A stretch of 64,000 nt of DNA from Bacteroidia bacterium (GTDB lineage: Bacteria; Bacteroidota; Ignavibacteria; UBA10030). The notes beneath the pieces were generated by a model. The model had not been told where the DNA came from, searched no databases, and worked only from the letters and a program-made list of their open reading frames with translations. Shown here one piece after another: positions 1-64,000 of this stretch (the first letter of the stretch is position 1; each line of letters starts with the position of its first letter). The position numbers and the translations under genes are program-made. The stretch lies in NCBI GenBank assembly GCA_022180565.1, contig BQML01000009.1:62001-126000 (forward strand), given 5' to 3'.

Positions 1-1123
1 TCCCATTGCTCAGCACTCCAACCTCCGTTCCCCATGTATCTGCGGCGACCGCAGCCAACGCTCCTCCGTAAAGAGGATAGGAATCCCATTCGGGAAACCA
101 GTACCAGGCTAGAACCAGAAGTCCGGCAAGTCCGCCATTGGCAAACACTTGTGAGTATTCGCGGGCACCGGCTTTCTCCAGGACGTCAGCCATTCGGCTC
201 TTCCGATCTGCTCCCACCTTTGACAACAGACTGGACAGAATAAAGAAAGCAAGCATGGGCACGGAGAACTGCCAGCCTCCCACTCCGAACACAACCGTGC
301 CCACCAGAAACGCCGCAACTGCCCCGCTCGCCGTGAGCAGAGCCGTGTGGTGCGAAGCCACGGCTATATTGATCGCAAGAGCCGCCCCGATGGTGAGTTG
401 CTGAATATCCATCCGGGGATTGGGGAGGAGGAAGAAGGAGAGGAACAGAGCCACTGAAAGGGGAACCGCGAGATTGTCCAGGCCGCGCGATGAGAGTGCC
501 TCCCAGGCCGTGGCCGTGGCGGCAGTGACCCCGGCACACGCCAGAACAAAATCAATCCGAACATCCTCCGGCCTCAAGGTCTGCAGAAGACCGCTCAACA
601 GAACGAAAAAGCTGACCAGAAACATCGCCGCCGAGCCTTCGAAGGATTTTTGGTCCGACGTCAGAGCGTACCAGGTTGGATTCCTCCGATATGCTCCAAC
701 GACCGCCGCGGCGCTGTCTCCCAGCGTCATCACGAGCATCGAGAGGAGGACGATTACAGGCTCGCGGTACCAGAAAAGTGCGACGACAAGAACAAAGGAG
801 ACGGCATACCAGACCGTACCGTACGAAAACCTGGCGGTTCCATGTATTCCCTTCAGCATTCCGGCTCTGACCGTCGCGATGTTCAGGACGACGAAGAGTG
901 CACCGAGGGTAAGGAGAGGAAGCGGACGGGAAAAGAGCCCCAGAGAAGAAACGAGAAGGAGACCAACCGCAACGTGGAGGAACTTGCGCGAACCCTCGGG
1001 CGACGCGCCCCAGGCTTTCCGAATCAATTCGCTGATGCCGATAAGGCCGACAATTCCTGCCGCGATTCCTCCGGCGATCCACCACTCGGCTTCAGGAGCC
1101 TCCTTCCAGAGTTCCGCCCACAT
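1..1123 (-). CDS. Polyprenol/phytol kinase-like domain fused to DUF92 (VTE5-VTE6-like), 3' end outside window
   Basis: Membrane protein, cut by the left window edge after 374 residues. The N-terminal ~200 residues match the CTP-dependent polyprenol/phytol/dolichol kinase family: RKFLHVAVG near residue 45, the nucleotide-binding GDSAAAVVG near 125 and KSFEGSAAMF near 150, amid several hydrophobic segments. From about residue 217 a second domain looks like DUF92 (TIGR00297), with SSLLSKVGADRK and AADTWGTEVG. In plants these two families are VTE5 (phytol kinase) and VTE6 (phytyl-phosphate kinase), so the fusion could convert a prenyl alcohol to its diphosphate in two steps; that role is inference. 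The ATG lies 2 bases after the holA stop, so it is the last visible gene of the long minus-strand chain. Confidence 0.8.
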   Translation of the reverse strand, partial: MWAELWKEAPEAEWWIAGGIAAGIVGLIGISELIRKAWGASPEGSRKFLHVAVGLLLVSSLGLFSRPLPLLTLGALFVVLNIATVRAGMLKGIHGTARFSYGTVWYAVSFVLVVALFWYREPVIVLLSMLVMTLGDSAAAVVGAYRRNPTWYALTSDQKSFEGSAAMFLVSFFVLLSGLLQTLRPEDVRIDFVLACAGVTAATATAWEALSSRGLDNLAVPLSVALFLSFFLLPNPRMDIQQLTIGAALAINIAVASHHTALLTASGAVAAFLVGTVVFGVGGWQFSVPMLAFFILSSLLSKVGADRKSRMADVLEKAGAREYSQVFANGGLAGLLVLAWYWFPEWDSYPLYGGALAAVAADTWGTEVGVLSNG

Positions 1124-1125
1124 AA

Positions 1126-2157
1126 TCAATACTCCCGTCCCGCAGGCTCAGGCTCGACCACTCCGCGAACAAGGCCGTAAATCATCATGTCGAGAACAAC
1201 GGCGGGATCCCGGGACGTGCTTTTCAGAGTCGCATCGGCTTCGAGCAGAACGCGGTATCCGTTTTCGATCTGCTCCGGGGAAAATCCCCGCTGAAACTCC
1301 ACGAGTTGGCGCAGGAAGAACGGATGAACGCCGACTTCGCGGGCGATTTCGGCATCCGGCACGCGACTGGCCTTCAGTTCCCCGAACTTCCAGAGCTGAT
1401 TGAGGAACCGAGTAAGCATGATGATGATCAATTGAGGACTCTGACCGGACTGCAGCATCGCGTGGAGAATCGTCAGGGCCTCTCGGAGGTCTTTTCGGCC
1501 CACAGCATTCTGCAGTTCGAAGACCGTATATCCCTTCGACGCACCCACGACCTGCGCCACGTCCTCACCGGTGATCTCCTGCTTTTGTCCGACAAAGATG
1601 AACAATTTGTCGATTTCGTTCTGCAGGGCGCGCAGGGAATTCCCGACATACGCCTGCAACAAGCGACAAGCCTCGGGATCGGCATGCTTGCCCATCGATT
1701 CGATCCTCCGGGCAATCCAGTCGGGGACCTTGTTGTCATACAGGGGCTTGCACTCCACCATGGTCGCCTGTTTTTTCAGGTCGGTGAAGGGCTTCTTCCG
1801 CAGGTCGGGATGAAGGGATACAGCAACGAAACAGGTGGACTCAAGGGGGTCTTTCAGGTACGCGGCAATTTGGTCGCGGGCGGAATCGGAAACCGCAAGT
1901 CGTTCGAATTCCTTCACCACGACAACTCTCCGCGGAGACATCATGGGAAACGCTGAAGCCAAAGCGATGACTTCCCTGACGTCGGTTTTGCTTCCATACA
2001 CGACGTCGAGGTTGAACCCGCGCGTGCCTTCGTCGAGCGCATGATTCAGAAGCGCCTGCAGACACTCGTCGATCAGAAAGTCCTCTTCGCCGTAGAGCAG
2101 TATCAGGGACGGAAGGGCTGATCGAGCAAGGGAGTCCTGGAATTCCTGCGCGGTCAT
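1126..2157 (-). CDS. holA: DNA polymerase III subunit delta
   Basis: Clamp-loader delta subunit, which opens the beta sliding clamp during replication. 343 residues, normal for HolA. The N-terminal domain opens with the family-typical LILLYGEEDFLIDECL, followed by RRVVVVKEFERL near residue 75. The C-terminal helical part includes the ALTILHAMLQSGQSP region and a terminal three-helix collar. The start chosen is the ATG giving MTAQEFQDSL. It overlaps the stop of the small MetS-like gene by ATGA, which suggests coupled translation. A longer reading frame upstream exists, but it would run through metS in another frame. Confidence 0.92.
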   Translation of the reverse strand: MTAQEFQDSLARSALPSLILLYGEEDFLIDECLQALLNHALDEGTRGFNLDVVYGSKTDVREVIALASAFPMMSPRRVVVVKEFERLAVSDSARDQIAAYLKDPLESTCFVAVSLHPDLRKKPFTDLKKQATMVECKPLYDNKVPDWIARRIESMGKHADPEACRLLQAYVGNSLRALQNEIDKLFIFVGQKQEITGEDVAQVVGASKGYTVFELQNAVGRKDLREALTILHAMLQSGQSPQLIIIMLTRFLNQLWKFGELKASRVPDAEIAREVGVHPFFLRQLVEFQRGFSPEQIENGYRVLLEADATLKSTSRDPAVVLDMMIYGLVRGVVEPEPAGREY

Positions 2158-2267
2158 GGCATGTTCTTGTCTCGTTCCTTGCGCAATGCGGTCACCAGGA
2201 CCAGGACAAAGCCCCCCCAGACGATGCCGATGGTCAGCACCATCGTTACCACGGTGGCTCCGTTCAT
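2154..2267 (-). CDS. MetS-like small subunit of a neurotransmitter:sodium symporter
   Basis: A 37-residue single-span protein beginning MNGATVVTMVLTIGIVWGGF and ending in a charged RKERDK tail. This pattern is typical of the MetS family, the small subunit needed with MetP-type NSS transporters for methionine/alanine uptake in Corynebacterium. Its ATG overlaps the stop of the upstream transporter gene by 4 bases and its own stop overlaps the holA ATG by 4 bases, so all three are probably translationally coupled. Assignment rests on the characteristic TVVTMVLT...VWGGF pattern plus the direct pairing with an NSS transporter. Substrate is not shown by the sequence. Confidence 0.85.
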   Translation of the reverse strand: MNGATVVTMVLTIGIVWGGFVLVLVTALRKERDKNMP

Positions 2268-3754
2268 GATGCCTCCTGAGGCCGTCCAAACGTGCGGCGG
2301 ATAATGAACCGGTTCGCGGCAATGAAGATCAGCATGACCACTCCCCACTGAAGCAGACATGTCCCGACGCTGTACGTATGGAAGGGATTCCACCACCCTT
2401 CGGCGTCGAATTCCGTGATGGCCACAAAGAACCACCAGGCAATGAGAACAACAACCTGTACCGGAATGAGCCAGGAAATGATGACATTGTATCCGCGGCC
2501 CACCTTGATATCCGTCCCCTCGGCGTTCACGGCCTCCCTCCGAAAGCGGTCTGCCCCATGTTTGATGACGGCAAATGAGATGAACCCCCCACTGATCATC
2601 AATCCCACGCCCCAAACCCAGTCCTGATTGTCAAGGAAGGTCAGGCTCAGCGCAGACGGGATACCGAAGAGAAGGGCCAGCACGATGGTCAGGGCCAGCG
2701 ACCGGTTGCGCGAGAGACCCATGTCGGAAAAAACGCGCACGGCGAGCTCTATCATCGACACGAGCGATGTCAGCGCAGCAAAGGTCAGGCCGAGAAAGAA
2801 AAGCGTGGAGAAGAACGTCTGGAGACCCGGCCCGCCCGGCATTTTGGTGAAGAGTTGAGGAATGAAGATAAACGCAAGTCCGGTGTTCGTGCTCCCTCGT
2901 CCTGAAATCAACTCCGTGATCCCTTCACCCGGCGCGAGGGCGAAAACCGTTGCGAAGATCGTGATCCCGGCAAGGAGGGAGACCGAGTTGTTCCCAAACC
3001 CGGTCAGAGCGGCGTTCAGCGTGATGTCTTCCTTCTGTCTCGCATAACAGGCATAGGTCAAAATTAACCCCCACCCCGCGCCCGTGTCCCAGGCATTCTG
3101 CGTAAGAGCGGCAAGCCACACTTTGTAGTCCAACAAGGTCTCGAGGCTCGGGGTGAAGAGGTAGGTAATGCCGTCCATTGCTCCCGGCAGAGTCACGGCT
3201 CGGATGGCAAGGGTGACGAGGATGAAGAGCAGGGAGGGAATGAGAATCCTGTTCATTCGCTCAATGCCGCGAACCACCCCCTTGAAGATTACGAACGCGC
3301 CGAGGCCGACGGCGAGGATATGAAAATACACGGGCTCGTATCCCGACGTGAACGACTCCCAAAGGGCAATATGGTCCTCTGTCGCGATGAGCGTTCCCGT
3401 GAGGGATGTGGTGAGATACCTGATGCACCAGCCGGCGACAACAGCGTAGTAGAACATGATCGCCGTGGAGACGAAGCCCACGAAGCCGCCCATCCATCCG
3501 AACCTCTCACCGGCAAGGGCAGCGATGCCCCCAATCGTGCCCTTCCGGGTCGACTTTCCGATCGCAAACTCCGCGATGATGAGCGGAACGGACCAGATGA
3601 AGAGGAAGATAACCCACGGGATCAGAAATGATCCTCCCCCATTCTGAGCGACGATTCGGGAGAATCTCCAGATATTGCCCGTGCCGACCGCAATACCGAT
3701 GACGGACAGAATCATTCCCCAGCGTGAGGTAAAGAACTCCTTCTTTTCAGCCAT
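2264..3754 (-). CDS. Sodium-dependent transporter, NSS/SNF family (MetP-like)
   Basis: Inner-membrane Na+-coupled amino-acid symporter of 496 residues with about 12 hydrophobic segments. The first helix carries the NSS signature SRWGMILSVIGIAVGTGNIWRF, shared with LeuT-fold members, where unwound TM1 binds Na+ and substrate. It continues with AQNGGGSFLIPW and IAEFAIGKSTRKG (TM2 and loop). TM6 has the expected NAWDTGAGWGL. The downstream MetS-like gene suggests a methionine/alanine-type importer, but the substrate is inference. ATG start follows a clear GGAG-type ribosome-binding site. Confidence 0.93.
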   Translation of the reverse strand: MAEKKEFFTSRWGMILSVIGIAVGTGNIWRFSRIVAQNGGGSFLIPWVIFLFIWSVPLIIAEFAIGKSTRKGTIGGIAALAGERFGWMGGFVGFVSTAIMFYYAVVAGWCIRYLTTSLTGTLIATEDHIALWESFTSGYEPVYFHILAVGLGAFVIFKGVVRGIERMNRILIPSLLFILVTLAIRAVTLPGAMDGITYLFTPSLETLLDYKVWLAALTQNAWDTGAGWGLILTYACYARQKEDITLNAALTGFGNNSVSLLAGITIFATVFALAPGEGITELISGRGSTNTGLAFIFIPQLFTKMPGGPGLQTFFSTLFFLGLTFAALTSLVSMIELAVRVFSDMGLSRNRSLALTIVLALLFGIPSALSLTFLDNQDWVWGVGLMISGGFISFAVIKHGADRFRREAVNAEGTDIKVGRGYNVIISWLIPVQVVVLIAWWFFVAITEFDAEGWWNPFHTYSVGTCLLQWGVVMLIFIAANRFIIRRTFGRPQEAS

Positions 3755-3778
3755 GGATGGATCTCCGGAGGGAGGTCG

Positions 3779-4369
3779 TTATTTGCGCACGATCGTGACG
3801 CTTTCGATCGTCACGGGTTCTACGGGCCGATCAAACGGCTTCGACGTTTTGACTTTGCCGATGGCCCTGACGACCTCCATGCCGCGGACGACCTTTCCGA
3901 AGACGGTGTGCTTCCCGTCAAGCCACGGCGTCTTCACGAGCGTAATGAAGAACTGGCTTGCATTCGTGTTCGGGCCGGCGTTGGCCATCGAGAGGATTCC
4001 CGGTTCGGAGTGTCGCAGCGTGTCCACAATCTCATCTTCAAAAGGAGCTCCGTAGATGCTTTCCCCTCCCCTTCCGGTCCCGGTCGGGTCTCCGCCCTGG
4101 ATCATGAAGTTGTCGATCACGCGATGGAAGGTGACACCGTTGAAGTAGTTTTTCTCGGCCAGCCCGATGAAATTGGCCACCGTTTTCGGAGTCGCTTTCT
4201 CAAAGAGCTCGATCTCCACTGTTCCCATCGAAGTCTTCATCACCGCGTACACGTTTTTGGCCTTTTCCATCTTCTTTTCCTTTTTTGCCTGCCCCGTTTT
4301 ATCCTTCACCTCATCCTGAGCAAAGAGCAGAACAGGGAGTATGAGCATGATGATGGCGCATCGAAGCAT
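3779..4369 (-). CDS. Secreted cyclophilin-type peptidyl-prolyl cis-trans isomerase
   Basis: Catalyses proline isomerisation during folding of exported proteins. 196 residues: a short hydrophobic signal peptide ([18 protein letters not shown]), a lysine-rich linker, then a cyclophilin domain with [19 protein letters not shown] (catalytic Arg/Phe/Gln region), [15 protein letters not shown] and [10 protein letters not shown]. All core motifs are present. The start chosen is the ATG before the signal peptide, 7 bases after GGAGGT; an in-frame upstream extension lacks this site. It sits 16 bases after uppP in the same direction. Confidence 0.93.
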
Positions 4370-4385
4370 GGGTGGAACCTCCGTG

Positions 4386-5204
4386 TTAGTCCAGAAAAAT
4401 GATCCCCAGCGTCCCCACAATTAAGCAATAAATCGAAAAAATGCTAAAACGCCCTTTTTCAATCACCCTGAGCAAAAACCGAATGGCCAGATAACCGGAT
4501 GCAAAGGCCACGGCGGTACCCGCAAGTATGGCGGCGATTCCCTCCACCTCGATTCCTTGGCGGAGAATGCCGATCACTTTGAGGAGCGTAGCACCGGCGA
4601 TGACGGGAATGGAGAGGAGGAATGAAAAACGCGCTGCCTTGACGGGTGAAATGCCGAGATACATGCCCATGCTGATCGTGGATCCTGATCGTGAGATGCC
4701 GGGGATGATTGCCGCGGCCTGCGCACAACCGATGAGGAGACCTGAGAACAATCCGACGGGTCTTCCGTCGGGAGGTGGAGCCAGGCGTGTAAGAAAAAGC
4801 ATAAGCCCCGTGATGACAAGCATCACGGCGACAAGTTTGGGATCCGTGAAAGCCTCTGCAATGTTGTCCTCGAATCGAATCCCAATATAGGCCGCCGGAG
4901 CCGAAGCGAGAATGAGGAGGATCGCAAGGCGAAAGTGTTCGTTTTCCTTGTATTGTCGCGGTGCCTGGCGAATCCCGCCTAGTGCGCGCATGGTGGACTG
5001 GACGATTTCGCGGATATCCGACCAGAGAGCCAGCACGACACTGAGCAGAGTGCCAAAATGTACAAAAACCTCGAACGTAACATCCGTGTTGACCGGAACA
5101 TTCAGCAGGTGTTCCGTTAGAACGAGGTGTCCGGAACTGCTGACCGGGAGGAATTCTGTCAGTCCCTGCACTGCACCGAGGATAATTGCCTGAAGAATAG
5201 TCAT
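4386..5204 (-). CDS. uppP: Undecaprenyl-diphosphatase
   Basis: Integral membrane phosphatase (BacA/UppP) that dephosphorylates undecaprenyl diphosphate to recycle the peptidoglycan lipid carrier. 272 residues, the usual length. It shows both conserved motifs: [14 protein letters not shown] near residue 14 (Glu-rich motif plus the SSSGH loop) and [10 protein letters not shown] near 168, with about eight hydrophobic helices. Such proteins often give some bacitracin tolerance. It lies in the same chain as a lipid-flippase-like protein and a polyprenol-kinase-like fusion, suggesting a shared theme of polyprenyl lipid handling (inference). Confidence 0.96.
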
Positions 5205-5222
5205 GGGACGGTGATGCGCTTG

Positions 5223-5882
5223 TTACCAGATGAACCCGACGCCGAACTTCAGGCCGAGGGTAAACAGATCAAGGTCCGCAGTGGTTCCGGCGAATCGTGC
5301 CTCAGCGGTCCCGTCGTTGAATGTGCCTCCCGCAATCCACCGCATATCCACGCTGATGAGAGCAAAGAAATGGTCGTCGAATTTCGAGGCACCTGCTGCC
5401 TCCAGCTTCAGTCCCGTTCCGCGGGCGCGAAAGGTTCGTCCCGACGTGGACCCATACAACTGCTCCTCCATGGTGCCGAAGACCGGCCCGACACCCCCTC
5501 CGACTCTTATTCTGGTTCGTTCGCCCCGAATCACGTACTGAACAAGGAGAGTGGGGAGATGCACTCCGAGGAACACGTTGGAACTTCCGCCGGAACTTTG
5601 GAGCGAGTAGGACTTGATCAGATACGCATATTCTAGTCCGGCGGACCACTCCCGTGCGACGCGAATTTCCGGTGCAACGGCAAATTCCACGGCTGAAGTA
5701 AACTCGTCCACCCGCTCAGCGGATCCCGCAATGACCGTAAGATAGTCGGCGATCGCGGGGGCAGACAGCACATCGATCCCCATCGAGGCAGAAATTCCAA
5801 ACACCTCGTCTTTGGCCGTCGCTTGGGCTATGGAGCCGCTCGACAGCAGGATGCACAACAGGATCGTTATCGTCGTTCTCAT
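5223..5882 (-). CDS. Outer-membrane beta-barrel-like protein
   Basis: 219-residue protein with a signal peptide (MRTTITILLCILLSSGSIAQA) followed by alternating amphipathic beta strands rich in aromatic and Gly residues, for example GLEYAYLIKSYSLQ, TRIRVGGGVGPVFG and FTLGLKFGVGFIW. It ends in an aromatic residue (Trp), as many Gram-negative barrels do. No family name is recognised with certainty. The ATG overlaps the stop of the upstream flippase-like gene by 4 bases. It looks like one of the small porin-like barrels common in Chlorobiota/Ignavibacteriota; function unknown. Confidence 0.75.
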   Translation of the reverse strand: MRTTITILLCILLSSGSIAQATAKDEVFGISASMGIDVLSAPAIADYLTVIAGSAERVDEFTSAVEFAVAPEIRVAREWSAGLEYAYLIKSYSLQSSGGSSNVFLGVHLPTLLVQYVIRGERTRIRVGGGVGPVFGTMEEQLYGSTSGRTFRARGTGLKLEAAGASKFDDHFFALISVDMRWIAGGTFNDGTAEARFAGTTADLDLFTLGLKFGVGFIW

Positions 5883-6904
5883 GCCTCTTCCATCGCGGAA
5901 GCTGAGACATCGGTGATCCGGAGATGATCCTTGACCAGGAAATAGGCGCCGGTCACCGAGACGAGGATAACGTTGAGCTCGTGTGTGACGATGGCAAAGC
6001 TCAGGGCAACGACGTCGTCGATCCCGTACAGGCGTGCGAGCGCGAATCGCAGAAAGGAGTGATAGGTACCGAACGCGCCGGGGACAGGAATAATGAACGC
6101 GATCGAGCTCAGGGCAAGGAGCACGACTGCGCCCCCGAATCCCGGATCCGCCGAGGCGATGTCTGGATAGGCGTAGAACGGGAGGTACAAGCCCGCCGCG
6201 TAGAGCCCCCAGATGACCAAACTCAGCGTGACGATGATCCAAAGATGTCTGGGTTCGGACGCAATGCGAAATCCCGAGGCGAACCGGTCAAAGAAGCTTT
6301 CCACACGCGGGCGCGACCGTTGCGGTACAAACGCCAGAAAGAACCGTGCCGATCGAACCAGGGCTTCACTCTTCAGAAACAGAGCGATGAAGAGAAGGAG
6401 GGAAACGATCGACCCGCCGAGGAACCAGGGCCGAAGCGTGTCTGCATCGTCAAAGAATACGCCGAGGGTGGATGGCGAAGCGAACATGATGAGAGAGAGG
6501 AGGAAGGCGACGGCGACAAAATCGATGATGCGCTCCACGACCACGCTTCCGAGGGCGGTGCTCTTGGAGATCCCTTCGAGGCGTCCGGCCACATAGGGGC
6601 GGACAAGTTCTCCCACCCGCGGGAGGACGTTATTGACCATGTAGCCAATCATGACCGCGGCAAACAGGTTGCGCACGGACAACCCCTCCTTGACGTGGCC
6701 CAGCATGTACTTCCAGCGCAGAGCCCTCGCAAAGTGGCTCAGCAGGCCTACGGGGATAATCAAGGCGATCCATCCATAACGAAGGTTGCCGAGCGTACCC
6801 GCCAATTCCACAAGGTTGATGCCGCGAAAGGCCACGGCAAGAAATGCTGCCGCAAGGAGAACACTGAGAACAGTACGGAGGATAGACTTCGATTTCGGCG
6901 TCAT
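5879..6904 (-). CDS. Lysylphosphatidylglycerol synthase TM-region / flippase-like membrane protein
   Basis: 341-residue integral membrane protein of the LPG_synthase_TM (UPF0104, YbhN/AglD-like) family. Visible family features: RWKYML near residue 64, NNVLPRVGELVRPY near 91 and a Gly/Pro-rich VPGAFGTYHSF near residue 275, among about eight hydrophobic helices. No soluble lysyl-transferase domain follows, so this is the stand-alone version, usually linked to lipid or polyprenyl-sugar flipping. Substrate unknown. The 4-base overlap with the next barrel gene suggests co-translation. Confidence 0.85.
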   Translation of the reverse strand: MTPKSKSILRTVLSVLLAAAFLAVAFRGINLVELAGTLGNLRYGWIALIIPVGLLSHFARALRWKYMLGHVKEGLSVRNLFAAVMIGYMVNNVLPRVGELVRPYVAGRLEGISKSTALGSVVVERIIDFVAVAFLLSLIMFASPSTLGVFFDDADTLRPWFLGGSIVSLLLFIALFLKSEALVRSARFFLAFVPQRSRPRVESFFDRFASGFRIASEPRHLWIIVTLSLVIWGLYAAGLYLPFYAYPDIASADPGFGGAVVLLALSSIAFIIPVPGAFGTYHSFLRFALARLYGIDDVVALSFAIVTHELNVILVSVTGAYFLVKDHLRITDVSASAMEEA

Positions 6905-6962
6905 GCAGAAGGGCCGGTGTGGGATTTCCTGGGGGAACGAGGCGGGTGAAGCCTTCGATTCA

Positions 6963-7604
6963 TCAGCGCAGATCCACGATTTCCGTGCCCGCGGGAGCGG
7001 AGAACGTGAACACTCCGTCAGCGACGGGGCTGTTCAGGGTCAATTCGTTGATGACATAGGTCGTCACGGTTTCATTCACATCCTCGATCTCCATGGAGCG
7101 CACAACCCAGGACGACATTTCCACCCACAGCTTGACTGACCGGATGAAGGCGGCGTCGTCCTTCGGCACCAGCTTCAGAATCACCTGCAATGTTTCCCCT
7201 TTCTTCTCTGTACCCAGCACTGCCGCGTAATAGGTCTCGGGCAGACTCATGAGGAATTGTTCCGGCGAGATCGTGTTCCGGTTTTCCTTGTAGTGATCGA
7301 TCACGACCTGTTTATTGACGGGGGAATAGGCCCATACCGTCCGGCCATCCGTCACCAGCGTCTGGTGCTCTGATTCAATCCGGAACTTGTTTGGCTTTTT
7401 CATTGTCAGGGTTCCCGAGAATTCCTGCCGGATATTCGAAAAGCCAAACTTCACTTTCTGCGTAAACGTCGTCACGACACTTTCCATGGTGTCAAACCGC
7501 TTCTTCATTCCTCCTGTAACGGTTGCCAGGGACGGATTTTGTTGTCCGGCGACGACGTGAACGGCGAGAATCCCCGCGACAACACCTGCCGCAATCCTCT
7601 TCAT
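6963..7604 (-). CDS. lolA: Outer membrane lipoprotein carrier protein LolA
   Basis: Periplasmic chaperone that ferries lipoproteins from the LolCDE exporter to the outer membrane. 213 residues with a signal peptide ending near VVAGQ. The LolA fold is suggested by FTQKVKFGFSNIRQEFSGTLTMKKPNKFRIE, followed by LVTDGRTVWAYSPVNKQV, a pattern diagnostic of LolA. It overlaps the ftsK stop by 4 bases, so it is probably coupled to ftsK; an ftsK-lolA order is also known in gammaproteobacteria. Confidence 0.92.
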   Translation of the reverse strand: MKRIAAGVVAGILAVHVVAGQQNPSLATVTGGMKKRFDTMESVVTTFTQKVKFGFSNIRQEFSGTLTMKKPNKFRIESEHQTLVTDGRTVWAYSPVNKQVVIDHYKENRNTISPEQFLMSLPETYYAAVLGTEKKGETLQVILKLVPKDDAAFIRSVKLWVEMSSWVVRSMEIEDVNETVTTYVINELTLNSPVADGVFTFSAPAGTEIVDLR

Positions 7605-10018
7605 ACAAGATTCCTCAGCAACGACTCAAGTTCCGCCTCGGACTCCACAAGAACGTCGCGCGCCTTGCTTCCGTCGAAGGGCCCTACCACCCCCGCGGCT
7701 TCCAATTCGTCCACCAGCCTTGCCGCCCGTGAATAACCGACCTTGAGCCTGCGCTGGAGAAGCGACACGGACCCCTGCTGGTGTCTGACGATGATTCGTG
7801 CGGCCTCTTCAAACAGTTCATCCCTGCTTCCGTCTCCGGTCGCCCCGCCCGTCTTTTTCTTTTCGAACGCCGACGGCAGGAACAGCGGCTGGCTGTACCC
7901 CTTCTGCCTGCCGATGTGCGTCGTGATCCCCTCCACTTCCGCGGTGGAGATGAACGCATTCTGAATCCGGATCGGTTTGGGCGAACCGGGGGGAAAATAC
8001 AGCATATCTCCGTTGCCCAAGAGTTGTTCGGCGCCATTCATATCGAGGATCGTGCGCGAATCGATCTTCGTCGCCACCTGATAGGCAATCCGGGCGGGGA
8101 AATTCGCCTTGATCACGCCAGTGATGACGTCCACCGAGGGACGCTGAGTCGCCAGAACCAAATGGATGCCCACGGCCCTGGCCAGCTGGGCGAGCCGGGC
8201 GATCGGTTCCTCCACTTCCTTTGCCGCGGTGATCATGAGGTCGGCCAGCTCGTCAATCACGATGATCAGATACGGCAGTTTCCGGTGACGCATGGTCTCC
8301 GTGTCGTGCAAGCGCCCGCTTTTCACCTTCTCGTTATAATCGGCAATGTTGCGCACCCCTGCCGCCGCGAGCCGGTCGTACCGCTTTTCCATCTCCAACT
8401 CAACGCTCTTCAGCACGAGCACCGCATTCTGCGGCGTGGTGATGATGTCTTCCTGAATGTCCGGCGAAACGGCCAGATAGTGATGACGAAGCTGGCGGTA
8501 CTGGGCAAGTTCGATTTTCTTCGGATCAATGATCACAAACTTCACGTCGCTGGGGTGAAGGCGGTAGATCAGGCTGGAAAGGATTGTGTTGATGCCCACG
8601 CTTTTGCCTGATCCGGTCGCGCCTGCGATCAGCAGGTGTGGCATGCGGGCAAGGTCGTCGATGTACACTTCTCCTGTGATCGTCTTCCCCAGCGCGAGCG
8701 GGAGAGCGCCGCGCGAGTCGCGGAACTTCGACGAATTGATGACACTGCGAATCGTCACCAGACTCGGATGGTGATTGGGAATCTCGACCCCTACCGTTCC
8801 CTTGCCCGGAATGGGTGCGATGATTCTGATGCCCTTTGCTTTCATCGCAAGCGCAATGTCGTCTTCCAGGCTCTCAATGCGGCTGATCTTGACGCCGGTC
8901 GCGGGCACCAGTTCGTAGAGTGTCACAACCGGTCCGGGAGTGACCGACACGCTGTCGATCGCAACGCCGAAATCGGCCAGCTTCGACCGCAGGAGTTCTG
9001 CATTTGCCTTCAACTCACTTTCATCAACTTGTTCGGCCGCCCGCACGGCATCGAGGAGATCAACCGAGGGCGGTACAAAATCGATTTCCTCTTCCGGTTG
9101 TTCCTCCTGCTTGCGAGCGTCAAAGTCCACTTCTTCCTCTGTCACCGCTTCGCGAATGTCGAGCCGGAGTTCTTCATTGCTCTCCGGCGCTTCACGCCGC
9201 ACCTCGGGCCGCGGGGGCTCCTCGAAATCCGAGAACTTCAACGGCCCCGCCTCGACCATCGGCCGCCGGGTCACCGGTGCGGGCTCCGGTTCGGGGGTCT
9301 TGATTTGCACCTTCGCCGGCCGGCTTCGTTCAAGGCGCTGTTTGGAAGCGGCGACGAACCTCCCTATCAGCGACCCTGCACGGTCCAACCATCCTGATGT
9401 CCTGACAAATGCTTTCCGCAACTGTTCATAACTCTGGAGAACATCGATGTCGAAGAGCAGAATGAGCGACGCTGCAATCAGTCCGATCAATACGAGGTAC
9501 GTCCCAAACAAACCGATCAGATTGACAAGCACGTTCGCCAGAAAGTCGCCTGCGACACCGCTCCATTCTCCGGGGAGGATCGGCGAGTCGCCGGTCAGGC
9601 GGACTGCGCCGCACAGGGCCGAGCAAAGGATGGCAAGGGCGAGGGAGTAATTGGTGACAATCAGCAGAGGACGGACATCTCTGCGGCGCAGGAGAGCGAG
9701 GGACCAGAGGATGCCAAGGACCGGAAGCAGAACAACCGCATAACCGATCGTCGAATTGATCAGGACATTGGAGACGAGCGCGCCCAGCAGACCGAGAACG
9801 TTCGAGGTTTGCCGCGCCTGTTCCCGGACGGCGGGGTCGTTCGTAAAGACCTTCCAGAGATCCCCGAACCCCAGTTCCCCCGCGGCCTGATCGGCGGCGC
9901 TGTACGACAGGAGGCTCAGAAGGAGCATGAATGAAAACAACACGCCCGCAAAGCTCACGAGCTGTGCGCGGCGGCTGGATTTCTTTTTGGGCGTCAACAC
10001 TGCTCTCACGTCATCCAT
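7601..10018 (-). CDS. ftsK: DNA translocase FtsK
   Basis: Septal DNA pump that clears the chromosome terminus and activates dimer resolution at cell division. 805 residues. The first ~200 residues contain four to five membrane helices. Then comes an acidic/Pro-rich linker (about 235-325), the alpha/beta motor with Walker A GATGSGKSVGIN and Walker B YLIIVIDELADLM, and a C-terminal winged-helix gamma domain (VSLLQRRLKVGYSRAARLVDELE) that reads polarising KOPS-like sites. All key motifs are present and the length is typical. ATG start at MDDVRAVL. Confidence 0.97.
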   Translation of the reverse strand: MDDVRAVLTPKKKSSRRAQLVSFAGVLFSFMLLLSLLSYSAADQAAGELGFGDLWKVFTNDPAVREQARQTSNVLGLLGALVSNVLINSTIGYAVVLLPVLGILWSLALLRRRDVRPLLIVTNYSLALAILCSALCGAVRLTGDSPILPGEWSGVAGDFLANVLVNLIGLFGTYLVLIGLIAASLILLFDIDVLQSYEQLRKAFVRTSGWLDRAGSLIGRFVAASKQRLERSRPAKVQIKTPEPEPAPVTRRPMVEAGPLKFSDFEEPPRPEVRREAPESNEELRLDIREAVTEEEVDFDARKQEEQPEEEIDFVPPSVDLLDAVRAAEQVDESELKANAELLRSKLADFGVAIDSVSVTPGPVVTLYELVPATGVKISRIESLEDDIALAMKAKGIRIIAPIPGKGTVGVEIPNHHPSLVTIRSVINSSKFRDSRGALPLALGKTITGEVYIDDLARMPHLLIAGATGSGKSVGINTILSSLIYRLHPSDVKFVIIDPKKIELAQYRQLRHHYLAVSPDIQEDIITTPQNAVLVLKSVELEMEKRYDRLAAAGVRNIADYNEKVKSGRLHDTETMRHRKLPYLIIVIDELADLMITAAKEVEEPIARLAQLARAVGIHLVLATQRPSVDVITGVIKANFPARIAYQVATKIDSRTILDMNGAEQLLGNGDMLYFPPGSPKPIRIQNAFISTAEVEGITTHIGRQKGYSQPLFLPSAFEKKKTGGATGDGSRDELFEEAARIIVRHQQGSVSLLQRRLKVGYSRAARLVDELEAAGVVGPFDGSKARDVLVESEAELESLLRNLV

Positions 10019-10042
10019 GACGGCCTCTCCTTCCGGAATGCT

Positions 10043-10801
10043 TCAGGCGGCGGACTCGACGCCATCCTTCCGCAATTTGATCACGGTCCCGCTCAAGACG
10101 GGGACGATGGGTACGGCATCGACCTCGGCACAGAAATCGATGTCCTTGGAAAACCCGATCTCGGCGAGGTATTTCCCGTGGTCGGTATTCTTCAGCATCT
10201 TCTTCACCGATCGTCCGAAACTCTTGAAGAGACTCAGGGCGGCTTGCGACGCGTCGGTGAGCACGACCTCCCCCCCTCCCTGATGGTTCAGAAGGCTGTG
10301 AACGATCATGCCTGCGCAGACACTGTCTTCCAGGCTAAATGCTCCTGCTGCGGGCGGCCGGCCGGCACAGAGGAGTAAGACGTCGGCATTCAAGCCGCGG
10401 ATATATTCGATGAGGGCCGACATGTTGACGAAGGCCCCGACGGCCATAGAACGCGCATAACGGCACTTCGCCATCGCGACGGATCCATTCGTTGTGCAGA
10501 AAATGATGGATTTGCCGCGCACCGTGAGCTCGGTGTACTCAAGGGGGGAGTTGCCCAGATTGAAACCCTGGATCATCTTTCCGTTCCGCTCGCCGCCCCG
10601 GAGCGTGACATCTCCGAACAAACTGCCGGAAACCTTCACGGCGGATTCAATGCTCGCAACCGGAATCACCTCCCGGGCTCCGTTCTGCAGGGCGGCAATG
10701 ACCGTGGTGCTCGATCGGAGGACATCGATGACCACAACATGCTTGTCCCGGAGTTGCAGCTCATCGACATGCGATTGCGAAAAGTTCAGATCGATCTTCA
10801 T
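10043..10801 (-). CDS. comB: 2-phosphosulfolactate phosphatase family protein (ComB)
   Basis: 252-residue protein of the ComB family, which removes phosphate from 2-phosphosulfolactate to give sulfolactate. Family motifs seen are VVVIDVLRSSTTV near residue 22, GGERNGKMIQGFNLGNSP near 68 and CTTNGS near 100. In methanogens the reaction belongs to coenzyme M synthesis. ComB also occurs in many bacteria that do not make coenzyme M, and no comA or comC partner is visible here, so the physiological substrate is uncertain. It lies between gcvT and ftsK with short gaps. Confidence 0.88.
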   Translation of the reverse strand: MKIDLNFSQSHVDELQLRDKHVVVIDVLRSSTTVIAALQNGAREVIPVASIESAVKVSGSLFGDVTLRGGERNGKMIQGFNLGNSPLEYTELTVRGKSIIFCTTNGSVAMAKCRYARSMAVGAFVNMSALIEYIRGLNADVLLLCAGRPPAAGAFSLEDSVCAGMIVHSLLNHQGGGEVVLTDASQAALSLFKSFGRSVKKMLKNTDHGKYLAEIGFSKDIDFCAEVDAVPIVPVLSGTVIKLRKDGVESAA

Positions 10802-10816
10802 GGCACGTTCACGGCG

Positions 10817-11905
10817 TTATGAGGACCGGATGAAAGGGACTTTCACAATAGTGGCCGGCACGTCCCTGCCGCGAATATCCACGCCAACGGTCCGGCCCGG
10901 TGCGGCAAGATCACGGGGGACGTATCCCATGCCGATTCCCCTCTGCAATACCGGCGAAAACGTACCGCTGGTCACCGTTCCGACGACAACGCCCCCTTCC
11001 TTCAGTGCATACCCGTGCCGTGCCAGGGCCTTCTCCGGAAGCGTGAAGCCGACGAGTTTCCGCTTCACTCTCTCCTCCTGCACTCTGACCAAGGCCTGTC
11101 GTCCGACAAAGTCTCCTTTCTCCATCTTCGTGATCCATCCGAGACCGGCCTCGAGCGGATTTGTCGTTTCATCGATATCATTTCCGTAGAGGCAAAATCC
11201 CATCTCCAGTCGCAGGGTATCCCGAGCTCCAAGACCGACGGGGGCAATGCCGAAGCGCATCCCCGATTCGAACACGGCATCCCACACCGCCGCCGCCTTC
11301 GGTTCGTCGGCCTCGAAGTACAGCTCGAACCCAAGCTCTCCGGTGTACCCCGTCCTCGAGATGATCATCGGCACACCCGCCACAGTGCCGGTTTGGAACC
11401 TGTAGTACGGCAATGAGCCGAGGTCGATGGAACAGAGGGGCTGAAGCGTGTCCAGAGACTTTGGTCCTTGCACCGCCAACAATGCCGTTCTGTCGCTCGC
11501 ATCCTCAAGCTTCACGTCCCCGCTGAGATGGCTTTGGAGCCATTCGTAGTCCTTTGTTATGTTCGCCGCGTTGACGACCAGCATATAGTACTCCCCACAA
11601 TGGTACACCAGCAGGTCGTCCACAATTCCCCCGTCTTCGTACAGGATTGCTGAGTACTGAGCTTTCCCTTGCTCAAGCTTTGTCACATCGTTGACGGTCA
11701 TTCGCTGGAGGAACGCGGCCGCGTCGCGTCCCCTGACTTCAAACTCGCCCATATGCGAGACATCAAACACGCCGACAGCGGATCGGACTGCGCCGTGTTC
11801 CCGCACGATCCCCGATGGATACTGTACGGGCATCTCGAAACCGGCAAACTCGATCAACTTCGCACCCGCCTGGATATGCTTCGCATGGAACGGTGTCCGC
11901 TTCAT
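10817..11905 (-). CDS. gcvT: Glycine cleavage system aminomethyltransferase (T protein)
   Basis: Transfers the aminomethyl carbon of glycine from the H protein to tetrahydrofolate, releasing ammonia. 362 residues, typical length. Conserved features: [13 protein letters not shown] near residue 50, [12 protein letters not shown] (folate-binding region) near 195, [20 protein letters not shown] near 235 and [18 protein letters not shown] near the C terminus. The start chosen is [10 protein letters not shown], overlapping the transaldolase stop by ATGA. No gcvH or gcvP is in the window. Confidence 0.95.
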
Positions 11906-12555
11906 TTCTTTCCGCCCTGGGCCTTCTTCCAGTCCGCAAGGAACCGATCCAGGCCGATGTCGGTGAGCGGATGTTTGATGAGCTGGTCGATGACCTTGAA
12001 CGGCATCGTGCAAATATCGGCTCCGATCATCGCCGCGTCCACGACATGCACGGGATGGCGCACGCTGGCCACGAGAACCTGGGTTTCGAATCCGTAATTC
12101 TGATAGATCGTCACAACCTGTCTGATCAGATCCATGCCGTTCGTGCTGATATCGTCGAGCCGTCCGATGAACGGGCTGATGATATAGGCTCCTGCTTTAG
12201 CCGCCATGAGGGCCTGATTGGGCGAGAAGCACAGCGTCACGTTCGTTCGGATCCCCTCGGCCTTCAGGATCTTGACCGCCTTCAGCCCTTCGCGGATGAG
12301 CGGGATTTTCACCACGATGTTCTTATGGATCGCCGCCAGCTCGCGGCCTTCCTTCAGCATTCCGTCGCAATCGGTCGAAACCACTTCGGCGCTGATATCG
12401 CCGTCCACAATCGCGCAGATTTCCTCAAGGAGCTTCCGAAAATCTCTGCCTTCCTTTGCAACCAGGCTCGGGTTGGTCGTTACTCCATCGAGGATCCCGA
12501 GGCTTGCTGCCTCCTTGATCTCCGCGATGCTTGCAGTGTCGATGAAGAACTTCAT
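11902..12555 (-). CDS. Transaldolase, small TalC/FSA type
   Basis: 217-residue transaldolase of the short fructose-6-phosphate aldolase-like subfamily, acting in the non-oxidative pentose phosphate pathway. It opens with the family-typical [16 protein letters not shown], then [12 protein letters not shown]. The Schiff-base lysine is in VVKIPL near residue 86, followed by [19 protein letters not shown] and SPFIGRLDD. Whether it acts as a true transaldolase or a fructose-6-phosphate aldolase cannot be told from sequence alone. It overlaps gcvT by 4 bases and lies 4 bases after rng. Confidence 0.94.
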
Positions 12556-12559
12556 GGAT

Positions 12560-14188
12560 TCAGCCCTTGTACTGTTCTGTGATATCGTTCCCGGATTTCA
12601 CGGAGGTGAACCGGAACTCGTCTGCAGGCATGTTCGGGTCGGCAACGAGCTTCACACGGACAAAGAACTTGAACTTGATCTTCGTGAGCCGCGAGATCGT
12701 CCCGTGAGTCAGAAACTCTGCGATCGAGGGGTGGACCGTCAGAATGAGCCGGAATTCGCGCGATTCGGCTTTGAAACGTCTGATCCACCGTTCGATCATA
12801 TTGATGGTCGTCATCTTCGATTGCACCAATCCGGTCCCTCCGCAGGTCGGGCAGGCCTCGCTGAAACTCAGGTGCACCGCCTGGCGGATCCGCTGGCGCG
12901 TGATCTGCATGAGCCCGAATTCGGTGAGCGGGAGCACGGTTACTTTCGCTCGATCCCTCCGGAGCTCCTTCTTCATTTCGTCGTACACCTTCTTCCTGTT
13001 CTTCTCCTCATCGAGATCAATGAAGTCAATGATGATGATGCCGCCGATATCCCTTAACCGGAGTTGACGGCAGATCTCCCGCGCCGCTTCGAGGTCCGTT
13101 CGGAGAGAGTTCTGCTCCTGCTCGCGTTTGGCTGCGTACCGTCCGCTGTTCACATCGATGACGGTCATGGCTTCCGTTTTTTCGATGATGATGTACCCTC
13201 CGCTCTTGAGCCACACCTTCTTCGAAAACAGGGTCTGGATATCCTTCTCGACGCCGTACTTGTCGAACACGGGCTCCCGGCCCCGATAGAGCTCCAGGCG
13301 TCCGAGCATGTCGGGCGAGGTCCACTGCACATAAGCGCGTATTTCCTTATAGAGCTTCTTATCATCAACCACAACTCGCTCCACGTTATCCGAGAACAGG
13401 TCACGGATGACGCTGGAAGTCGTGTTCATGTCCTTGTACACCAGTGCCGGCGCCTGCTCGGTCTTCACGGACTTCTCGATGTCGCGCCAGATCTTGACAA
13501 GCTCGTCCAGATCCTGCTTGATCAGTTCTTCGCTCTTTGATTCCGCCACGGTTCTGATGATGGCCCCGAATCCTTCCGGAATGATAGAACGGACGTATCG
13601 ACGCAGGCGGCGGCGTTCTTTGAAATTGTTCAGCTTCTTGGAAACCCCCACCTTACCGTCGAAGGGCAGAAGGACCAGGAACCGCCCGGGGAGGGAGATC
13701 TCGGACGTGACGCGGACACCCTTCTTTCCGACCGGCTCCTTGGTAATCTGAACGAGGATCTCCTGGCCCCGTTCGAGATTGACTTCACGTCGCCTGCGTT
13801 CTTCCTGTTGCCGTTGGTGGCGGGGTGGAGGCGGTGCAACGGCCGTTTGAGGCTCTGCACCCCCGTTCGAAGGGCCGGAAACAGGCCCGTCCCCGCGGCC
13901 GTCCGAACCCGGCTCGTCTTCGTCGTCATCCTCGTCAAACAGAGCGTTGTATTCGTGGAGGGACTCCCCAATGTCGGAGAAATGGAGAAAAGCGTCCTGC
14001 TGGAGGCCGATGTTGATGAAGGCGGCCCGGATGCCGGGCATGACCTTGGCAACCTTCCCAAGGTAAATATCCCCCACCATCCGCTCCTTGCCCGGACTTT
14101 CGACAAAGAGTTCGGCCAACCGGCCGTCTTCAAGAATGGCGATACGGTGTTCGCTCGCCGTGGAGTTGATGATAATGTCTTTTTTCAT
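12560..14188 (-). CDS. rng: Ribonuclease G/E family endoribonuclease
   Basis: 542-residue RNase G type enzyme that matures rRNA 5' ends and degrades mRNA. The N-terminal S1-like domain ([30 protein letters not shown]) is interrupted by an acidic then Pro/Gln-rich insert at about residues 85-130. The catalytic DNase I-like domain contains [14 protein letters not shown] with the metal-binding aspartates and [13 protein letters not shown]. The Zn-link CPTCGGTG lies near residue 450. No long C-terminal degradosome scaffold is present, which favours RNase G over RNase E. It appears to be the first gene of the long minus-strand chain. Confidence 0.94.
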
Positions 14189-14499
14189 GGGGACACATAT
14201 TCCACCTCAGCCTCTGGCCTTGGGTGCAGCGGTGCAGGGACCCGGAACGAAGCGGAAGATGGCCCAGGCGGATGAGAGGGGGGCCGCCGATGAGTTGGGC
14301 AACAATCTTTGTTCAGTTTCTTCCGATCGAAACGGATACTGCGCACACGGGCTTATCCATAAGCGCCAATGCGCAGGACTTTCGGTGAATCCTACCATAA
14401 TGAGAAATGAGTGATTGAAAGCGTCCGCCTGCCGTAAACGGGGCGGACCTGAACCAGCGGACGGCCCGGCCTTCCGGGCGATGTCGGCTGAAAAACAAA
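14189..14499. other. Intergenic region between the SRP RNA gene and rng; no gene seen
   Basis: 311 bases without a convincing gene on either strand. It should contain the terminator of the SRP RNA gene (a T-rich stretch follows it on the minus strand) and the promoter of the rng chain, but I see no clear -35/-10 pair. A GC hairpin with the stem GCCCGG/CCGGGC (about 14465-14480) is present. Short open frames here have no family character. Confidence 0.5.
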
Positions 14500-14603
14500 G
14501 AGGTCAAGCTTCCCTGCGTCACACAAATCTCTTTGCCGACCGTTGCTTCCTTCCGGACCTGGCGGGGTTAAGCAACGACTTGTTGCACAGGACTTGACCT
14601 CGG
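14500..14603 (-). ncRNA. ffs: Signal recognition particle RNA, small bacterial (4.5S) type
   Basis: The minus strand contains the diagnostic apical SRP domain: CCAGGTCCGGAAGGAAGCA, including the GGAA tetraloop and the symmetric/asymmetric loops that bind Ffh. The outer stem is formed by GAGGTCAAG at the 5' side and CTTGACCTC at the 3' side; an inner stem pairs GTTGCTT with AAGCAAC. About 104 nt, as expected for the 4.5S-type RNA without an Alu domain. The exact ends are inferred from the stem. Confidence 0.93.
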
Positions 14604-14697
14604 ATAGAATAGTACTCAGAACGATACACTCCCGGTTGTCTTCAATTGTCCCAGAGGGACCCCTTGGGGGGATTTCCAATTGACAATTTCTTATGAG

Positions 14698-14770
14698 TGG
14701 AGCTGATCGGGATCGAACCGACGACCTCTTCGTTGCGAACGAAGCGCTCTCCCAGCTGAGCTACAGCCCC
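14698..14770 (-). tRNA. tRNA-Ala (anticodon CGC)
   Basis: 73-nt cloverleaf on the minus strand. The 7-bp acceptor GGGGCTG pairs with CAGCTCC and includes the G3-U70 wobble, the alanine identity element. It has a D arm with GCTC/GAGC and an anticodon stem CTTCG/CGAAG closing the loop TTCGCAA (anticodon CGC, codon GCG). The T arm contains GTTCGATC, and the discriminator is A. CCA is not encoded. Nucleotides 1-31 are duplicated about 340 bases upstream in transcription sense, and the stop codon of the GIY-YIG gene lies inside its first 10 nucleotides. Confidence 0.96.
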
Positions 14771-15047
14771 AGAATGCGTTCAATTTTCTTATGATCGAAA
14801 TCGGCAATTAAACGCTTCTTTCGATCTGTATTGTACCTCTTCTTCAGTTCCCACTCCCTCCACATTGCCTGACGGCGCGTGACAAACTCCTCAAAATATC
14901 CCAACTCGTAGGGAGCGCGACCCTTTGTCGTCTTTATCAGCCCTCTGTTATGCCTGCTAAGGCGATCCTTGATATCTTTCGTTTGACCCGTATACAACGA
15001 CCCATCCACCAGGCTCTTCAATATGTAAACAATGAACATAACTCCCC
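14740..15047 (-). mobile_element. Putative GIY-YIG element inserted in tRNA-Ala, restoring the tRNA 5' half
   Basis: A ~308-bp unit lies between two copies of tRNA-Ala nucleotides 1-31. It holds one nuclease ORF and ends with an intact copy of the 5' half joined to the native 3' half. The simplest reading is that it entered the tRNA gene after nucleotide 31, at the edge of the anticodon loop, carrying its own 5' half so that a functional tRNA is rebuilt. The displaced original 5' half remains as a decayed relic (15048-15110). Mobility is inference; the direct repeat and the nuclease gene are visible. Confidence 0.55.
14761..15039 (-). CDS. Small GIY-YIG nuclease inside the tRNA-Ala locus
   Basis: 92-residue single-domain GIY-YIG nuclease (URI/YhbQ-like). 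The GIY-YIG core reads VYIL...LYTG at residues 4-18; the catalytic arginine lies in KDRLSRHN and the metal-binding glutamate in AMWREWELKK. TKGRAPYEL is typical of the family. GGGGAG lies only 2 bases before the ATG, unusually close. The last codons CTG GGG CTG TAG use the first 10 bases of the mature tRNA-Ala, so the tRNA supplies the stop codon. In the Bacteroidota such proteins are often annotated as endonuclease or excinuclease ABC subunit C-like; a role in DNA repair is unproven. Confidence 0.9.
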   Translation of the reverse strand: MFIVYILKSLVDGSLYTGQTKDIKDRLSRHNRGLIKTTKGRAPYELGYFEEFVTRRQAMWREWELKKRYNTDRKKRLIADFDHKKIERILGL

Positions 15048-15110
15048 CGAAGCGCTCTCCTCTACGAGTCTACGACTCGTAGAGTCGTAGACCAGCTGAG
15101 CTACAGCCCC
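15048..15110 (-). pseudogene. Decayed 5' half of tRNA-Ala
   Basis: On the minus strand, the first 19 nt of tRNA-Ala (through the D-loop GCTGG) and the next 12 nt (GAGAGCGCTTCG) are identical to the intact gene, but they are separated by a 32-nt quasi-palindromic insert. Homology stops exactly after nucleotide 31, at the anticodon-loop boundary, and no 3' half follows. It cannot form a tRNA. Probably the original 5' half displaced by the GIY-YIG unit. Confidence 0.85.
15060..15091. repeat. 32-nt quasi-palindrome of four related 8-mers
   Basis: Read on the plus strand the stretch consists of tctacgag, tctacgac, tcgtagag, tcgtagac: two near-identical 8-mers followed by their near inverse complements. 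It could fold into a hairpin with a few symmetric mismatches. It interrupts the D-loop of the relic tRNA half. Confidence 0.8.
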
Positions 15111-15304
15111 GAAAAGATTGATGATCGTAGCATGGCTGACAGCGGCTGGACTCTTTTCAAGCCTATACTACATCGCATGTTAAGATACGAAACTTCAAGT
15201 TGGGAGGCAACCGGAACGATGTACCTCATGATTCCTGGAACATTGCGGACGCCGGATCATTGATTCCGGGTGTTTTTTTCAATACCCTTTTCCCCGGAGG
15301 ACTC

Positions 15305-16123
15305 ATGAAAAATCCCCGCCAAAGCGCTTTTGACAGATTCTTTTCCGTTGTACGCCGGTTACGACGGGAGTGCCCGTGGGACCGTCAGCAAACACACCGG
15401 TCCATTCGCCACAGCCTCCTCGAAGAAACGCATGAAGTTATTGAAGCTGTCGATAGGGGGGACATGGATCATCTCAAACAAGAACTTGGGGATCTGTTGC
15501 TCCATGTTGCACTGCATTCCGTGATGGCCGAGGAACGGGGCCGATTCACGATGAACGACGTTCTGCACACCGTCACCGAAAAACTCATCTACCGCCACCC
15601 GCATGTCTTCGGCACAGCGAGAGCGCGGTCCGCCCGCGAAGTCAAGGAAAACTGGGAAAAGCTGAAACTCGCCGAGGGACGCTCCTCCATCCTCGACGGC
15701 GTACCGAAAACGCTTCCTGCCCTTCTGAAGGCCCGCAGGCTTCAGGAAAAAGCCTCGAAGGTCGGTTTTGACTGGAAAAACAAGCAGGGGGTGTGGAAAA
15801 AAGTCGAGGAGGAGCTCGCAGAGTTGCGGCGCGCCGAGCGAACGGGGTCGGCTCGACGGAAGGAAGAAGAATTCGGCGACCTTCTGTTTTCGCTTGTGAA
15901 CTATTCGCGTTTCATCGGCGTGCATCCGGAACTCGCGCTGCAAAAGGCATCGGCAAAGTTCTCCCGAAGATTCAGGAGAATGGAGAAGGAATTGACGCGC
16001 CGCGGGATTCACATCTCACGAGCCGGGCTTGACCTCCTGGATTCCATTTGGACAAAGCACAAGAAGACACGGGAAAGGGAGGTCCGCGACGCGGATGTCC
16101 GGCATCATCCCATGACGAGGTAG
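15305..16123 (+). CDS. mazG: Nucleoside triphosphate pyrophosphohydrolase MazG
   Basis: Hydrolyses NTPs to NMP and PPi, a house-cleaning and stress role. 272 residues with two MazG repeats. The first has CPWDRQQTHRSIRHSLLEETHEVIEAV and ELGDLLLHVALHS, giving the ExxE...ExxD metal-binding pattern. The second has KVEEELAEL and KEEEFGDLLFSLVNYSRF. A DGVPKTLPALLKARRLQEKA linker, typical of the family, separates them. ATG follows GGAGG by 4 bases. First plus-strand gene, divergent from the tRNA-Ala locus. Confidence 0.95.
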   Translation: MKNPRQSAFDRFFSVVRRLRRECPWDRQQTHRSIRHSLLEETHEVIEAVDRGDMDHLKQELGDLLLHVALHSVMAEERGRFTMNDVLHTVTEKLIYRHPHVFGTARARSAREVKENWEKLKLAEGRSSILDGVPKTLPALLKARRLQEKASKVGFDWKNKQGVWKKVEEELAELRRAERTGSARRKEEEFGDLLFSLVNYSRFIGVHPELALQKASAKFSRRFRRMEKELTRRGIHISRAGLDLLDSIWTKHKKTREREVRDADVRHHPMTR

Positions 16124-16156
16124 GAGAGATCGAGCTTCACACCATCGGTGCCGGAG

Positions 16157-17152
16157 CTATGCACGACCGTTTTCCTCTCGTTGCTGGTTGACTCCGTGGT
16201 AGCGGTCGTATGCGTCGATGATATCTTTCACCAGCCTGTGCCGGACGACGTCGTTCCGGTCAAGATAGGCAAACGCCACCCCCTGGATTTCCTGCAGAAC
16301 ATCCTGAATCTGAACAAGGCCCGAAACCGTCTTCTGCGGCAGGTCGATCTGCGTGATGTCCCCGGTAATGATGGCCCGGGAGTTCGCCCCGAGCCGTGTG
16401 AGGAACATCTTCATCTGCATTGCGCTGGCGTTCTGTGCCTCGTCGAGGATCACAAATGCGTTGTGCAGAGTCCGACCTCGCATGTACGCCAGAGGGACGA
16501 TCTCAATGATGCGCTTCTCCATGTAACTCCTCAGCTTCTCGGCCGTCAGCATGTCGTCCAGCGCGTCATAGAGTGGACGAAGGTAGGGATCCACCTTTTC
16601 GCGCAGGTCACCCGGCAGGAATCCTAAACTTTCTCCAGCTTCGACTGCCGGGCGCGCAAGAACGATCTTTGTCACATCCCGGTTTTTCAATGCCGCAACG
16701 GCCATGGCGACGGCCAGGTAGGTTTTGCCGGTCCCCGCCGGCCCGATGGCAAACACGATGTCGTGCGTCCGGATCTTCTGGACGTACGCCTTCTGTCCCG
16801 GCGTCCTCGGTCTGATGATACCGACCTTCGTGTAGAGAAGAGCCTGATCCGCCTCTTCGGTCGGCACACCCGCCGGCGGCTCCGTAACCGATCCGTTGAC
16901 GGATACCAGGTCGATCACCGTATCTACGTCGTTGGGCGAAAGATTGCCGTTCTTGTTCAGGATGTAGATCAATTCCTTGAAGATCTTCTCCAGTCTCCCC
17001 ACATCCTCTCGACTTCCCCGCAGGGTTACCGTATCCCCGCGGACCGTGATCGTCGCATCGAACCGGTCTTCAATCAGCTGCAAGTGGGCATCGTTATAAC
17101 CCAGCAGCTGTAGGGTATCGACGCCGCGCAACTCGATCTTCCGTTCAGTCAA
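16157..17152 (-). CDS. PhoH family ATPase
   Basis: 331-residue PhoH-like protein. An N-terminal KH-like region (YNDAHLQLIEDRFDATITVRGD) precedes the P-loop ATPase with Walker A GPAGTGKTYLAVAMAV near residue 135 and Walker B AFVILDEAQNAS near 235. In many bacteria it is next to ybeY and linked to RNA metabolism, but ybeY is not adjacent here. The start chosen is TTG (TTG ACT GAA CGG), 11 bases after GAGGAGG. A longer frame would begin inside an upstream terminator hairpin, so it is unlikely. Confidence 0.9.
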   Translation of the reverse strand: MTERKIELRGVDTLQLLGYNDAHLQLIEDRFDATITVRGDTVTLRGSREDVGRLEKIFKELIYILNKNGNLSPNDVDTVIDLVSVNGSVTEPPAGVPTEEADQALLYTKVGIIRPRTPGQKAYVQKIRTHDIVFAIGPAGTGKTYLAVAMAVAALKNRDVTKIVLARPAVEAGESLGFLPGDLREKVDPYLRPLYDALDDMLTAEKLRSYMEKRIIEIVPLAYMRGRTLHNAFVILDEAQNASAMQMKMFLTRLGANSRAIITGDITQIDLPQKTVSGLVQIQDVLQEIQGVAFAYLDRNDVVRHRLVKDIIDAYDRYHGVNQQREENGRA

Positions 17153-17180
17153 AGCGAAAGGTTCCTCCTCACATCCCCAA

Positions 17181-17233
17181 CAAAACGAAACGCCCGCACA
17201 ACCGTCCTGCAAGAGGACGTTCGGGGGCGTTTC
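17181..17233 (-). terminator. Rho-independent terminator between the LysM gene and phoH
   Basis: Minus-strand hairpin: outer stem GAAACGCCC/GGGCGTTTC and inner stem CGTCCT/AGGACG, loop of five, followed by GTTTTGTT. It lies between the LysM protein gene and phoH and supports the downstream TTG start for phoH. Confidence 0.75.
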
Positions 17234-17299
17234 GAATCACCGGATTGTTCAACCGATCGTACGTTGGACCTGTTTCTCCCTCATTCCGGAAGTTCCGGC

Positions 17300-18040
17300 T
17301 TATTTGTTCCTCCAGTAAGCGCGTTCCGCAGACCGCTCTTCGCTGGTCAGAGGCGCTTTCGGCGGAACCTTCAGGACCCATCCGGGCTCAATGATATCCG
17401 CGTTCTTGATGAGATTGCGGTTGGCCTGGTAGATCTTCGGCCACAGGAACGCGTTATCGTAGATTCTCTTTTTCTTCGCAATATTCCACAGGCAGTCGCG
17501 GTCTTTCGCCCACGTGCCGACGGTGTACGTCATCATCCCCATGCCGGATTCCGCATACTGCTTCAGCGTCGCTTTCAAGGCATCCAGACGCTTTTGCTGG
17601 TCGGCCAGGCGGTCATAGTATCTCGGAATGGCGGCCAGCTTGTTCTTCTTTGCATCATTGATCCACTTCTGGACCTCATCGACCTCCGCCCGGCGGTTCC
17701 AAAGATCCTCATTCGAAAGCCTGGACAACTCATTGAGTTTGTTGTCGATCTTCTGAAGCGTTGCCTCGAAGGCGGAAACGTCGGCGGCAGTCGCGCCCGT
17801 CATGGCAAGGAGATCTTCCTCGCACTTCTTGAGAGCGGCGATCTTTTCGGCCTCCTGATTCTTCAGGTTCCCGACCTCACCTCTCAGCGCGGTCAGCTTT
17901 CCCTGAAGATCGTTCCGTTTCGCCGTCCATTCGTTCATTTGCTTCTGCCACTCTTCCTTCGCCACTTCTTGTGCGTACACTCCGGCGCTCAACAGCATAG
18001 CCAGGAGCGACGCAAATCCGATTTTCACGATGCTCTTCAT
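17300..18040 (-). CDS. Exported coiled-coil protein with C-terminal LysM domain
   Basis: 246 residues. Signal peptide ending near GVYAQ, then a long charged coiled-coil (about residues 25-165, e.g. EEWQKQMNEWTAKRNDLQGK), then a LysM-like domain: CLWNIAKKKRIYDNAFLWPKIYQANRNLI and ADIIEPGWVLKVP. It should bind peptidoglycan in the periplasm; the coiled coil may reach a partner. The small lipoprotein just upstream is also a coiled coil, so the two may form an envelope pair (inference). ATG start with the preceding SD-like AGGAGA. Confidence 0.88.
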   Translation of the reverse strand: MKSIVKIGFASLLAMLLSAGVYAQEVAKEEWQKQMNEWTAKRNDLQGKLTALRGEVGNLKNQEAEKIAALKKCEEDLLAMTGATAADVSAFEATLQKIDNKLNELSRLSNEDLWNRRAEVDEVQKWINDAKKNKLAAIPRYYDRLADQQKRLDALKATLKQYAESGMGMMTYTVGTWAKDRDCLWNIAKKKRIYDNAFLWPKIYQANRNLIKNADIIEPGWVLKVPPKAPLTSEERSAERAYWRNK

Positions 18041-18066
18041 TTGTCTTGTTTCTCCTGTGCTGTTGG

Positions 18067-18327
18067 TTACATGCCTTTCAGACGCTGTTCGACGACCTTC
18101 TTGTCATCTTCACATTTCTTCAACTGCGCATCCTTGTCTGCGATCGACGTCTGGAGACGCGCTTTTTCAGATTCGAGACTTTGGACCTCCTTCTCCATCG
18201 AGGCAACCTCGGCCTTCAGCTCTTCCAGCTGGCGCAATTCTTCCTCCGTGGCGTTGCTGCTGCATCCCGCCAGGAGAAGACCGGTCATGCACACAGCCCC
18301 GATCATCAGCGTCATCGACTTCTTCAT
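18067..18327 (-). CDS. Small coiled-coil lipoprotein
   Basis: 86 residues: lipoprotein signal peptide with lipobox LLAGC, then a short linker and a heptad-rich charged coiled coil (EELRQLEELKAEVASMEKE to the end). Resembles Lpp-like or trimeric coiled-coil lipoproteins, though no named family is certain. ATG lies 7 bases after GAGGAG. Located 26 bases upstream of the LysM protein, probably one operon. Confidence 0.85.
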   Translation of the reverse strand: MKKSMTLMIGAVCMTGLLLAGCSSNATEEELRQLEELKAEVASMEKEVQSLESEKARLQTSIADKDAQLKKCEDDKKVVEQRLKGM

Positions 18328-18456
18328 TGGTGAATTCTCCTCGAAATGAAATAATATTTTGCCTGTTTTTGCGAGGGGCCGAAACACTCGTCCATAATAC
18401 GAATTTGAGAGACGAATGTCAACAAGATCCACAACGCTGTTGATGCTCGTCAATAG

Positions 18457-19143
18457 TCAGATTTGACCGCGTTCTGCAAGGCTAACATAGCGTCCATCGG
18501 CCAGAATGATGTGGTCATGCACGGGGATTCCGAGGATCCTGCCTGCCTCGACAAGCTGACGTGTCACCGCCAGGTCCTCCCGGCTCGGCTCCGGATTCCC
18601 GCTGGGATGGTTGTGCAGAAAGATAATGCTGGCGGCATGGAGTTTGATGGCCTCCGCAAAGCACTCCCGCGGATGGACGAGCGAGGAGTTCAGGGTGCCG
18701 CTGGAGATACGCAGTTCACGGATCGGCTGGTTCGCCGTTGAGAGCAAAATCGCCCAAAATTCTTCGTGCCTCAAATCCCTCAGCAGGGGTCCGTACCGTG
18801 CAACCACATCTGTCGGCGCGCGGAACACCGGCGCTTCGGGACCCCCGGATGCTTCAAGCCGGCGCGCAAGCTCGAACGCCGCCACAATCGTCGCCGCATG
18901 CACGGTCCCGAATCCGCACGAACGGAGATCGGACACGGTCATGCGCGCCGCTTCCCTGAGAGCGCGCACTCCTGTCAAAAGTTGGCGCGCCCGGTCCAGC
19001 GCGGTTGCACCCCGTGAACCGGTCCGCAGAAGAATAGCCAGGAGCTCGGCGTCGCTCAGGCCGCTCGCCCCCAGACGAAGAAGCTTTTCCCTCGGCCGGT
19101 CCCCTTCCGGCCAGTACTTGATACTTCGATTCCCCCGTTCCAT
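18457..19143 (-). CDS. radC: RadC family (JAB/MPN metalloprotease fold) protein
   Basis: 228 residues. N-terminal helix-hairpin-helix region (LGASGLSDAELLAILLRTGS, DLRSCGFGTVHAATIVAAFELARR), then the MPN/JAB domain with HNHPSGNPEPSREDLAVT, giving the HxHPSG...S..D zinc motif. The former assignment to DNA repair is doubtful for this family and its role is unknown. Preceded by a periplasmic-binding protein gene 9 bases away. Confidence 0.93.
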   Translation of the reverse strand: MERGNRSIKYWPEGDRPREKLLRLGASGLSDAELLAILLRTGSRGATALDRARQLLTGVRALREAARMTVSDLRSCGFGTVHAATIVAAFELARRLEASGGPEAPVFRAPTDVVARYGPLLRDLRHEEFWAILLSTANQPIRELRISSGTLNSSLVHPRECFAEAIKLHAASIIFLHNHPSGNPEPSREDLAVTRQLVEAGRILGIPVHDHIILADGRYVSLAERGQI

Positions 19144-19152
19144 CTCCCCCCC

Positions 19153-21183
19153 TTATCGTGTTGTGTGTTGTCTTGCTTCCTCCTTGCCCGTCTCTTCCGG
19201 TTCGAGGAGATCCGCTTCGCCGATCTTTCTGATGGCGCGGTTTTCAAACCGAAAGACCGTCAAGAATGAATTCACGCGCCGTTCATCGATGGAGAACGAC
19301 GTATGCCAGCCCCTTACCCTCCGCACTCCCGTCAGCGACGCGGCAATGTCGTTTCTCGTTGCCGAACCCCTGGCAATCAGGTCGAGCAACAGTTTCATGG
19401 CATCGTAACCGAAGAGCGCGTTGACCGTCGGCGGCCTTCCGAACTCCTTCTGAAACCGGGCCGCAAAGACCCGGTATCCCTGATCGCTCTGGTCGATATG
19501 CGTGTCGTTGGAAAACACGACGCCGTCGGCGTACTCACGATTCATATCCAGGCTCGCCAGATCATGCCATTCGGCCGTCCCCAGCAATTGGGTTTGAAAA
19601 TTGAAATAGCGAATCTGCGACGTGACCACACCGATTTCATCGGCGCTGGCAACAGGCAGGAACATCGCATCGATGTTCTTCACGGCGAGCCCCAGACTGT
19701 CATACTTGATCACGGCCCGCTCCGTAGGAATCTTGAGCGAATCGGCGAGCAAGCGTCCGTCGGGACCCAGTAATTCCTCCACCGGGATCTTCGCTCCCCA
19801 CTCGACGAGCGAATCGAGAACCTCCGCCGAGACGCCGAGCATGAGCATGTTCTTGATATCCTCATAGCGCAGGGTTCCGCCAAAGTTGATGATCAGCGGC
19901 TCCGATTTGTCGAGCGCTCGGCGGCGCATGGTGGAGAGCTGGATCCGAAGATCCGTTGCCCCGCGTTGATACCACTGCTGGTCGATCACTTCTCCGCCAA
20001 GCCGCGCCACCTCATCCACGAATGCGTCGGCAATGGACTTCGGAATCTGCTCGACCGGCGACAGGACCGCAAAGGTGCGGGCGCCGAGGTCGAAGGCGTA
20101 CCGGGCCATGACGCGGCCGCGGACATCCAAGTCTGGATTCAACTGAAACACATACGGCCCGATAGACGCGATGCCGTTGGCCGTGGCCGTCGGCGTGAGC
20201 ATCGGCACCCCCCGTGCATTGGCGATTCCCGCCGAGGCAAACGCCTCGTTACTGAAGACAGGTCCGAGAATCGCCATGACGCCGTCATCGGAACAAAGCT
20301 CCGTGACGACGCGCGCCGCGGCACCCGGATCGCGTTCGGAATCGCGGACCTCCAGACTGACCTTCGGTAGCATCGCCGCATTGTATTCCTCCACAGCCAG
20401 CTTGATGCCGTCATACATCTCAACCCCAAAATCCCTCTGCCCGGGCTGGCTCAACTTCAGCATCAGAGGAAGCACAACGCCAATCTTGATCACTCCGCTC
20501 CCCTCAATCCTCCTCAGCATGTCGATCGCCCTGTCCACATACGCGACACTTGCAGGCAGATCGATGAACGGTACAAGCAGGCTTCTGGCTGCCTTCACAT
20601 CCCCCGTCCTCAGCAATCGTTCCGCAAGCCGTATGGACAACAGGATGTCAACGGGCCGCCGCGGGGCACTGTTGAGCAAAAGCTGCAGATCACCAACGCT
20701 GAGGTATTGTTCCGCCAATCTCTCCAACAGCCTTTCGGCGCGCGAGCGCAGGACCACGTCATCACTCAAGCGATGCGCCGTGACAAGCTCTTCCGCCGCA
20801 TCGTCATACCGCATCATGCGAAAAAAATCCAGCCCAAGGGTGTAATGGGCATCGGGAAGGTATGACGACTCGGGGTAGAGGTCGATGAAGTTCTTAAGGA
20901 TTCGGACCGATTCGCGGAAGTTTCCGAGCCTGTAGGTGGCCTTCCCTGCCATGATGTAGGCCCCCGTGGTCCGGTGATGGAAAGGAAATTCGCGGATACA
21001 GCGCAGAAAGGCCGCAGCCGCACTGTCGAAACGCTCCGCCTGGAAATGCCGCATGGCCTGGACAAACACGCGCTCCACGTCCGGCCGGAAGGTCAGGCTG
21101 TCGATGACCTGACCAGAGGCGCTCCCCGAGAGAACAAGCACAGTGACACCGATCAGCGCGAAGAACCGGAATAATTTCCTCAT
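19153..21183 (-). CDS. Periplasmic-binding-fold protein with N-terminal TPR-like repeats (LpoA-like organisation)
   Basis: 676 residues with signal peptide (FALIGVTVLVLSGSASGQ). Residues ~35-200 form tetratricopeptide-like repeats (FDSAAAAFLRCIREFPFHH, YRLGNFRESVRILKNF). From about 225 a Peripla_BP_6-type domain follows: IKIGVVLPL, YDGIKLAVEEYNAA, GVMAILGPVFSNEAFASAGIAN and GYDAMKLLLDLIARG. TPR plus PBP domains are also found in LpoA-type penicillin-binding protein activators; alternatively an orphan amino-acid-type binding protein. ATG chosen; a GTG 9 bases earlier is possible. Confidence 0.82.
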   Translation of the reverse strand: MRKLFRFFALIGVTVLVLSGSASGQVIDSLTFRPDVERVFVQAMRHFQAERFDSAAAAFLRCIREFPFHHRTTGAYIMAGKATYRLGNFRESVRILKNFIDLYPESSYLPDAHYTLGLDFFRMMRYDDAAEELVTAHRLSDDVVLRSRAERLLERLAEQYLSVGDLQLLLNSAPRRPVDILLSIRLAERLLRTGDVKAARSLLVPFIDLPASVAYVDRAIDMLRRIEGSGVIKIGVVLPLMLKLSQPGQRDFGVEMYDGIKLAVEEYNAAMLPKVSLEVRDSERDPGAAARVVTELCSDDGVMAILGPVFSNEAFASAGIANARGVPMLTPTATANGIASIGPYVFQLNPDLDVRGRVMARYAFDLGARTFAVLSPVEQIPKSIADAFVDEVARLGGEVIDQQWYQRGATDLRIQLSTMRRRALDKSEPLIINFGGTLRYEDIKNMLMLGVSAEVLDSLVEWGAKIPVEELLGPDGRLLADSLKIPTERAVIKYDSLGLAVKNIDAMFLPVASADEIGVVTSQIRYFNFQTQLLGTAEWHDLASLDMNREYADGVVFSNDTHIDQSDQGYRVFAARFQKEFGRPPTVNALFGYDAMKLLLDLIARGSATRNDIAASLTGVRRVRGWHTSFSIDERRVNSFLTVFRFENRAIRKIGEADLLEPEETGKEEARQHTTR

Positions 21184-21195
21184 GAATTCCACACC

Positions 21196-22095
21196 CTACC
21201 GCCCGAACCTGCGCACAAGTTGTTCCTTCCCCTCAAGGGCCTTTCGGTTCCTGGGCTCGAGAGCCAGTGCACGTTCAAAGCACTCGAAGGCGGTATCGAT
21301 GTCTCCCCGATGCATGTAGAGAAACCCTACTGTTGCAATTGCATCCGTCAGGTGCGGATTGAGATCCAGCGCTTTGCGCAGGTACTGTTCCGCTTCGTCA
21401 TATCGTTCGAGCGACAACAACGCCTCCCCGCACCTATGCCATCCATTCGGCTCGTTGGGATCCATCTCTATAGCTGAGACAAATTCCTCGTAGGCCTGGT
21501 TCCACTCACGGAGCTGTGCAAACGCCAACCCCAGCAGGTAATGCCCGATCCAGCTGTACGGATCGAGCGCGATCGCCCTCCGCAAAACCGTGATCGATTC
21601 GGTAACCGCTCCCCGGCGCAGGAGAAGCTCCCCGAGGGATTCATGAATCTTTGGAAAATGAGGATCGATCCGCTTAACCTTGCGGAAATGCGTCTCCGCC
21701 AGGCGGAGGTTGCCTTTGGAGAAGTAGCAGAGAGCGATGTTAAAATGCAGGTGGGAACGAAGCCGCCGGGAAAGATCCTTCTCGCGGAACAGCAATTTCT
21801 TGTAGGAAACCAGTGCGCGGTCGAACGCAGCGGTCTTTTGATGCAGATTCCCCAGGAGGTACAGAATCTTGTTCGGATCCCTGGCGGACGCAGCGGCTTG
21901 CCGGAGGACCCTTTCCGCCGCGTCGTATTGGTTGAGCTCGGAGTACACGTGGGACAGTTCCACCCATGCGGCCTCCATGGACGGCGCCAGATTCGTCAAT
22001 CTGTTGTAGATCTGAGCGGCATGAAGATACTTCCGCTCGTCCACAAACGAGCGCGCCTGTTCCAACATCTGTGACAGCGTGATTTCATCGACCAT
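21196..22095 (-). CDS. Tetratricopeptide repeat protein
   Basis: 299 residues, almost entirely TPR motifs: e.g. AWVELSHVYSELNQYDAAERVL, HFNIALCYFSKGNLRLAETHF, GHYLLGLAFAQLREWNQAYEEF and AEQYLRKALDLNPHLTDAIATVG. No signal peptide or other domain seen, so probably a cytoplasmic scaffold. ATG giving MVDEITLSQ chosen; an upstream TTG adds six residues and neither has a strong ribosome-binding site. Lies 12 bases before the periplasmic-binding gene. Confidence 0.88.
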   Translation of the reverse strand: MVDEITLSQMLEQARSFVDERKYLHAAQIYNRLTNLAPSMEAAWVELSHVYSELNQYDAAERVLRQAAASARDPNKILYLLGNLHQKTAAFDRALVSYKKLLFREKDLSRRLRSHLHFNIALCYFSKGNLRLAETHFRKVKRIDPHFPKIHESLGELLLRRGAVTESITVLRRAIALDPYSWIGHYLLGLAFAQLREWNQAYEEFVSAIEMDPNEPNGWHRCGEALLSLERYDEAEQYLRKALDLNPHLTDAIATVGFLYMHRGDIDTAFECFERALALEPRNRKALEGKEQLVRRFGR

Positions 22096-22133
22096 ACGGC
22101 AAGAAGATAGCAACTCGGGGAGTGAATAGCAAT

Positions 22134-23837
22134 TCAGAAATCCCGCTTGAGCGACCGGAATCCGATGATATATCCGAGGGCAACCAGGAAGAGGGAGACG
22201 GCTCCGAAGATGATGGAGGGCGGAATCATGCGCTCAGGAGGGAACACGCCGCGATAGAAGATCGCATCAAAGTGCCCGCTGACAGGAATGGCGATGATCG
22301 CAACGAGGAGGACGAGGTACATCAGCGTCATCAGAAACGTCAGCGTCGCTCCCTGCGACGAGGCGATGCGAATCGGATTCTTCTCCTGAAAGTTGCCAAA
22401 ATATCCTCCGAGCCCCACGTTGAGGGCGGTCATCGTGAGTGAGATGACGAGGGCGCTGTACAAGCCGAACCACAGCAGCACCCTGTTCGTGGGCGTCAGC
22501 CTGACAAAGGGAGCGTTGGAGAAATACGCCACCACGAGCGCCAGCACGGAAACGAGCAGGAAGCCGATCAAGAACTTGATGGCGAAGTACGTACGCATCT
22601 TTACCGGCATACTCCGCAGAGCCCAGAACGAGTTGCCCTCGAGACTGATGAGCGGAAAGACGAACCGCAAGGCCAGCGAGGCGGAGAGGAATCCTCCGAA
22701 CGCATAAAGCACGAGGTACGTCAGCGCCGGGAGTTCGGCAACGCGAAGGATAAAGTTCAGGCCGCGAACACTGCTCACGAACACCGTGATCAACACGATC
22801 ATCACCGCCAGATGGATCCACTGGCTGGGCTCTCGAAAAAAGGCGAAATACTCCTTCTTGAGGATCGACTCCGCTTGTGCGGGGAGGATGGATTTCTTCC
22901 GGAAATCGAAGAACGTCGGGCCCCGTCCCGTCCGCGGAACGTTTGAAGACGCCTGGAATTCGAACGTGATCAGCCAACTCCTGTAATAGAATCGGTGCGC
23001 AACCAGCAATACGGTCACGAACAGTCCTGCGGCGACGAACAGGAGCAACATTCCCATCGGAAGGCCGCGTTCGATTTCTCCCCGCGAGAGGAAGAACAGA
23101 AACTCCGCCAGCCAATGATTGGGCAGAAACTTGGCAAAAAACGGATCGAGCTGCGCGAGATTGATGTCTACGTTCGGGTAGTACCGCGCCGTGTCCTCAA
23201 TGAGCTGGATCGGATTCGAGAACTTGAAGAAGAGATACACCATCATCAGGTACAGCGAGCTCAGAAGAGTCACCACGCGGCGGAATCCGATCTTCCCCGC
23301 GATCTTCATGAGACCCATGAGGATCAGCACGGCAATGCAGGCAGAGAGCAGCATGAACGGAACGAGGAGAAACACCATGATCCCCAGCATGGCGTACCAC
23401 GGATAACCCAGGTAGGATCCATAACCAAGGAGGACCATGAAAGCCACCAGAAACAGGGTCGTCGAGCTGTAGAGGAAATTGTCAAGAAACTTTAGAGTAA
23501 AGATCGTATGATAGGGAACCGGTTTGGTGAGGAGAGAAGCAACCTCCGGTGAACGGTACAGGGTAGCGTACGAAACAATGATGTTGCCCAGGTTCACCGA
23601 CACAAAGAATACGAAGAGCATCATCGAAATGAACCGGTGGAAAAGAAACAGACCGATCCTCGTCTCTTCGAGCACGTATCGCGTGATGCCGTGAGAGAGG
23701 AAATACGCCCCCGCGGCAAATCCTCCGAACACCAGCAAGGACCCTACCCCGCGCACGACCGAAACCGCTCGAACGTCGAACGTCGTTTTCAAGAATGAGA
23801 TGACCTTGTACCGGAGGATGTGGAGGAACAGGGCCAT
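22134..23837 (-). CDS. ABC transporter permease (multi-spanning exporter subunit)
   Basis: 567-residue membrane protein with about 12-14 hydrophobic segments and a central cytoplasmic region containing KKSILPAQAESILKKEYFAFFREPSQW. Directly follows an ABC ATPase gene (1-base gap), so it is its probable membrane partner. No specific substrate family is recognised; it resembles the large ABC-2-like permeases of unknown cargo. ATG at MALFLHILRYK chosen, since an upstream extension would overlap the ATPase gene. Confidence 0.82.
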   Translation of the reverse strand: MALFLHILRYKVISFLKTTFDVRAVSVVRGVGSLLVFGGFAAGAYFLSHGITRYVLEETRIGLFLFHRFISMMLFVFFVSVNLGNIIVSYATLYRSPEVASLLTKPVPYHTIFTLKFLDNFLYSSTTLFLVAFMVLLGYGSYLGYPWYAMLGIMVFLLVPFMLLSACIAVLILMGLMKIAGKIGFRRVVTLLSSLYLMMVYLFFKFSNPIQLIEDTARYYPNVDINLAQLDPFFAKFLPNHWLAEFLFFLSRGEIERGLPMGMLLLFVAAGLFVTVLLVAHRFYYRSWLITFEFQASSNVPRTGRGPTFFDFRKKSILPAQAESILKKEYFAFFREPSQWIHLAVMIVLITVFVSSVRGLNFILRVAELPALTYLVLYAFGGFLSASLALRFVFPLISLEGNSFWALRSMPVKMRTYFAIKFLIGFLLVSVLALVVAYFSNAPFVRLTPTNRVLLWFGLYSALVISLTMTALNVGLGGYFGNFQEKNPIRIASSQGATLTFLMTLMYLVLLVAIIAIPVSGHFDAIFYRGVFPPERMIPPSIIFGAVSLFLVALGYIIGFRSLKRDF

Positions 23838-23838
23838 G

Positions 23839-24558
23839 CTATTTCGTGAGCTCAAGGAATACGGATTCGAACTTGCCGTCGTACTGCTGTTTGTAGGCCT
23901 GGAGCTTGTCCAAGGTATCGGCAAAGATCAGCCGGCCGTTCTTGATGATGCCGATTCGGTCGCACAGCTCCTCGGCAATCTGCAGGCTGTGCGTGGACAT
24001 GAATACGGCCGTGCCCTCACGCGACTTCTGCTTCAAGGTGTCTTTGACAATACGGGCACTACGGGGATCCAGACCCACCATCGGCTCGTCAATGACAATG
24101 GCTTTCGGATCGTGGAGAAGCCCGGCAGCGATCGTGATCCTTTGCCGCATCCCCTGCGAGTAATCTTCCGTTCTCTTGTCCACCCACTCTCCAATCTCAA
24201 AATGCCCGATAAGACGATTGATCTCCTCCTTCAGCCTGTCCTTTTCCATTTTGTACAATCCCCCCACAAAATAGAGAAACTCCCGGCCCGTGAGCTTATC
24301 GTACAGGAAGGGTTGGTCCGGAATGTAGGCCAGGGCCTTTTTCGCTTCCAGCGGTTCTTTCACCGTATCATGCCCATCAAGGAGAATCCTTCCGCTCGTG
24401 GGCGTGAACAGCCCTGCAATCATCTTGATCGTCGTTGTCTTTCCTGCGCCGTTGGGACCGAGGAATCCAAAGAACTCTCCGCGCTCAATCGTGACGGAGA
24501 GATCGTCCACTGCAACAAACGAGCCGAACTTCTTGGTTACCTTCTCGATGCGAATCAC
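23839..24558 (-). CDS. ABC transporter ATP-binding protein
   Basis: About 239 residues with all ABC motifs: Walker A GPNGAGKTTTIK, Q-loop region (here YIPDQPFLYDKLTG), signature YSQGMRQRITIAAGLL, Walker B AIVIDEPMVGLDP and switch STHSLQIAEEL. Pairs with the permease downstream. Start uncertain: GTG giving VIRIEKVTKKFG fits the family's usual N terminus; a TTG at 24573 adds five residues. Neither has a clear ribosome-binding site. Confidence 0.93.
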   Translation of the reverse strand: MIRIEKVTKKFGSFVAVDDLSVTIERGEFFGFLGPNGAGKTTTIKMIAGLFTPTSGRILLDGHDTVKEPLEAKKALAYIPDQPFLYDKLTGREFLYFVGGLYKMEKDRLKEEINRLIGHFEIGEWVDKRTEDYSQGMRQRITIAAGLLHDPKAIVIDEPMVGLDPRSARIVKDTLKQKSREGTAVFMSTHSLQIAEELCDRIGIIKNGRLIFADTLDKLQAYKQQYDGKFESVFLELTK

Positions 24559-24608
24559 AGATTCAACATGCAAAAATTTTTAGTTTCTCAAATCAGATTT
24601 CTGCTGGA

Positions 24609-26177
24609 CTACTCCCATTCGATCGTCGCAGGAGGCTTGGAGCTGATATCGTACACGATCCTGTTGATCCCCCGAAGCTCATTGATAATGCGGTTTGAGA
24701 TTGAGGCGAGCACGTCCGGAGGTATCCGGGCCCAGTCCGCCGTCATGCCGTCGACGCTCGTGACGGCCCGGAGGGCAAGAACGGATTCATACGTACGTCC
24801 GTCGCCCATAACGCCGACAGACCGGACAGGCAGAAGCACGGCAAAGGCCTGCCAAATCTCATCGTACAAGCCGGCGTTCCGGATCTCGTCGAGGAAGATC
24901 TGATCCGCTTCGCGCAGGAGGTCCAGTTTCTCCTTGGTGATTTCTCCCAGAATACGCACTGCAAGCCCGGGACCCGGAAACGGATGCCGGCCGACAAGTT
25001 CTGCCGAGAGTCCCAACCGACGGCCCACTTCCCTGACCTCATCCTTGAACAATTCACGAAACGGCTCGAGCAACTTGAAATTCATCCGCTCCGGCAATCC
25101 TCCCACGTTATGATGGGTCTTGATCGTGACCGAGGGACCCTTGAACGAAACTGACTCGATCACGTCCGGATACAGGGTTCCCTGGGCCAGGAATTCAAAT
25201 TTCCCCTGATGCTTCGCCCGGGCTTCCGATTCCAGAGACTTCGCTTCCTTTTCAAATATGTCGATGAAGGTCTTTCCAATGATCTTTCTTTTTTTCTCAG
25301 GATCCGTCACACCTTTGAGCCGGGCCAAAAACTCTTCGCTTGCATCGATGAGGGTCAGCGGAATATGAAACTGGGTACGAAAGGCCTCCACCACCGCCTC
25401 GCTCTCCCCTTTCCGCATAAGGCCGGTGTTGATGTGGATGCAATGGAGGCGCTCGCCGATTGCCTTATGAATCAGCACGGCTGCAACAGACGAATCCACT
25501 CCTCCGCTCAGGGCGCAGAGGACTCTGGACGATCCCACCTTCGCTCTGATCTCTTCGAGCGTCCGGTCAACAAATGTGTCCGGCGTCCAGTTTCCTTTTG
25601 CTCCACAAACCCCCACGACAAAATTTCTGAGGATTTTCTTCCCGTCGGGCGTATGGACCACTTCGGGATGGAACTGCACGCCGAAGATCTTTTTGACAGG
25701 ATTTTTGATTGCGCAGATAGGGGCGTTCGTGCTGTGTGCGATCGGTTCAAAACCGGGGGGGATTTTGCTCAGCGCGTCGCCATGGCTCATCCACACTGTT
25801 GTCGAGCCGTCCAGACCCGCGAACAGATCCTCCCTGTTGTCGATGACCAGACTGGCCTTGCCGAATTCACGGCGGGCCGAAGGGTCAACCTTACCGCCGA
25901 GATGATGGGCGATCACCTGGAGGCCGTAGCAGATTCCGAGCACGGGAATGCCAAGATCGAAAATCCCTGAATGAGGCTGAGGGGCGTTTTTTTCAAAGAC
26001 ACTCGAAGGGCTTCCGGACAGTATGATGCCGATCGGAGATCGGGAACGGATTGTATCGAGGGGATAATTGAACGGCTGGATCTCAGAGAACACGCCCAAC
26101 TCGCGTATTCGACGGGCGATAAGCTGTGTGTACTGGCCGCCGAAGTCGAGGACAAGGACAAATTCAGTGGATTTCAT
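24609..26177 (-). CDS. guaA: GMP synthase (glutamine-hydrolysing)
   Basis: Converts XMP to GMP using glutamine and ATP in purine synthesis. 522 residues: class I glutaminase with nucleophile Cys in GICYGLQ near residue 82 and His in FGVQFHPEV near 171; ATP pyrophosphatase P-loop [12 protein letters not shown] near 225; C-terminal dimer domain ending in [16 protein letters not shown], the expected C terminus. Complete. ATG start [10 protein letters not shown]. Confidence 0.97.
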
Positions 26178-26257
26178 GCGTCCAATATAGAAAAAACTGC
26201 CGCGGTTTCCAAAGAGGGGCTAACTTCAGACACCCCCGGGCCTGAGAGGAGGGGAGA

Positions 26258-26449
26258 TCAGTTCTTGTTCTGTTCCTGCATCAGAGACCGCGCTTCCAGC
26301 ATAACCTCCTCGAGGAACCTGCGGCGCTCGTTCTCGTTGCGAATGTTAAGGAGATAGGCGCGTTGTTCCTGAAGGTATTTTTTCACAGCTTCTGATGCAC
26401 GGGACTGGACTTCGCGAAAAAACCAATCGAATGTTTCAAGCGCGGGCAT
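26258..26449 (-). CDS. Small hypothetical protein
   Basis: 63 residues, highly charged and predicted helical (EVQSRASEAVKKYLQEQRAY, NENERRRFLEEVMLEA). No signal peptide or membrane segment. ATG follows AAGGATC. Lies 80 bases upstream of guaA in the same direction, so the two may be co-transcribed. Family not recognised; function unknown. Confidence 0.6.
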   Translation of the reverse strand: MPALETFDWFFREVQSRASEAVKKYLQEQRAYLLNIRNENERRRFLEEVMLEARSLMQEQNKN

Positions 26450-26680
26450 GATCCATGATCCTTGATCGTTGAGAAGAAAAATCGAAGATTTTCATCGTCG
26501 AATCAAGAGAAGAGAGGATCTGTGCCGTGCATTCATGCGCGGGGGAAAAGGACTCTCTTCAACGCTGAACCCAGTGTTCGGTTTTATGAGTTGTCTTCCC
26601 AAAAAAACGCAGTGGAGAGTTGAGAAGACACCCGGGAGGAAAGGGGCTTTGAAAGTGCCGTTTTTGTGCGGTTTCGGACA

Positions 26681-26695
26681 TGGCACAGCGATTGC
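26681..26695 (+). promoter_or_regulatory. Sigma-54 (RpoN) promoter, -24/-12
   Basis: TGGCAC, five bases (agcga), TTGC: the -24 GG and -12 GC are spaced 10 bases apart exactly as required for RpoN. It lies 41 bases before the ATG of the YXWGXW protein, placing the transcription start near 26707 and leaving a short leader with GAGAGG before the start codon. Only the downstream gene is in position to use it. Confidence 0.72.
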
Positions 26696-26736
26696 GGTTT
26701 ACACCGGCAACAGGTGTCTTCCATGAGAGGTTTGCC

Positions 26737-27924
26737 ATGAAACGCTTACTGATGGTTCTCGGAATCCTGGCCCTTACGCCCATGCTCGACACACGCACGT
26801 CGGGCGCGGCCGCTCACACGCAGTCTTTTGCCATGGGCGTACGCTTCGGGCATGCGGGTTATTTCTACAGCGTCCTTCGCCCGTATGGAGAATGGGTCGA
26901 GATCGGGACAGGATTTTACGGCTGGCGCCCTGTTCGTGTGCGGCCCGGGTGGCGGCCTTACCTGCACGGTCGATGGGTGTGGACGGACTATGGCTGGTAC
27001 TGGGCTTCGTACGAGCCTTTCGGCTGGGCCGTGTTCCATTATGGCCGATGGTACTATGATGATTACTATGGATGGATATGGATTCCGGACGACGTCTGGG
27101 GTCCGGCCTGGGTTGAATGGAGATATGACGACTACTACATCGGATGGGCTCCCTTGCCGCCATATGCAACGTTCAGCATTTCGGTCGGCATCCGGTTTAC
27201 AACGCAATGGTATGCTCCGGCCCACTATTGGTGCTTCGTGCCCTTCGGCCGGTTCACAGCGACGCGTGTCGACGGCTACGTGCTCCATGAGAGCGCGACC
27301 CGGCGGCTGATCCGCACGACCCGTTCCGCGGTGCGCTATGAAGTGGATCGTGACCGCGTGATCAACCGCGGGGTGGACCGTGAAATCATCGAGCGGCGCG
27401 GAAACACGAGAATTCCAAGGGCGGACGTGTTTGAGACGCGCGATCGTCAGGAACGGGTTCTTCAGAACGGTGCCCGGGAGACGATCGAAGTTCACCGGCC
27501 GACCCGAGCGGAGCTGGAACGGAGCGAGGAGAGGATTGAGGCGCGGAAGCTTGAACGGAGGACAACGCTGAATCTTGATCGTATTGATCGCAGTTGGAAA
27601 TCGGATCAGGGGTATGAGCAAAGGGAAAGCAATCCTGATCCACCCAAGCGCCGTACACCCGCGCCGGAGCCTGAACGAAGGTCTGCGATAGAACGCGAGC
27701 TTTCACAGCCGAGGGATCAGGGGATCCAGCGGCGCGTAGCACCGCCGTCTGAGCGAAGGACAGCACCTGATCGGCGTCAGGAGCCAAGCGAATTCCGGCG
27801 TATCAGACCGGAACAACAGTCGGTGCGAGGACGGGATGGATCATCCAGGCAAAGCCAGCCGTCGGTGCAGCGTAGAGACGGATCGTCAGGGCGTAGACAG
27901 AATATGCGCGGGAGAGACAGGTAG
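26737..27924 (+). CDS. YXWGXW/DUF6600-type secreted protein
   Basis: 395 residues. Signal peptide (MKRLLMVLGILALTPML...), then a Tyr/Trp/Gly-rich domain (about 45-160) with repeats such as GWRPYLHGRWVWTDYGWYW, FGWAVFHYGRWYYDDY and GWIWIPDDVWGPAWVEW, typical of DUF6600/YXWGXW proteins. The second half (200-395) is Arg/Glu-rich, low complexity and ends in GRRQNMRGRDR. Likely an envelope or surface protein; function unknown. ATG chosen at the signal peptide, behind the sigma-54 promoter. Downstream to 28103 nothing was seen except degenerate catcgg-type simple sequence. Confidence 0.88.
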   Translation: MKRLLMVLGILALTPMLDTRTSGAAAHTQSFAMGVRFGHAGYFYSVLRPYGEWVEIGTGFYGWRPVRVRPGWRPYLHGRWVWTDYGWYWASYEPFGWAVFHYGRWYYDDYYGWIWIPDDVWGPAWVEWRYDDYYIGWAPLPPYATFSISVGIRFTTQWYAPAHYWCFVPFGRFTATRVDGYVLHESATRRLIRTTRSAVRYEVDRDRVINRGVDREIIERRGNTRIPRADVFETRDRQERVLQNGARETIEVHRPTRAELERSEERIEARKLERRTTLNLDRIDRSWKSDQGYEQRESNPDPPKRRTPAPEPERRSAIERELSQPRDQGIQRRVAPPSERRTAPDRRQEPSEFRRIRPEQQSVRGRDGSSRQSQPSVQRRDGSSGRRQNMRGRDR

Positions 27925-28103
27925 GATTTCCAACTTCCCAATCTTCACAACGTACCTTCTCCACAACAGGCCGTCGGTGCACACTGGGATCGTGCCCGGC
28001 GGCCTCTCACCTTCGGGGATCGGGACATCGGCTCATCGGCCATCGCGCCATCGGTTCCATGCTTATCACCCGATGGTCCGATCATCCGATGATTTGATAT
28101 TCT

Positions 28104-28688
28104 TCATTCCAACTTCAGCTTTTTCAGCTTTGGTTTGATCACAAACGTGCAATACGGTGCGTTCGGGTTGTTGTTGTAATAGTCCTGATGGTAGTTCTCA
28201 GCCTCATAAAACTCCCTCAGAGGCTCGATCCGCGTCACAATCGGATCATCAAAATCCTTCTGTGCTTCTTTCAACGACTTCTCTGCCGCTTTCCGTTGAG
28301 TATCGTCATGATAGAAGATGACCGACCTGTACTGAGTTCCCACGTCCGCACCCTGCCTATTCAAAGTCGTAGGGTCGTGAGATTTCCAGAAGACTGAAAG
28401 AAGCTGTTCATAGGAAATGACCGACGGGTCAAACGTGATTTGCGCGACTTCGGCGTGGCCGGTCATGCCTGAGCTGACTTCTTGATACGTCGGATTCTTC
28501 GTTGTCCCGCCGGCATATCCCGCCACGACGTTCTGAACGCCGGGCAGTCGTTCGTAAACGGCTTCCACGCACCAGAAGCACCCGGCGCCAAAGGTGGCCG
28601 CCTCGGTTTTTGGCATAGGTTGTCCTTTCGTCAATCCGACCAGGAGGGTCAGTAGAAGGAGGAGTGTGAGCGGTTTCATGATGGTCAT
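28104..28688 (-). CDS. msrA: Peptide methionine sulfoxide reductase MsrA (exported)
   Basis: Reduces Met-S-sulfoxide in proteins. 194 residues with an N-terminal signal peptide (MKPLTLLLLLTLLVGLTKG), so probably periplasmic. Catalytic GAGCFWCVEAVY, then GYAGGTTKNPTY, GHAEVAQI and a late Cys in NAPYCTFVI that may serve as recycling cysteine. Start ATG at MTIMKPL; a second ATG three codons on is equally possible. Confidence 0.94.
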   Translation of the reverse strand: MTIMKPLTLLLLLTLLVGLTKGQPMPKTEAATFGAGCFWCVEAVYERLPGVQNVVAGYAGGTTKNPTYQEVSSGMTGHAEVAQITFDPSVISYEQLLSVFWKSHDPTTLNRQGADVGTQYRSVIFYHDDTQRKAAEKSLKEAQKDFDDPIVTRIEPLREFYEAENYHQDYYNNNPNAPYCTFVIKPKLKKLKLE

Positions 28689-28826
28689 TTGACCAGCGAC
28701 ATGGTGTTGTTTTTCAAAGGCCTTGTTGCCTGACCTATCCCGCTTCTGTAATCTGATAAATGGAAAAACCACTTGCAAGCGATGGGAGTGCGATGCGCGG
28801 TCTTCAAGGGGGGTGGTCCTCTGTCT

Positions 28827-28873
28827 TACCTTTCCAAGGTACATATGTTTAACCTAGATACCTTGGAAAGGTA
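28827..28873. promoter_or_regulatory. 15-bp perfect inverted repeat, each arm itself palindromic
   Basis: TACCTTTCCAAGGTA at 28827-28841 and its exact complement TACCTTGGAAAGGTA at 28859-28873, with a 17-base loop. Each arm is itself an inverted repeat (TACCTT/AAGGTA around a 3-base centre). It sits between the rluD stop and the msrA start, both on the minus strand, so it could be a terminator for rluD or twin operator sites for msrA. Confidence 0.6.
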
Positions 28874-28885
28874 TGCCCAAGAGAA

Positions 28886-29872
<987 letters not shown>

Positions 29873-29883
29873 GAGCGGTACCG

Positions 29884-30564
29884 TCAGGAGGGAAAAGAGG
29901 ACTGTCCCGGTGCCGACGGGCCGTCCTTTAGTGCATCACTCGTGCCGGAGGCTGCCGGAGACCCGGCGGAATCGGCGGCATAGGACACGCTTGGCTCGCC
30001 GGCTTTGGTGAACTTGCGGTGGAAAACCAGAAGAATGAGCACGCCAAGGGAAACGGCCGAGTCGGCCACGTTGAATACCGGCCAGCGGCTGATGTGAAAT
30101 CCCAGGATGTCCACGTTGAAGAAATCGACGTCGACAAAATCCACGACTTTGCCGTAGAACAGCGGGCCTTCACCGAAAATCACGCCGTAGAATACGCGGT
30201 CGATCAGGTTTCCAATCGCCCCGCCCAGGATCATCGCAAGTGAGAGACGAATCGGAAATGCCTCATCGCGGATCTTGTAGAGGTACATGAAGATGCCTAT
30301 GCTGGCAAAGAGAGAAAAGATCGTCAGGAAGAGTTTCCCTCCTACATCGATCCCAAAAGCCATTCCCGGGTTTTCGATGTATGTCAGACGCAGAAAGTCA
30401 CCCAGGATAGCTCTGCTGCTGCCGAGCGGGACGCCGGGATGGTACAGACCAAGGAACGGAAGCGAAAAGCCTTTGACGAGCAGTTTCGCCACCTGATCAA
30501 CCACGACAATCGCGCCGGTAACGTACAGAATGCGCATGGGAGCCACAAGCGAGGCCCGGTTCAT
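29884..30564 (-). CDS. lspA: Prolipoprotein signal peptidase
   Basis: 226-residue inner-membrane aspartyl peptidase that cleaves lipoprotein signal peptides. Motifs: VVVDQVAK in TM1, YIENPGMAFG, GNLIDR near residue 110, VVDFVDVDF and FNVADSAVSLG, the last two carrying the catalytic aspartates. Longer than usual because of a Ser/Ala/Gly-rich C-terminal tail (about 190-226). The ATG overlaps the stop of the DksA-type gene by 4 bases. Confidence 0.95.
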   Translation of the reverse strand: MNRASLVAPMRILYVTGAIVVVDQVAKLLVKGFSLPFLGLYHPGVPLGSSRAILGDFLRLTYIENPGMAFGIDVGGKLFLTIFSLFASIGIFMYLYKIRDEAFPIRLSLAMILGGAIGNLIDRVFYGVIFGEGPLFYGKVVDFVDVDFFNVDILGFHISRWPVFNVADSAVSLGVLILLVFHRKFTKAGEPSVSYAADSAGSPAASGTSDALKDGPSAPGQSSFPS

Positions 30565-31064
30565 TTTCCTCTCTTCATCTTACAGTCCACGCACAACTGA
30601 GCATGAGGAACCGCCTCCAGCCTCTCTTTTTCGATCAACTTTCCGCAATCGTTGCAGAAGCCGTAATCCCCTTTGTCGATCCGTTTGAGCGCATCGTCCA
30701 GATAGTTCAGGAATTTTCCTTCCCGCGAAGCAAACAGGAAGGTTTTCTCGCGCTCCATCGTATCGGTGCCCTGCTCCATATGAAGCGAATACGCCGAATT
30801 CTCCTGCGTATATTCGCCGGTGGTCGAGTCCATGATCGTTGCCCGCAAGGCTTCCAATTCCTCCAGGATCTCCTTTCGCTTCTCCATGATGATCTGGCGG
30901 AAGTGCTCCAGCTCGGCCTTGCTGTACCCCTTTCCGCGCACGGGGACCTTCTCCGGAGCGGGTTTCGCCTTCACGGCAACGGTTTTCGCCCGCTGAACCG
31001 CCGGTTTCTTCGCTTGTACGGTCTTTTTCACCTTTCTTGTCTTCTTCACGGCCTTTTTTGCCAT
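30561..31064 (-). CDS. DksA/TraR-type C4 zinc-finger protein
   Basis: 167 residues. Lys/Ala/Val-rich basic N terminus (MAKKAVKKTRKVKKTVQAKK), a coiled-coil region (about 48-100) and a C-terminal zinc finger CNDC...CVDC with 17 residues between pairs. DksA-family proteins bind the RNA polymerase secondary channel; the acidic coiled-coil tip pair typical of DksA is not clearly present. Overlaps lspA by 4 bases and is followed by rluD, a linked set common in this lineage. Confidence 0.88.
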   Translation of the reverse strand: MAKKAVKKTRKVKKTVQAKKPAVQRAKTVAVKAKPAPEKVPVRGKGYSKAELEHFRQIIMEKRKEILEELEALRATIMDSTTGEYTQENSAYSLHMEQGTDTMEREKTFLFASREGKFLNYLDDALKRIDKGDYGFCNDCGKLIEKERLEAVPHAQLCVDCKMKRGK

Positions 31065-31131
31065 CGTCCTCTCCTTCCGGATTCATACGCCGACACGGAA
31101 ATCGTTCGGCGACCTGCGCAAACCTACAAAA

Positions 31132-34100
31132 TTAATTCACCTTTTCCAAGAAAATCTCGCATGGCTCCCCGTTGATATCTGCGGCCGTTCCCCTGTTCTG
31201 TCCGTCCTGAACCCTGCCCAGTTCCACGGCGAGTGTTTCCTGCATGATGTACGATTTCAGCTTTCCAATTGCGCGTGCGAGACGGTCCGACGAACGAAAG
31301 GATACTCTGATTCGGTCCGTCACCGCAAATCCGGAATCCTTCCTCAGATTCTGAATCCGGTTCACAAACTCGCGTGCCAATCCCTCGTCAATCAGTTCGT
31401 CATCAAGCTGTGTGTCGAGCGCAACCGTTACCGGACCATCCGACTCCACGATCCATCCTTTCAATTCCTCATGCAGAATCTCCACATCCTCCAGGGTCAC
31501 CGTCCATTCGCCGTCGTTGCCGGAGATCTTCAAACTCCCCTCAGCCACCAGACGGCCAACCTGGGCGGGTGTGAATTCCCGGATTGCCCCCGCCACGTGC
31601 TGGACAGCTTTGCCGAACTTCGGTCCCAGGGTTTTGAAATTCGGTTTCGCCCTTCGCTTGACAATTCCCGAGTCCTCCCTAACAAACTCGATCTTCCGCA
31701 CATTGATCTCCTCCAAAATCACCTCCCTCATCTGCTCGATGCGTTTTTGTTCCTTTGCCGAGGTTACCGGAATGAGGATCTTGCGCAGGGGTTGCCGGAC
31801 CTTGAGATTGGATCTCTTTCTCATGGCTCTCACCAAACCCACGATCGTAATCGCCAGTTCCATTCGCTGCTCGAGCTCCGGATCGATCAATTCCCGGGCA
31901 GGTGCAGGAAGGTCGGAAACATGCACGGAAACGGCGGGATTCTTCTTTGTCACTGAATTCAGGTTTCTGAAAATCTCCTCACTCAGGAACGGAGCAAAGG
32001 GAGAGAACATTTGGGTTACCAACGCAAGGCATTCGTAGAGAGTCTGATAGGCCGCGATCTTGTCCTTCCCTTTTTCGCTCTTCTCGACGAGTTGAGTCTT
32101 CGACCAGAACCGCCGCCTGTTCCGGCGCACGTACCAGTTCGACAGCCGGTCGACGGTGAATTCCTGGACGGCTCGCGCTGCGCGGGTCACATCGTACGCA
32201 TCCATCCACTGAATGTACGACGCAAGGAGGGAATTCAGTTCGGAAAGAATCCACCGATCAATCTCCGGGCGTTCGGAGACCGGAATCGGCTCTTCTGCAT
32301 AGGTGAATCCGTCAATATTCGCATAGAGCGCGAAGAAGGCGTACGTATTGACGACCGTGCTGAAGAACTTCCGTTGAACATCGCCGACGGCGTCGGGATC
32401 GAACAAGGTCGGGCGCCAGACGGGGCTGTTGGAAACGAGGTACCAGCGCGTGGAATCAGCCCCGTAGGTCTTGATCAGCCCGAAAGGATCGACCGTATTC
32501 CCTTTCGACTTCGACATCTTCTGGCCGTGCTTGTCCAGAATCAGCTCGTTTACCAGAACATTCCGAAACGCGGCCTTGCCGAACAGGGCCGTTCCGATGG
32601 CATGCAGGGTATAGAACCATCCCCGAGTTTGGTCAATGCCTTCAGAAATATAATCCGCCGGATAGGATCGCTCGAACTGCTCCCGGTTCTCGAAAGGATA
32701 GTGCCATTGGGCAAACGGCATGGATCCGGAGTCGAACCAAACATCGATCAGCTCGGGAGTGCGTGTCATCGTACCGCCGCATTCACAGGCAAACCGTATG
32801 TCATCCACAACCGGCTTGTGGAGATCGACGGTCGCAGGGACGTTCTCACCCTTCCGAAGCTCTTCAACACTGCCGACACATTTCTGTTTTCCACAGTCCG
32901 CACAAATCCAGATGGGCAAGGGTGTCCCCCAGAACCGGTCACGCGAGAGCGCCCAATCCTTGTTCTCCGCGAGCCAGTTACCGAACCTTCCGCTTCCCAC
33001 CTCGGGAGGCACCCAGTTGATCGAGCCGTTCTGTTTCACCATTTCGTCAGCATAGGACGTGGTTCTGATGTACCAGGATTCGCGCGCATAGTACAGCAAC
33101 GGCGATCCGCACCTCCAGCAATGAGGATAACTGTGAAGGTATTGTTCCTTCTTATAAAGAATCCCGCGTCGTTTGAGATCGGCGATGATCTCGGGATCAG
33201 CTTCCTTGACAAACTTTCCCGCGAAGTCGGCCACTTCGGGACCGAATTCACCGGATTTGTTGACCGGATGAATCGTCGGGAGCCCGTATTTCAGGCCCGC
33301 TTGGTAGTCATCCTCGCCGTAGGCAGGGGCCATGTGGACAATCCCCGAACCATCCTCGGTTGTGACGAAATCCGCTTCCACGACATACCATCCCTTTTCC
33401 TTGACGGAATGGTAGGAATACAGCCGTTCGTACTCTCTGCCCGCGAGCCTTGATCCCTTCATCGAGTCCACAACCTCATACTCGTCTCCAAGCACCGCCA
33501 GACGCGCTTTGGCGAGAATGAGAAGCTCGCCCTTGTGCAGGACCTTCACGTAGTCCTCATCCGGGTGAACTGCAAGGGCGACGTTCGAGATCAGGGTCCA
33601 CGGCGTCGTGGTCCAGACGAGGAAGAACGTATTCTCCTCTCCCTTGACTTTCACCTTGACGTAGATTGAGGGGTCCTTGACGTCCCTGTACCCCTGGGCG
33701 ACCTCGTGGGACGAGAGCGGCGTTTCGCACCGCGGACAGTACGGCTGGATCTTGTAGCCCTTGTAAATCAGCCCCTTGTCGAAAAATTGCTTGAGGGCCC
33801 ACCAGACGGATTCGATGTAGTTGTTCTCGAACGTCACATACGGGTGTTCGAGATCCACCCAGTAACCCATCTGCCGCGTCAGCTCTTCCCATTCGGTCTT
33901 GTACTTCCAAACCGACTTGCGGCATTCCTCGTTGAATTTTGCCACGCCGTACTCAACGATCTGGTCCTTGTGTTTGATGCCGAGGGATTTTTCCACTTCG
34001 ATCTCCACGGGCAGGCCGTGTGTATCCCATCCTGCCTTGCGCGAAACCTGGAATCCGCGTATCGTTTTGTAGCGGCAAATGAGATCCTTGAGCGTCCGGG

Positions 34101-34281
34101 CCATCACGTGGTGGATACCGGGCTTACCGTTGGCGGTGGGAGGCCCTTCGTAAAACGTAAAGCGAGGCTTTCCTTCCCGTGAGCTGACGCTCTTTTCAAA
34201 GATCTTCTCCTGATCCCAGAACCGGAGAATCCTCTGCTCGAGGTCGAAATAGTTAAGCTTATCGGAGAGAGGGGGAAACAT
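31132..34281 (-). CDS. ileS: Isoleucine--tRNA ligase
   Basis: Charges tRNA-Ile. 1049 residues, in the long eukaryotic-like (IleS2) class. HIGH-type motif in GPPTANGKPGIHHVMART, editing (CP1) domain between about 190 and 420 with WTTTPWTL, catalytic KMSKSKGN near residue 590, and a long C-terminal anticodon-binding region. IleS2-type enzymes often resist mupirocin (known for the class, not shown here). Its complete length rules out truncation. ATG start. Confidence 0.96.
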   Translation of the reverse strand: MFPPLSDKLNYFDLEQRILRFWDQEKIFEKSVSSREGKPRFTFYEGPPTANGKPGIHHVMARTLKDLICRYKTIRGFQVSRKAGWDTHGLPVEIEVEKSLGIKHKDQIVEYGVAKFNEECRKSVWKYKTEWEELTRQMGYWVDLEHPYVTFENNYIESVWWALKQFFDKGLIYKGYKIQPYCPRCETPLSSHEVAQGYRDVKDPSIYVKVKVKGEENTFFLVWTTTPWTLISNVALAVHPDEDYVKVLHKGELLILAKARLAVLGDEYEVVDSMKGSRLAGREYERLYSYHSVKEKGWYVVEADFVTTEDGSGIVHMAPAYGEDDYQAGLKYGLPTIHPVNKSGEFGPEVADFAGKFVKEADPEIIADLKRRGILYKKEQYLHSYPHCWRCGSPLLYYARESWYIRTTSYADEMVKQNGSINWVPPEVGSGRFGNWLAENKDWALSRDRFWGTPLPIWICADCGKQKCVGSVEELRKGENVPATVDLHKPVVDDIRFACECGGTMTRTPELIDVWFDSGSMPFAQWHYPFENREQFERSYPADYISEGIDQTRGWFYTLHAIGTALFGKAAFRNVLVNELILDKHGQKMSKSKGNTVDPFGLIKTYGADSTRWYLVSNSPVWRPTLFDPDAVGDVQRKFFSTVVNTYAFFALYANIDGFTYAEEPIPVSERPEIDRWILSELNSLLASYIQWMDAYDVTRAARAVQEFTVDRLSNWYVRRNRRRFWSKTQLVEKSEKGKDKIAAYQTLYECLALVTQMFSPFAPFLSEEIFRNLNSVTKKNPAVSVHVSDLPAPARELIDPELEQRMELAITIVGLVRAMRKRSNLKVRQPLRKILIPVTSAKEQKRIEQMREVILEEINVRKIEFVREDSGIVKRRAKPNFKTLGPKFGKAVQHVAGAIREFTPAQVGRLVAEGSLKISGNDGEWTVTLEDVEILHEELKGWIVESDGPVTVALDTQLDDELIDEGLAREFVNRIQNLRKDSGFAVTDRIRVSFRSSDRLARAIGKLKSYIMQETLAVELGRVQDGQNRGTAADINGEPCEIFLEKVN

Positions 34282-34330
34282 GCGCTATCGTCAATCTTGT
34301 CTGAAATGAAGAATTCAGAATGAGAGAGCA

Positions 34331-34380
34331 AAGAGTGATTCGGATTCGTTTTTCAAGCTGAAGTCTGAATCTCACTCTTT
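34331..34380 (-). terminator. Hairpin at the 3' end of punA, possible terminator
   Basis: On the minus strand AAAGAGTG (spanning the punA stop) can pair with CACTCTTT, with an inner GATTC/GAATC helix, followed by a pyrimidine-rich TTTGCTCTCTC. It lies between punA and ileS. The weak U-tract makes it either a modest terminator or a processing hairpin. Confidence 0.4.
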
Positions 34381-35205
34381 CATTCGCCTTACAACCTCTT
34401 TCATGACGGCGGTCATGCGTGGCTCTGCTTCGTTCGCCGCCGCGATGACTTCTTCCAACGAGACCGGCTTCAGGGTTTCCGGGAAGCATTCGTCTGTCAG
34501 AATGGAAAACCCGAGCACCTTCATCCCCATATGCACCGCCACGATATCTTCCGGCACGGTGGACATCCCGACGGCATCTGCCCCGATTGTCTGGAGAAAT
34601 CGGTATTCGGCCCTTGTTTCAAGGCTCGGCCCTTGCATCGCGGCGTATACCCCTTTGCGAACCTTGATCTTGAGGCTCTGTGCGCACTCCTCCGCGAGGG
34701 CGATTAACTCTCTGCTGTAAGGCTCAGACATGTCGGGAAAACGCGGGCCCAGCGTATCGTCATTGGGTCCGATGAGGGGATTATCCCCGAGCAGATTGAT
34801 ATGGTCGGTAATGATCATGAGGTCGCCGCGACGAAACTTCCTGTTCAGCGCGCCTGCCGCGTTCGAAACCAGAAGCGACCGGACGCCCAGGAACTTCATC
34901 ACGCGCACCGGAAAGGTGATCTGCTGAAGCGTGTACGCCTCGTAATAATGAAACCTCCCCTGCATCGCCACGACCGGCTTCCCTGCGAGTTTCCCAAACA
35001 GCAGACGCCCATGATGGGATTCAACGGTTGAAACCGGAAAGTGTGTGATCTCCGCATAATCGATCGCCACATCAACCTCCATCTCTTTCGCTAATCCGCC
35101 CAGGCCGGTCCCAAGAATAATGCCGATCGCGGGTGCCGACGAGGTTTTCGTGCGAATCACCGCCACAGCGTCATCGATTTTTTTTCTCAGGTCAGACTTT
35201 GACAT
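34372..35205 (-). CDS. punA: Purine-nucleoside phosphorylase
   Basis: Phosphorolysis of inosine/guanosine. 277 residues of the trimeric PNP family: GIILGTGLGG near residue 28, HHGRLLFG near 63, GRFHYYEAY near 80, SNAAGALN near 113, MQGPSLETRAEYR near 190, and EDIVAVHMGM. Normal length. The start at MSKSDLRKK is 6 bases after a terminator-like hairpin/T-tract and has no clear Shine-Dalgarno, which is unusual. Confidence 0.95.
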   Translation of the reverse strand: MSKSDLRKKIDDAVAVIRTKTSSAPAIGIILGTGLGGLAKEMEVDVAIDYAEITHFPVSTVESHHGRLLFGKLAGKPVVAMQGRFHYYEAYTLQQITFPVRVMKFLGVRSLLVSNAAGALNRKFRRGDLMIITDHINLLGDNPLIGPNDDTLGPRFPDMSEPYSRELIALAEECAQSLKIKVRKGVYAAMQGPSLETRAEYRFLQTIGADAVGMSTVPEDIVAVHMGMKVLGFSILTDECFPETLKPVSLEEVIAAANEAEPRMTAVMKEVVRRMKE

Positions 35206-35210
35206 GGGAT

Positions 35211-35240
35211 AAAATAAAAAAAGAACTCGTGGAAGAGTTC
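35211..35240 (-). terminator. Terminator-like hairpin directly before punA
   Basis: Minus-strand GAACTC, six-base loop, GAGTTC, then TTTTTTTATTTTA. It lies 5 bases from the punA start codon and downstream of divIVA. It may end divIVA transcription; alternatively it acts as a leader attenuator for punA. Confidence 0.72.
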
Positions 35241-35251
35241 GCCTCTTGATT

Positions 35252-35352
35252 TCCGCAGATTACGCAGATTGGAGCGCTGATTACAGATTGCACAGATTGC
35301 ACAGATTGTGCAGAATGCGCAGATTGTGCAGAATGCGCAGATTGCGCAGATT
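35252..35352. repeat. Degenerate 9-bp tandem repeat (cagattgca-type)
   Basis: About ten variants of a nonamer such as cagattgca, cagattgtg and cagaatgcg in head-to-tail order within the punA/divIVA intergenic region. Variation is mainly at two positions. No protein family is recognisable in the frames through it. Confidence 0.85.
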
Positions 35353-35409
35353 TTTGATTCTTCTCACAACAATGCCGATCACCAATGAACCAACGAACCA
35401 ATCCTCATC

Positions 35410-35940
35410 CTACAATTTCTTCAGGATCTCATCGATCCCGATTTCTTCCTTTCCTGTCCCCAGCGATGTATCCGGCCGGACGACCTCTTCGTCGTCGATC
35501 TCCAACGCTCTCAGAAGCTCCACTTCGGACGAGAGCAGAACCTTCAGGCGGCTGATGATGCTTTCCTTGCGGGCCTTGAGATGCGCGATCTCCTCTTTTG
35601 CGCGCGCAAAATCCAGCCGCGCCTTTTCGAGAATCTGCGACGCCTTCATCTGGGCCTCCTGGACAATGAGGTCTGCTTCCTTCCTCGAATTCTCTATCGA
35701 CTTTCCGCTCGTCTCTTGGGCCTGCATGAGCGTCTGCTGCAGCGTCTTCTCCATGTTCTTATAGTCACGGAGCTGGACCTCAAGCTCAATGAGCTTGTCG
35801 TTCATATCCTTGTTCCGCTTGATCAGGTCTTCCAGCTCGTTCGAGAGCATGTCGAGGAAAGTATCCACCTCAACCGGATCATACCCGCGCATGACTTTCT
35901 TGAACTGCTGGCGTTTGACTTCAAGAGGAGTGATCTTCAT
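35410..35940 (-). CDS. DivIVA domain-containing protein
   Basis: 176 residues. N terminus MKITPLEVKRQQFKKVMRGYDPVEVDTFLD carries the conserved DivIVA membrane-curvature module; then a coiled coil (about 30-150) of charged heptads, ending in a short acidic tail. DivIVA proteins recruit partners to cell poles or the septum. ATG chosen at the module; an upstream extension lacks family similarity. Upstream to 36140 the sequence is AT-rich simple sequence (aattcgaaatacg-type). Confidence 0.88.
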   Translation of the reverse strand: MKITPLEVKRQQFKKVMRGYDPVEVDTFLDMLSNELEDLIKRNKDMNDKLIELEVQLRDYKNMEKTLQQTLMQAQETSGKSIENSRKEADLIVQEAQMKASQILEKARLDFARAKEEIAHLKARKESIISRLKVLLSSEVELLRALEIDDEEVVRPDTSLGTGKEEIGIDEILKKL

Positions 35941-36140
35941 AAAACCTCCTTGGGAAAGGCGACATGAGAAACTCGAAATACGAAGCACGAAAGAAATTCA
36001 AAACTCTCCGTTCAAAACCCACGACACCCCCGGATTCCGGATTCCCTTCGCATTTCAACATTCTGATTTCAAACTTGTTTCGTAATTCGATATTCGTATT
36101 TCGAATTTGTTTCGTACTTCCATTTACGCACTTCGTACTT

Positions 36141-36833
36141 TCAACCAGGTCGTCTTTTCCCGAAGATCGCCGTACCGATGCGCAGGATCGTCGCTCCCTC
36201 TTCAATGGCAATCTCGTAGTCGTGGGTCATGCCCATGGAGAGATCTTCCATCGCCACACCGGGAATCCTCTCCCTCTCGATGCTCCGCCGAAGTTCCGCA
36301 AGGAGTCGGAACGACGAACGGGAATCCTCGGGGTTGTCGGAAAACGGACCCATTGTCATGAGTCCCCGGATCCTCACCTTGTCCAAATGCGAGACCTGTC
36401 TCGCCAGCTCAACAACCTCATCAGGCCGGACACCGGTCTTGGTCGCTTCTTCCGTTGTGTGCACTTCCAGAAGCACATCAACAGGCTTTTGGGCCCTCTT
36501 CTGCACCTCCTTCGCCAACCGGAGCGAGTCGAGGGAATGCAGAAGATGGATTGAATCTATAATATACTTAACTTTGTTCGATTGCAGATGTCCTATGAAA
36601 TGCCATCGGACCGGCTTTCCGGTCCAGAGCTCGATCTTTTCCCTCAGTTCCTGAACATAGTTCTCACCGAAATCCTCCAGCCCGGCCACCCGCGCCTCCT
36701 CTATCTTATCAATCCCAAACATCTTCGAAACAGCCACAATCCTAACACTGGCCACATCCCGCCCCACCCTCTTGCAGGTTTCAGCAACGCGGCGCTTTAA
36801 ATTTTCAATATTTTGCGCAATCGTGTCCTGCAT
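36141..36833 (-). CDS. YggS family pyridoxal phosphate-binding protein
   Basis: 230-residue PLP homeostasis protein (PLPBP/YggS). Fold type III TIM barrel; PLP lysine in IVAVSKMFG near residue 36, FGENYVQEL near 55, WHFIGHLQSNKVKYI near 77, and LSMGMTHDYEIAIEEGATILRIGTAIFG (phosphate-binding end). No catalytic activity is known for this family; it buffers PLP and affects amino-acid balance. Divergent from the plus-strand TPR gene. Confidence 0.95.
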   Translation of the reverse strand: MQDTIAQNIENLKRRVAETCKRVGRDVASVRIVAVSKMFGIDKIEEARVAGLEDFGENYVQELREKIELWTGKPVRWHFIGHLQSNKVKYIIDSIHLLHSLDSLRLAKEVQKRAQKPVDVLLEVHTTEEATKTGVRPDEVVELARQVSHLDKVRIRGLMTMGPFSDNPEDSRSSFRLLAELRRSIERERIPGVAMEDLSMGMTHDYEIAIEEGATILRIGTAIFGKRRPG

Positions 36834-36945
36834 GCCGAAAAAGAGGGTTTTTAATATACCCCAAGATTTGAGAAAATGCAATGAACCGCCGGTTGCCAGA
36901 CTCGCCTAATTTCCAGGCGGTTATTGCCCTCTTTTGAATGATTAC

Positions 36946-36974
36946 TTGACATCGCCTCGTTTTTTTGTTTTATT
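36946..36974 (+). promoter_or_regulatory. Probable promoter of the TPR gene
   Basis: TTGACA at 36946-36951, a 17-base spacer and TTTATT at 36969-36974, in the divergent region between the YggS-type gene and the plus-strand TPR gene, 52 bases before its start codon. The -10 is only a partial match. Confidence 0.45.
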
Positions 36975-37025
36975 CCAAGCGGATAGGCTGTGCTGACGGA
37001 CTCTCCCAGAGTTCAGGAAAACTGA

Positions 37026-38441
37026 ATGCAGGCTTTTGACCATTTCGACGACGACGACCAGGCTCCGAAACCGCGAAGGCGACGGGACGACGACGTAGCA
37101 AGATTTCGTGAGCAGTTGAAGAACGGCGAAAAGGACATCAACAGCACTGAAACTCTCGAGGAGATCATCCAACTCTGCTTCGAGACAGAGCAATTCGAAG
37201 AAGCCCTTTCTTATTGCGACCGTCTTCTTTCCTTTGAGCCCTACAATGCCGACGCCTGGCAGCGAAGGGGCATGATCCTCAACAACCTCACCCGATACGA
37301 AGAAGCCCTCGAAGCGTACGACCAAGCCCTGAATCTCAATCCCGCCGACGCCGAGATTCACGTCAACCGCGGCATCACCCTCGACAACATCAACCGGGTC
37401 GAGGAAGCCGTTGAGGCCTTCGAGTACGCCCTGACACTTGAACCGGGCTCGGAAGAGGCGCTGTTTCACAAGGGTGTCACGCTTGAGAAAATGGATCGTT
37501 TCGATGAAGCCGTGGAGATCTTCCGCCGCATCCTGGCCGTCAATCCGAATCATCACGAGGCCTGGTATGAGCTCGGCTATTGCCATGACTTTCTGGATCA
37601 GATGGAAGAATCGGTCAACTGTTACGACGAACACCTGGATCGTGATCCGTTCAACTACAATGCATGGTACAACCGGGGGATCGTGTTGAACAGGCTCGGA
37701 CGCTATGCCCAAGCGATCGAGAGTTACGAGCTTGCCCTTGCCATCAAGGAAGACTTCGCCGCGGCTCTCTATAACATGGGAAACGCTTACGCAAACCTCG
37801 GGCGAATGCTGGAGGCGATCGAGGCCTATAAGAAGACGCTGGAATTGGAGCCCGGGGACGTGCCTGCCTGGCACAATTTGGGAAACGCCTACGAGGAACT
37901 CGGACAGTACGCAAAGGCCGTGGAGTGTTTCACCAAAGCCATCGAGTTCGATGATCTGCACTACGAATCGTACTTTGGACGCGGATGCAGTTATGACGCC
38001 CTCGATGAGCCGCGCAAGGCCCTCGCCGACTACCGGAAGGCGCTTTCCATCGCTGCAGATTATCCAGAGCTCTGGTATGCCCGCGCAGATGCCGAGTACA
38101 ATCTCAAGCGTTACGAGGACTGCCTTCTGAGCTACCGGATGGTTCTTAAGCTCGATCCAACCAACGCCGAAGCCTGGTTCGACTACGGTGACACACTGCA
38201 GGAACTGGGGAAGACGGATGAGGCCGTCATCGCTTTGACGGAGTGCCTTCGCCTTGCCCCGCAGTTCGCGCCGGCGTTCTACAGCATGGCGAAAGCCCAT
38301 TTGCTCCGCGGAAATAAGGCCGGGGCCCTTGAAAGCCTGAAGAAAGCCTTTGAACTCGATGCCGAGCTGAAGAAGAGCTTTGTCGTCGAGTTTCCGTCGC
38401 TGAGTGCGATGCGCGATTTCAGGCGCTTTTTGAACCTTTGA
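37026..38441 (+). CDS. Tetratricopeptide repeat protein
   Basis: 471 residues. A charged N terminus (FDHFDDDDQAPKPRRRRDDD) then about eleven TPRs in near-perfect 34-residue phase, for example ALSYCDRLLSFEPYNADAWQ, ALEAYDQALNLNPADAEIHV, AIESYELALAIKEDFAAALY and AVECFTKAIEFDDLHYESYF. No signal peptide, so likely cytoplasmic. Common in Chlorobiota/Ignavibacteriota; partner unknown. Followed 46 bases on by aroE. A 515-codon open frame on the opposite strand is a by-product of the codon bias. Confidence 0.9.
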   Translation: MQAFDHFDDDDQAPKPRRRRDDDVARFREQLKNGEKDINSTETLEEIIQLCFETEQFEEALSYCDRLLSFEPYNADAWQRRGMILNNLTRYEEALEAYDQALNLNPADAEIHVNRGITLDNINRVEEAVEAFEYALTLEPGSEEALFHKGVTLEKMDRFDEAVEIFRRILAVNPNHHEAWYELGYCHDFLDQMEESVNCYDEHLDRDPFNYNAWYNRGIVLNRLGRYAQAIESYELALAIKEDFAAALYNMGNAYANLGRMLEAIEAYKKTLELEPGDVPAWHNLGNAYEELGQYAKAVECFTKAIEFDDLHYESYFGRGCSYDALDEPRKALADYRKALSIAADYPELWYARADAEYNLKRYEDCLLSYRMVLKLDPTNAEAWFDYGDTLQELGKTDEAVIALTECLRLAPQFAPAFYSMAKAHLLRGNKAGALESLKKAFELDAELKKSFVVEFPSLSAMRDFRRFLNL

Positions 38442-38487
38442 TGCTTTCTCCGGCCCCTCCCGGCCAGTCCCTTTGTTGCTTCCTCCC

Positions 38488-39312
38488 ATGCAGCGCTACG
38501 CCATCATAGGCCACCCCGTCTCTCACTCCGTTTCCCCCAAACTGCACAACGCAGCGTTTGCGGCCGTGGGTCTGGACTGTCACTACGAGGCCATCGACAT
38601 CGATCCCGCGGACCTTGGCGATGGGATAGCCTCGCTGAGATCATCGGGTATCGCGGGGTTCAATGTCACGATCCCTCACAAGAAAGGGATCCTCCCCCTG
38701 CTCGATCGCATCGATGACGCGGCTCGTGCCGTGGGAGCAGTCAATACGGTCGTTCACCGTGACGGCGTTCTGACCGGCTATAACACCGACATTCATGGTT
38801 TCCGAGCCCTCATTGCGCCTTTTGAAAAAGCAGTGAACGGCGGCACCGTGGGAATTCTCGGCGCAGGGGGGGCATCGAGAGCGGTCCTGCACGTGCTTAC
38901 AACCTCCTTTACCCCCCGACGCATCGTCGTCCTTAACAGGACCACGGAGCGCGCGGAAGAAATTGCCGGCGAATTCTCGTCCTCCCCCGTGCCCATCGTT
39001 CCTGAATCACTCTTTCAGGACGAACTCCAGGAGCTCGTCAGCGGCCTTGGAGTGATCATCAACACAACGAGTGTCGGGATGAAACCGTATACCGACGCTT
39101 CTCCGCTGGAGCAGATCGATTTTCGCAGGGACCAGATCGTAGCGGATCTGATCTATACGCCTGCCGAGACCGCATTGCTCAAAGCGGCAAAGGAAGCGGG
39201 AGCTACGGCCGTGGGCGGTCTGGAGATGTTTCTGCAACAGGCCGCAGAATCGTTTCGGTTGTGGACAGGAAAAGAGGTTAATATGAGGAAGCTCTGGGAA
39301 GGGTTGGAGTAG
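38488..39312 (+). CDS. aroE: Shikimate dehydrogenase (NADP+)
   Basis: Reduces 3-dehydroshikimate to shikimate in aromatic amino-acid synthesis. 274 residues: N-terminal substrate domain with IGHPVSHSVSPKLHN and the catalytic lysine in NVTIPHKKG near residue 65, aspartate in GYNTDIHGF near 100, NADP-binding GAGGASRAVLH near 133 with NRTTERA, and C-terminal GGLEMFLQQAAESFRLWTG. ATG at MQRYAIIG chosen; a TTG five codons earlier is weaker. Confidence 0.95.
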   Translation: MQRYAIIGHPVSHSVSPKLHNAAFAAVGLDCHYEAIDIDPADLGDGIASLRSSGIAGFNVTIPHKKGILPLLDRIDDAARAVGAVNTVVHRDGVLTGYNTDIHGFRALIAPFEKAVNGGTVGILGAGGASRAVLHVLTTSFTPRRIVVLNRTTERAEEIAGEFSSSPVPIVPESLFQDELQELVSGLGVIINTTSVGMKPYTDASPLEQIDFRRDQIVADLIYTPAETALLKAAKEAGATAVGGLEMFLQQAAESFRLWTGKEVNMRKLWEGLE

Positions 39313-39380
39313 GTTCAAGGTTCAAGGTTCAAAGTTCAAGGTTCAAAGTTTAAGGTTCAAAGTTTAAGGTTCAAGGTTCC
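39311..39380. repeat. Heptamer tandem repeat (ggttcaa-type)
   Basis: About nine head-to-tail units of 7 bp, variants ggttcaa, agttcaa and agtttaa, directly after the aroE stop. Similar heptamer arrays are found at 53491-53540 (agaggtc-type) and 62405-62503. Confidence 0.85.
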
Positions 39381-39429
39381 ATATGGTTTTACTTTTGCTT
39401 AGATTTGGAGAGGATTATCATTACGCCGA

Positions 39430-40269
39430 ATGACTGCCGAACTCTTTCAGAAATACGAGACCCTCAGAAATATTCTTTCCAATCTTGGTTCGGTTGCTAT
39501 CGGGTATTCCGGCGGGATCGACAGCACGTTGTTGATTCGTGTCGCAACAGAGGTCCTTGGAAACAATGCCCTGGCCGTCATCGGGCGGTCGGAGACGTAC
39601 CCGACCCGCGAATTCGAGGAAGCTCTCGCGCTGGCACACCGGTTCGGCTCACGCTTTCGCGTGGTCAACACCGAAGAGACCGATAATCTTAAATTCCGCG
39701 AAAACCCGGTGAACCGGTGCTACTTCTGCAAGACCGAACTCTTCGGCAAATTGCACGGCATTGCGGCGGAAGAAGGGATCGAATGGATTGCTGATGGAAC
39801 GATTGTGGATGATCTGAGGGATTTCCGGCCCGGCATGAAGGCGAAGACCGAGCAAAACGTGCGTTCTCCGTTGCTCGAGGCGGGATTTTCGAAGAACGAC
39901 GTTAGAGAACTGGCGAGATTTCTTGAGATACCGATCTGGGACAAGCCCTCGTTTGCCTGTCTTTCCTCGCGCTTTCCCTACGGATTTGGCATTACAAAGG
40001 AGAATCTCATGAAAGTGGATGCGGCAGAGACATTCCTGCGTGACAACGGCTTCCGGGTGTTCCGGGTGCGTCACCATGACGACCGCACGGCCAGAATCGA
40101 GCTCGGTCCGGTTGAATTCCAGAGGATGTTTGACAATGGATTCCGTGCAGAGGTCGTCAGACGGTTCAAGGAGCTGGGATATGTGTATGTGACCATAGAC
40201 CTCCAGGGCTTTCGGAGCGGGAGTATGAATGAAGTGGTGACCGAGGAAGAAAAGAAAGCCGTCGGATGA
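39430..40269 (+). CDS. larE: ATP-dependent sacrificial sulfur transferase LarE
   Basis: 279 residues. PP-loop AANH fold: ATP-binding YSGGIDSTLL near residue 26, NRCYFCKTELF at 95-105, and WDKPSFACLSSRFPYG with Cys177, which aligns with the sacrificial cysteine of Lactobacillus LarE. LarE donates sulfur to the pyridinium dithiocarboxylate mononucleotide precursor of the nickel-pincer cofactor of lactate racemase. LarB, LarC and LarA are not in the window, so it may act as an orphan. ATG start. Confidence 0.92.
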   Translation: MTAELFQKYETLRNILSNLGSVAIGYSGGIDSTLLIRVATEVLGNNALAVIGRSETYPTREFEEALALAHRFGSRFRVVNTEETDNLKFRENPVNRCYFCKTELFGKLHGIAAEEGIEWIADGTIVDDLRDFRPGMKAKTEQNVRSPLLEAGFSKNDVRELARFLEIPIWDKPSFACLSSRFPYGFGITKENLMKVDAAETFLRDNGFRVFRVRHHDDRTARIELGPVEFQRMFDNGFRAEVVRRFKELGYVYVTIDLQGFRSGSMNEVVTEEEKKAVG

Positions 40270-40447
40270 TTAGGGATTTCGGATTGTGGATGCGGATTTC
40301 GGATTGACGATTGGTGATGCGATATCACCCTTTTCCGCAACCTTCCTTCCCTCCTTCCGTCTAACCATCATTGATCCTTCCGGCGTATCTCTTCTGCCCG
40401 GAAAGTCGTCTCACAGAAAAAACTTCCATGTTCACGGAGTGCCGTCC

Positions 40448-42598
40448 TTGAATCGATCGTTCCTCGCTCTCGCGTCGACCATCCTTCTCTTCTCCACACT
40501 TGCGGCCAATGAGCCCGTTGGCGCTCTTCGGCCTCTTCGGACCGAGACACCTCCCCGAATCGACGGGGTTCTTGACGACGTAGTCTGGACGCAGGCCCCC
40601 CGTGTGAGCGGATTCAAGACGTTCATTCCGGATTTCGGCAAGGAGATGCCCGAATCCACCCATGTCTACATGGCTTACGACAGGGAAAACCTGTACTTCG
40701 CCTATTACTGCTACGATCCCGACCCTTCGACGATCAAGGCCGAAGTGACGAACAGGGACAACATCCGTCGGCACGACTGGATTTGCATCAATCTTGACTC
40801 GTTTAACGACCAGCAGGCTCTGTACGGGTTCTATGTCAATCCACTTGGCATCCAGGAAGACAGCCGCTTTGCGGCCGGTGGCGAGGACATGAGCGTTGAC
40901 TTCGTCTGGTACAGTGCCGGACGCATTGTGGAAAACGGCTACATTGTCGAGGTGCAGATTCCGCTCAAGAGCATCCGCTATGCCGACACGAATCCGGTTG
41001 AGATGTCCGTGGTCTTCGAACGCCGTGTCAGCAGGAGGTCCGAGCAGGCCACCTATCCTCCGTTGGACCCGCGCATGGGATTTGCGTTTCTCGTTCAGAT
41101 GAAGCCCATTCTGTACTACGACATTGAGCATTACACGCTGTTGGAGGTTCTTCCTGGAGTGACGTATCGTCAGGACTTTCGCGATGAACAGGGAGTCTTC
41201 CGGCGGTATGTCAACAAGGGCGAAGGCAGTCTGACGATGAAATACGGCATCACATCGGATCTGATTTTGGATGCCACGTACAATCCGGACTTCAGCCAGG
41301 TGGAATCTGACGCCGGTCAGGTTGACGTGAACCTGCGGTCAGGAATTTTCTTTCCTGAAAAGCGGCCATTCTTTCTGGAAGGAAATGAGATCTTTAATGT
41401 TGCCGGGGCGGGCGTGACGCCGGCAGATCCTCTGATCGCAGGCGTTCATACACGAACGATCGAGAACCCCCTTGTCGGCGTGAAGCTTTCCGGCAAGATT
41501 GGCCGAAAGAGTACGATTGCCTCGATCTATGCGCTGGACGAACCGCTAGCCGGCGGCGACCGGCTCCACGTGCCTATCCTCAGATTCAAGCAGGCGCTGA
41601 CGGAAGACAGTTACCTGGGCGCCTTGATGACGGCGCGAGAAGACGGGGGTGCGTACAACCGGGTGGCGGGCACAGACGGAACCATTCGCGTGAGCGCGTC
41701 CAGCACGCTGGATTATAATGCGTTCGCTTCCGATACGAAGGATGCGATGGGAACGGAGAGCCGCACGGGCCATTCGATCGCGGCCGTGTACCAATACGGC
41801 ACGCGGGACCTGAACTATTCCTTCGGTTTTAATAGTGTTTCCCGGGATTTCAACACGATGACCGGGTTCCTGTTCCGCACGGGGATCCTGGCCATCAGCG
41901 GGATGGTGACCCCGAAGTTCTACCCAAACTCGGATTTCGTGAGAAGAATCGATCTCGCCTTTGTGTCGTCACAGACCCGCGATGAGTTTAGCCGCCTGTG
42001 GGAAACTCTCAACTACATTCAATTCCAGGCCACCTTGCCGGCCGGGGTCTCGTTCAGAATCCGGGGACGGCATTCGACAGAAGTCTTCGCCGGGCAAAGG
42101 TTTCGAACGGACGGTTTGCTTGTCTCGGGAGGCGGACAGTTTTCGCGACAAGTGAATTTCACCGCGTCATACGAACATGCGAACGCCATTTACTTTCCCG
42201 CCCCCTTCCAGGGCGTTCAGGATTTGTTCAGTGCAACACTGATTTATCAGCCCTGGAATCAATTTGAGGCTCGCCTGTCGTTGACACATGTATCGTTCCA
42301 CCGCGACTCAGGCGATGTGAAAATCTACGAGTATCCGATCGGCCGCGCACGGCTGACCTACCAAATGAACCGGTACCTCTTTTTGAGAGCGATCGCGGAG
42401 TACAACAAACTCCGGCGAACGTTGCTCACGGACTACCTGGTATCGTTTACGTACATTCCGGGGACGGTTCTGCACGCAGGGTATGGCTCCCTTTATCAAA
42501 GGACTGAGTGGCAGACAAATACGTATGTGGACGCAGACTCCTTCCATGAGCTCCGCCGCGGGTTCTTCTTCAAGATGTCCTACCTCTGGAGATCATAG
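40448..42598 (+). CDS. CBM9-like/DUF5916 outer-membrane-associated protein
   Basis: 716 residues. Short signal peptide after a TTG start (NRSFLALASTILLFSTLA), an N-terminal CBM9-like domain (PPRIDGVLDDVVW, VYMAYDRENLYFAYYCYDPDP), then a DUF5916-type beta-rich domain with FSQVESDAGQVDVNLR and FFPEKRPFFLEG, motifs typical of that family; ends in barrel-like strands. Function unknown; thought to be outer-membrane localised. TTG chosen because GGAG lies 8 bases upstream; a GTG 9 bases earlier is possible. Confidence 0.87.
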   Translation: MNRSFLALASTILLFSTLAANEPVGALRPLRTETPPRIDGVLDDVVWTQAPRVSGFKTFIPDFGKEMPESTHVYMAYDRENLYFAYYCYDPDPSTIKAEVTNRDNIRRHDWICINLDSFNDQQALYGFYVNPLGIQEDSRFAAGGEDMSVDFVWYSAGRIVENGYIVEVQIPLKSIRYADTNPVEMSVVFERRVSRRSEQATYPPLDPRMGFAFLVQMKPILYYDIEHYTLLEVLPGVTYRQDFRDEQGVFRRYVNKGEGSLTMKYGITSDLILDATYNPDFSQVESDAGQVDVNLRSGIFFPEKRPFFLEGNEIFNVAGAGVTPADPLIAGVHTRTIENPLVGVKLSGKIGRKSTIASIYALDEPLAGGDRLHVPILRFKQALTEDSYLGALMTAREDGGAYNRVAGTDGTIRVSASSTLDYNAFASDTKDAMGTESRTGHSIAAVYQYGTRDLNYSFGFNSVSRDFNTMTGFLFRTGILAISGMVTPKFYPNSDFVRRIDLAFVSSQTRDEFSRLWETLNYIQFQATLPAGVSFRIRGRHSTEVFAGQRFRTDGLLVSGGGQFSRQVNFTASYEHANAIYFPAPFQGVQDLFSATLIYQPWNQFEARLSLTHVSFHRDSGDVKIYEYPIGRARLTYQMNRYLFLRAIAEYNKLRRTLLTDYLVSFTYIPGTVLHAGYGSLYQRTEWQTNTYVDADSFHELRRGFFFKMSYLWRS

Positions 42599-42721
42599 CT
42601 TCTCTTCTTGATTCTTCCCCTTCCCTTGGTACGTTGAGCAGGCGCTGGGGTCGTCGGGGGATGGGGCCCGGGATCGGCCTTGAAGTCCGACATGTTTTTC
42701 GTTACCATTCCCTGGACGGCC

Positions 42722-43153
42722 ATGCGCCTCTGGAGTCTTCATCCAAAATACCTTGATACCGCGGGGCTTGTTGCTCTCTGGAGGGAGGCGTTGCTGGCCA
42801 AAAAGGTCCTTCAAGGCAAAACGCGCGGATACCGGCATCATCCTCAGCTCCAGCGTTTCCGAGAAGCCACTGAGCCGGTCCGGGCGATCAATGCGTATCT
42901 CGCGGGCATCCGCCACGAAGCCTGCCGTCGCGGATACGCCTTTGATGCCCGAAAGCATGCGGGGCGGAAGCGATTCCGTCGCATCGGCGTTTCCGCCGGA
43001 CAGCTTGGCTTTGAGTTTCTGCATCTGAAGAAAAAGCTCCGACGCAGGGACCTCGGGCGGTATCGGACCCTGCTCAGGGTGAGGAGACCCGAGCCCCACC
43101 CGCTGTTCCGGCAGCACCGCGGACCGATCGCCGCATGGGAACGCGGCGTGTAG
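42722..43153 (+). CDS. Pyrimidine dimer DNA glycosylase (T4 endonuclease V-like)
   Basis: 143 residues of the Pyr_excise family. MRLWSLHPKYLDTAGLVALWREALLAKKVL, then TRGYRHHPQLQRF near residue 36 and AINAYLAGIRHEACRRGYAFD, are the family's conserved blocks. It would cut at UV-induced dimers. Unlike T4 endonuclease V the residue after Met is Arg, not the catalytic Thr2. The chosen ATG is the one before MRLWS; an upstream in-frame ATG at 42692 is less likely. Confidence 0.87.
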   Translation: MRLWSLHPKYLDTAGLVALWREALLAKKVLQGKTRGYRHHPQLQRFREATEPVRAINAYLAGIRHEACRRGYAFDARKHAGRKRFRRIGVSAGQLGFEFLHLKKKLRRRDLGRYRTLLRVRRPEPHPLFRQHRGPIAAWERGV

Positions 43154-43262
43154 CATTGTCCTGTACAGCGCGTGCCGCTGGTTTGCCGGGCTCAAGCGAG
43201 GCGTACCGACTGGTGGCTGAGGTATCTTTGAACCTTAAACGACTATCACGAGGATCATCACG

Positions 43263-44003
43263 ATGAAAACTTTAGAGAAGAAAGCGGCAATTGTGACCGG
43301 GGGTGGATCGGGGATTGGCAGAGCCATAGCCCTTGCCTATGCGTCCGAAGGGGCCGCCGTGGTTGTTGCGGACATTGATGAGGCTGGTGGAAAGGAAACC
43401 GTCGGTCTGATCACCAGACAATCCGGTCAGGCAATATTCGTGAAGGCCGATTCCTCCAAACCCTCGGACAATGAGGCTGTGGTGAAGGCATGTGTCGAGA
43501 AGTACGGCGGGCTCCAAGTCGCGTGCAACAATGCCGGCATTGGAGGCCCGGCCGCGGTCACAGGTGAGTATCCGATCGACGGATGGGACAAAGTCATTGC
43601 CGTTAATCTGTCCGGCGTCTTCTACGGCATGCGGCATCAGATCCCTGCGATGCTGAAGAGCGGAGGGGGAGCTATTGTGAACATCGCTTCCATTCTCGGT
43701 CAGGTTGGATTCCGGACCGCGTCGGCGTACGTGGCGGCAAAGCACGGAGTCGTGGGTCTCACGAAGAATGCAGCGCTTGAATATGCGGACAAAAAGATCC
43801 GCGTCAACGCCGTGGGCCCCGCCTTTATCAAGACGCCGCTCATTCAGAAAATCGATGAGAAACAGCTTGTTCCGCTCCACCCCATTGGAAGGCTCGGTGA
43901 ACCGGAGGAAGTGGCCAACCTGGTCGTGTTTCTCAGTTCCGACAAGGCTTCCTTTATCACCGGTGGATACTACTCCATCGACGGCGGCTATCTTTCTCAG
44001 TGA
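43263..44003 (+). CDS. SDR family oxidoreductase
   Basis: 246 residues, classical short-chain dehydrogenase: Rossmann motif TGGGSGIGRA near residue 12, NNAG near 90, catalytic Ser in NIASILGQ, YVAAK near residue 157, and a C-terminal FITGGYYSIDGGYLSQ. The substrate cannot be inferred from sequence. ATG with ACGAGGATCATCACG upstream. Convergent with the XRE gene. Confidence 0.93.
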   Translation: MKTLEKKAAIVTGGGSGIGRAIALAYASEGAAVVVADIDEAGGKETVGLITRQSGQAIFVKADSSKPSDNEAVVKACVEKYGGLQVACNNAGIGGPAAVTGEYPIDGWDKVIAVNLSGVFYGMRHQIPAMLKSGGGAIVNIASILGQVGFRTASAYVAAKHGVVGLTKNAALEYADKKIRVNAVGPAFIKTPLIQKIDEKQLVPLHPIGRLGEPEEVANLVVFLSSDKASFITGGYYSIDGGYLSQ

Positions 44004-44070
44004 TCATCAGAAAATCCGATCCGTCTCTTGCGCTGAGACGATCCTCGACGCCGCTCTCTCGGGGATAATC

Positions 44071-44271
44071 TTACCGCCGCTTGTCCGGGGTGAACACTTC
44101 TTCAACGGTCTTACCGAACACCCGCGCGATTTTAAACGCCAGGGGGAGCATGGGATCGTATTTGTCGTTCTCGATCGCGTTCACTGTCTGCCTCGATACC
44201 CCAAGCTTGCCCGCGAGTTCCTCCTGGGACATCTGCCTGGTTTCCCGGAGTTCGCGAATCCTGTTCTTCAA
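44071..44271 (-). CDS. XRE-family transcriptional regulator (YozG-like)
   Basis: 66 residues consisting almost only of a helix-turn-helix: NRIRELRETRQMSQEELAGKLGVSRQTVNAIENDKYDPMLPLAFKIARVFG, typical of the YozG/SinR-like small regulators. TTG start chosen; the TTGA overlaps the stop of the upstream membrane-protein gene, giving coupled translation. It probably controls its own promoter through two 18-bp operators (44677-44694, 44723-44740). Confidence 0.88.
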   Translation of the reverse strand: MKNRIRELRETRQMSQEELAGKLGVSRQTVNAIENDKYDPMLPLAFKIARVFGKTVEEVFTPDKRR

Positions 44272-44663
44272 CGGTACCGACTCCGTGCAAGTGCAAGGCC
44301 GATGAAGTAGAGCATCGGGAGCAGAGCCCACACATGCCGGTAGCTCAAGTCTTCCGGCGGCAAAGGAACCGCAAGTTCCAGCAGGCCGAGCGTCATCAGA
44401 ATGACCATGGTCACGGGGAAGGCGATCCCCAGCGCCTCGAGTTGGATCCGCTGTTCGAGCTCATCCATCGCTTTGAGGCGTGCAACAATAGCCGTGAGCA
44501 GCCAAGCGAAGGGAGCAACCGGGATCAAGGCTGCAAGGATCCGAAGAGGCATGTCTGCGCCCTCGATACTGAGGATCATTCTTGCCGCAAAGAAGGTTGC
44601 GACAAAAAGGACGGCAGCAGCAAGGCCGCGGCGGCCGACGGGGGAAATGCGTGTGGTGTCCAT
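44268..44663 (-). CDS. Small membrane protein paired with the XRE regulator
   Basis: 131 residues with about four hydrophobic segments (LAAAVLFVATFFAARMIL, LRILAALIPVAPFAWLLTAIV, TMVILMTLGLLELAV, VWALLPMLYFIGLAL). No family recognised. GGAGGT precedes the ATG by 3-4 bases. Co-transcribed with the XRE gene and possibly the regulator's signal source (inference). Divergent from norB. Confidence 0.78.
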   Translation of the reverse strand: MDTTRISPVGRRGLAAAVLFVATFFAARMILSIEGADMPLRILAALIPVAPFAWLLTAIVARLKAMDELEQRIQLEALGIAFPVTMVILMTLGLLELAVPLPPEDLSYRHVWALLPMLYFIGLALARSRYR

Positions 44664-44676
44664 GGGACCTCCGAAA

Positions 44677-44694
44677 TGTAAAGTATTCTTGACA
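44677..44694. promoter_or_regulatory. 18-bp operator copy 2 (TGTAAAGTATTCTTGACA)
   Basis: 16 of 18 bases identical to the perfect palindromic copy at 44723-44740. It lies downstream of the -10 of the XRE promoter, so a bound protein could block elongation or form a repression loop with copy 1. Confidence 0.6.
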
Positions 44695-44699
44695 TCCCT

Positions 44700-44728
44700 A
44701 ATGTACGCCCTGAAACGATCGTTGTCAA
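44700..44728 (-). promoter_or_regulatory. Promoter of the XRE/membrane-protein operon
   Basis: On the minus strand TTGACA, exactly 17 bases, TACATT. The -35 is inside the perfect operator TGTCAAG...CTTGACA (44723-44740), so regulator binding would exclude RNA polymerase. Confidence 0.7.
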
Positions 44729-44740
44729 GTACTCTTGACA
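44723..44740. promoter_or_regulatory. 18-bp operator copy 1 (TGTCAAG-TACT-CTTGACA)
   Basis: Perfect 7-bp arms TGTCAAG and CTTGACA around a 4-base centre. It covers the -35 of the XRE operon promoter. A second, nearly identical copy lies 46 bases away. Probable target of the XRE regulator (inference). Confidence 0.65.
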
Positions 44741-44753
44741 TACCAATTTGCCG

Positions 44754-44782
44754 TTGACGAATGATCAACGGCTGGTTATATT
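44754..44782 (+). promoter_or_regulatory. norB promoter with overlapping palindrome
   Basis: TTGACG at 44754-44759, 17 bases, TATATT at 44777-44782. The palindrome CCGTTGA-N7-TCAACGG at 44751-44771 covers the -35 and most of the spacer. The odd spacer length (7) does not fit a classical FNR/CRP box, so another dimeric regulator is likely. Confidence 0.6.
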
Positions 44783-44838
44783 GTTTTGATCATTTCTGTC
44801 CGCTGATGAAGCATAACTCATCCTGAAGGAGGCCTGCT

Positions 44839-47064
44839 ATGCGTCGGCTCTGGTTGGCGTTTTGGATCGTGATCGTCGGATCTTTCCTGGTTCTGGGCTG
44901 GAGCGGTCTACGGATCTATCAGGAACGCCCGCCCATCCCCGACGCGGTGGTCACGCCCGAGGGGCTGGGGTTTTTGAGATCCGACAATATTCTGAACGGC
45001 CAGAACGTTTGGCAGGCCATGGGCGGGATGCAGATCGGTTCGGTGTGGGGACATGGAAGTTACGTGGCTCCCGATTGGACGGCGGACTACCTCCATCGTG
45101 AACTGGTTTTTATTCTGAACGAATGGTCCCGTGATGCCCACGGGAGAGATTACGACGCCCTCTCCGAAGCCGACCAGGCTTCTCTGAGGGCGCGTTTGCG
45201 AAGCCTCATTCGCACAAACACATACGACGTCGCCAAGCGCACAATGACGATCGATCCCGTGCGCGTTCGCGCGTTCGAGGACAATGCCGTATATTACGCC
45301 GATGTGTTCTCGAACGGGCGGGAGGCCTTCGCCATTCCGCGGGGCGCCCTTACCGATCCGGAGAAGCTTAGGGACCTGACGGCCTTCTTCTTCTGGACAT
45401 CGTGGGCGGCCTCCACCAATCGCCCAGGCCAGACCCTGACCTACACGAGCAATTGGCCTCATGAACCGCTCATTGACAACGTGCCGACTGCGGACGCTGT
45501 CATTTGGACCGGCGTGAGCATCATTTTGCTCCTAGCCGGCATCGGCGGCATGGTATGGTACCACGGTGCCCAGGCCACTCGTCCAGCCGCAGCATATTTC
45601 ATTCCGGATCAGGATCCTCTCCTGTTGGTCGAACCAACTCCGTCACAGAAGGCAGTGGTCAAGTACTTCTGGGTTGTCACTGGGCTCTGGATCGTTCAGA
45701 TCATCATGGGCGTGATCACGGCCCATTACGCAGTGGAGGGAGACGGATTTTACGGCATTCCCTTGAGCGAGACGGTCCCTTACGTCATTACGCGCACCTG
45801 GCACATTCAGCTGGGGATCTTCTGGATTGCGACCGCATGGCTTGCAGCAGGATTGTATCTTGCACCGGTGCTTGCCGGCTTTGAGCCGAAGAGACAGCTT
45901 CTCGGCGTCAATATCCTCTTTGGCGCTCTCGTGCTGGTGGTTGCGGGATCCATGGTCGGGCAGTGGATGAGCATCCATCACCGGCTCGGAGGGGATTCCT
46001 GGTTCTACTTCGGCCACCAGGGGTATGAGTACATCGACCTCGGGAGGATTTGGCAGATCGGCTTGTTTGCCGGACTGGTTCTATGGGTGTATCTTGTTGG
46101 CCGGGCCGTCTTGATCGCCCTGAGAAGATCGCCGGCGGAAAAACCGCTCTTGATGTTGTTCCTGATCGCGAGCATTGCCATCGGGGCCTTTTACGCGGCA
46201 GGCCTGGTCTGGGGCCAGCGTACGAATCTCGCCATCGTGGAGTACTGGCGGTGGTGGGTGGTGCATCTCTGGGTCGAGGGCTTCTTCGAAGTGTTTGCTA
46301 CCGTCGTCATCGCTTACTTCTTTTCGCGGCTCAGTCTGATTCGCGTGGAGACCGCGAACCATGCCGTCATCTTCTCTTCGACGATCTTTCTCTCCGGCGG
46401 CATCATCGGTACCCTGCATCATCTCTACTTCTCAGGCACACCCACGGCCATCCTGGCCCTTGGCGCAGTGTTCAGCGCTCTTGAAGTCGTGCCCCTCGTC
46501 ATCATCGGTTACGAAGCATGGGAGAATATTAGGTTGGCACGAGAGAAGGAGTGGATCAAGAAATATCGCTGGCCAATTTATTTCTTTGTTTCGGTCTCAT
46601 TCTGGAACCTGGTAGGCGCCGGCCTCTTCGGCTTCATGATCAATCCTCCTATTGCATTGTACTACATGCAAGGCCTGAACACCACGCCCGTGCATGGACA
46701 TACGGCTCTCTTCGGCGTGTACGGGATGCTCGGGATCGGACTGATGCTGTTCTGCCTCCGCGTTCTTTGGGTGAAGGAGGAATGGAAAGAGGGATTGCTG
46801 AAGTTCTCCTTCTGGTCCCTGAACATCGGCTTGATGGCAATGGCTGTGATGAGCCTGCTTCCGGTGGGATTATATCAGACCTGGGCGTCCGTCGAGCACG
46901 GCTACTGGTATGCCAGGTCGGCCGAACTTTTCGAGCAGCCGGTGATGAGCGTGCTGAAGTGGCTCCGCGTGCCGGGCGACACCGTATTCGCTTTGGGGGC
47001 GGCGGCACTCACGCTATTCGTGATCGGGCTGGTGACCGGTTTTTCGCTGAAGCGCAAGACATAA
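44839..47064 (+). CDS. norB: Quinol-type nitric oxide reductase, large subunit
   Basis: Membrane enzyme that reduces 2 NO to N2O with quinol as donor (qNOR, NorZ type). 741 residues: an N-terminal extension (~1-230), fused equivalent of NorC lacking a haem-binding CXXCH, then the 12-helix haem-copper core. Visible ligands: His in RTWHIQLG (low-spin haem) near 322, HLWVEGFFE near 476 (FeB His and the NOR-specific Glu), LHHLYF near 527 and HGHTALFGVYG near 620. The Glu argues for true NOR rather than the Gln-variant NO dismutase. GGAGG before ATG. Detoxification is more likely than full denitrification, since no other denitrification genes are seen. Confidence 0.95.
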   Translation: MRRLWLAFWIVIVGSFLVLGWSGLRIYQERPPIPDAVVTPEGLGFLRSDNILNGQNVWQAMGGMQIGSVWGHGSYVAPDWTADYLHRELVFILNEWSRDAHGRDYDALSEADQASLRARLRSLIRTNTYDVAKRTMTIDPVRVRAFEDNAVYYADVFSNGREAFAIPRGALTDPEKLRDLTAFFFWTSWAASTNRPGQTLTYTSNWPHEPLIDNVPTADAVIWTGVSIILLLAGIGGMVWYHGAQATRPAAAYFIPDQDPLLLVEPTPSQKAVVKYFWVVTGLWIVQIIMGVITAHYAVEGDGFYGIPLSETVPYVITRTWHIQLGIFWIATAWLAAGLYLAPVLAGFEPKRQLLGVNILFGALVLVVAGSMVGQWMSIHHRLGGDSWFYFGHQGYEYIDLGRIWQIGLFAGLVLWVYLVGRAVLIALRRSPAEKPLLMLFLIASIAIGAFYAAGLVWGQRTNLAIVEYWRWWVVHLWVEGFFEVFATVVIAYFFSRLSLIRVETANHAVIFSSTIFLSGGIIGTLHHLYFSGTPTAILALGAVFSALEVVPLVIIGYEAWENIRLAREKEWIKKYRWPIYFFVSVSFWNLVGAGLFGFMINPPIALYYMQGLNTTPVHGHTALFGVYGMLGIGLMLFCLRVLWVKEEWKEGLLKFSFWSLNIGLMAMAVMSLLPVGLYQTWASVEHGYWYARSAELFEQPVMSVLKWLRVPGDTVFALGAAALTLFVIGLVTGFSLKRKT

Positions 47065-47075
47065 CGAGAGCCGCC

Positions 47076-47879
47076 GTGAGCGACGGTTTTCAGCGACTCC
47101 TCTTCTCCCTTGCAGCCCGTTCCGGCATCCATGGGAAACTGCGCATGCTTTCCCGCGGCGGAAACACAAGGGCGGAACTCCTCCGTGCCGCGATCCGTTC
47201 CACCGAGCTCAGGGAGTTATCTGCCCTTGAACGCGAGTGGGTTCAGAATATCGAGCGGCTTCGCTCCTCCCTCGCATCGTCACAGACCGTTGTGAAACTT
47301 GCCGGCTATGGTGCCGACCCAACGGTGACGGTCAGAACCGTCGGTCAAATTTGTCGGAGTTCAGCAGTTTCATCCGTCTGGGGGCTTTTCCTCTTTAACC
47401 TTGTCCGACGGTTTCGCCCTGCGTCCTGCGTCGAACTGGGAACATCCTTGGCAATTTCCGCGTCGTTCTTGGGAGCGGCGTGTGAACTTAACGGGCACGG
47501 CCATGTCACGACGCTTGAGGGCGATCCCGCGCTGGCCTCACTGGCTGTACAGAATTTCACGACGTTGGGTTTTTCCCGTCTTTCCGTTGTCCAAGGCCCT
47601 TTTGAGGAAACGCTGCCCGTAGTGCTGAGCCGCAACGCCCCGGTCGACTTCGCGTTCATTGATGGCAATCACGACGAGGAAGCCACGAAGAGGTACTTCA
47701 ACGAAGTTCGCATCCACCTCTCTCCCACCGGACTGATCGTGTTCGACGACATTCTCTGGTCCAAAGGAGTGTCCAGAGCCTGGAAGGACATCAGCGGGAA
47801 CGCATTGCCATCCCTGGCCATGAGTTTTGGGAGAATGGGCGTGTATCTGGAGAATGGCGGATTGAAGATTGATGTTTGA
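47076..47879 (+). CDS. Class I SAM-dependent methyltransferase
   Basis: 267 residues with an O-methyltransferase-like fold: SAM motif VELGTSLAISASFLGAA near residue 115, LEGDPALASLA, and FAFIDGNHDEEATKRYFNE near 190, typical of Methyltransf_24. GTG start chosen 11 bases after norB. It continues directly into the Crp/Fnr gene with an 8-base overlap. Substrate unknown. Confidence 0.84.
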   Translation: MSDGFQRLLFSLAARSGIHGKLRMLSRGGNTRAELLRAAIRSTELRELSALEREWVQNIERLRSSLASSQTVVKLAGYGADPTVTVRTVGQICRSSAVSSVWGLFLFNLVRRFRPASCVELGTSLAISASFLGAACELNGHGHVTTLEGDPALASLAVQNFTTLGFSRLSVVQGPFEETLPVVLSRNAPVDFAFIDGNHDEEATKRYFNEVRIHLSPTGLIVFDDILWSKGVSRAWKDISGNALPSLAMSFGRMGVYLENGGLKIDV

Positions 47880-48453
47880 CCTTTTGCGCGCGCATATCGG
47901 GAAGCGGATCAAGTTGACGGATGACGAGTTCCGCCGGTGTACGGCGTATTTCACGCAGAAAAAGATCCGGAAGAGGCAGTTTCTGCTCCAAGAAGGCGAA
48001 GTATGCCGCGACATCGCGTTTGTCACCGGCGGATGTTTGCGGGCGTACACCGTTGACCACAAAGGAAACGAGCATGTCATCCAGTTTGCCGTGCCTGATT
48101 GGTGGATCTCGGACCTGGCCAGCTACCTGGGCGGTTCCCCGGCCATGCAGTCCATCGACGCCCTCCAAGACTCCAAGGTTCTTCTCCTGGATCGCTCTGC
48201 CCGCGATGAGTTGCTCAATGCTGTCCCCGCGCTCGAGAGGTTCTTTCGTCTTCTTCTGGAAGCCAACTACATTGCCACCCATCGGCGCATTCAGGATTCG
48301 CTCAGCGCCTCTGCCGAAGAGCGCTATTTGACCTTTATTGCAACCTATCCCGATCTTTCTGAACAGATCCCCCAGGCGCAGATTGCCTCTTATCTTGGGA
48401 TCACGCCTCAATCTCTGAGCCGGATCCGTCGCGAGCTCATGCGGAGCCGGTGA
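47872..48453 (+). CDS. Crp/Fnr family transcriptional regulator
   Basis: 193 residues: cyclic-nucleotide-binding-like beta barrel (about 20-120) and C-terminal helix-turn-helix AQIASYLGITPQSLSRIRRE. It lacks the N-terminal cysteine cluster expected for FNR-type oxygen sensing. Such regulators often control NO-responsive genes in Bacteroidota; norB, the methyltransferase and this gene share an orientation, and the YceI gene follows. ATG chosen, overlapping the methyltransferase end. Confidence 0.85.
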   Translation: MFDLLRAHIGKRIKLTDDEFRRCTAYFTQKKIRKRQFLLQEGEVCRDIAFVTGGCLRAYTVDHKGNEHVIQFAVPDWWISDLASYLGGSPAMQSIDALQDSKVLLLDRSARDELLNAVPALERFFRLLLEANYIATHRRIQDSLSASAEERYLTFIATYPDLSEQIPQAQIASYLGITPQSLSRIRRELMRSR

Positions 48454-48602
48454 AGGAAGCACCCTCCCCTGCACCTTCGAAAACGTTATCCTGTGGTAAT
48501 GTTATTTCTTACCCTCTGTGAATGCGCCGAGGGACGGCCGGATGTATATTGGATTGTCCTTCATACAGAATCCAACAGAATTTCAAGACAAAGGAGTCAG
48601 TC

Positions 48603-49148
48603 ATGGCACAATGGAAGATCGATTCGGCGCATTCCGAAGTCAGTTTTAAGGTCAAGCATCTTGTCGTTTCCACCGTGATAGGGCGGTTCGACAAGTTCGA
48701 TGCGATGATCGAGGCCGGACAGGATGATTTCAGCGATGCAAAGATCACGTTCGAAGCCGACGTTACGAGCATTCGGACGAACAATGAACAGAGGGACGGG
48801 CATTTGAAGTCTCCTGACTTCTTCGACGCTGCACGTTTTCCCAAGATCAGGTTCGAGTCCGCGTCGATCGAACGCGTGTCCGATTACGAGCTGAGGGTCA
48901 CAGGCGATCTGACCATTCGCGGAACGACGAAACGCGTGACGCTGGATGTTCTGTACAACGGCACTGTTGCGGGGTTCGGCGGAGGCATGCAGGTGGCGGG
49001 ATTCGAGATTGCGGGGAGGATCAACCGCTTCGATTTCGGTCTCCAATGGAACGCCTTGACCGAGACCGGAGGCGTCGTGGTCAGCAACGAAGTTCGGATC
49101 GAAATCCACGCCGAGTTCGTCAAAGTACAAGAACTGGTTGATGCCTGA
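48603..49148 (+). CDS. YceI family protein
   Basis: 181 residues of the YceI lipocalin-like family, which bind isoprenoid ligands: WKIDSAHSEVSFKVKHLVVSTVIGRFDKFDA, EADVTSIRTNNEQRDGHLKSPDFFDAARFP and DLTIRGTTKRVTLDVLYNG are conserved. No signal peptide, so cytoplasmic, unlike E. coli YceI. AAAGGAG precedes the ATG. Ends at a strong terminator. Confidence 0.93.
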   Translation: MAQWKIDSAHSEVSFKVKHLVVSTVIGRFDKFDAMIEAGQDDFSDAKITFEADVTSIRTNNEQRDGHLKSPDFFDAARFPKIRFESASIERVSDYELRVTGDLTIRGTTKRVTLDVLYNGTVAGFGGGMQVAGFEIAGRINRFDFGLQWNALTETGGVVVSNEVRIEIHAEFVKVQELVDA

Positions 49149-49175
49149 CGCGTCGACCGCGCGGATAATCTCTCG

Positions 49176-49212
49176 CGGCCCGGAAGACCCTCGTCCTCCG
49201 GGCCGTTTTCGT
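49176..49212 (+). terminator. Rho-independent terminator after the YceI gene
   Basis: Perfect 9-bp stem CGGCCCGGA/TCCGGGCCG with a 12-base loop followed by TTTTCGTT. Ends the norB-side plus-strand block. Confidence 0.85.
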
Positions 49213-49258
49213 TCTAAGGAAGTTTGCATCCGGAGACAACCTGTTGTATCTTGCCGTC

Positions 49259-49582
49259 ATGAAGCCGATTGACCATACCCCCCTTCACGAAGAGACAATC
49301 TGGTATCCGGATCATCTGACCGAGTACCTTAATCGCTGGTTTGCCACGTATGAGCAGGCCAGAGATTCGCTTGAGCGCGAGGGCGGATACCTGTTCCCGT
49401 ACAAGCATCATTTCTTCGTGTGCGACTGGGGTGCCGTTAAGGCCATGGGTCTGGATCCTCAGGATCCCGACTGGAGACTCATTGGATTCGATTGTGCGCG
49501 TCCGGCCGACCGTACGGCCTATGGGAGGCTGAAAGAAGCGAGGATTGTCGCCTGTGCGCGCGAGCGAGCACGCAAGATCTGA
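49259..49582 (+). CDS. Hypothetical protein
   Basis: 107 residues, no signal peptide or membrane helix, with aromatic-rich blocks (LTEYLNRWFATYEQA, YLFPYKHHFFVCDWG, WRLIGFDCARPADRTAYGRL). No family recognised. ATG chosen; a TTG at 49244 with GGAG 8 bases before it would add five residues. Next gene 66 bases downstream. Confidence 0.62.
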   Translation: MKPIDHTPLHEETIWYPDHLTEYLNRWFATYEQARDSLEREGGYLFPYKHHFFVCDWGAVKAMGLDPQDPDWRLIGFDCARPADRTAYGRLKEARIVACARERARKI

Positions 49583-49648
49583 ACGAGAGCGCGGGAGTTT
49601 GGGGCTCGATCTATAGAAAAAGCGCCTTTCACAACGAAGAGAGGAACA

Positions 49649-50074
49649 ATGGCGGAAGCAACGCTGAAAACCAGGAAGAACAAGAGGAGCGTCGCCGCGT
49701 TCGTAAATGCAATCAAGGATCCCGTGCGGCGGGAGGAATGTCGGAAAGTTCTGAAGCTGATGAGGACTGCCACAGGCGCAAGACCTGCGATGTGGGGACC
49801 GACGATCGTTGGCTTCGGATCGTATCACTACCGGTATGCGTCGGGCCGCGAGGGCGATTGGTTTCTGACGGGGTTCTCGCCCCGCAAGAGCGCCCTGACG
49901 ATCTACATCATGGCCGGCCTGCGTAACTACAGGCCGCTTCTGAAGAGCCTGGGACGACACAGCATCGGTTCTTCCTGCTTGTATATCAGATCCCTCGAAA
50001 ACATCGACATGAAGGTGCTGGATAAGCTCGTAAAGCAGTCGGTGAGGGATTTAAGAAAGAGGAAGGAGGGGTGA
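49649..50074 (+). CDS. DUF1801 domain-containing protein
   Basis: 141 residues. Matches the DUF1801 pattern in ARPAMWGPTIVGFGSYHYRYASGREGDWFLTGFSPRK followed by YIRSLENIDMKVLDKLVKQSV. Families of this type are small cytoplasmic proteins of unknown function (sometimes called YdhG-like). ATG after GAGGAAC. Followed 6 bases later by a lipoprotein gene, perhaps co-transcribed. Confidence 0.87.
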   Translation: MAEATLKTRKNKRSVAAFVNAIKDPVRREECRKVLKLMRTATGARPAMWGPTIVGFGSYHYRYASGREGDWFLTGFSPRKSALTIYIMAGLRNYRPLLKSLGRHSIGSSCLYIRSLENIDMKVLDKLVKQSVRDLRKRKEG

Positions 50075-50080
50075 AACCCC

Positions 50081-50554
50081 GTGGCTCGAACGTTGATCCT
50101 CATCGGCGCAATGGTATTGCTTGTCGGATGCTCAGGTGGATCAATAGAAAGCAGGCTGACACCGGTTCAGCGCGATGCATTGCATGATTTCCTGGCTGAT
50201 CATTCCAAGGCCGAGATTCTGGAAACGTCCGACTGCACAAGTCCGCTTCTCGATCAGTACCTCGCAACGCATTCCCTGTACCTTCCCTATTACGCCGAAG
50301 CCGACTTCAACGGCGACGGCAACCTTGATTTTGTGATTGCCACCAGCACGGCGGGTGCGTACGATCTGTGGCTGTTCCTTGGCACGGGCGCGGGGTACAG
50401 GACGCCCCAGAGTTTCGCCACTTTTTCCTCCCTGCCGAAGTGGGGAATGATCGTCAAAGGCAACCGATTGTTTGTGGGCGCCCTCGACGAGAGCGAGGGA
50501 CGAACCTATGCCTGGAACGCTCAAGCAGACAGACTGGTGGTCATGGGGCGGTGA
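50081..50554 (+). CDS. Small lipoprotein with FG-GAP-like motif
   Basis: 157 residues: lipoprotein signal peptide with lipobox LLVGC, then a domain with ADFNGDGNLDFVIAT, a calcium-binding FG-GAP/VCBS-type loop (Asp/Asn-rich). Probably exported and lipid-anchored. GTG start with GGAGGGG 11 bases upstream. Function unknown. Confidence 0.7.
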   Translation: MARTLILIGAMVLLVGCSGGSIESRLTPVQRDALHDFLADHSKAEILETSDCTSPLLDQYLATHSLYLPYYAEADFNGDGNLDFVIATSTAGAYDLWLFLGTGAGYRTPQSFATFSSLPKWGMIVKGNRLFVGALDESEGRTYAWNAQADRLVVMGR

Positions 50555-50629
50555 AGGGACCCTTGAATGCTGAAAAAGAAAAACTCGAAGGAACGGGGGT
50601 TGATTCTTCCATTTTTTTCTTTACCTTAT

Positions 50630-50649
50630 AACTGAACGATTGCTCAGTT
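50630..50649. promoter_or_regulatory. Palindromic operator of the ArsR/ATPase operon
   Basis: AACTGA-N8-TCAGTT, 20 bp, just after a TATAAC -10-like hexamer and overlapping the start region of the ArsR gene. This fits autoregulation by an ArsR/SmtB repressor, whose sites resemble TGAAC...TTCA. Confidence 0.6.
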
Positions 50650-50998
50650 GTTTGTGAAAGCACATTCCCATCATCACGCCTCTGCCGTGCGCGCAGCGAG
50701 GAGGGGTCTCGCCGATCGCGAGACCGTCTTCGGGCTCGCAGAAACCTTCAAGGTTTTGAGCGATCCCACCCGGCTCACAATCGTCCTTGCCCTGCAGCGC
50801 AGTGAGCTCTGCGTCCTCGACATTGCCTCACTGCTCGGCGTGAGTGAGTCGGCCGTCTCTCACCAGATGCGTCTGCTCAAGGCCCTAAGGCTTGTCAAGC
50901 ACCGCAAAGAAGGCAAGATGGTGTTCTACTCGCTCGACGACGAGCACATCGAAGATCTCATTCGCGTGGCCCAGCGCCACGTGGGCGAACGACGTTGA
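50648..50998 (+). CDS. ArsR/SmtB-family metal-sensing repressor
   Basis: 116 residues. His-rich N terminus (AHSHHH), then a winged helix: FKVLSDPTRLTIVLALQRSELCVLDIASLLGVSESAVSHQMRLLKALRLV. C-terminal alpha5 DDEHIEDLIRVAQRHVGE carries the D..H...H..E type zinc site; a Cys sits in ELCVLD (alpha3). Sensing of zinc/cadmium is consistent with the adjacent ATPase. TTG start used here; GTG at 50654 is equally plausible. Confidence 0.88.
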   Translation: MFVKAHSHHHASAVRAARRGLADRETVFGLAETFKVLSDPTRLTIVLALQRSELCVLDIASLLGVSESAVSHQMRLLKALRLVKHRKEGKMVFYSLDDEHIEDLIRVAQRHVGERR

Positions 50999-51011
50999 TC
51001 CCATCGGCACC

Positions 51012-53117
51012 ATGACTTCCAAGATATCCACGTTTCATGTTTCCGGACTCTGCTGTGCCGCCGAAGAGGCAATCATTCGAAAGCGTTTGCTGGCGCAGAA
51101 GGGAGTTCATGACCTCACGGTGCATATCGTCACCAAGAAGGTCGAGGTCCGGCATTCGTGCTCGGAGACCGAGATCCTCCGTTCTCTCCGGGAGATCGGG
51201 CTCCCGGCGACACGGCATGCACAACCCGGCGGGGACCCAAACCTCCGCTCCCTGCTCATTTCTACCTTTGCCGGCATCGCCCTGTTTGGCGTCGGGATGA
51301 TTTTCTCCGCGCTCGGCGACTACGATGGGTTGTCCGTCGGGGCCTACCTCGGTGCGATCGCCGCCTCCGGCTGGCGCGTCGCCCTCCGTGCAGCGAAGTC
51401 GGTCCAGAGACTTTCCCTCGACATGAATTTCCTCATGGCCGCAGCGGTCATCGGGGCGATCGCGATAGGCGAATATGCAGAAGGGGCGGCGGTCATCGTT
51501 CTCTTCGCCGTTTCTCTCCTTCTCGAATCGCTCGCAACCGACCGCAGCAGAAAGGCGATCGAGTCGCTGATGAGGATCTCCCCTCCCACCGCCACCGTAC
51601 GGGACGGCACGCGGGAGACCGTGGTTCCGGTGGAGAGCGTCTCTGTGAATCAAACCGTCATTATTCGTCCGGGCGATCGGGTTCCGCTCGACGGCACGAT
51701 TGTCTCCGGGAGTTCCACGATCGATCAGTCGGCTATCACCGGAGAGTCGCTTCCGGTCGCAAAGAACCCCGGCGACCCGGTGTTTGCCGGCTCACTGAAT
51801 CAGCGGGGCGTCCTTGACGTTCGCGTGACCAAGGCCGCGGGGGACTCGACCATCGCCCGGATTGTCCAGTTGATCGAGGAGGCTCAGGGCAATAAGGCGC
51901 CGTCACAGACGTTTGTCGAACGCTTCGCCCGCATCTACACACCGGCAGTGTTCGCCCTTGCGCTGGGGGTCGCGTTCCTGCCCCCGCTCATGCTGAACGG
52001 AGAATTCGCGACATGGTTTTACCGCGCGCTCGTCCTGCTGGTCATCGCCTGTCCTTGCGCTCTCGTGATCTCCACACCGGTCAGTGTCATCAATGCGCTG
52101 ACGCGCGCAGCACGGAACGGCATTCTGATCAAAGGCGGGGTTCATCTGGAACACCTTGCCGGTATGCGAACCCTGGCATTCGACAAAACAGGTACGGTTA
52201 CTACCGGAGAAGCCGCTGTCACCGATATCGTCAGCCTCGATTCCCTTCCGCCGGAGGATATCCTTCGCATCGCGGCCGCCTTAGAGGCCAATTCCGAGCA
52301 TCACCTTGCGGATGCGTTCCTGAGGAAAGCCGAGGCGGACGGGATTCCGGTCCGCAGATCGGACGTGAAAGATTTTGAGGCGATTCCCGGCAAAGGGGTC
52401 CGGGCACAGATAGAAGGCATGCACTACGCGTTGGGCAATCATCCGTTGGTGGAGGAGCTGGGCATGTGCAGTCCGACCGTCGAGGCGATCCTGGACCGAC
52501 TCGAACGCCAGGGAAAGACAGTGGTGGTTTTGACTTCTCACCGCGGTCCCGTGGGAGTGATCGGAATTGCCGATCGGGTGCGGAAGGAAAGCGCGGACGT
52601 CGTTAGAGAGTTAAGGAACCTCGGGATTGCTCGAATTGTGCTCTTGACTGGAGACAACCGCGGCACAGCCGAGGCCGTCGGGGCGTTCCTGGGGACCGAT
52701 GAGGTTCTGTCCGAACTTCTCCCCCACCAGAAACTCGACGCGGTGCGGGAATTGCGTTCGCGGTTCGGAACAACAGCCATGGTCGGCGACGGAATCAACG
52801 ATGCGCCTGCACTCGCCGCCGCGGACGTGGGGATTGCCATGGGCGGCATTGGATCGGACACGGCTCTGGAGACGGCTGACGTGGTGTTGATGTCGGATGA
52901 TCTTCGGAACATTCCGTTCGGCGTCCGTCTGGGAAGGCGCGCGCTAAGAATTATCAAGCAAAACATCGGCATAGCGCTTGCGACAAAGGCTGTATTTCTG
53001 GTCCTTGGCGTTCTCGGCATGACGAGTCTCTGGCTGGCAATTCTGGCCGACGACGGCGCCACGCTGGCGGTAATTCTCAACAGTCTGCGATTGCTGAGGG
53101 CGAAATCAGAAGGTTGA
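51012..53117 (+). CDS. Zinc/cadmium-exporting P1B-type ATPase
   Basis: Pumps heavy metals out of the cytoplasm. 701 residues: N-terminal ferredoxin-like metal domain with SGLCCAAEEAI (a CC motif rather than CXXC), membrane helices, actuator ITGESLPV, transmembrane ACPCALVIS (CPC), phosphorylation site DKTGT, nucleotide-binding SEHHLADAF, and hinge GDGINDAPAL; TM8 has ADDGATLAVILNSLRLL. The CPC plus Asp/Gly in TM8 fits the P1B-2 (Zn2+/Cd2+/Pb2+) subgroup. ATG 13 bases after the ArsR gene. Confidence 0.93.
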   Translation: MTSKISTFHVSGLCCAAEEAIIRKRLLAQKGVHDLTVHIVTKKVEVRHSCSETEILRSLREIGLPATRHAQPGGDPNLRSLLISTFAGIALFGVGMIFSALGDYDGLSVGAYLGAIAASGWRVALRAAKSVQRLSLDMNFLMAAAVIGAIAIGEYAEGAAVIVLFAVSLLLESLATDRSRKAIESLMRISPPTATVRDGTRETVVPVESVSVNQTVIIRPGDRVPLDGTIVSGSSTIDQSAITGESLPVAKNPGDPVFAGSLNQRGVLDVRVTKAAGDSTIARIVQLIEEAQGNKAPSQTFVERFARIYTPAVFALALGVAFLPPLMLNGEFATWFYRALVLLVIACPCALVISTPVSVINALTRAARNGILIKGGVHLEHLAGMRTLAFDKTGTVTTGEAAVTDIVSLDSLPPEDILRIAAALEANSEHHLADAFLRKAEADGIPVRRSDVKDFEAIPGKGVRAQIEGMHYALGNHPLVEELGMCSPTVEAILDRLERQGKTVVVLTSHRGPVGVIGIADRVRKESADVVRELRNLGIARIVLLTGDNRGTAEAVGAFLGTDEVLSELLPHQKLDAVRELRSRFGTTAMVGDGINDAPALAAADVGIAMGGIGSDTALETADVVLMSDDLRNIPFGVRLGRRALRIIKQNIGIALATKAVFLVLGVLGMTSLWLAILADDGATLAVILNSLRLLRAKSEG

Positions 53118-53142
53118 CTTTCTTCGTGTTTTTCGCTATTTT
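53114..53142 (+). promoter_or_regulatory. Promoter of rplU-rpmA
   Basis: TTGACT, 17 bases, TATTTT. The -35 overlaps the ATPase stop codon. Located 38 bases before the rplU ATG. Confidence 0.6.
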
Positions 53143-53180
53143 AGTTTTTCAACGGAATCAGAAACCAATCAGGTTCTCAC

Positions 53181-53489
53181 ATGTACGCTGTCGTCGAAAT
53201 CGCCGGTCAACAGTTCAAGGTCTCGAAATCAGACAAGGTCCAGGTGCCCAGGCTCCAGGTGGAGGAGGGCAAGAAAGTGACCTTTGAGAGGGTTCTTCTG
53301 GTCGGTGACGACAAACAGACGAAGATCGGTGCTCCTTATGTTGCAGGCTCCCAGATCGAAGCTAAGGTCCTTAGCCACGGCAAGGACGACAAGGTGACAG
53401 TGTTCAAGAAGAAGCGGCGGAAGGGATACAAGGTTCTCAAAGGGCACCGTCAGAGTTTTACGGAAGTGGAAATCCTGAAGGTAGCTTAG
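53181..53489 (+). CDS. rplU: 50S ribosomal protein L21
   Basis: 102-residue large-subunit protein L21: [18 protein letters not shown] start, GSQIEAKVL centre, and C-terminal [23 protein letters not shown] with the conserved basic GHRQ block. Normal length. Sits with rpmA, the usual partner order. ATG start. Confidence 0.97.
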
Positions 53490-53490
53490 G

Positions 53491-53540
53491 CAGAAGTCAG
53501 AGGTCAGAGGTCAGAGGTCAGAAGTCAGGTCAGGTCAGAG
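53491..53540. repeat. Heptamer tandem repeat (agaggtc-type)
   Basis: About six head-to-tail units of a 7-mer (agaggtc, agaagtc and shortened aggtc) between rplU and rpmA, the two genes of a ribosomal operon. Confidence 0.8.
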
Positions 53541-53578
53541 ACCATTCACGATTCAATTTTTGGATTTTTCATCCGACA

Positions 53579-53836
53579 ATGGCACATAAAAAAGGCGGTG
53601 GAAGTTCGAAGAACGGGCGGGACAGTCAGGCAAAGCGTTTGGGCGTTAAAGCCTTCGGCGGCCAGACTGTCACTGCAGGAAGCATTTTGGTTCGCCAACG
53701 CGGTACGAAGTTCCAGCCCGGCATTAACGTCGGTCTGGGAGGCGATGACACGTTGTTTGCGCTTGTCGACGGCATAGTACGGTTTGAGCGTGTCGGCAAG
53801 ACCAAGAAACGCATCAGCGTCTATTCGGCAAACTGA
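53579..53836 (+). CDS. rpmA: 50S ribosomal protein L27
   Basis: 85-residue L27: [45 protein letters not shown] is the conserved N-terminal tail that reaches the peptidyl-transferase centre; starts directly with the mature AHKKGGG type sequence (no cleaved extension). Ends near [10 protein letters not shown]. Followed by a terminator. Confidence 0.97.
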
Positions 53837-54889
<1,053 letters not shown>

Positions 54890-55044
54890 GAATCTTTGCA
54901 TCGTTGTTTTTTGTGTACAGAGCCGGAATGACCTTCCGGCTCCTTGTTTTTATGAGAAGAATGCGGAACATGTTGCATCTCAAGAGGCCGTTTGTTAAAC
55001 TATCCGGACCTTTTCTCACTGTCAATCAATTCACAGGAGGCAAC

Positions 55045-55821
55045 ATGAAGTACGGAGCCACGCTTTCGTTGATCGTTGCGGTCGGGCTCGCGCTCTTGTC
55101 GGCGCCGGGCTGCAGCAAGTCAAGCGAACCGGAAACGGAAACTGTCACCGGGGATCTCTTTCCCCTGGTAGCCGGTCACAAGTTTACGTTCAACGGGTTC
55201 ATTCGGCACGCGGTCAATGACACCAACATCACGGCCACCGGGGCGTTCTACACCGGAATTATGACCGTTTTACCCACCGCTCCTCCGCTCCCGCCGAACG
55301 TGCCGAATATCACGGGTACGACATTTTTCATTTCGGATTCATCCTTTGTGAATTCGTCTCCCGCAACGTGGGTCGTCAGCGGCTTCTACGTCAAGCGCAC
55401 GTCCTCAACGTCGGGCGATATCTGGTTCCTCACAAACGCGGGACGTTTTTACCGACAGACCGGGGTCGCACGAACCGACTCCCTCAAATGGATTCTCCTG
55501 GTGAGGGAAAACGCCGTGGTCGGGGAGTCCTGGGTTGGCTTTGACAGCACGTATACGTCAAGTACCGTAGGCTCGGCCAGACTTAAAATCGACTGCGTGT
55601 TTGACGGTCTGGCCAGCATTAGCGTCAATGGCCAAGCGTACTCCGCCTACAAGCTCACGGCAACGCGATCCGTGTACGTTGGCGGCTCATCCACACCGGT
55701 CAGCCAGGGGCAGACCGCTGCCATATGGCTTGTTCCCGACCTCGGCATTGTGAAATTCATCTTCAATTCCGACGGCGAAACGCCCGGCTTCGAACGAAAT
55801 CTACTCAGCAAGAACTTCTGA
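55045..55821 (+). CDS. Lipoprotein of unknown function
   Basis: 258 residues: lipoprotein signal peptide with lipobox-like LSAPGC, then a Ser/Thr-rich beta-type domain (GDLFPLVAGHKFTFNGF, VVSGFYVKRTSSTSG, GVARTDSLKWILLV). No family recognised; presumably outer-membrane-anchored. AGGAGG precedes the ATG by 4 bases. Followed by a GC hairpin. Confidence 0.72.
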   Translation: MKYGATLSLIVAVGLALLSAPGCSKSSEPETETVTGDLFPLVAGHKFTFNGFIRHAVNDTNITATGAFYTGIMTVLPTAPPLPPNVPNITGTTFFISDSSFVNSSPATWVVSGFYVKRTSSTSGDIWFLTNAGRFYRQTGVARTDSLKWILLVRENAVVGESWVGFDSTYTSSTVGSARLKIDCVFDGLASISVNGQAYSAYKLTATRSVYVGGSSTPVSQGQTAAIWLVPDLGIVKFIFNSDGETPGFERNLLSKNF

Positions 55822-55845
55822 CCGATTCAACGCATCTCATCCTGC

Positions 55846-55867
55846 AAGCCCCGGTACCCCGGGGCTT
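55846..55867 (+). terminator. GC hairpin after the lipoprotein gene
   Basis: AAGCCCCGG, short loop, CCGGGGCTT. Lacks a clear T-run downstream, so only a possible terminator. Confidence 0.5.
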
Positions 55868-55920
55868 GCTTCAATGTTCGGACAAGTGTACGGCCGGCCC
55901 TCCGGCGGAGGTATGATTCG

Positions 55921-58212
55921 TTGAACTCTCTCACACGATTTTTCTGCATCGTCGCCTTTTTCCTCCCTCCTGCGGCCATGATGGCGCAATCCGGGATGAG
56001 CGGAACGATTTCAGGCGTCGTCAAAGACGACGAGAATCGCCAGGGTATTCCGTTCGTCAATGTTGTCCTGAAAGGGACTCAACTGGGTGCAGCATCGGAC
56101 GAGAACGGGCAATACCTCATGCGCGGGATTCCTCCCGGGGAGTACACGATTGTCGTCTCCTCGGTGGGTTTTCGAACGGTTGAGAGTCCCATCCGCATTG
56201 AACCCGGCGCGGTTGTCACACGGGACTTCTTTCTGGCTCATTCCATGGTGGAGTTGAACGAAGTTCTCGTGTACGGGGCGTCCCTGCGTCGCGAGCGCAT
56301 CACGGAAGCTCCCGCGTCCATCGCGATCATTGAGGCAGACGACATTGCACGAAACGCCTCGCATGGCCAGCTCCCCAAACTTCTCGAAGCTGAGCCGGGC
56401 ATCGACATGGTTCAGAGCGGTTTGTACGATTTTAACGTGAACACGCGCGGGTTCAACAGCTCTCTGAACCGGCGCTTGTTGATTCTCCTGGACGGCCGCG
56501 ATCTTGGAACGGCATTCCTTGGGGCGACGGAGTGGAATGGCCTCACCATTCCGTTGGAGGAGCTCGGGCGCATCGAGCTGATTCGGGGGCCGGGGTCCGC
56601 GTTGTACGGAGCCAACGCCTACAACGGCGTCATGAACATTACTTCGATACCGCCGCGCGCATCGCGCGGAACGCGGGTTCTCTTGGGCGTCGGTGAACTC
56701 AGCATGATTCGCGGAGACGCCCGTCATGCCGACGCAAGCGGACCGTGGAGTTACCGCATCAATGTCGGGGGAATTTCCGGAAAGACCTTCAGCAAAGTCA
56801 GAACCGGCCGTCAATTTGAGTATGGAGGATTCAATCCTCTTCTGAACGATGAAGTTGTGAACCTCAACACAGACCCCGTCCGGAACATCTACGCGTCGGC
56901 AAGGGTGGATTATGATTACACCGATGGGGCGGTTTCCACCCTGGAAGGCGGAGTGGCACAGGTCGAAAATGAAGTGATCGTGACGGGGATCGGCCGCGTG
57001 CAGGTGAGGAAGGCCAGCAGGCCGTGGGCGCGCATCAGCTATACCGGACATGGATTCAGTTTCGTGGGGTGGACCAGCGCACGCGTGAATCTCGAGCCGG
57101 AAGTTTCCCTTTCGACCGGCCTGGACCTCTATCAGGACGCTCTCATCACGCAGGGCGAAGCGCAGTACAGCACGAACCTGTTGGAAAACCAGGTCATGGC
57201 CGTCATCGGAGTTTCCCACCGGCTGGTGGATATTGGTACCAAAGGGACCCTGATGCAAACCACGCGCCACGACAACATGACCGGCGTTTACGGTCAGATC
57301 GAATACAAGATTTCCAACGACCTCAAAGCGCTGGTTGCCGCACGCTGGGACAGGAGTTCGCTCCATGACAGTCAGTTCTCTCCAAAAGCCGCCCTCGTTT
57401 GGTCATTCCTGAACGGACATGCACTCCGCGCAACCTTTAATAAGGCCTTTCAATCGCCGAATTATTCAGAACTCTATCTCCACGTGAAGCATCCCACCAG
57501 GGCCCTTGCCTATTACGGAAACATGGTAGAGCATCCCGATGGACTTACGGGGTTCGTCGGAGGACTTCAGCCGGGAGCTCCGAAGAACATGACGGTGGAA
57601 AAGATCACAAGTTACGAGCTCGGATACAAAGGCGTCTTCAGCAACTCGTTGTTCCTCACGGCAGACACGTACTACAGTGAGTTGACCGATTTTGTGACGG
57701 ACCTTGCCGTCGGGGTGAATCCCCGTTTTCCGCCCCAGGGCATCTATCCGGGCGATCCCTTATCGCCGCGGACGATTTGGTCTTATGTCAATGCAGGAAA
57801 AGTCCGGGAGGCGGGACTTGAAGTCGGAGCCAATTACTATCTCAGCGATTCCTGGCTCTTCCGTGGGAATTTCACGTGGTACTCGTTCGAAGTCGTTGAG
57901 AAGAACATCAACGATGTGCTGATCCCGAACTCACCGAGGTACAGAATCGGGGGCGGAATTACGTATACCCACGAACGGGGCGATGCCGCACTGTCGCTCA
58001 AATATGTCCCGTCGTTCGAGTGGGCGGCGGGGATCTACCGCGGGCCTATCCCGGCTTATGCGATTCTGGATGTGAGCAGTACCTACCGGGCAACAAGCCA
58101 TGTGATGTTCACGCTTGCGGTGGCCAACGCACTTGATCGCCGGCACTATCAGATCTTTGGCGGATCGTATTTGGGAAGGAGGGCAACGCTCACAGCGGCC
58201 TATAGCTTTTGA
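55921..58212 (+). CDS. TonB-dependent receptor
   Basis: 763-residue outer-membrane gated barrel. Signal peptide (MNSLTRFFCIVAFFLPPAAMMAQ), a CarboxypepD_reg-like domain (GTISGVVKDDENRQGIPFVNVVLKGTQLGAASDENGQYLMRGIPPG), plug domain (TEAPASIAIIEADDI, IELIRGPGSALYGANAYNGVMNI), then a beta barrel ending in LTAAYSF with C-terminal aromatic. Siderophore, vitamin or sugar cargo cannot be told. TTG start with GGAGG 9 bases upstream. Confidence 0.95.
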   Translation: MNSLTRFFCIVAFFLPPAAMMAQSGMSGTISGVVKDDENRQGIPFVNVVLKGTQLGAASDENGQYLMRGIPPGEYTIVVSSVGFRTVESPIRIEPGAVVTRDFFLAHSMVELNEVLVYGASLRRERITEAPASIAIIEADDIARNASHGQLPKLLEAEPGIDMVQSGLYDFNVNTRGFNSSLNRRLLILLDGRDLGTAFLGATEWNGLTIPLEELGRIELIRGPGSALYGANAYNGVMNITSIPPRASRGTRVLLGVGELSMIRGDARHADASGPWSYRINVGGISGKTFSKVRTGRQFEYGGFNPLLNDEVVNLNTDPVRNIYASARVDYDYTDGAVSTLEGGVAQVENEVIVTGIGRVQVRKASRPWARISYTGHGFSFVGWTSARVNLEPEVSLSTGLDLYQDALITQGEAQYSTNLLENQVMAVIGVSHRLVDIGTKGTLMQTTRHDNMTGVYGQIEYKISNDLKALVAARWDRSSLHDSQFSPKAALVWSFLNGHALRATFNKAFQSPNYSELYLHVKHPTRALAYYGNMVEHPDGLTGFVGGLQPGAPKNMTVEKITSYELGYKGVFSNSLFLTADTYYSELTDFVTDLAVGVNPRFPPQGIYPGDPLSPRTIWSYVNAGKVREAGLEVGANYYLSDSWLFRGNFTWYSFEVVEKNINDVLIPNSPRYRIGGGITYTHERGDAALSLKYVPSFEWAAGIYRGPIPAYAILDVSSTYRATSHVMFTLAVANALDRRHYQIFGGSYLGRRATLTAAYSF

Positions 58213-58251
58213 TTCGCCTCGATCGAATGAACCCGGTCTCGACGAAACGAG

Positions 58252-58288
58252 GAAAGCCCGCGAAGGTTCTCGCGGGCTTTCTTTTTTC
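58252..58288 (+). terminator. Strong rho-independent terminator after the TonB receptor
   Basis: 12-bp perfect stem GAAAGCCCGCGA/TCGCGGGCTTTC with a six-base loop followed by TTTTTTCC. It may also serve the convergent minus-strand kinase gene. Confidence 0.92.
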
Positions 58289-58298
58289 CCCTCTTTCC

Positions 58299-58775
58299 CT
58301 ACCTCAAACGCTTCAGATTAATCATCATCTCTACGGTCGTCCCATGCGGCGAGGGACGGATCTCGACGCGGTCCATCATCGACCGGATCAGAAAGATTCC
58401 CCGCCCGCTTTCCTTCAAAAGATTCTGCTCATCGAGGGGATTCGGAATGCTGGAGGGATCAAAGCCATTCCCCTGATCGGTCACCTTTACCACAACGCTG
58501 TCGCTGTTGAGCGTGCACACGATGCAAGCTTTCTTGCCGGGGTCGGACTTGTTGCCGTGAACGACGGCGTTGTTGACGGCTTCGGTTGTCGAAACAAACA
58601 GACGGTGAAACGTACCGTCGTCCAGCCGCGCCGTCCTGTTCACCTCCTTAAAAAAATCCTCTACAAGGCCGATCTCCTTGGGCGTGCTGATACACACCAT
58701 CTCAAAGACCGTCCTTCGGTGGTCGTTCACCTCCTCAACTCTTCTGGCGATCGGAGAAGTCCGTTTCTTTGCCAT
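58299..58775 (-). CDS. RsbW-like anti-sigma factor/serine kinase
   Basis: 158 residues with a HATPase_c_2 (GHKL) domain: FVSTTEAVNNAVVHGNKSDPGK (N box), VTDQGNGFDPSSIP (G1), and ESGRGIFLIRSMMDRVEI (G2). Typical of RsbW/SpoIIAB-type regulators. No sigma factor or anti-anti-sigma partner is adjacent, so its target is unknown. Convergent with the TonB receptor gene. Confidence 0.9.
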   Translation of the reverse strand: MAKKRTSPIARRVEEVNDHRRTVFEMVCISTPKEIGLVEDFFKEVNRTARLDDGTFHRLFVSTTEAVNNAVVHGNKSDPGKKACIVCTLNSDSVVVKVTDQGNGFDPSSIPNPLDEQNLLKESGRGIFLIRSMMDRVEIRPSPHGTTVEMMINLKRLR

Positions 58776-58887
58776 GGTGCAATATCGTAGCCGATCTTGA
58801 GAGATTCAACAAATCTTTTCGTCTCCCTTCCCCGGGGTGACGTCGGACACTTGCGGTGGAGCGGCCTGATTGCCGACCGTTGATGCA

Positions 58888-59841
58888 TCAACCATGAGCT
58901 TCATTCCAGATCCGGCTTGTGAACAGCTTCAGGAAACGCCGGTGAGAGAGAGTTTGTGCGACGGCTACAGAGGCTCGTCCGCGTCCGTGGGACGGTTCCA
59001 CGGACATTCCTCTCGTCCATATCCCTCTGGTCTCGATCCGCACCTCCATCGTCCGCCAGGTGAACAGGTTTTGATCGATCGCCGCCGCCACCGCCACGGG
59101 ATCGTGCAGGTATCCGCCAAAGAACCCGCGCGTTTTCCTGTGGTACGACATGTAGTGCTTTGTGCAGCGGATGAGAAAACGGGAGAGCTCGCTTCCCTCT
59201 TTCCTTGCTCTTTTCCTCAGCTCGTGCCAATGGAGAATGATTGTCTCCGTGAGGTCCAGGGGAATCACACGCACAGGGAGTCCGCTGGTCAAGATTTGAT
59301 CGGCCGCCTCGGGATCCACAAAATAGTTAAACTCCGCGACCGGACCCGTGTTTCCGGGAACCCGAAACGCTCCACCCATGGAAATGATCCTCCCGACTTT
59401 TCGAAGGCTCTCGGCATTCTTCCTCCAGGCCTTTGCGATGTTTGTCAGCGGTCCGAGTGCAATGATGGTCAGCCGGTCTCCAAACCGGTCGCACGCATCG
59501 AGAATCTCCCGCACAGCATTACGGCGCACAGCTTCCGCCAGACCCGCAATCCTCCTGCGGCTGGGAACATCTCCCAACCCGTCCCTTCCGTGAACCTCGG
59601 GCGCGGTGACCAGAGGACGGTAAAGCGGTTTCGGAGAACCCTCCGCAACCCTGGGGACGTGCATAGAGCGGACAAGATTGAGGATTCTCAGCACGTTGCG
59701 AGTGCATTTGCGAACACCGACATTCCCTGCCACTGTGGTGATGGCCTCGATGACCAGCTCAGGCGAGCGCAGGGCGAAGACCAGGGCAAGAGCGTCATCG
59801 ACGCCGGTGTCAGTGTCAATGAGAACGTGTTGCGGTTTCAA
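58888..59841 (-). CDS. Inosine-uridine-preferring nucleoside hydrolase family protein
   Basis: 317 residues. The N-terminal calcium-binding motif DTDTGVDDALAL fits IUNH, with AITTVAGNVG, ALGPLTNIA and a C-terminal LHDPVAVAAAID block carrying the active-site Asp. Hydrolyses nucleosides to base plus ribose. TTG start (59841) chosen: GTGAGGG lies 6 bases before it; an upstream TTG adds two residues. Confidence 0.92.
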   Translation of the reverse strand: MKPQHVLIDTDTGVDDALALVFALRSPELVIEAITTVAGNVGVRKCTRNVLRILNLVRSMHVPRVAEGSPKPLYRPLVTAPEVHGRDGLGDVPSRRRIAGLAEAVRRNAVREILDACDRFGDRLTIIALGPLTNIAKAWRKNAESLRKVGRIISMGGAFRVPGNTGPVAEFNYFVDPEAADQILTSGLPVRVIPLDLTETIILHWHELRKRARKEGSELSRFLIRCTKHYMSYHRKTRGFFGGYLHDPVAVAAAIDQNLFTWRTMEVRIETRGIWTRGMSVEPSHGRGRASVAVAQTLSHRRFLKLFTSRIWNEAHG

Positions 59842-59891
59842 GGGCAACCCTCACCGTTTGAAGGTGCGGAACTGTCTGCGAGGGGAATGGT

Positions 59892-60740
59892 TCACGTCAG
59901 AATATCCGCTACACTTCTTGTGGGAAAAAACCCGAGGACCCTTCCGGCCTTGGCGAAGGAAATCAGGGACTGGGGACCCTGGAAGGAATCGGAGATTTCG
60001 CGGGTCTCCGGATAGAACTCTTGCATGAGCTCCCTGCTTTCACGGCCGGTCCAGTTATGCTCCGCGCTGATGAACAAGACCTCGTGGTGAATTTCGGGAT
60101 CCACCTCGAGGGCGCGATGGATTGCCTGTGCGACATCAGATACATGAATCCAGGCCCACAAGTTCTTGTGCCATTTCGGATAATCCTTGACGAGTTGCGC
60201 ATATTTCCCGATCTCGGCATCGGCAGGACACCAGATCCAGGGCGCGCGCAAACACATCGTTTGCAACCCGGTGCGTCTGCTGGCCCCCGCACAGAGAATC
60301 TCGCAGGTGACCTTGCTTAGTCCGTACGAATCCTGCGGCCTGAGCACATGGCGCTCGTCGATGGGCACGTAGAGCGGCCACATCCGGGTGGTGCTGAAGG
60401 CAAAGCCCAGGGTGGATTCGCTGGACATGAACACGAACTTCCGCACACCCGCCGCCGCCGAGGCCTCAAGAACGTTGAAGGTCCCCATCACATTCACGCG
60501 AAACACCGTTTCCGGTGGATCGTTCAGGGGATGGGGGATTCCGGCCAGGTGAACCACGGCATCGTACCCGCGGATGGCGCCGGTGAGGGCCTGGAGATCG
60601 AGAATGTCCGCTTTATGAAATTCTGCCGGCTGAAGGGGCGGCGGCTTCTTGTCGAGGATGTCCGTCTGGTGCCTTTTCGACAGCTCTTCCACCACAAACC
60701 GTCCGACCAACCCGCTCCCTCCTGTCACAAGGATTTTCAC
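59892..60740 (-). CDS. NAD-dependent epimerase/dehydratase (extended SDR)
   Basis: 282 residues. Rossmann GGSGLVGRF near residue 7, VVHLAGIPHP, and the SDR YxxxK in DSYGLSKVTCE near 140 with serine in FMSSESTLG. Extended SDR, sugar-nucleotide or related substrate not identifiable. GTG start overlaps the MBL gene stop by GTGA, so coupled. Confidence 0.9.
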   Translation of the reverse strand: MKILVTGGSGLVGRFVVEELSKRHQTDILDKKPPPLQPAEFHKADILDLQALTGAIRGYDAVVHLAGIPHPLNDPPETVFRVNVMGTFNVLEASAAAGVRKFVFMSSESTLGFAFSTTRMWPLYVPIDERHVLRPQDSYGLSKVTCEILCAGASRRTGLQTMCLRAPWIWCPADAEIGKYAQLVKDYPKWHKNLWAWIHVSDVAQAIHRALEVDPEIHHEVLFISAEHNWTGRESRELMQEFYPETREISDSFQGPQSLISFAKAGRVLGFFPTRSVADILT

Positions 60741-62131
60741 GGCCGGACTTCCGCTTTTTCCCCCCTTGCCGGGATAAAGAGGTCACGAAACCCCGCCTCC
60801 TTCAGTTTCGTGCGTAAGGCCTCGGCTTGCGCGGGTTCACCGTGAACCAAATGGATCTGCTTGAGCTTTTTTTTGTCCATTGCGCCGATGAAGCCGGCTA
60901 ACTCATCCTGTCCCGCATGAGCCGAGAAGGAGTTCAGAACGACCACCTCGGCGTTCAGACGAAACACCTCGCCGAAGATCCTGATCTCGGGTTGACGCTC
61001 GACGATGCGTCTTCCCAGTGTATGCTCCGCCATAAACCCGACGATCAACACGGTGTTCCTTGGATCCTCCACGTTGTTCGCCAGGTGGTGCAAAATGCGT
61101 CCCCCTTCACACATACCTGATGCGGCTATAATCACGCACGGGCCCTTGCGCTCGTTCAGTTGCTTGGAAGCTTCCACAGACCGGATGTATGTGAGCCTTC
61201 CAAAGCCGAAGGGATCACTGTCGTTGTGGAGATACCGAAGTGTCTCACCGTCGAAACACTCAGGATGCATACGGAAGACATCGGTGGCATGGACGGCCAG
61301 AGGGCTGTCAACAAAGACGGGGATTGAGGAAAGTTGTTCATCGTCGAAGAGTTTGAACAGGGCGTAGACAACCTCCTGTGTGCGTCCGACGCTAAAAGCC
61401 GGAATGATCACCTTTCCGCCTCGATCCATGGTTCTGCGGACCGCCGAGAGAAGGGACTTTCCCATGTCGGCCACCGGCTCGTGAATGCGTCCGCCATAGG
61501 TGCTTTCAGAAATCAGAATATCCGGTGATCCCATGGGTTCAGGATCTTTGAGAATCGGCATATCCTTGCGTCCGAGGTCTCCCGTGAATCCGAGCGTGAG
61601 CACGTTCCGGTTTTCCTTTATCTCCAAAAGGACTGATGCCGAGCCCAGGATATGACCGGCATCGAGAAATTTCACCGACACTCCGTCTGCCACCGTGAAC
61701 GATTTCCTGTACGGCACTCCCACAAACTGACCGATCGTGTTGTCAACGTCTGCGGACGTATAGAGAGGCTCTGCGGGCGGGCCATCCTTGCGCCGTTTGT
61801 TCAGGAACTCAATGTCCCTTTCCTGCAAATACGCGCTGTCATAGAGCATGACCTGGCACAGGTCCCTGGTCGCTCCCGTGGAATAGATCGGTCCGGTGAA
61901 CCCGCTTTTCACGAGATTCGGAAGATTCCCGGCGTGATCGATGTGAGCGTGGGAGAGGATGACGGCGTTGATCTTGGAGGGGTCAAAAGGAAAAGTACGG
62001 TTGCGCTCGTACGACTCCGCCCGCCTTCCCTGGAAGAGTCCGCAATCCAGGAGAATACGCGAGCCGTTGACAGATACAAGATGCATGGAACCGGTGACGG
62101 TTTGCGCGGCTCCAAGGAATTGGACGATCAT
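60737..62131 (-). CDS. MBL-fold, beta-CASP (RNA-specificity) metallohydrolase
   Basis: 464 residues. Metallo-beta-lactamase motifs: HAHIDHAG near residue 62, DAGHILGSA near 157 and GFTGDLGRKD; then the beta-CASP domain and the RNA-specificity C-terminal block with SAHAGQDEL. Resembles YSH1/CPSF-like enzymes; probably an RNase. ATG start. Nothing gene-like was seen between here and the surface-protein gene (62132-62502), except repeats from 62405. Confidence 0.92.
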   Translation of the reverse strand: MIVQFLGAAQTVTGSMHLVSVNGSRILLDCGLFQGRRAESYERNRTFPFDPSKINAVILSHAHIDHAGNLPNLVKSGFTGPIYSTGATRDLCQVMLYDSAYLQERDIEFLNKRRKDGPPAEPLYTSADVDNTIGQFVGVPYRKSFTVADGVSVKFLDAGHILGSASVLLEIKENRNVLTLGFTGDLGRKDMPILKDPEPMGSPDILISESTYGGRIHEPVADMGKSLLSAVRRTMDRGGKVIIPAFSVGRTQEVVYALFKLFDDEQLSSIPVFVDSPLAVHATDVFRMHPECFDGETLRYLHNDSDPFGFGRLTYIRSVEASKQLNERKGPCVIIAASGMCEGGRILHHLANNVEDPRNTVLIVGFMAEHTLGRRIVERQPEIRIFGEVFRLNAEVVVLNSFSAHAGQDELAGFIGAMDKKKLKQIHLVHGEPAQAEALRTKLKEAGFRDLFIPARGEKAEVRP

Positions 62132-62404
62132 AAGGGATCAAGAATGATCGGTAAAATTTGGGAAAGATTGGATAGGATGCAAGGGGAGAGAACGGCGGAG
62201 GCAAGATTGTTCATCCTTCGACTTTCGATGTCGGGTCGTTGGCATTGTTCCTCCTCGGAGAAAGCAAGGTCCCGTGTTGAACGTTCGATGCTTAATGCCG
62301 CCGTGAATATAGCGAAGGGGCAGCCATCCAGGCGGACAGCCACCCCTCCTTATGCCCGGCCCCCTCCCAGAGGCGCGGGCAACTGAGCTTGTGTGGAACG
62401 GGTA
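62132..62404. other. Intergenic region without a gene
   Basis: 273 bases upstream of the MBL gene start and downstream of the surface-protein gene. No supported CDS or RNA. It must hold the MBL/epimerase promoter; none is obvious. Confidence 0.5.
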
Positions 62405-62503
62405 GTTTAAGGTTTAAGGTTTAAGGTTTAAGGTTTAAGGTCAGGGTTCAAGATGAGATCAAAGATCTTTCAACCTTGAACCTCGAACCTTGAACCTCGA
62501 ACC
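62405..62503. repeat. Inverted heptamer repeat array at the 3' end of the surface-protein gene
   Basis: Head-to-tail ggtttaa units (about five) then, after a short centre, ccttgaa/cctcgaa units in the opposite sense, so the two arms can form a long imperfect hairpin. It lies right after the surface-protein stop and may work as a terminator. Confidence 0.8.
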
Positions 62504-64000
62504 TATTTTATCAAAACCATCCTCTTCGCGCTCACATAGTCTGTTGAAACGAGCCGGTAGAAGTATACTCCGCTGGGCACCTTGATTCCCTGATCGTCTG
62601 TGCCGTCCCAGACCACTCGGTACGTACCCGCGGCATGCTCACCGCGAGCCAGGGTCTTCACCTTTTCGCCAAGGATATTGAACACCTGCACAAGAGCTCT
62701 GACAAGCTTACCCTGAACATCGGGTACTTCGAATTCGATGTTTGTTTCAGCATTGAACGGATTCGGGTAATTTTGGGCAAGGCGGAACGTCGCCGGGTAG
62801 ATTCCAACGGTCGTCGAGAGCTGTACGCGCACAGCCACATCGAACGTCGTATCTGCCGTACTGACGACAATAGACGCGGAATCGATATCCGCCACGTCGG
62901 TGAGCATCAAAGGCAACCGGATGAGCGATCCCGAGCCGGTATCAATCGGCGTATTCTTCAGGTTGTAGGCCACCATTCTGATTTCGGCTCCCGTGGAGTT
63001 CACATAATACTCCATCATTTTTCCTCTGGGGAAGACCACGTCCGTACGGTTGACACCGATTCCGGAGGCGAGCCAGATATCGACCTGGAGGCCTTTGATC
63101 GGAACATCGTTCGTGAGATTCAGTCGGACTCCAAGAGGCGTGATCTCGAGCGAGCCGGTGATCGTGGCCGTGGTGCGGACGACCGATGCTTTCGCTTGCC
63201 CGATTGCCTTCGGATCGGCCTTCACCAACTGGGTGGTACCAAGCAGAGCATTCTGCAGTGCCACAACGTCGAGAACATTGATCGCACCATCGCGGTTGAC
63301 GTCCGCCTTTGCAGAATCGAGGCCGCTAAGGGTTCGGACCTGGAGGATATGATCAATAATCGACGTGAGGTCGGCGATATTGACCTCGAAATCGCTGTTA
63401 AGGTCAGCCAGAATAAATGATGCTGTAGCGGTAAACGTGACGGCCGGGATTCCCGTGACCGTGGCCATGACCGTGTACGTTCCGGGCAGAGTGCCGAGTC
63501 GGAGGACGGACTGCGCTTGTCCGAAACTATCCGTCACGGCCGACGACGGGATAAGAACTTGGCCTGTTGCGCCGGCGGGTGCAGACGAGATCGCAAACTG
63601 TACCGTTGCGCCCGCAACAGCGTTGCCGTATTGATCCGTCACCGTTACGACAAACGGCTGAGGCAAGACCGAGCCGGCCGGCTGAGTCTGCCCATCACCG
63701 CTTGTGGCAAGCGCCGCGGCGGCCGCGGCGGCAACGGCACGTGCCCTGAAGATGGTCGAATCACCGGGGAGAACGGCACTGCGGGCAACCACCATGTAGT
63801 CGCCGGAGATCGTCCCCAGTGTCAGCGTTGTGGCCGCGTCACCGTTGGCATCCGTTGTATCCGTTGTTGCGCTCAGCCCCATTCCGACCGCTCCCGCAGG
63901 GGTGCTGAAAATGCTGAACTGCACGGGTGCGCCCGAGATCGGGTTTCCGCCGATATCGGTAATGCGTACGGTGAAGGAAGTGTCGAGCACGGATGTCACG
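62503..64000 (-). CDS. Secreted surface protein with Ig-like, dockerin-like and T9SS sorting domains (5' end outside window)
   Basis: C-terminal 498+ residues of a larger protein open at the right edge. Two or more Big/invasin-type repeats (FTVRITDIGGNPISGAPVQF, FVVTVTDQYGNAVAGATVQF), then a dockerin-like pair (DLNSDFEVNIADLTSIID, DVNRDGAINVLDVVALQNAL), a cohesin-like beta region (about 270-385) and a C-terminal sorting module: YPNPFNAETNIEFEV...GTYRVVWDGTDDQG...SGVYFYRLVS. The module indicates export by a type IX-like system. Confidence 0.9.
   Translation of the reverse strand, partial: VTSVLDTSFTVRITDIGGNPISGAPVQFSIFSTPAGAVGMGLSATTDTTDANGDAATTLTLGTISGDYMVVARSAVLPGDSTIFRARAVAAAAAAALATSGDGQTQPAGSVLPQPFVVTVTDQYGNAVAGATVQFAISSAPAGATGQVLIPSSAVTDSFGQAQSVLRLGTLPGTYTVMATVTGIPAVTFTATASFILADLNSDFEVNIADLTSIIDHILQVRTLSGLDSAKADVNRDGAINVLDVVALQNALLGTTQLVKADPKAIGQAKASVVRTTATITGSLEITPLGVRLNLTNDVPIKGLQVDIWLASGIGVNRTDVVFPRGKMMEYYVNSTGAEIRMVAYNLKNTPIDTGSGSLIRLPLMLTDVADIDSASIVVSTADTTFDVAVRVQLSTTVGIYPATFRLAQNYPNPFNAETNIEFEVPDVQGKLVRALVQVFNILGEKVKTLARGEHAAGTYRVVWDGTDDQGIKVPSGVYFYRLVSTDYVSAKRMVLIK

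Follow-up and report, generated by a model that had tools for sequence, protein, structure and literature searches.

Organization of the locus

The window (the whole 64,000-nucleotide stretch of DNA that was analysed) carries on its minus strand a small operon encoding a predicted membrane protein and a regulator of the XRE family. Two near-identical palindromes, here called operators in anticipation of their putative function, surround its predicted promoter. The features of the region are as follows:

44723-44740, minus strand: operator 1, the upstream copy, TGTCAAG-N4-CTTGACA; the operon's -35 hexamer forms its inner half
44723-44728, minus strand: predicted -35 hexamer TTGACA, part of the upstream palindrome
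44700-44705, minus strand: predicted -10 hexamer TACATT, at a spacer of 17
44677-44694, minus strand: operator 2 (downstream), TGTCAAG-N4-CTTTACA as read on the minus strand, directly upstream of the Shine-Dalgarno
44667-44672, minus strand: Shine-Dalgarno-like GGAGGT for the membrane gene
44268-44663, minus strand: membrane partner gene, 131 aa, four predicted transmembrane helices, D67-E68; ATG at 44663, TGA ending at 44268
44071-44271, minus strand: XRE regulator gene, 66 aa, CylR2-like; TTG start at 44271, end at 44071
44839-47064, plus strand: norZ-like nitric oxide reductase gene, divergent from the operon

In the direction of transcription, operator 1 (with the -35) is followed by the 17-bp spacer, TACATT, operator 2, GGAGGT and the ATG, and further on the TTG start of the XRE gene overlaps the TGA of the membrane gene. 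The predicted transcription start, about 7 bases past the -10, would fall at the edge of operator 2. Four genes scanned around the pair encode SDR, nitric oxide reductase, Crp/Fnr-type and DUF5916 proteins.

The norZ-like gene has its own putative promoter region (44750-44794, plus strand; TTGACG-N17-TATATT). A perfect 9-bp inverted repeat (AATGATCAA / TTGATCATT) spans the -10 of this promoter and an 8-bp hairpin its -35. The gene for the Crp/Fnr-type regulator (47869-48453) lies downstream of the norZ-like gene, and an open frame at 46551-47879 (plus strand), which overlaps the norZ-like 3' end, looks class I methyltransferase-like by eye near its end.

The initial annotation had described two near-identical 18-bp palindromes around the XRE promoter, one overlapping the -35 of a TTGACA-N17-TACATT promoter and the other, a 16/18 copy, just past the -10. 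This description proved accurate. The upstream palindrome (44723-44740, TGTCAAGTACTCTTGACA) pairs at 7 of 7 arm positions and contains TTGACA; the downstream one (44677-44694, TGTAAAGTATTCTTGACA) follows TACATT and is identical to the first at 16 of 18 positions. The spacing between the two sites, each 18 bp long, is 46 bp. No third match to the motif with up to three mismatches was found in the whole 64 kb, and 100 dinucleotide shuffles of the window gave no match at this threshold. Taken alone, the dyad is unremarkable, because the window contains six perfect 7-4-7 palindromes. The case for operators thus rests on duplication, placement and conservation elsewhere, rather than on the dyad itself.

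Conservation of the motif upstream of homologous XRE genes

The pattern TGTMAAG-N4-CTTKACA was set from both window copies before homologues were tested, and 80 homologous loci were picked by XRE protein similarity only, with peptide patterns including SRQTVNAI in the locus search. Within 1200 nt upstream of the XRE gene, the motif was present in 76 of the 80 loci with at most two mismatches (at least two sites in 63), in 63 with at most one mismatch and in 39 without mismatch, counts that are not independent events, because numerous loci come from close relatives (Lysobacteraceae, Brevundimonas, Chloroflexi). At the same three thresholds, the region downstream of the XRE gene matched in 1, 0 and 0 of the 80 loci and the reversed pattern in 3, 0 and 0. 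None of 60 permuted half-sites matched more than one locus with up to one mismatch. The first operators comprise 69 distinct sequences among 79 (window included), and a de novo search for gapped palindromes ranked TGTCAA-N6-TTGACA and the GTAAAG/GTCAAG forms first. The initial annotation had proposed a motif search upstream of homologous XRE/membrane pairs and had counted absence of the palindromes from such operons against its reading; they turned out to be present.

When the upstream search was extended to 1600 nt, the motif was found in 78 of the 80 loci. No site was detected at L018, where the contig stops 110 nt upstream, or at L041, despite an intact-looking pair (best candidate with 5 mismatches). 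The search was likewise negative around L089 and L090, two more remote XRE homologues at which no neighbouring membrane partner is seen. A genome of the same family as that of the window (G018) encodes an XRE protein with 74% identity and a truncated or decayed partner, and no operator was found there. Judging from record titles, the loci presumably belong to Verrucomicrobiota, Pseudomonadota, Bacillota, Acidobacteriota and Chloroflexota, with further ones in Deinococcota, Bacteroidota, Balneolia and Actinomycetota, which we take to represent at least eight phyla overall. Plasmid pairs with an SRQT helix had two sites each in three cases out of three (two Streptomyces, one Pseudomonas; four records examined from 569 matching ones). 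A Priestia plasmid pair with a different recognition helix had only an A-rich variant of the operator.

Architecture of the promoter

Operator spacing ranges from 20 to 47 bp across homologues, 44 to 47 being the commonest values. Among the 65 loci with two sites (window included), the right half of operator 1 has the G of TTGACA in 62, versus 29 for the last operator (Fisher p ~1e-10). Seventeen is the favoured spacer between operator 1 and a -10-like hexamer: 27 of the 79 loci (counting the window) have it, and none of the other spacers between 5 and 39 is seen in more than 6. At spacers of 16-18, such a hexamer follows the first operator in 33/65 loci and the last one in 4/65; the -10 test was positive in only 36 of 79 loci. 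From the counts of this G and the -10 spacing, it is operator 1, not the second copy, that provides the -35, so that the two sites would form a double lock on a single promoter.

A divergent promoter starting from operator 2 was also considered and rejected, an opposite-strand -10-like hexamer being found in 1 of 45 loci (spacing of at least 37). Several Chloroflexi loci have a third, weaker site over the -10, which is absent from the window. Operator position 7 (A versus G) associates with XRE residues such as residue 36, an association that seems linked to lineage (Bacillota) and is uncorrected for the tree.

Distribution of the sites across genomes

In the window's own genome, the exact matches are the two operon sites only, and allowing one mismatch added a single site, within a long coding frame. 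When this genome and 60 relatives were searched, exact sites occurred in 2 of the 61 genomes, the site of the other genome lying inside a long reading frame; exact sites were absent from the remaining 59, most of which are without this XRE. In 46 genomes, covering 46 of the 80 homologous loci, exact sites were at the operon in 54 cases out of 54. Allowing one mismatch in the 34 genomes that have an exact site gave 92 sites, of which 68 belong to the operon and 24 lie away from it; the reversed control pattern gave 45.

A wider regulon was therefore rejected: in the 46 genomes exact sites are found at the operon only, and one-mismatch sites away from it are not in excess of the control. The motif looks like a private switch of its operon. 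The initial annotation had combined strong autorepression by the XRE protein of the operon with a candidate motif for its regulon. As far as sequence comparison can tell, autorepression is strongly supported by the 76 of 80 loci, with the same relation to the -35, and the regulon is not supported, all 54 exact sites lying at the operon.

In one Steroidobacter locus (L122:1970-2503), a further operator pair precedes an additional membrane partner gene, which is followed by a decayed XRE gene; the two operators of this pair are among the 24 off-operon sites.

The XRE protein and its membrane partner

The XRE protein contains an HTH_3 domain, and its nearest PDB sequences in phmmer searches were 9K3W (identical at 35 of 60 aligned positions, E 4e-19) and CylR2. 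The CylR2 match (1UTX) covers residues 3-61 (E 2.2e-12), with 28 of 59 aligned residues identical. Residues R27, Q28, A32 and E34 are invariant in 81 aligned XRE proteins, in the region also covered by the search patterns; the invariance of the recognition helix is thus partly built in, because these patterns included SRQTVNAI. The best antitoxin model, TIGR03070, scored 41.5 bits, below its curated cut-off of 71.65.

For the partner encoded in the window, neither Pfam nor NCBIfam gave a match above noise, and DUF2178 did not match either. A set of 71 aligned partners gave only scattered weak matches to these databases, and the family is largely missing from both. An AlphaFold model of the partner has four helices, the second one kinked (mean pLDDT 91), and a fold search of the PDB found nothing within an E threshold of 0.001. 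An Asp-Glu pair follows helix 2: all of the 71 aligned partners have D67, and at least 90% of them have E68. Bacillota partners are shorter and alignable over the Asp-Glu region, with a weak hhalign probability of 61. A script called a partner next to the XRE gene in 74 of the 80 loci (71 upstream, 3 downstream), and an evident one was recognised by eye in L025, L005 and L079; neither approach found a partner in L018, L032 or L039. Three loci (L022, L060 and L070) have two membrane partner genes in tandem, with a single operator pair and a single XRE gene for both. With a family mostly lacking a Pfam or NCBIfam model, the conserved operator offers a sequence handle for annotation.

The XRE protein was found at E 1e-10 in 4 of the 61 genomes (own genome plus 60 relatives); the membrane partner was found in 2. 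This scarcity among relatives of the window suggests that the pair was gained by transfer or has frequently been lost.

Proposed mechanism and alternatives

Placement and conservation argue for repression by XRE dimers bound at these sites, and we consider autorepression through the two palindromes very probable. Dimers of the 66-aa protein would bind both palindromes on the promoter of their own operon. A dimer on operator 1 would cover the -35 and one on operator 2 the transcription start, so that occupation of both would shut off the operon, in a tight negative feedback restricted to this promoter. The four-helix membrane protein might sense a signal associated with the envelope and alter the grip of XRE on its operators, the Asp-Glu segment after helix 2 perhaps conveying the signal. 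Such a signalling role, modelled on the one proposed for CylR1/CylR2, we regard as an even chance.

Could the dyads reflect chance, or plain repetition of a -35? TTGACA is a -35 consensus and perfect 7-4-7 dyads occur six times in the window. However, the second copy is not located at a -35, and the shuffle, homologue and genome controls go far beyond chance; the homologue controls rule this explanation out, leaving it a negligible probability. The position of an operator alone cannot tell which protein binds, and another regulator encoded by the chromosome might occupy the palindromes, the XRE gene being a mere passenger. This is extremely unlikely, given that the exact sites of 46 genomes all lie at the XRE operon, that 59 of 61 genomes, most without this XRE, have none, and that the motif travels with the pair on plasmids.

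The operators would keep their role if the operon were a toxin-antitoxin-like module, with a toxic membrane protein and an XRE acting as self-repressing, antitoxin-like partner. A small overlapping gene pair with a putatively autorepressing XRE does resemble type II modules, and antitoxin-type models, TIGR03070 among them, give the protein a score. Yet that of TIGR03070 remains under the curated cut-off, the partner is a well-ordered predicted four-helix protein with a conserved motif, and some relatives carry two partner genes per operon; we hold this interpretation to be very improbable. Besides autorepression, XRE bound at operator 1 might act on the divergent norZ-like gene, whose sigma-70-like promoter (TTGACG-N17-TATATT) has its -35 beginning 13 bp past the operator. 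There is a precedent in Enterococcus, where CylR2 represses a divergent promoter according to the relevant part of PMC3709268. Nevertheless, the divergent gene differs from locus to locus, and no nitric oxide reductase is among the divergent-neighbour families listed (25 of 44; 63 loci), which makes this additional control rather unlikely. Autorepression of the operon by its own XRE protein remains our preferred reading.

As to what the membrane partner might sense, the mersacidin-family neighbours in Priestia, together with alpha/beta-hydrolase and TraB/PrgY neighbours, point to peptides or other compounds that act on membranes, as a lead only. Of 47 downstream genes, many of them from closely related loci, 16 match the alpha/beta-hydrolase family and 4 match TraB/PrgY/GumN.

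Comparison with known systems

Autorepressors of the XRE family acting on palindromes are already well known. In the main text of their survey of XRE palindromes, Wang et al. 2025 report autoregulatory palindromes upstream of XRE genes, 9 of 10 tested palindromes bound in gel shifts and 223 motif clusters (PMC12565409). The motif strings that we searched do not occur in this main text; the operator motif may figure among the 223 motifs. A search of open-licence PMC papers found no published description of this motif or of the XRE/membrane pair, nor any paper on 9K3W, the PbsX-family regulator that is the closest solved sequence to the window's XRE.

A Streptomyces plasmid pair resembles that of the window in its two operators and its Asp-Glu motif. 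In contrast to the window's partner, which has no DUF2178 match, its partner scores above the DUF2178 cut-off, and its gene order is reversed. A second XRE/membrane operon, with a TRQTI helix, occurs in a Chloroflexi genome that also has a main pair (L124); the -35 of this second operon overlaps an operator copy that carries one mismatch. On a Priestia megaterium plasmid (L127), two mersacidin-family lantibiotic genes come immediately after a related XRE/membrane pair, an arrangement that recalls the cytolysin locus.

The closest parallel is with CylR1/CylR2, the cytolysin regulators of Enterococcus faecalis. As in the window, the regulator is a 66-aa XRE protein of the same subfamily and, in the published excerpts, is co-encoded with a small membrane protein and has its operator at the promoter. 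In the relevant passages of two reviews (PMC3709268, PMC5454873), the membrane protein CylR1 is thought to relay an outside signal, by a route described there as unknown, to CylR2, which then leaves the promoter. Compared by description only, CylR1 has three helices (as stated in the same part of PMC3709268), versus four predicted for the window's partner. Unlike the cytolysin system, the window's pair has no lantibiotic or other recognised target beside it and probably controls its own promoter. It is conceivable, at somewhat less than even chance, that the four-helix sensor, the XRE protein and the two operators form a compact membrane-to-promoter module whose DNA word has been kept in at least eight phyla, and of which CylR1/CylR2 would be a specialised branch wired to a lantibiotic operon. 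If the module works like CylR1/CylR2, many pairs that are simple and harmless (from Dyella to Chloroflexi and Streptomyces) would be available for study, and the defined two-operator promoter would report on the action of the membrane partner.
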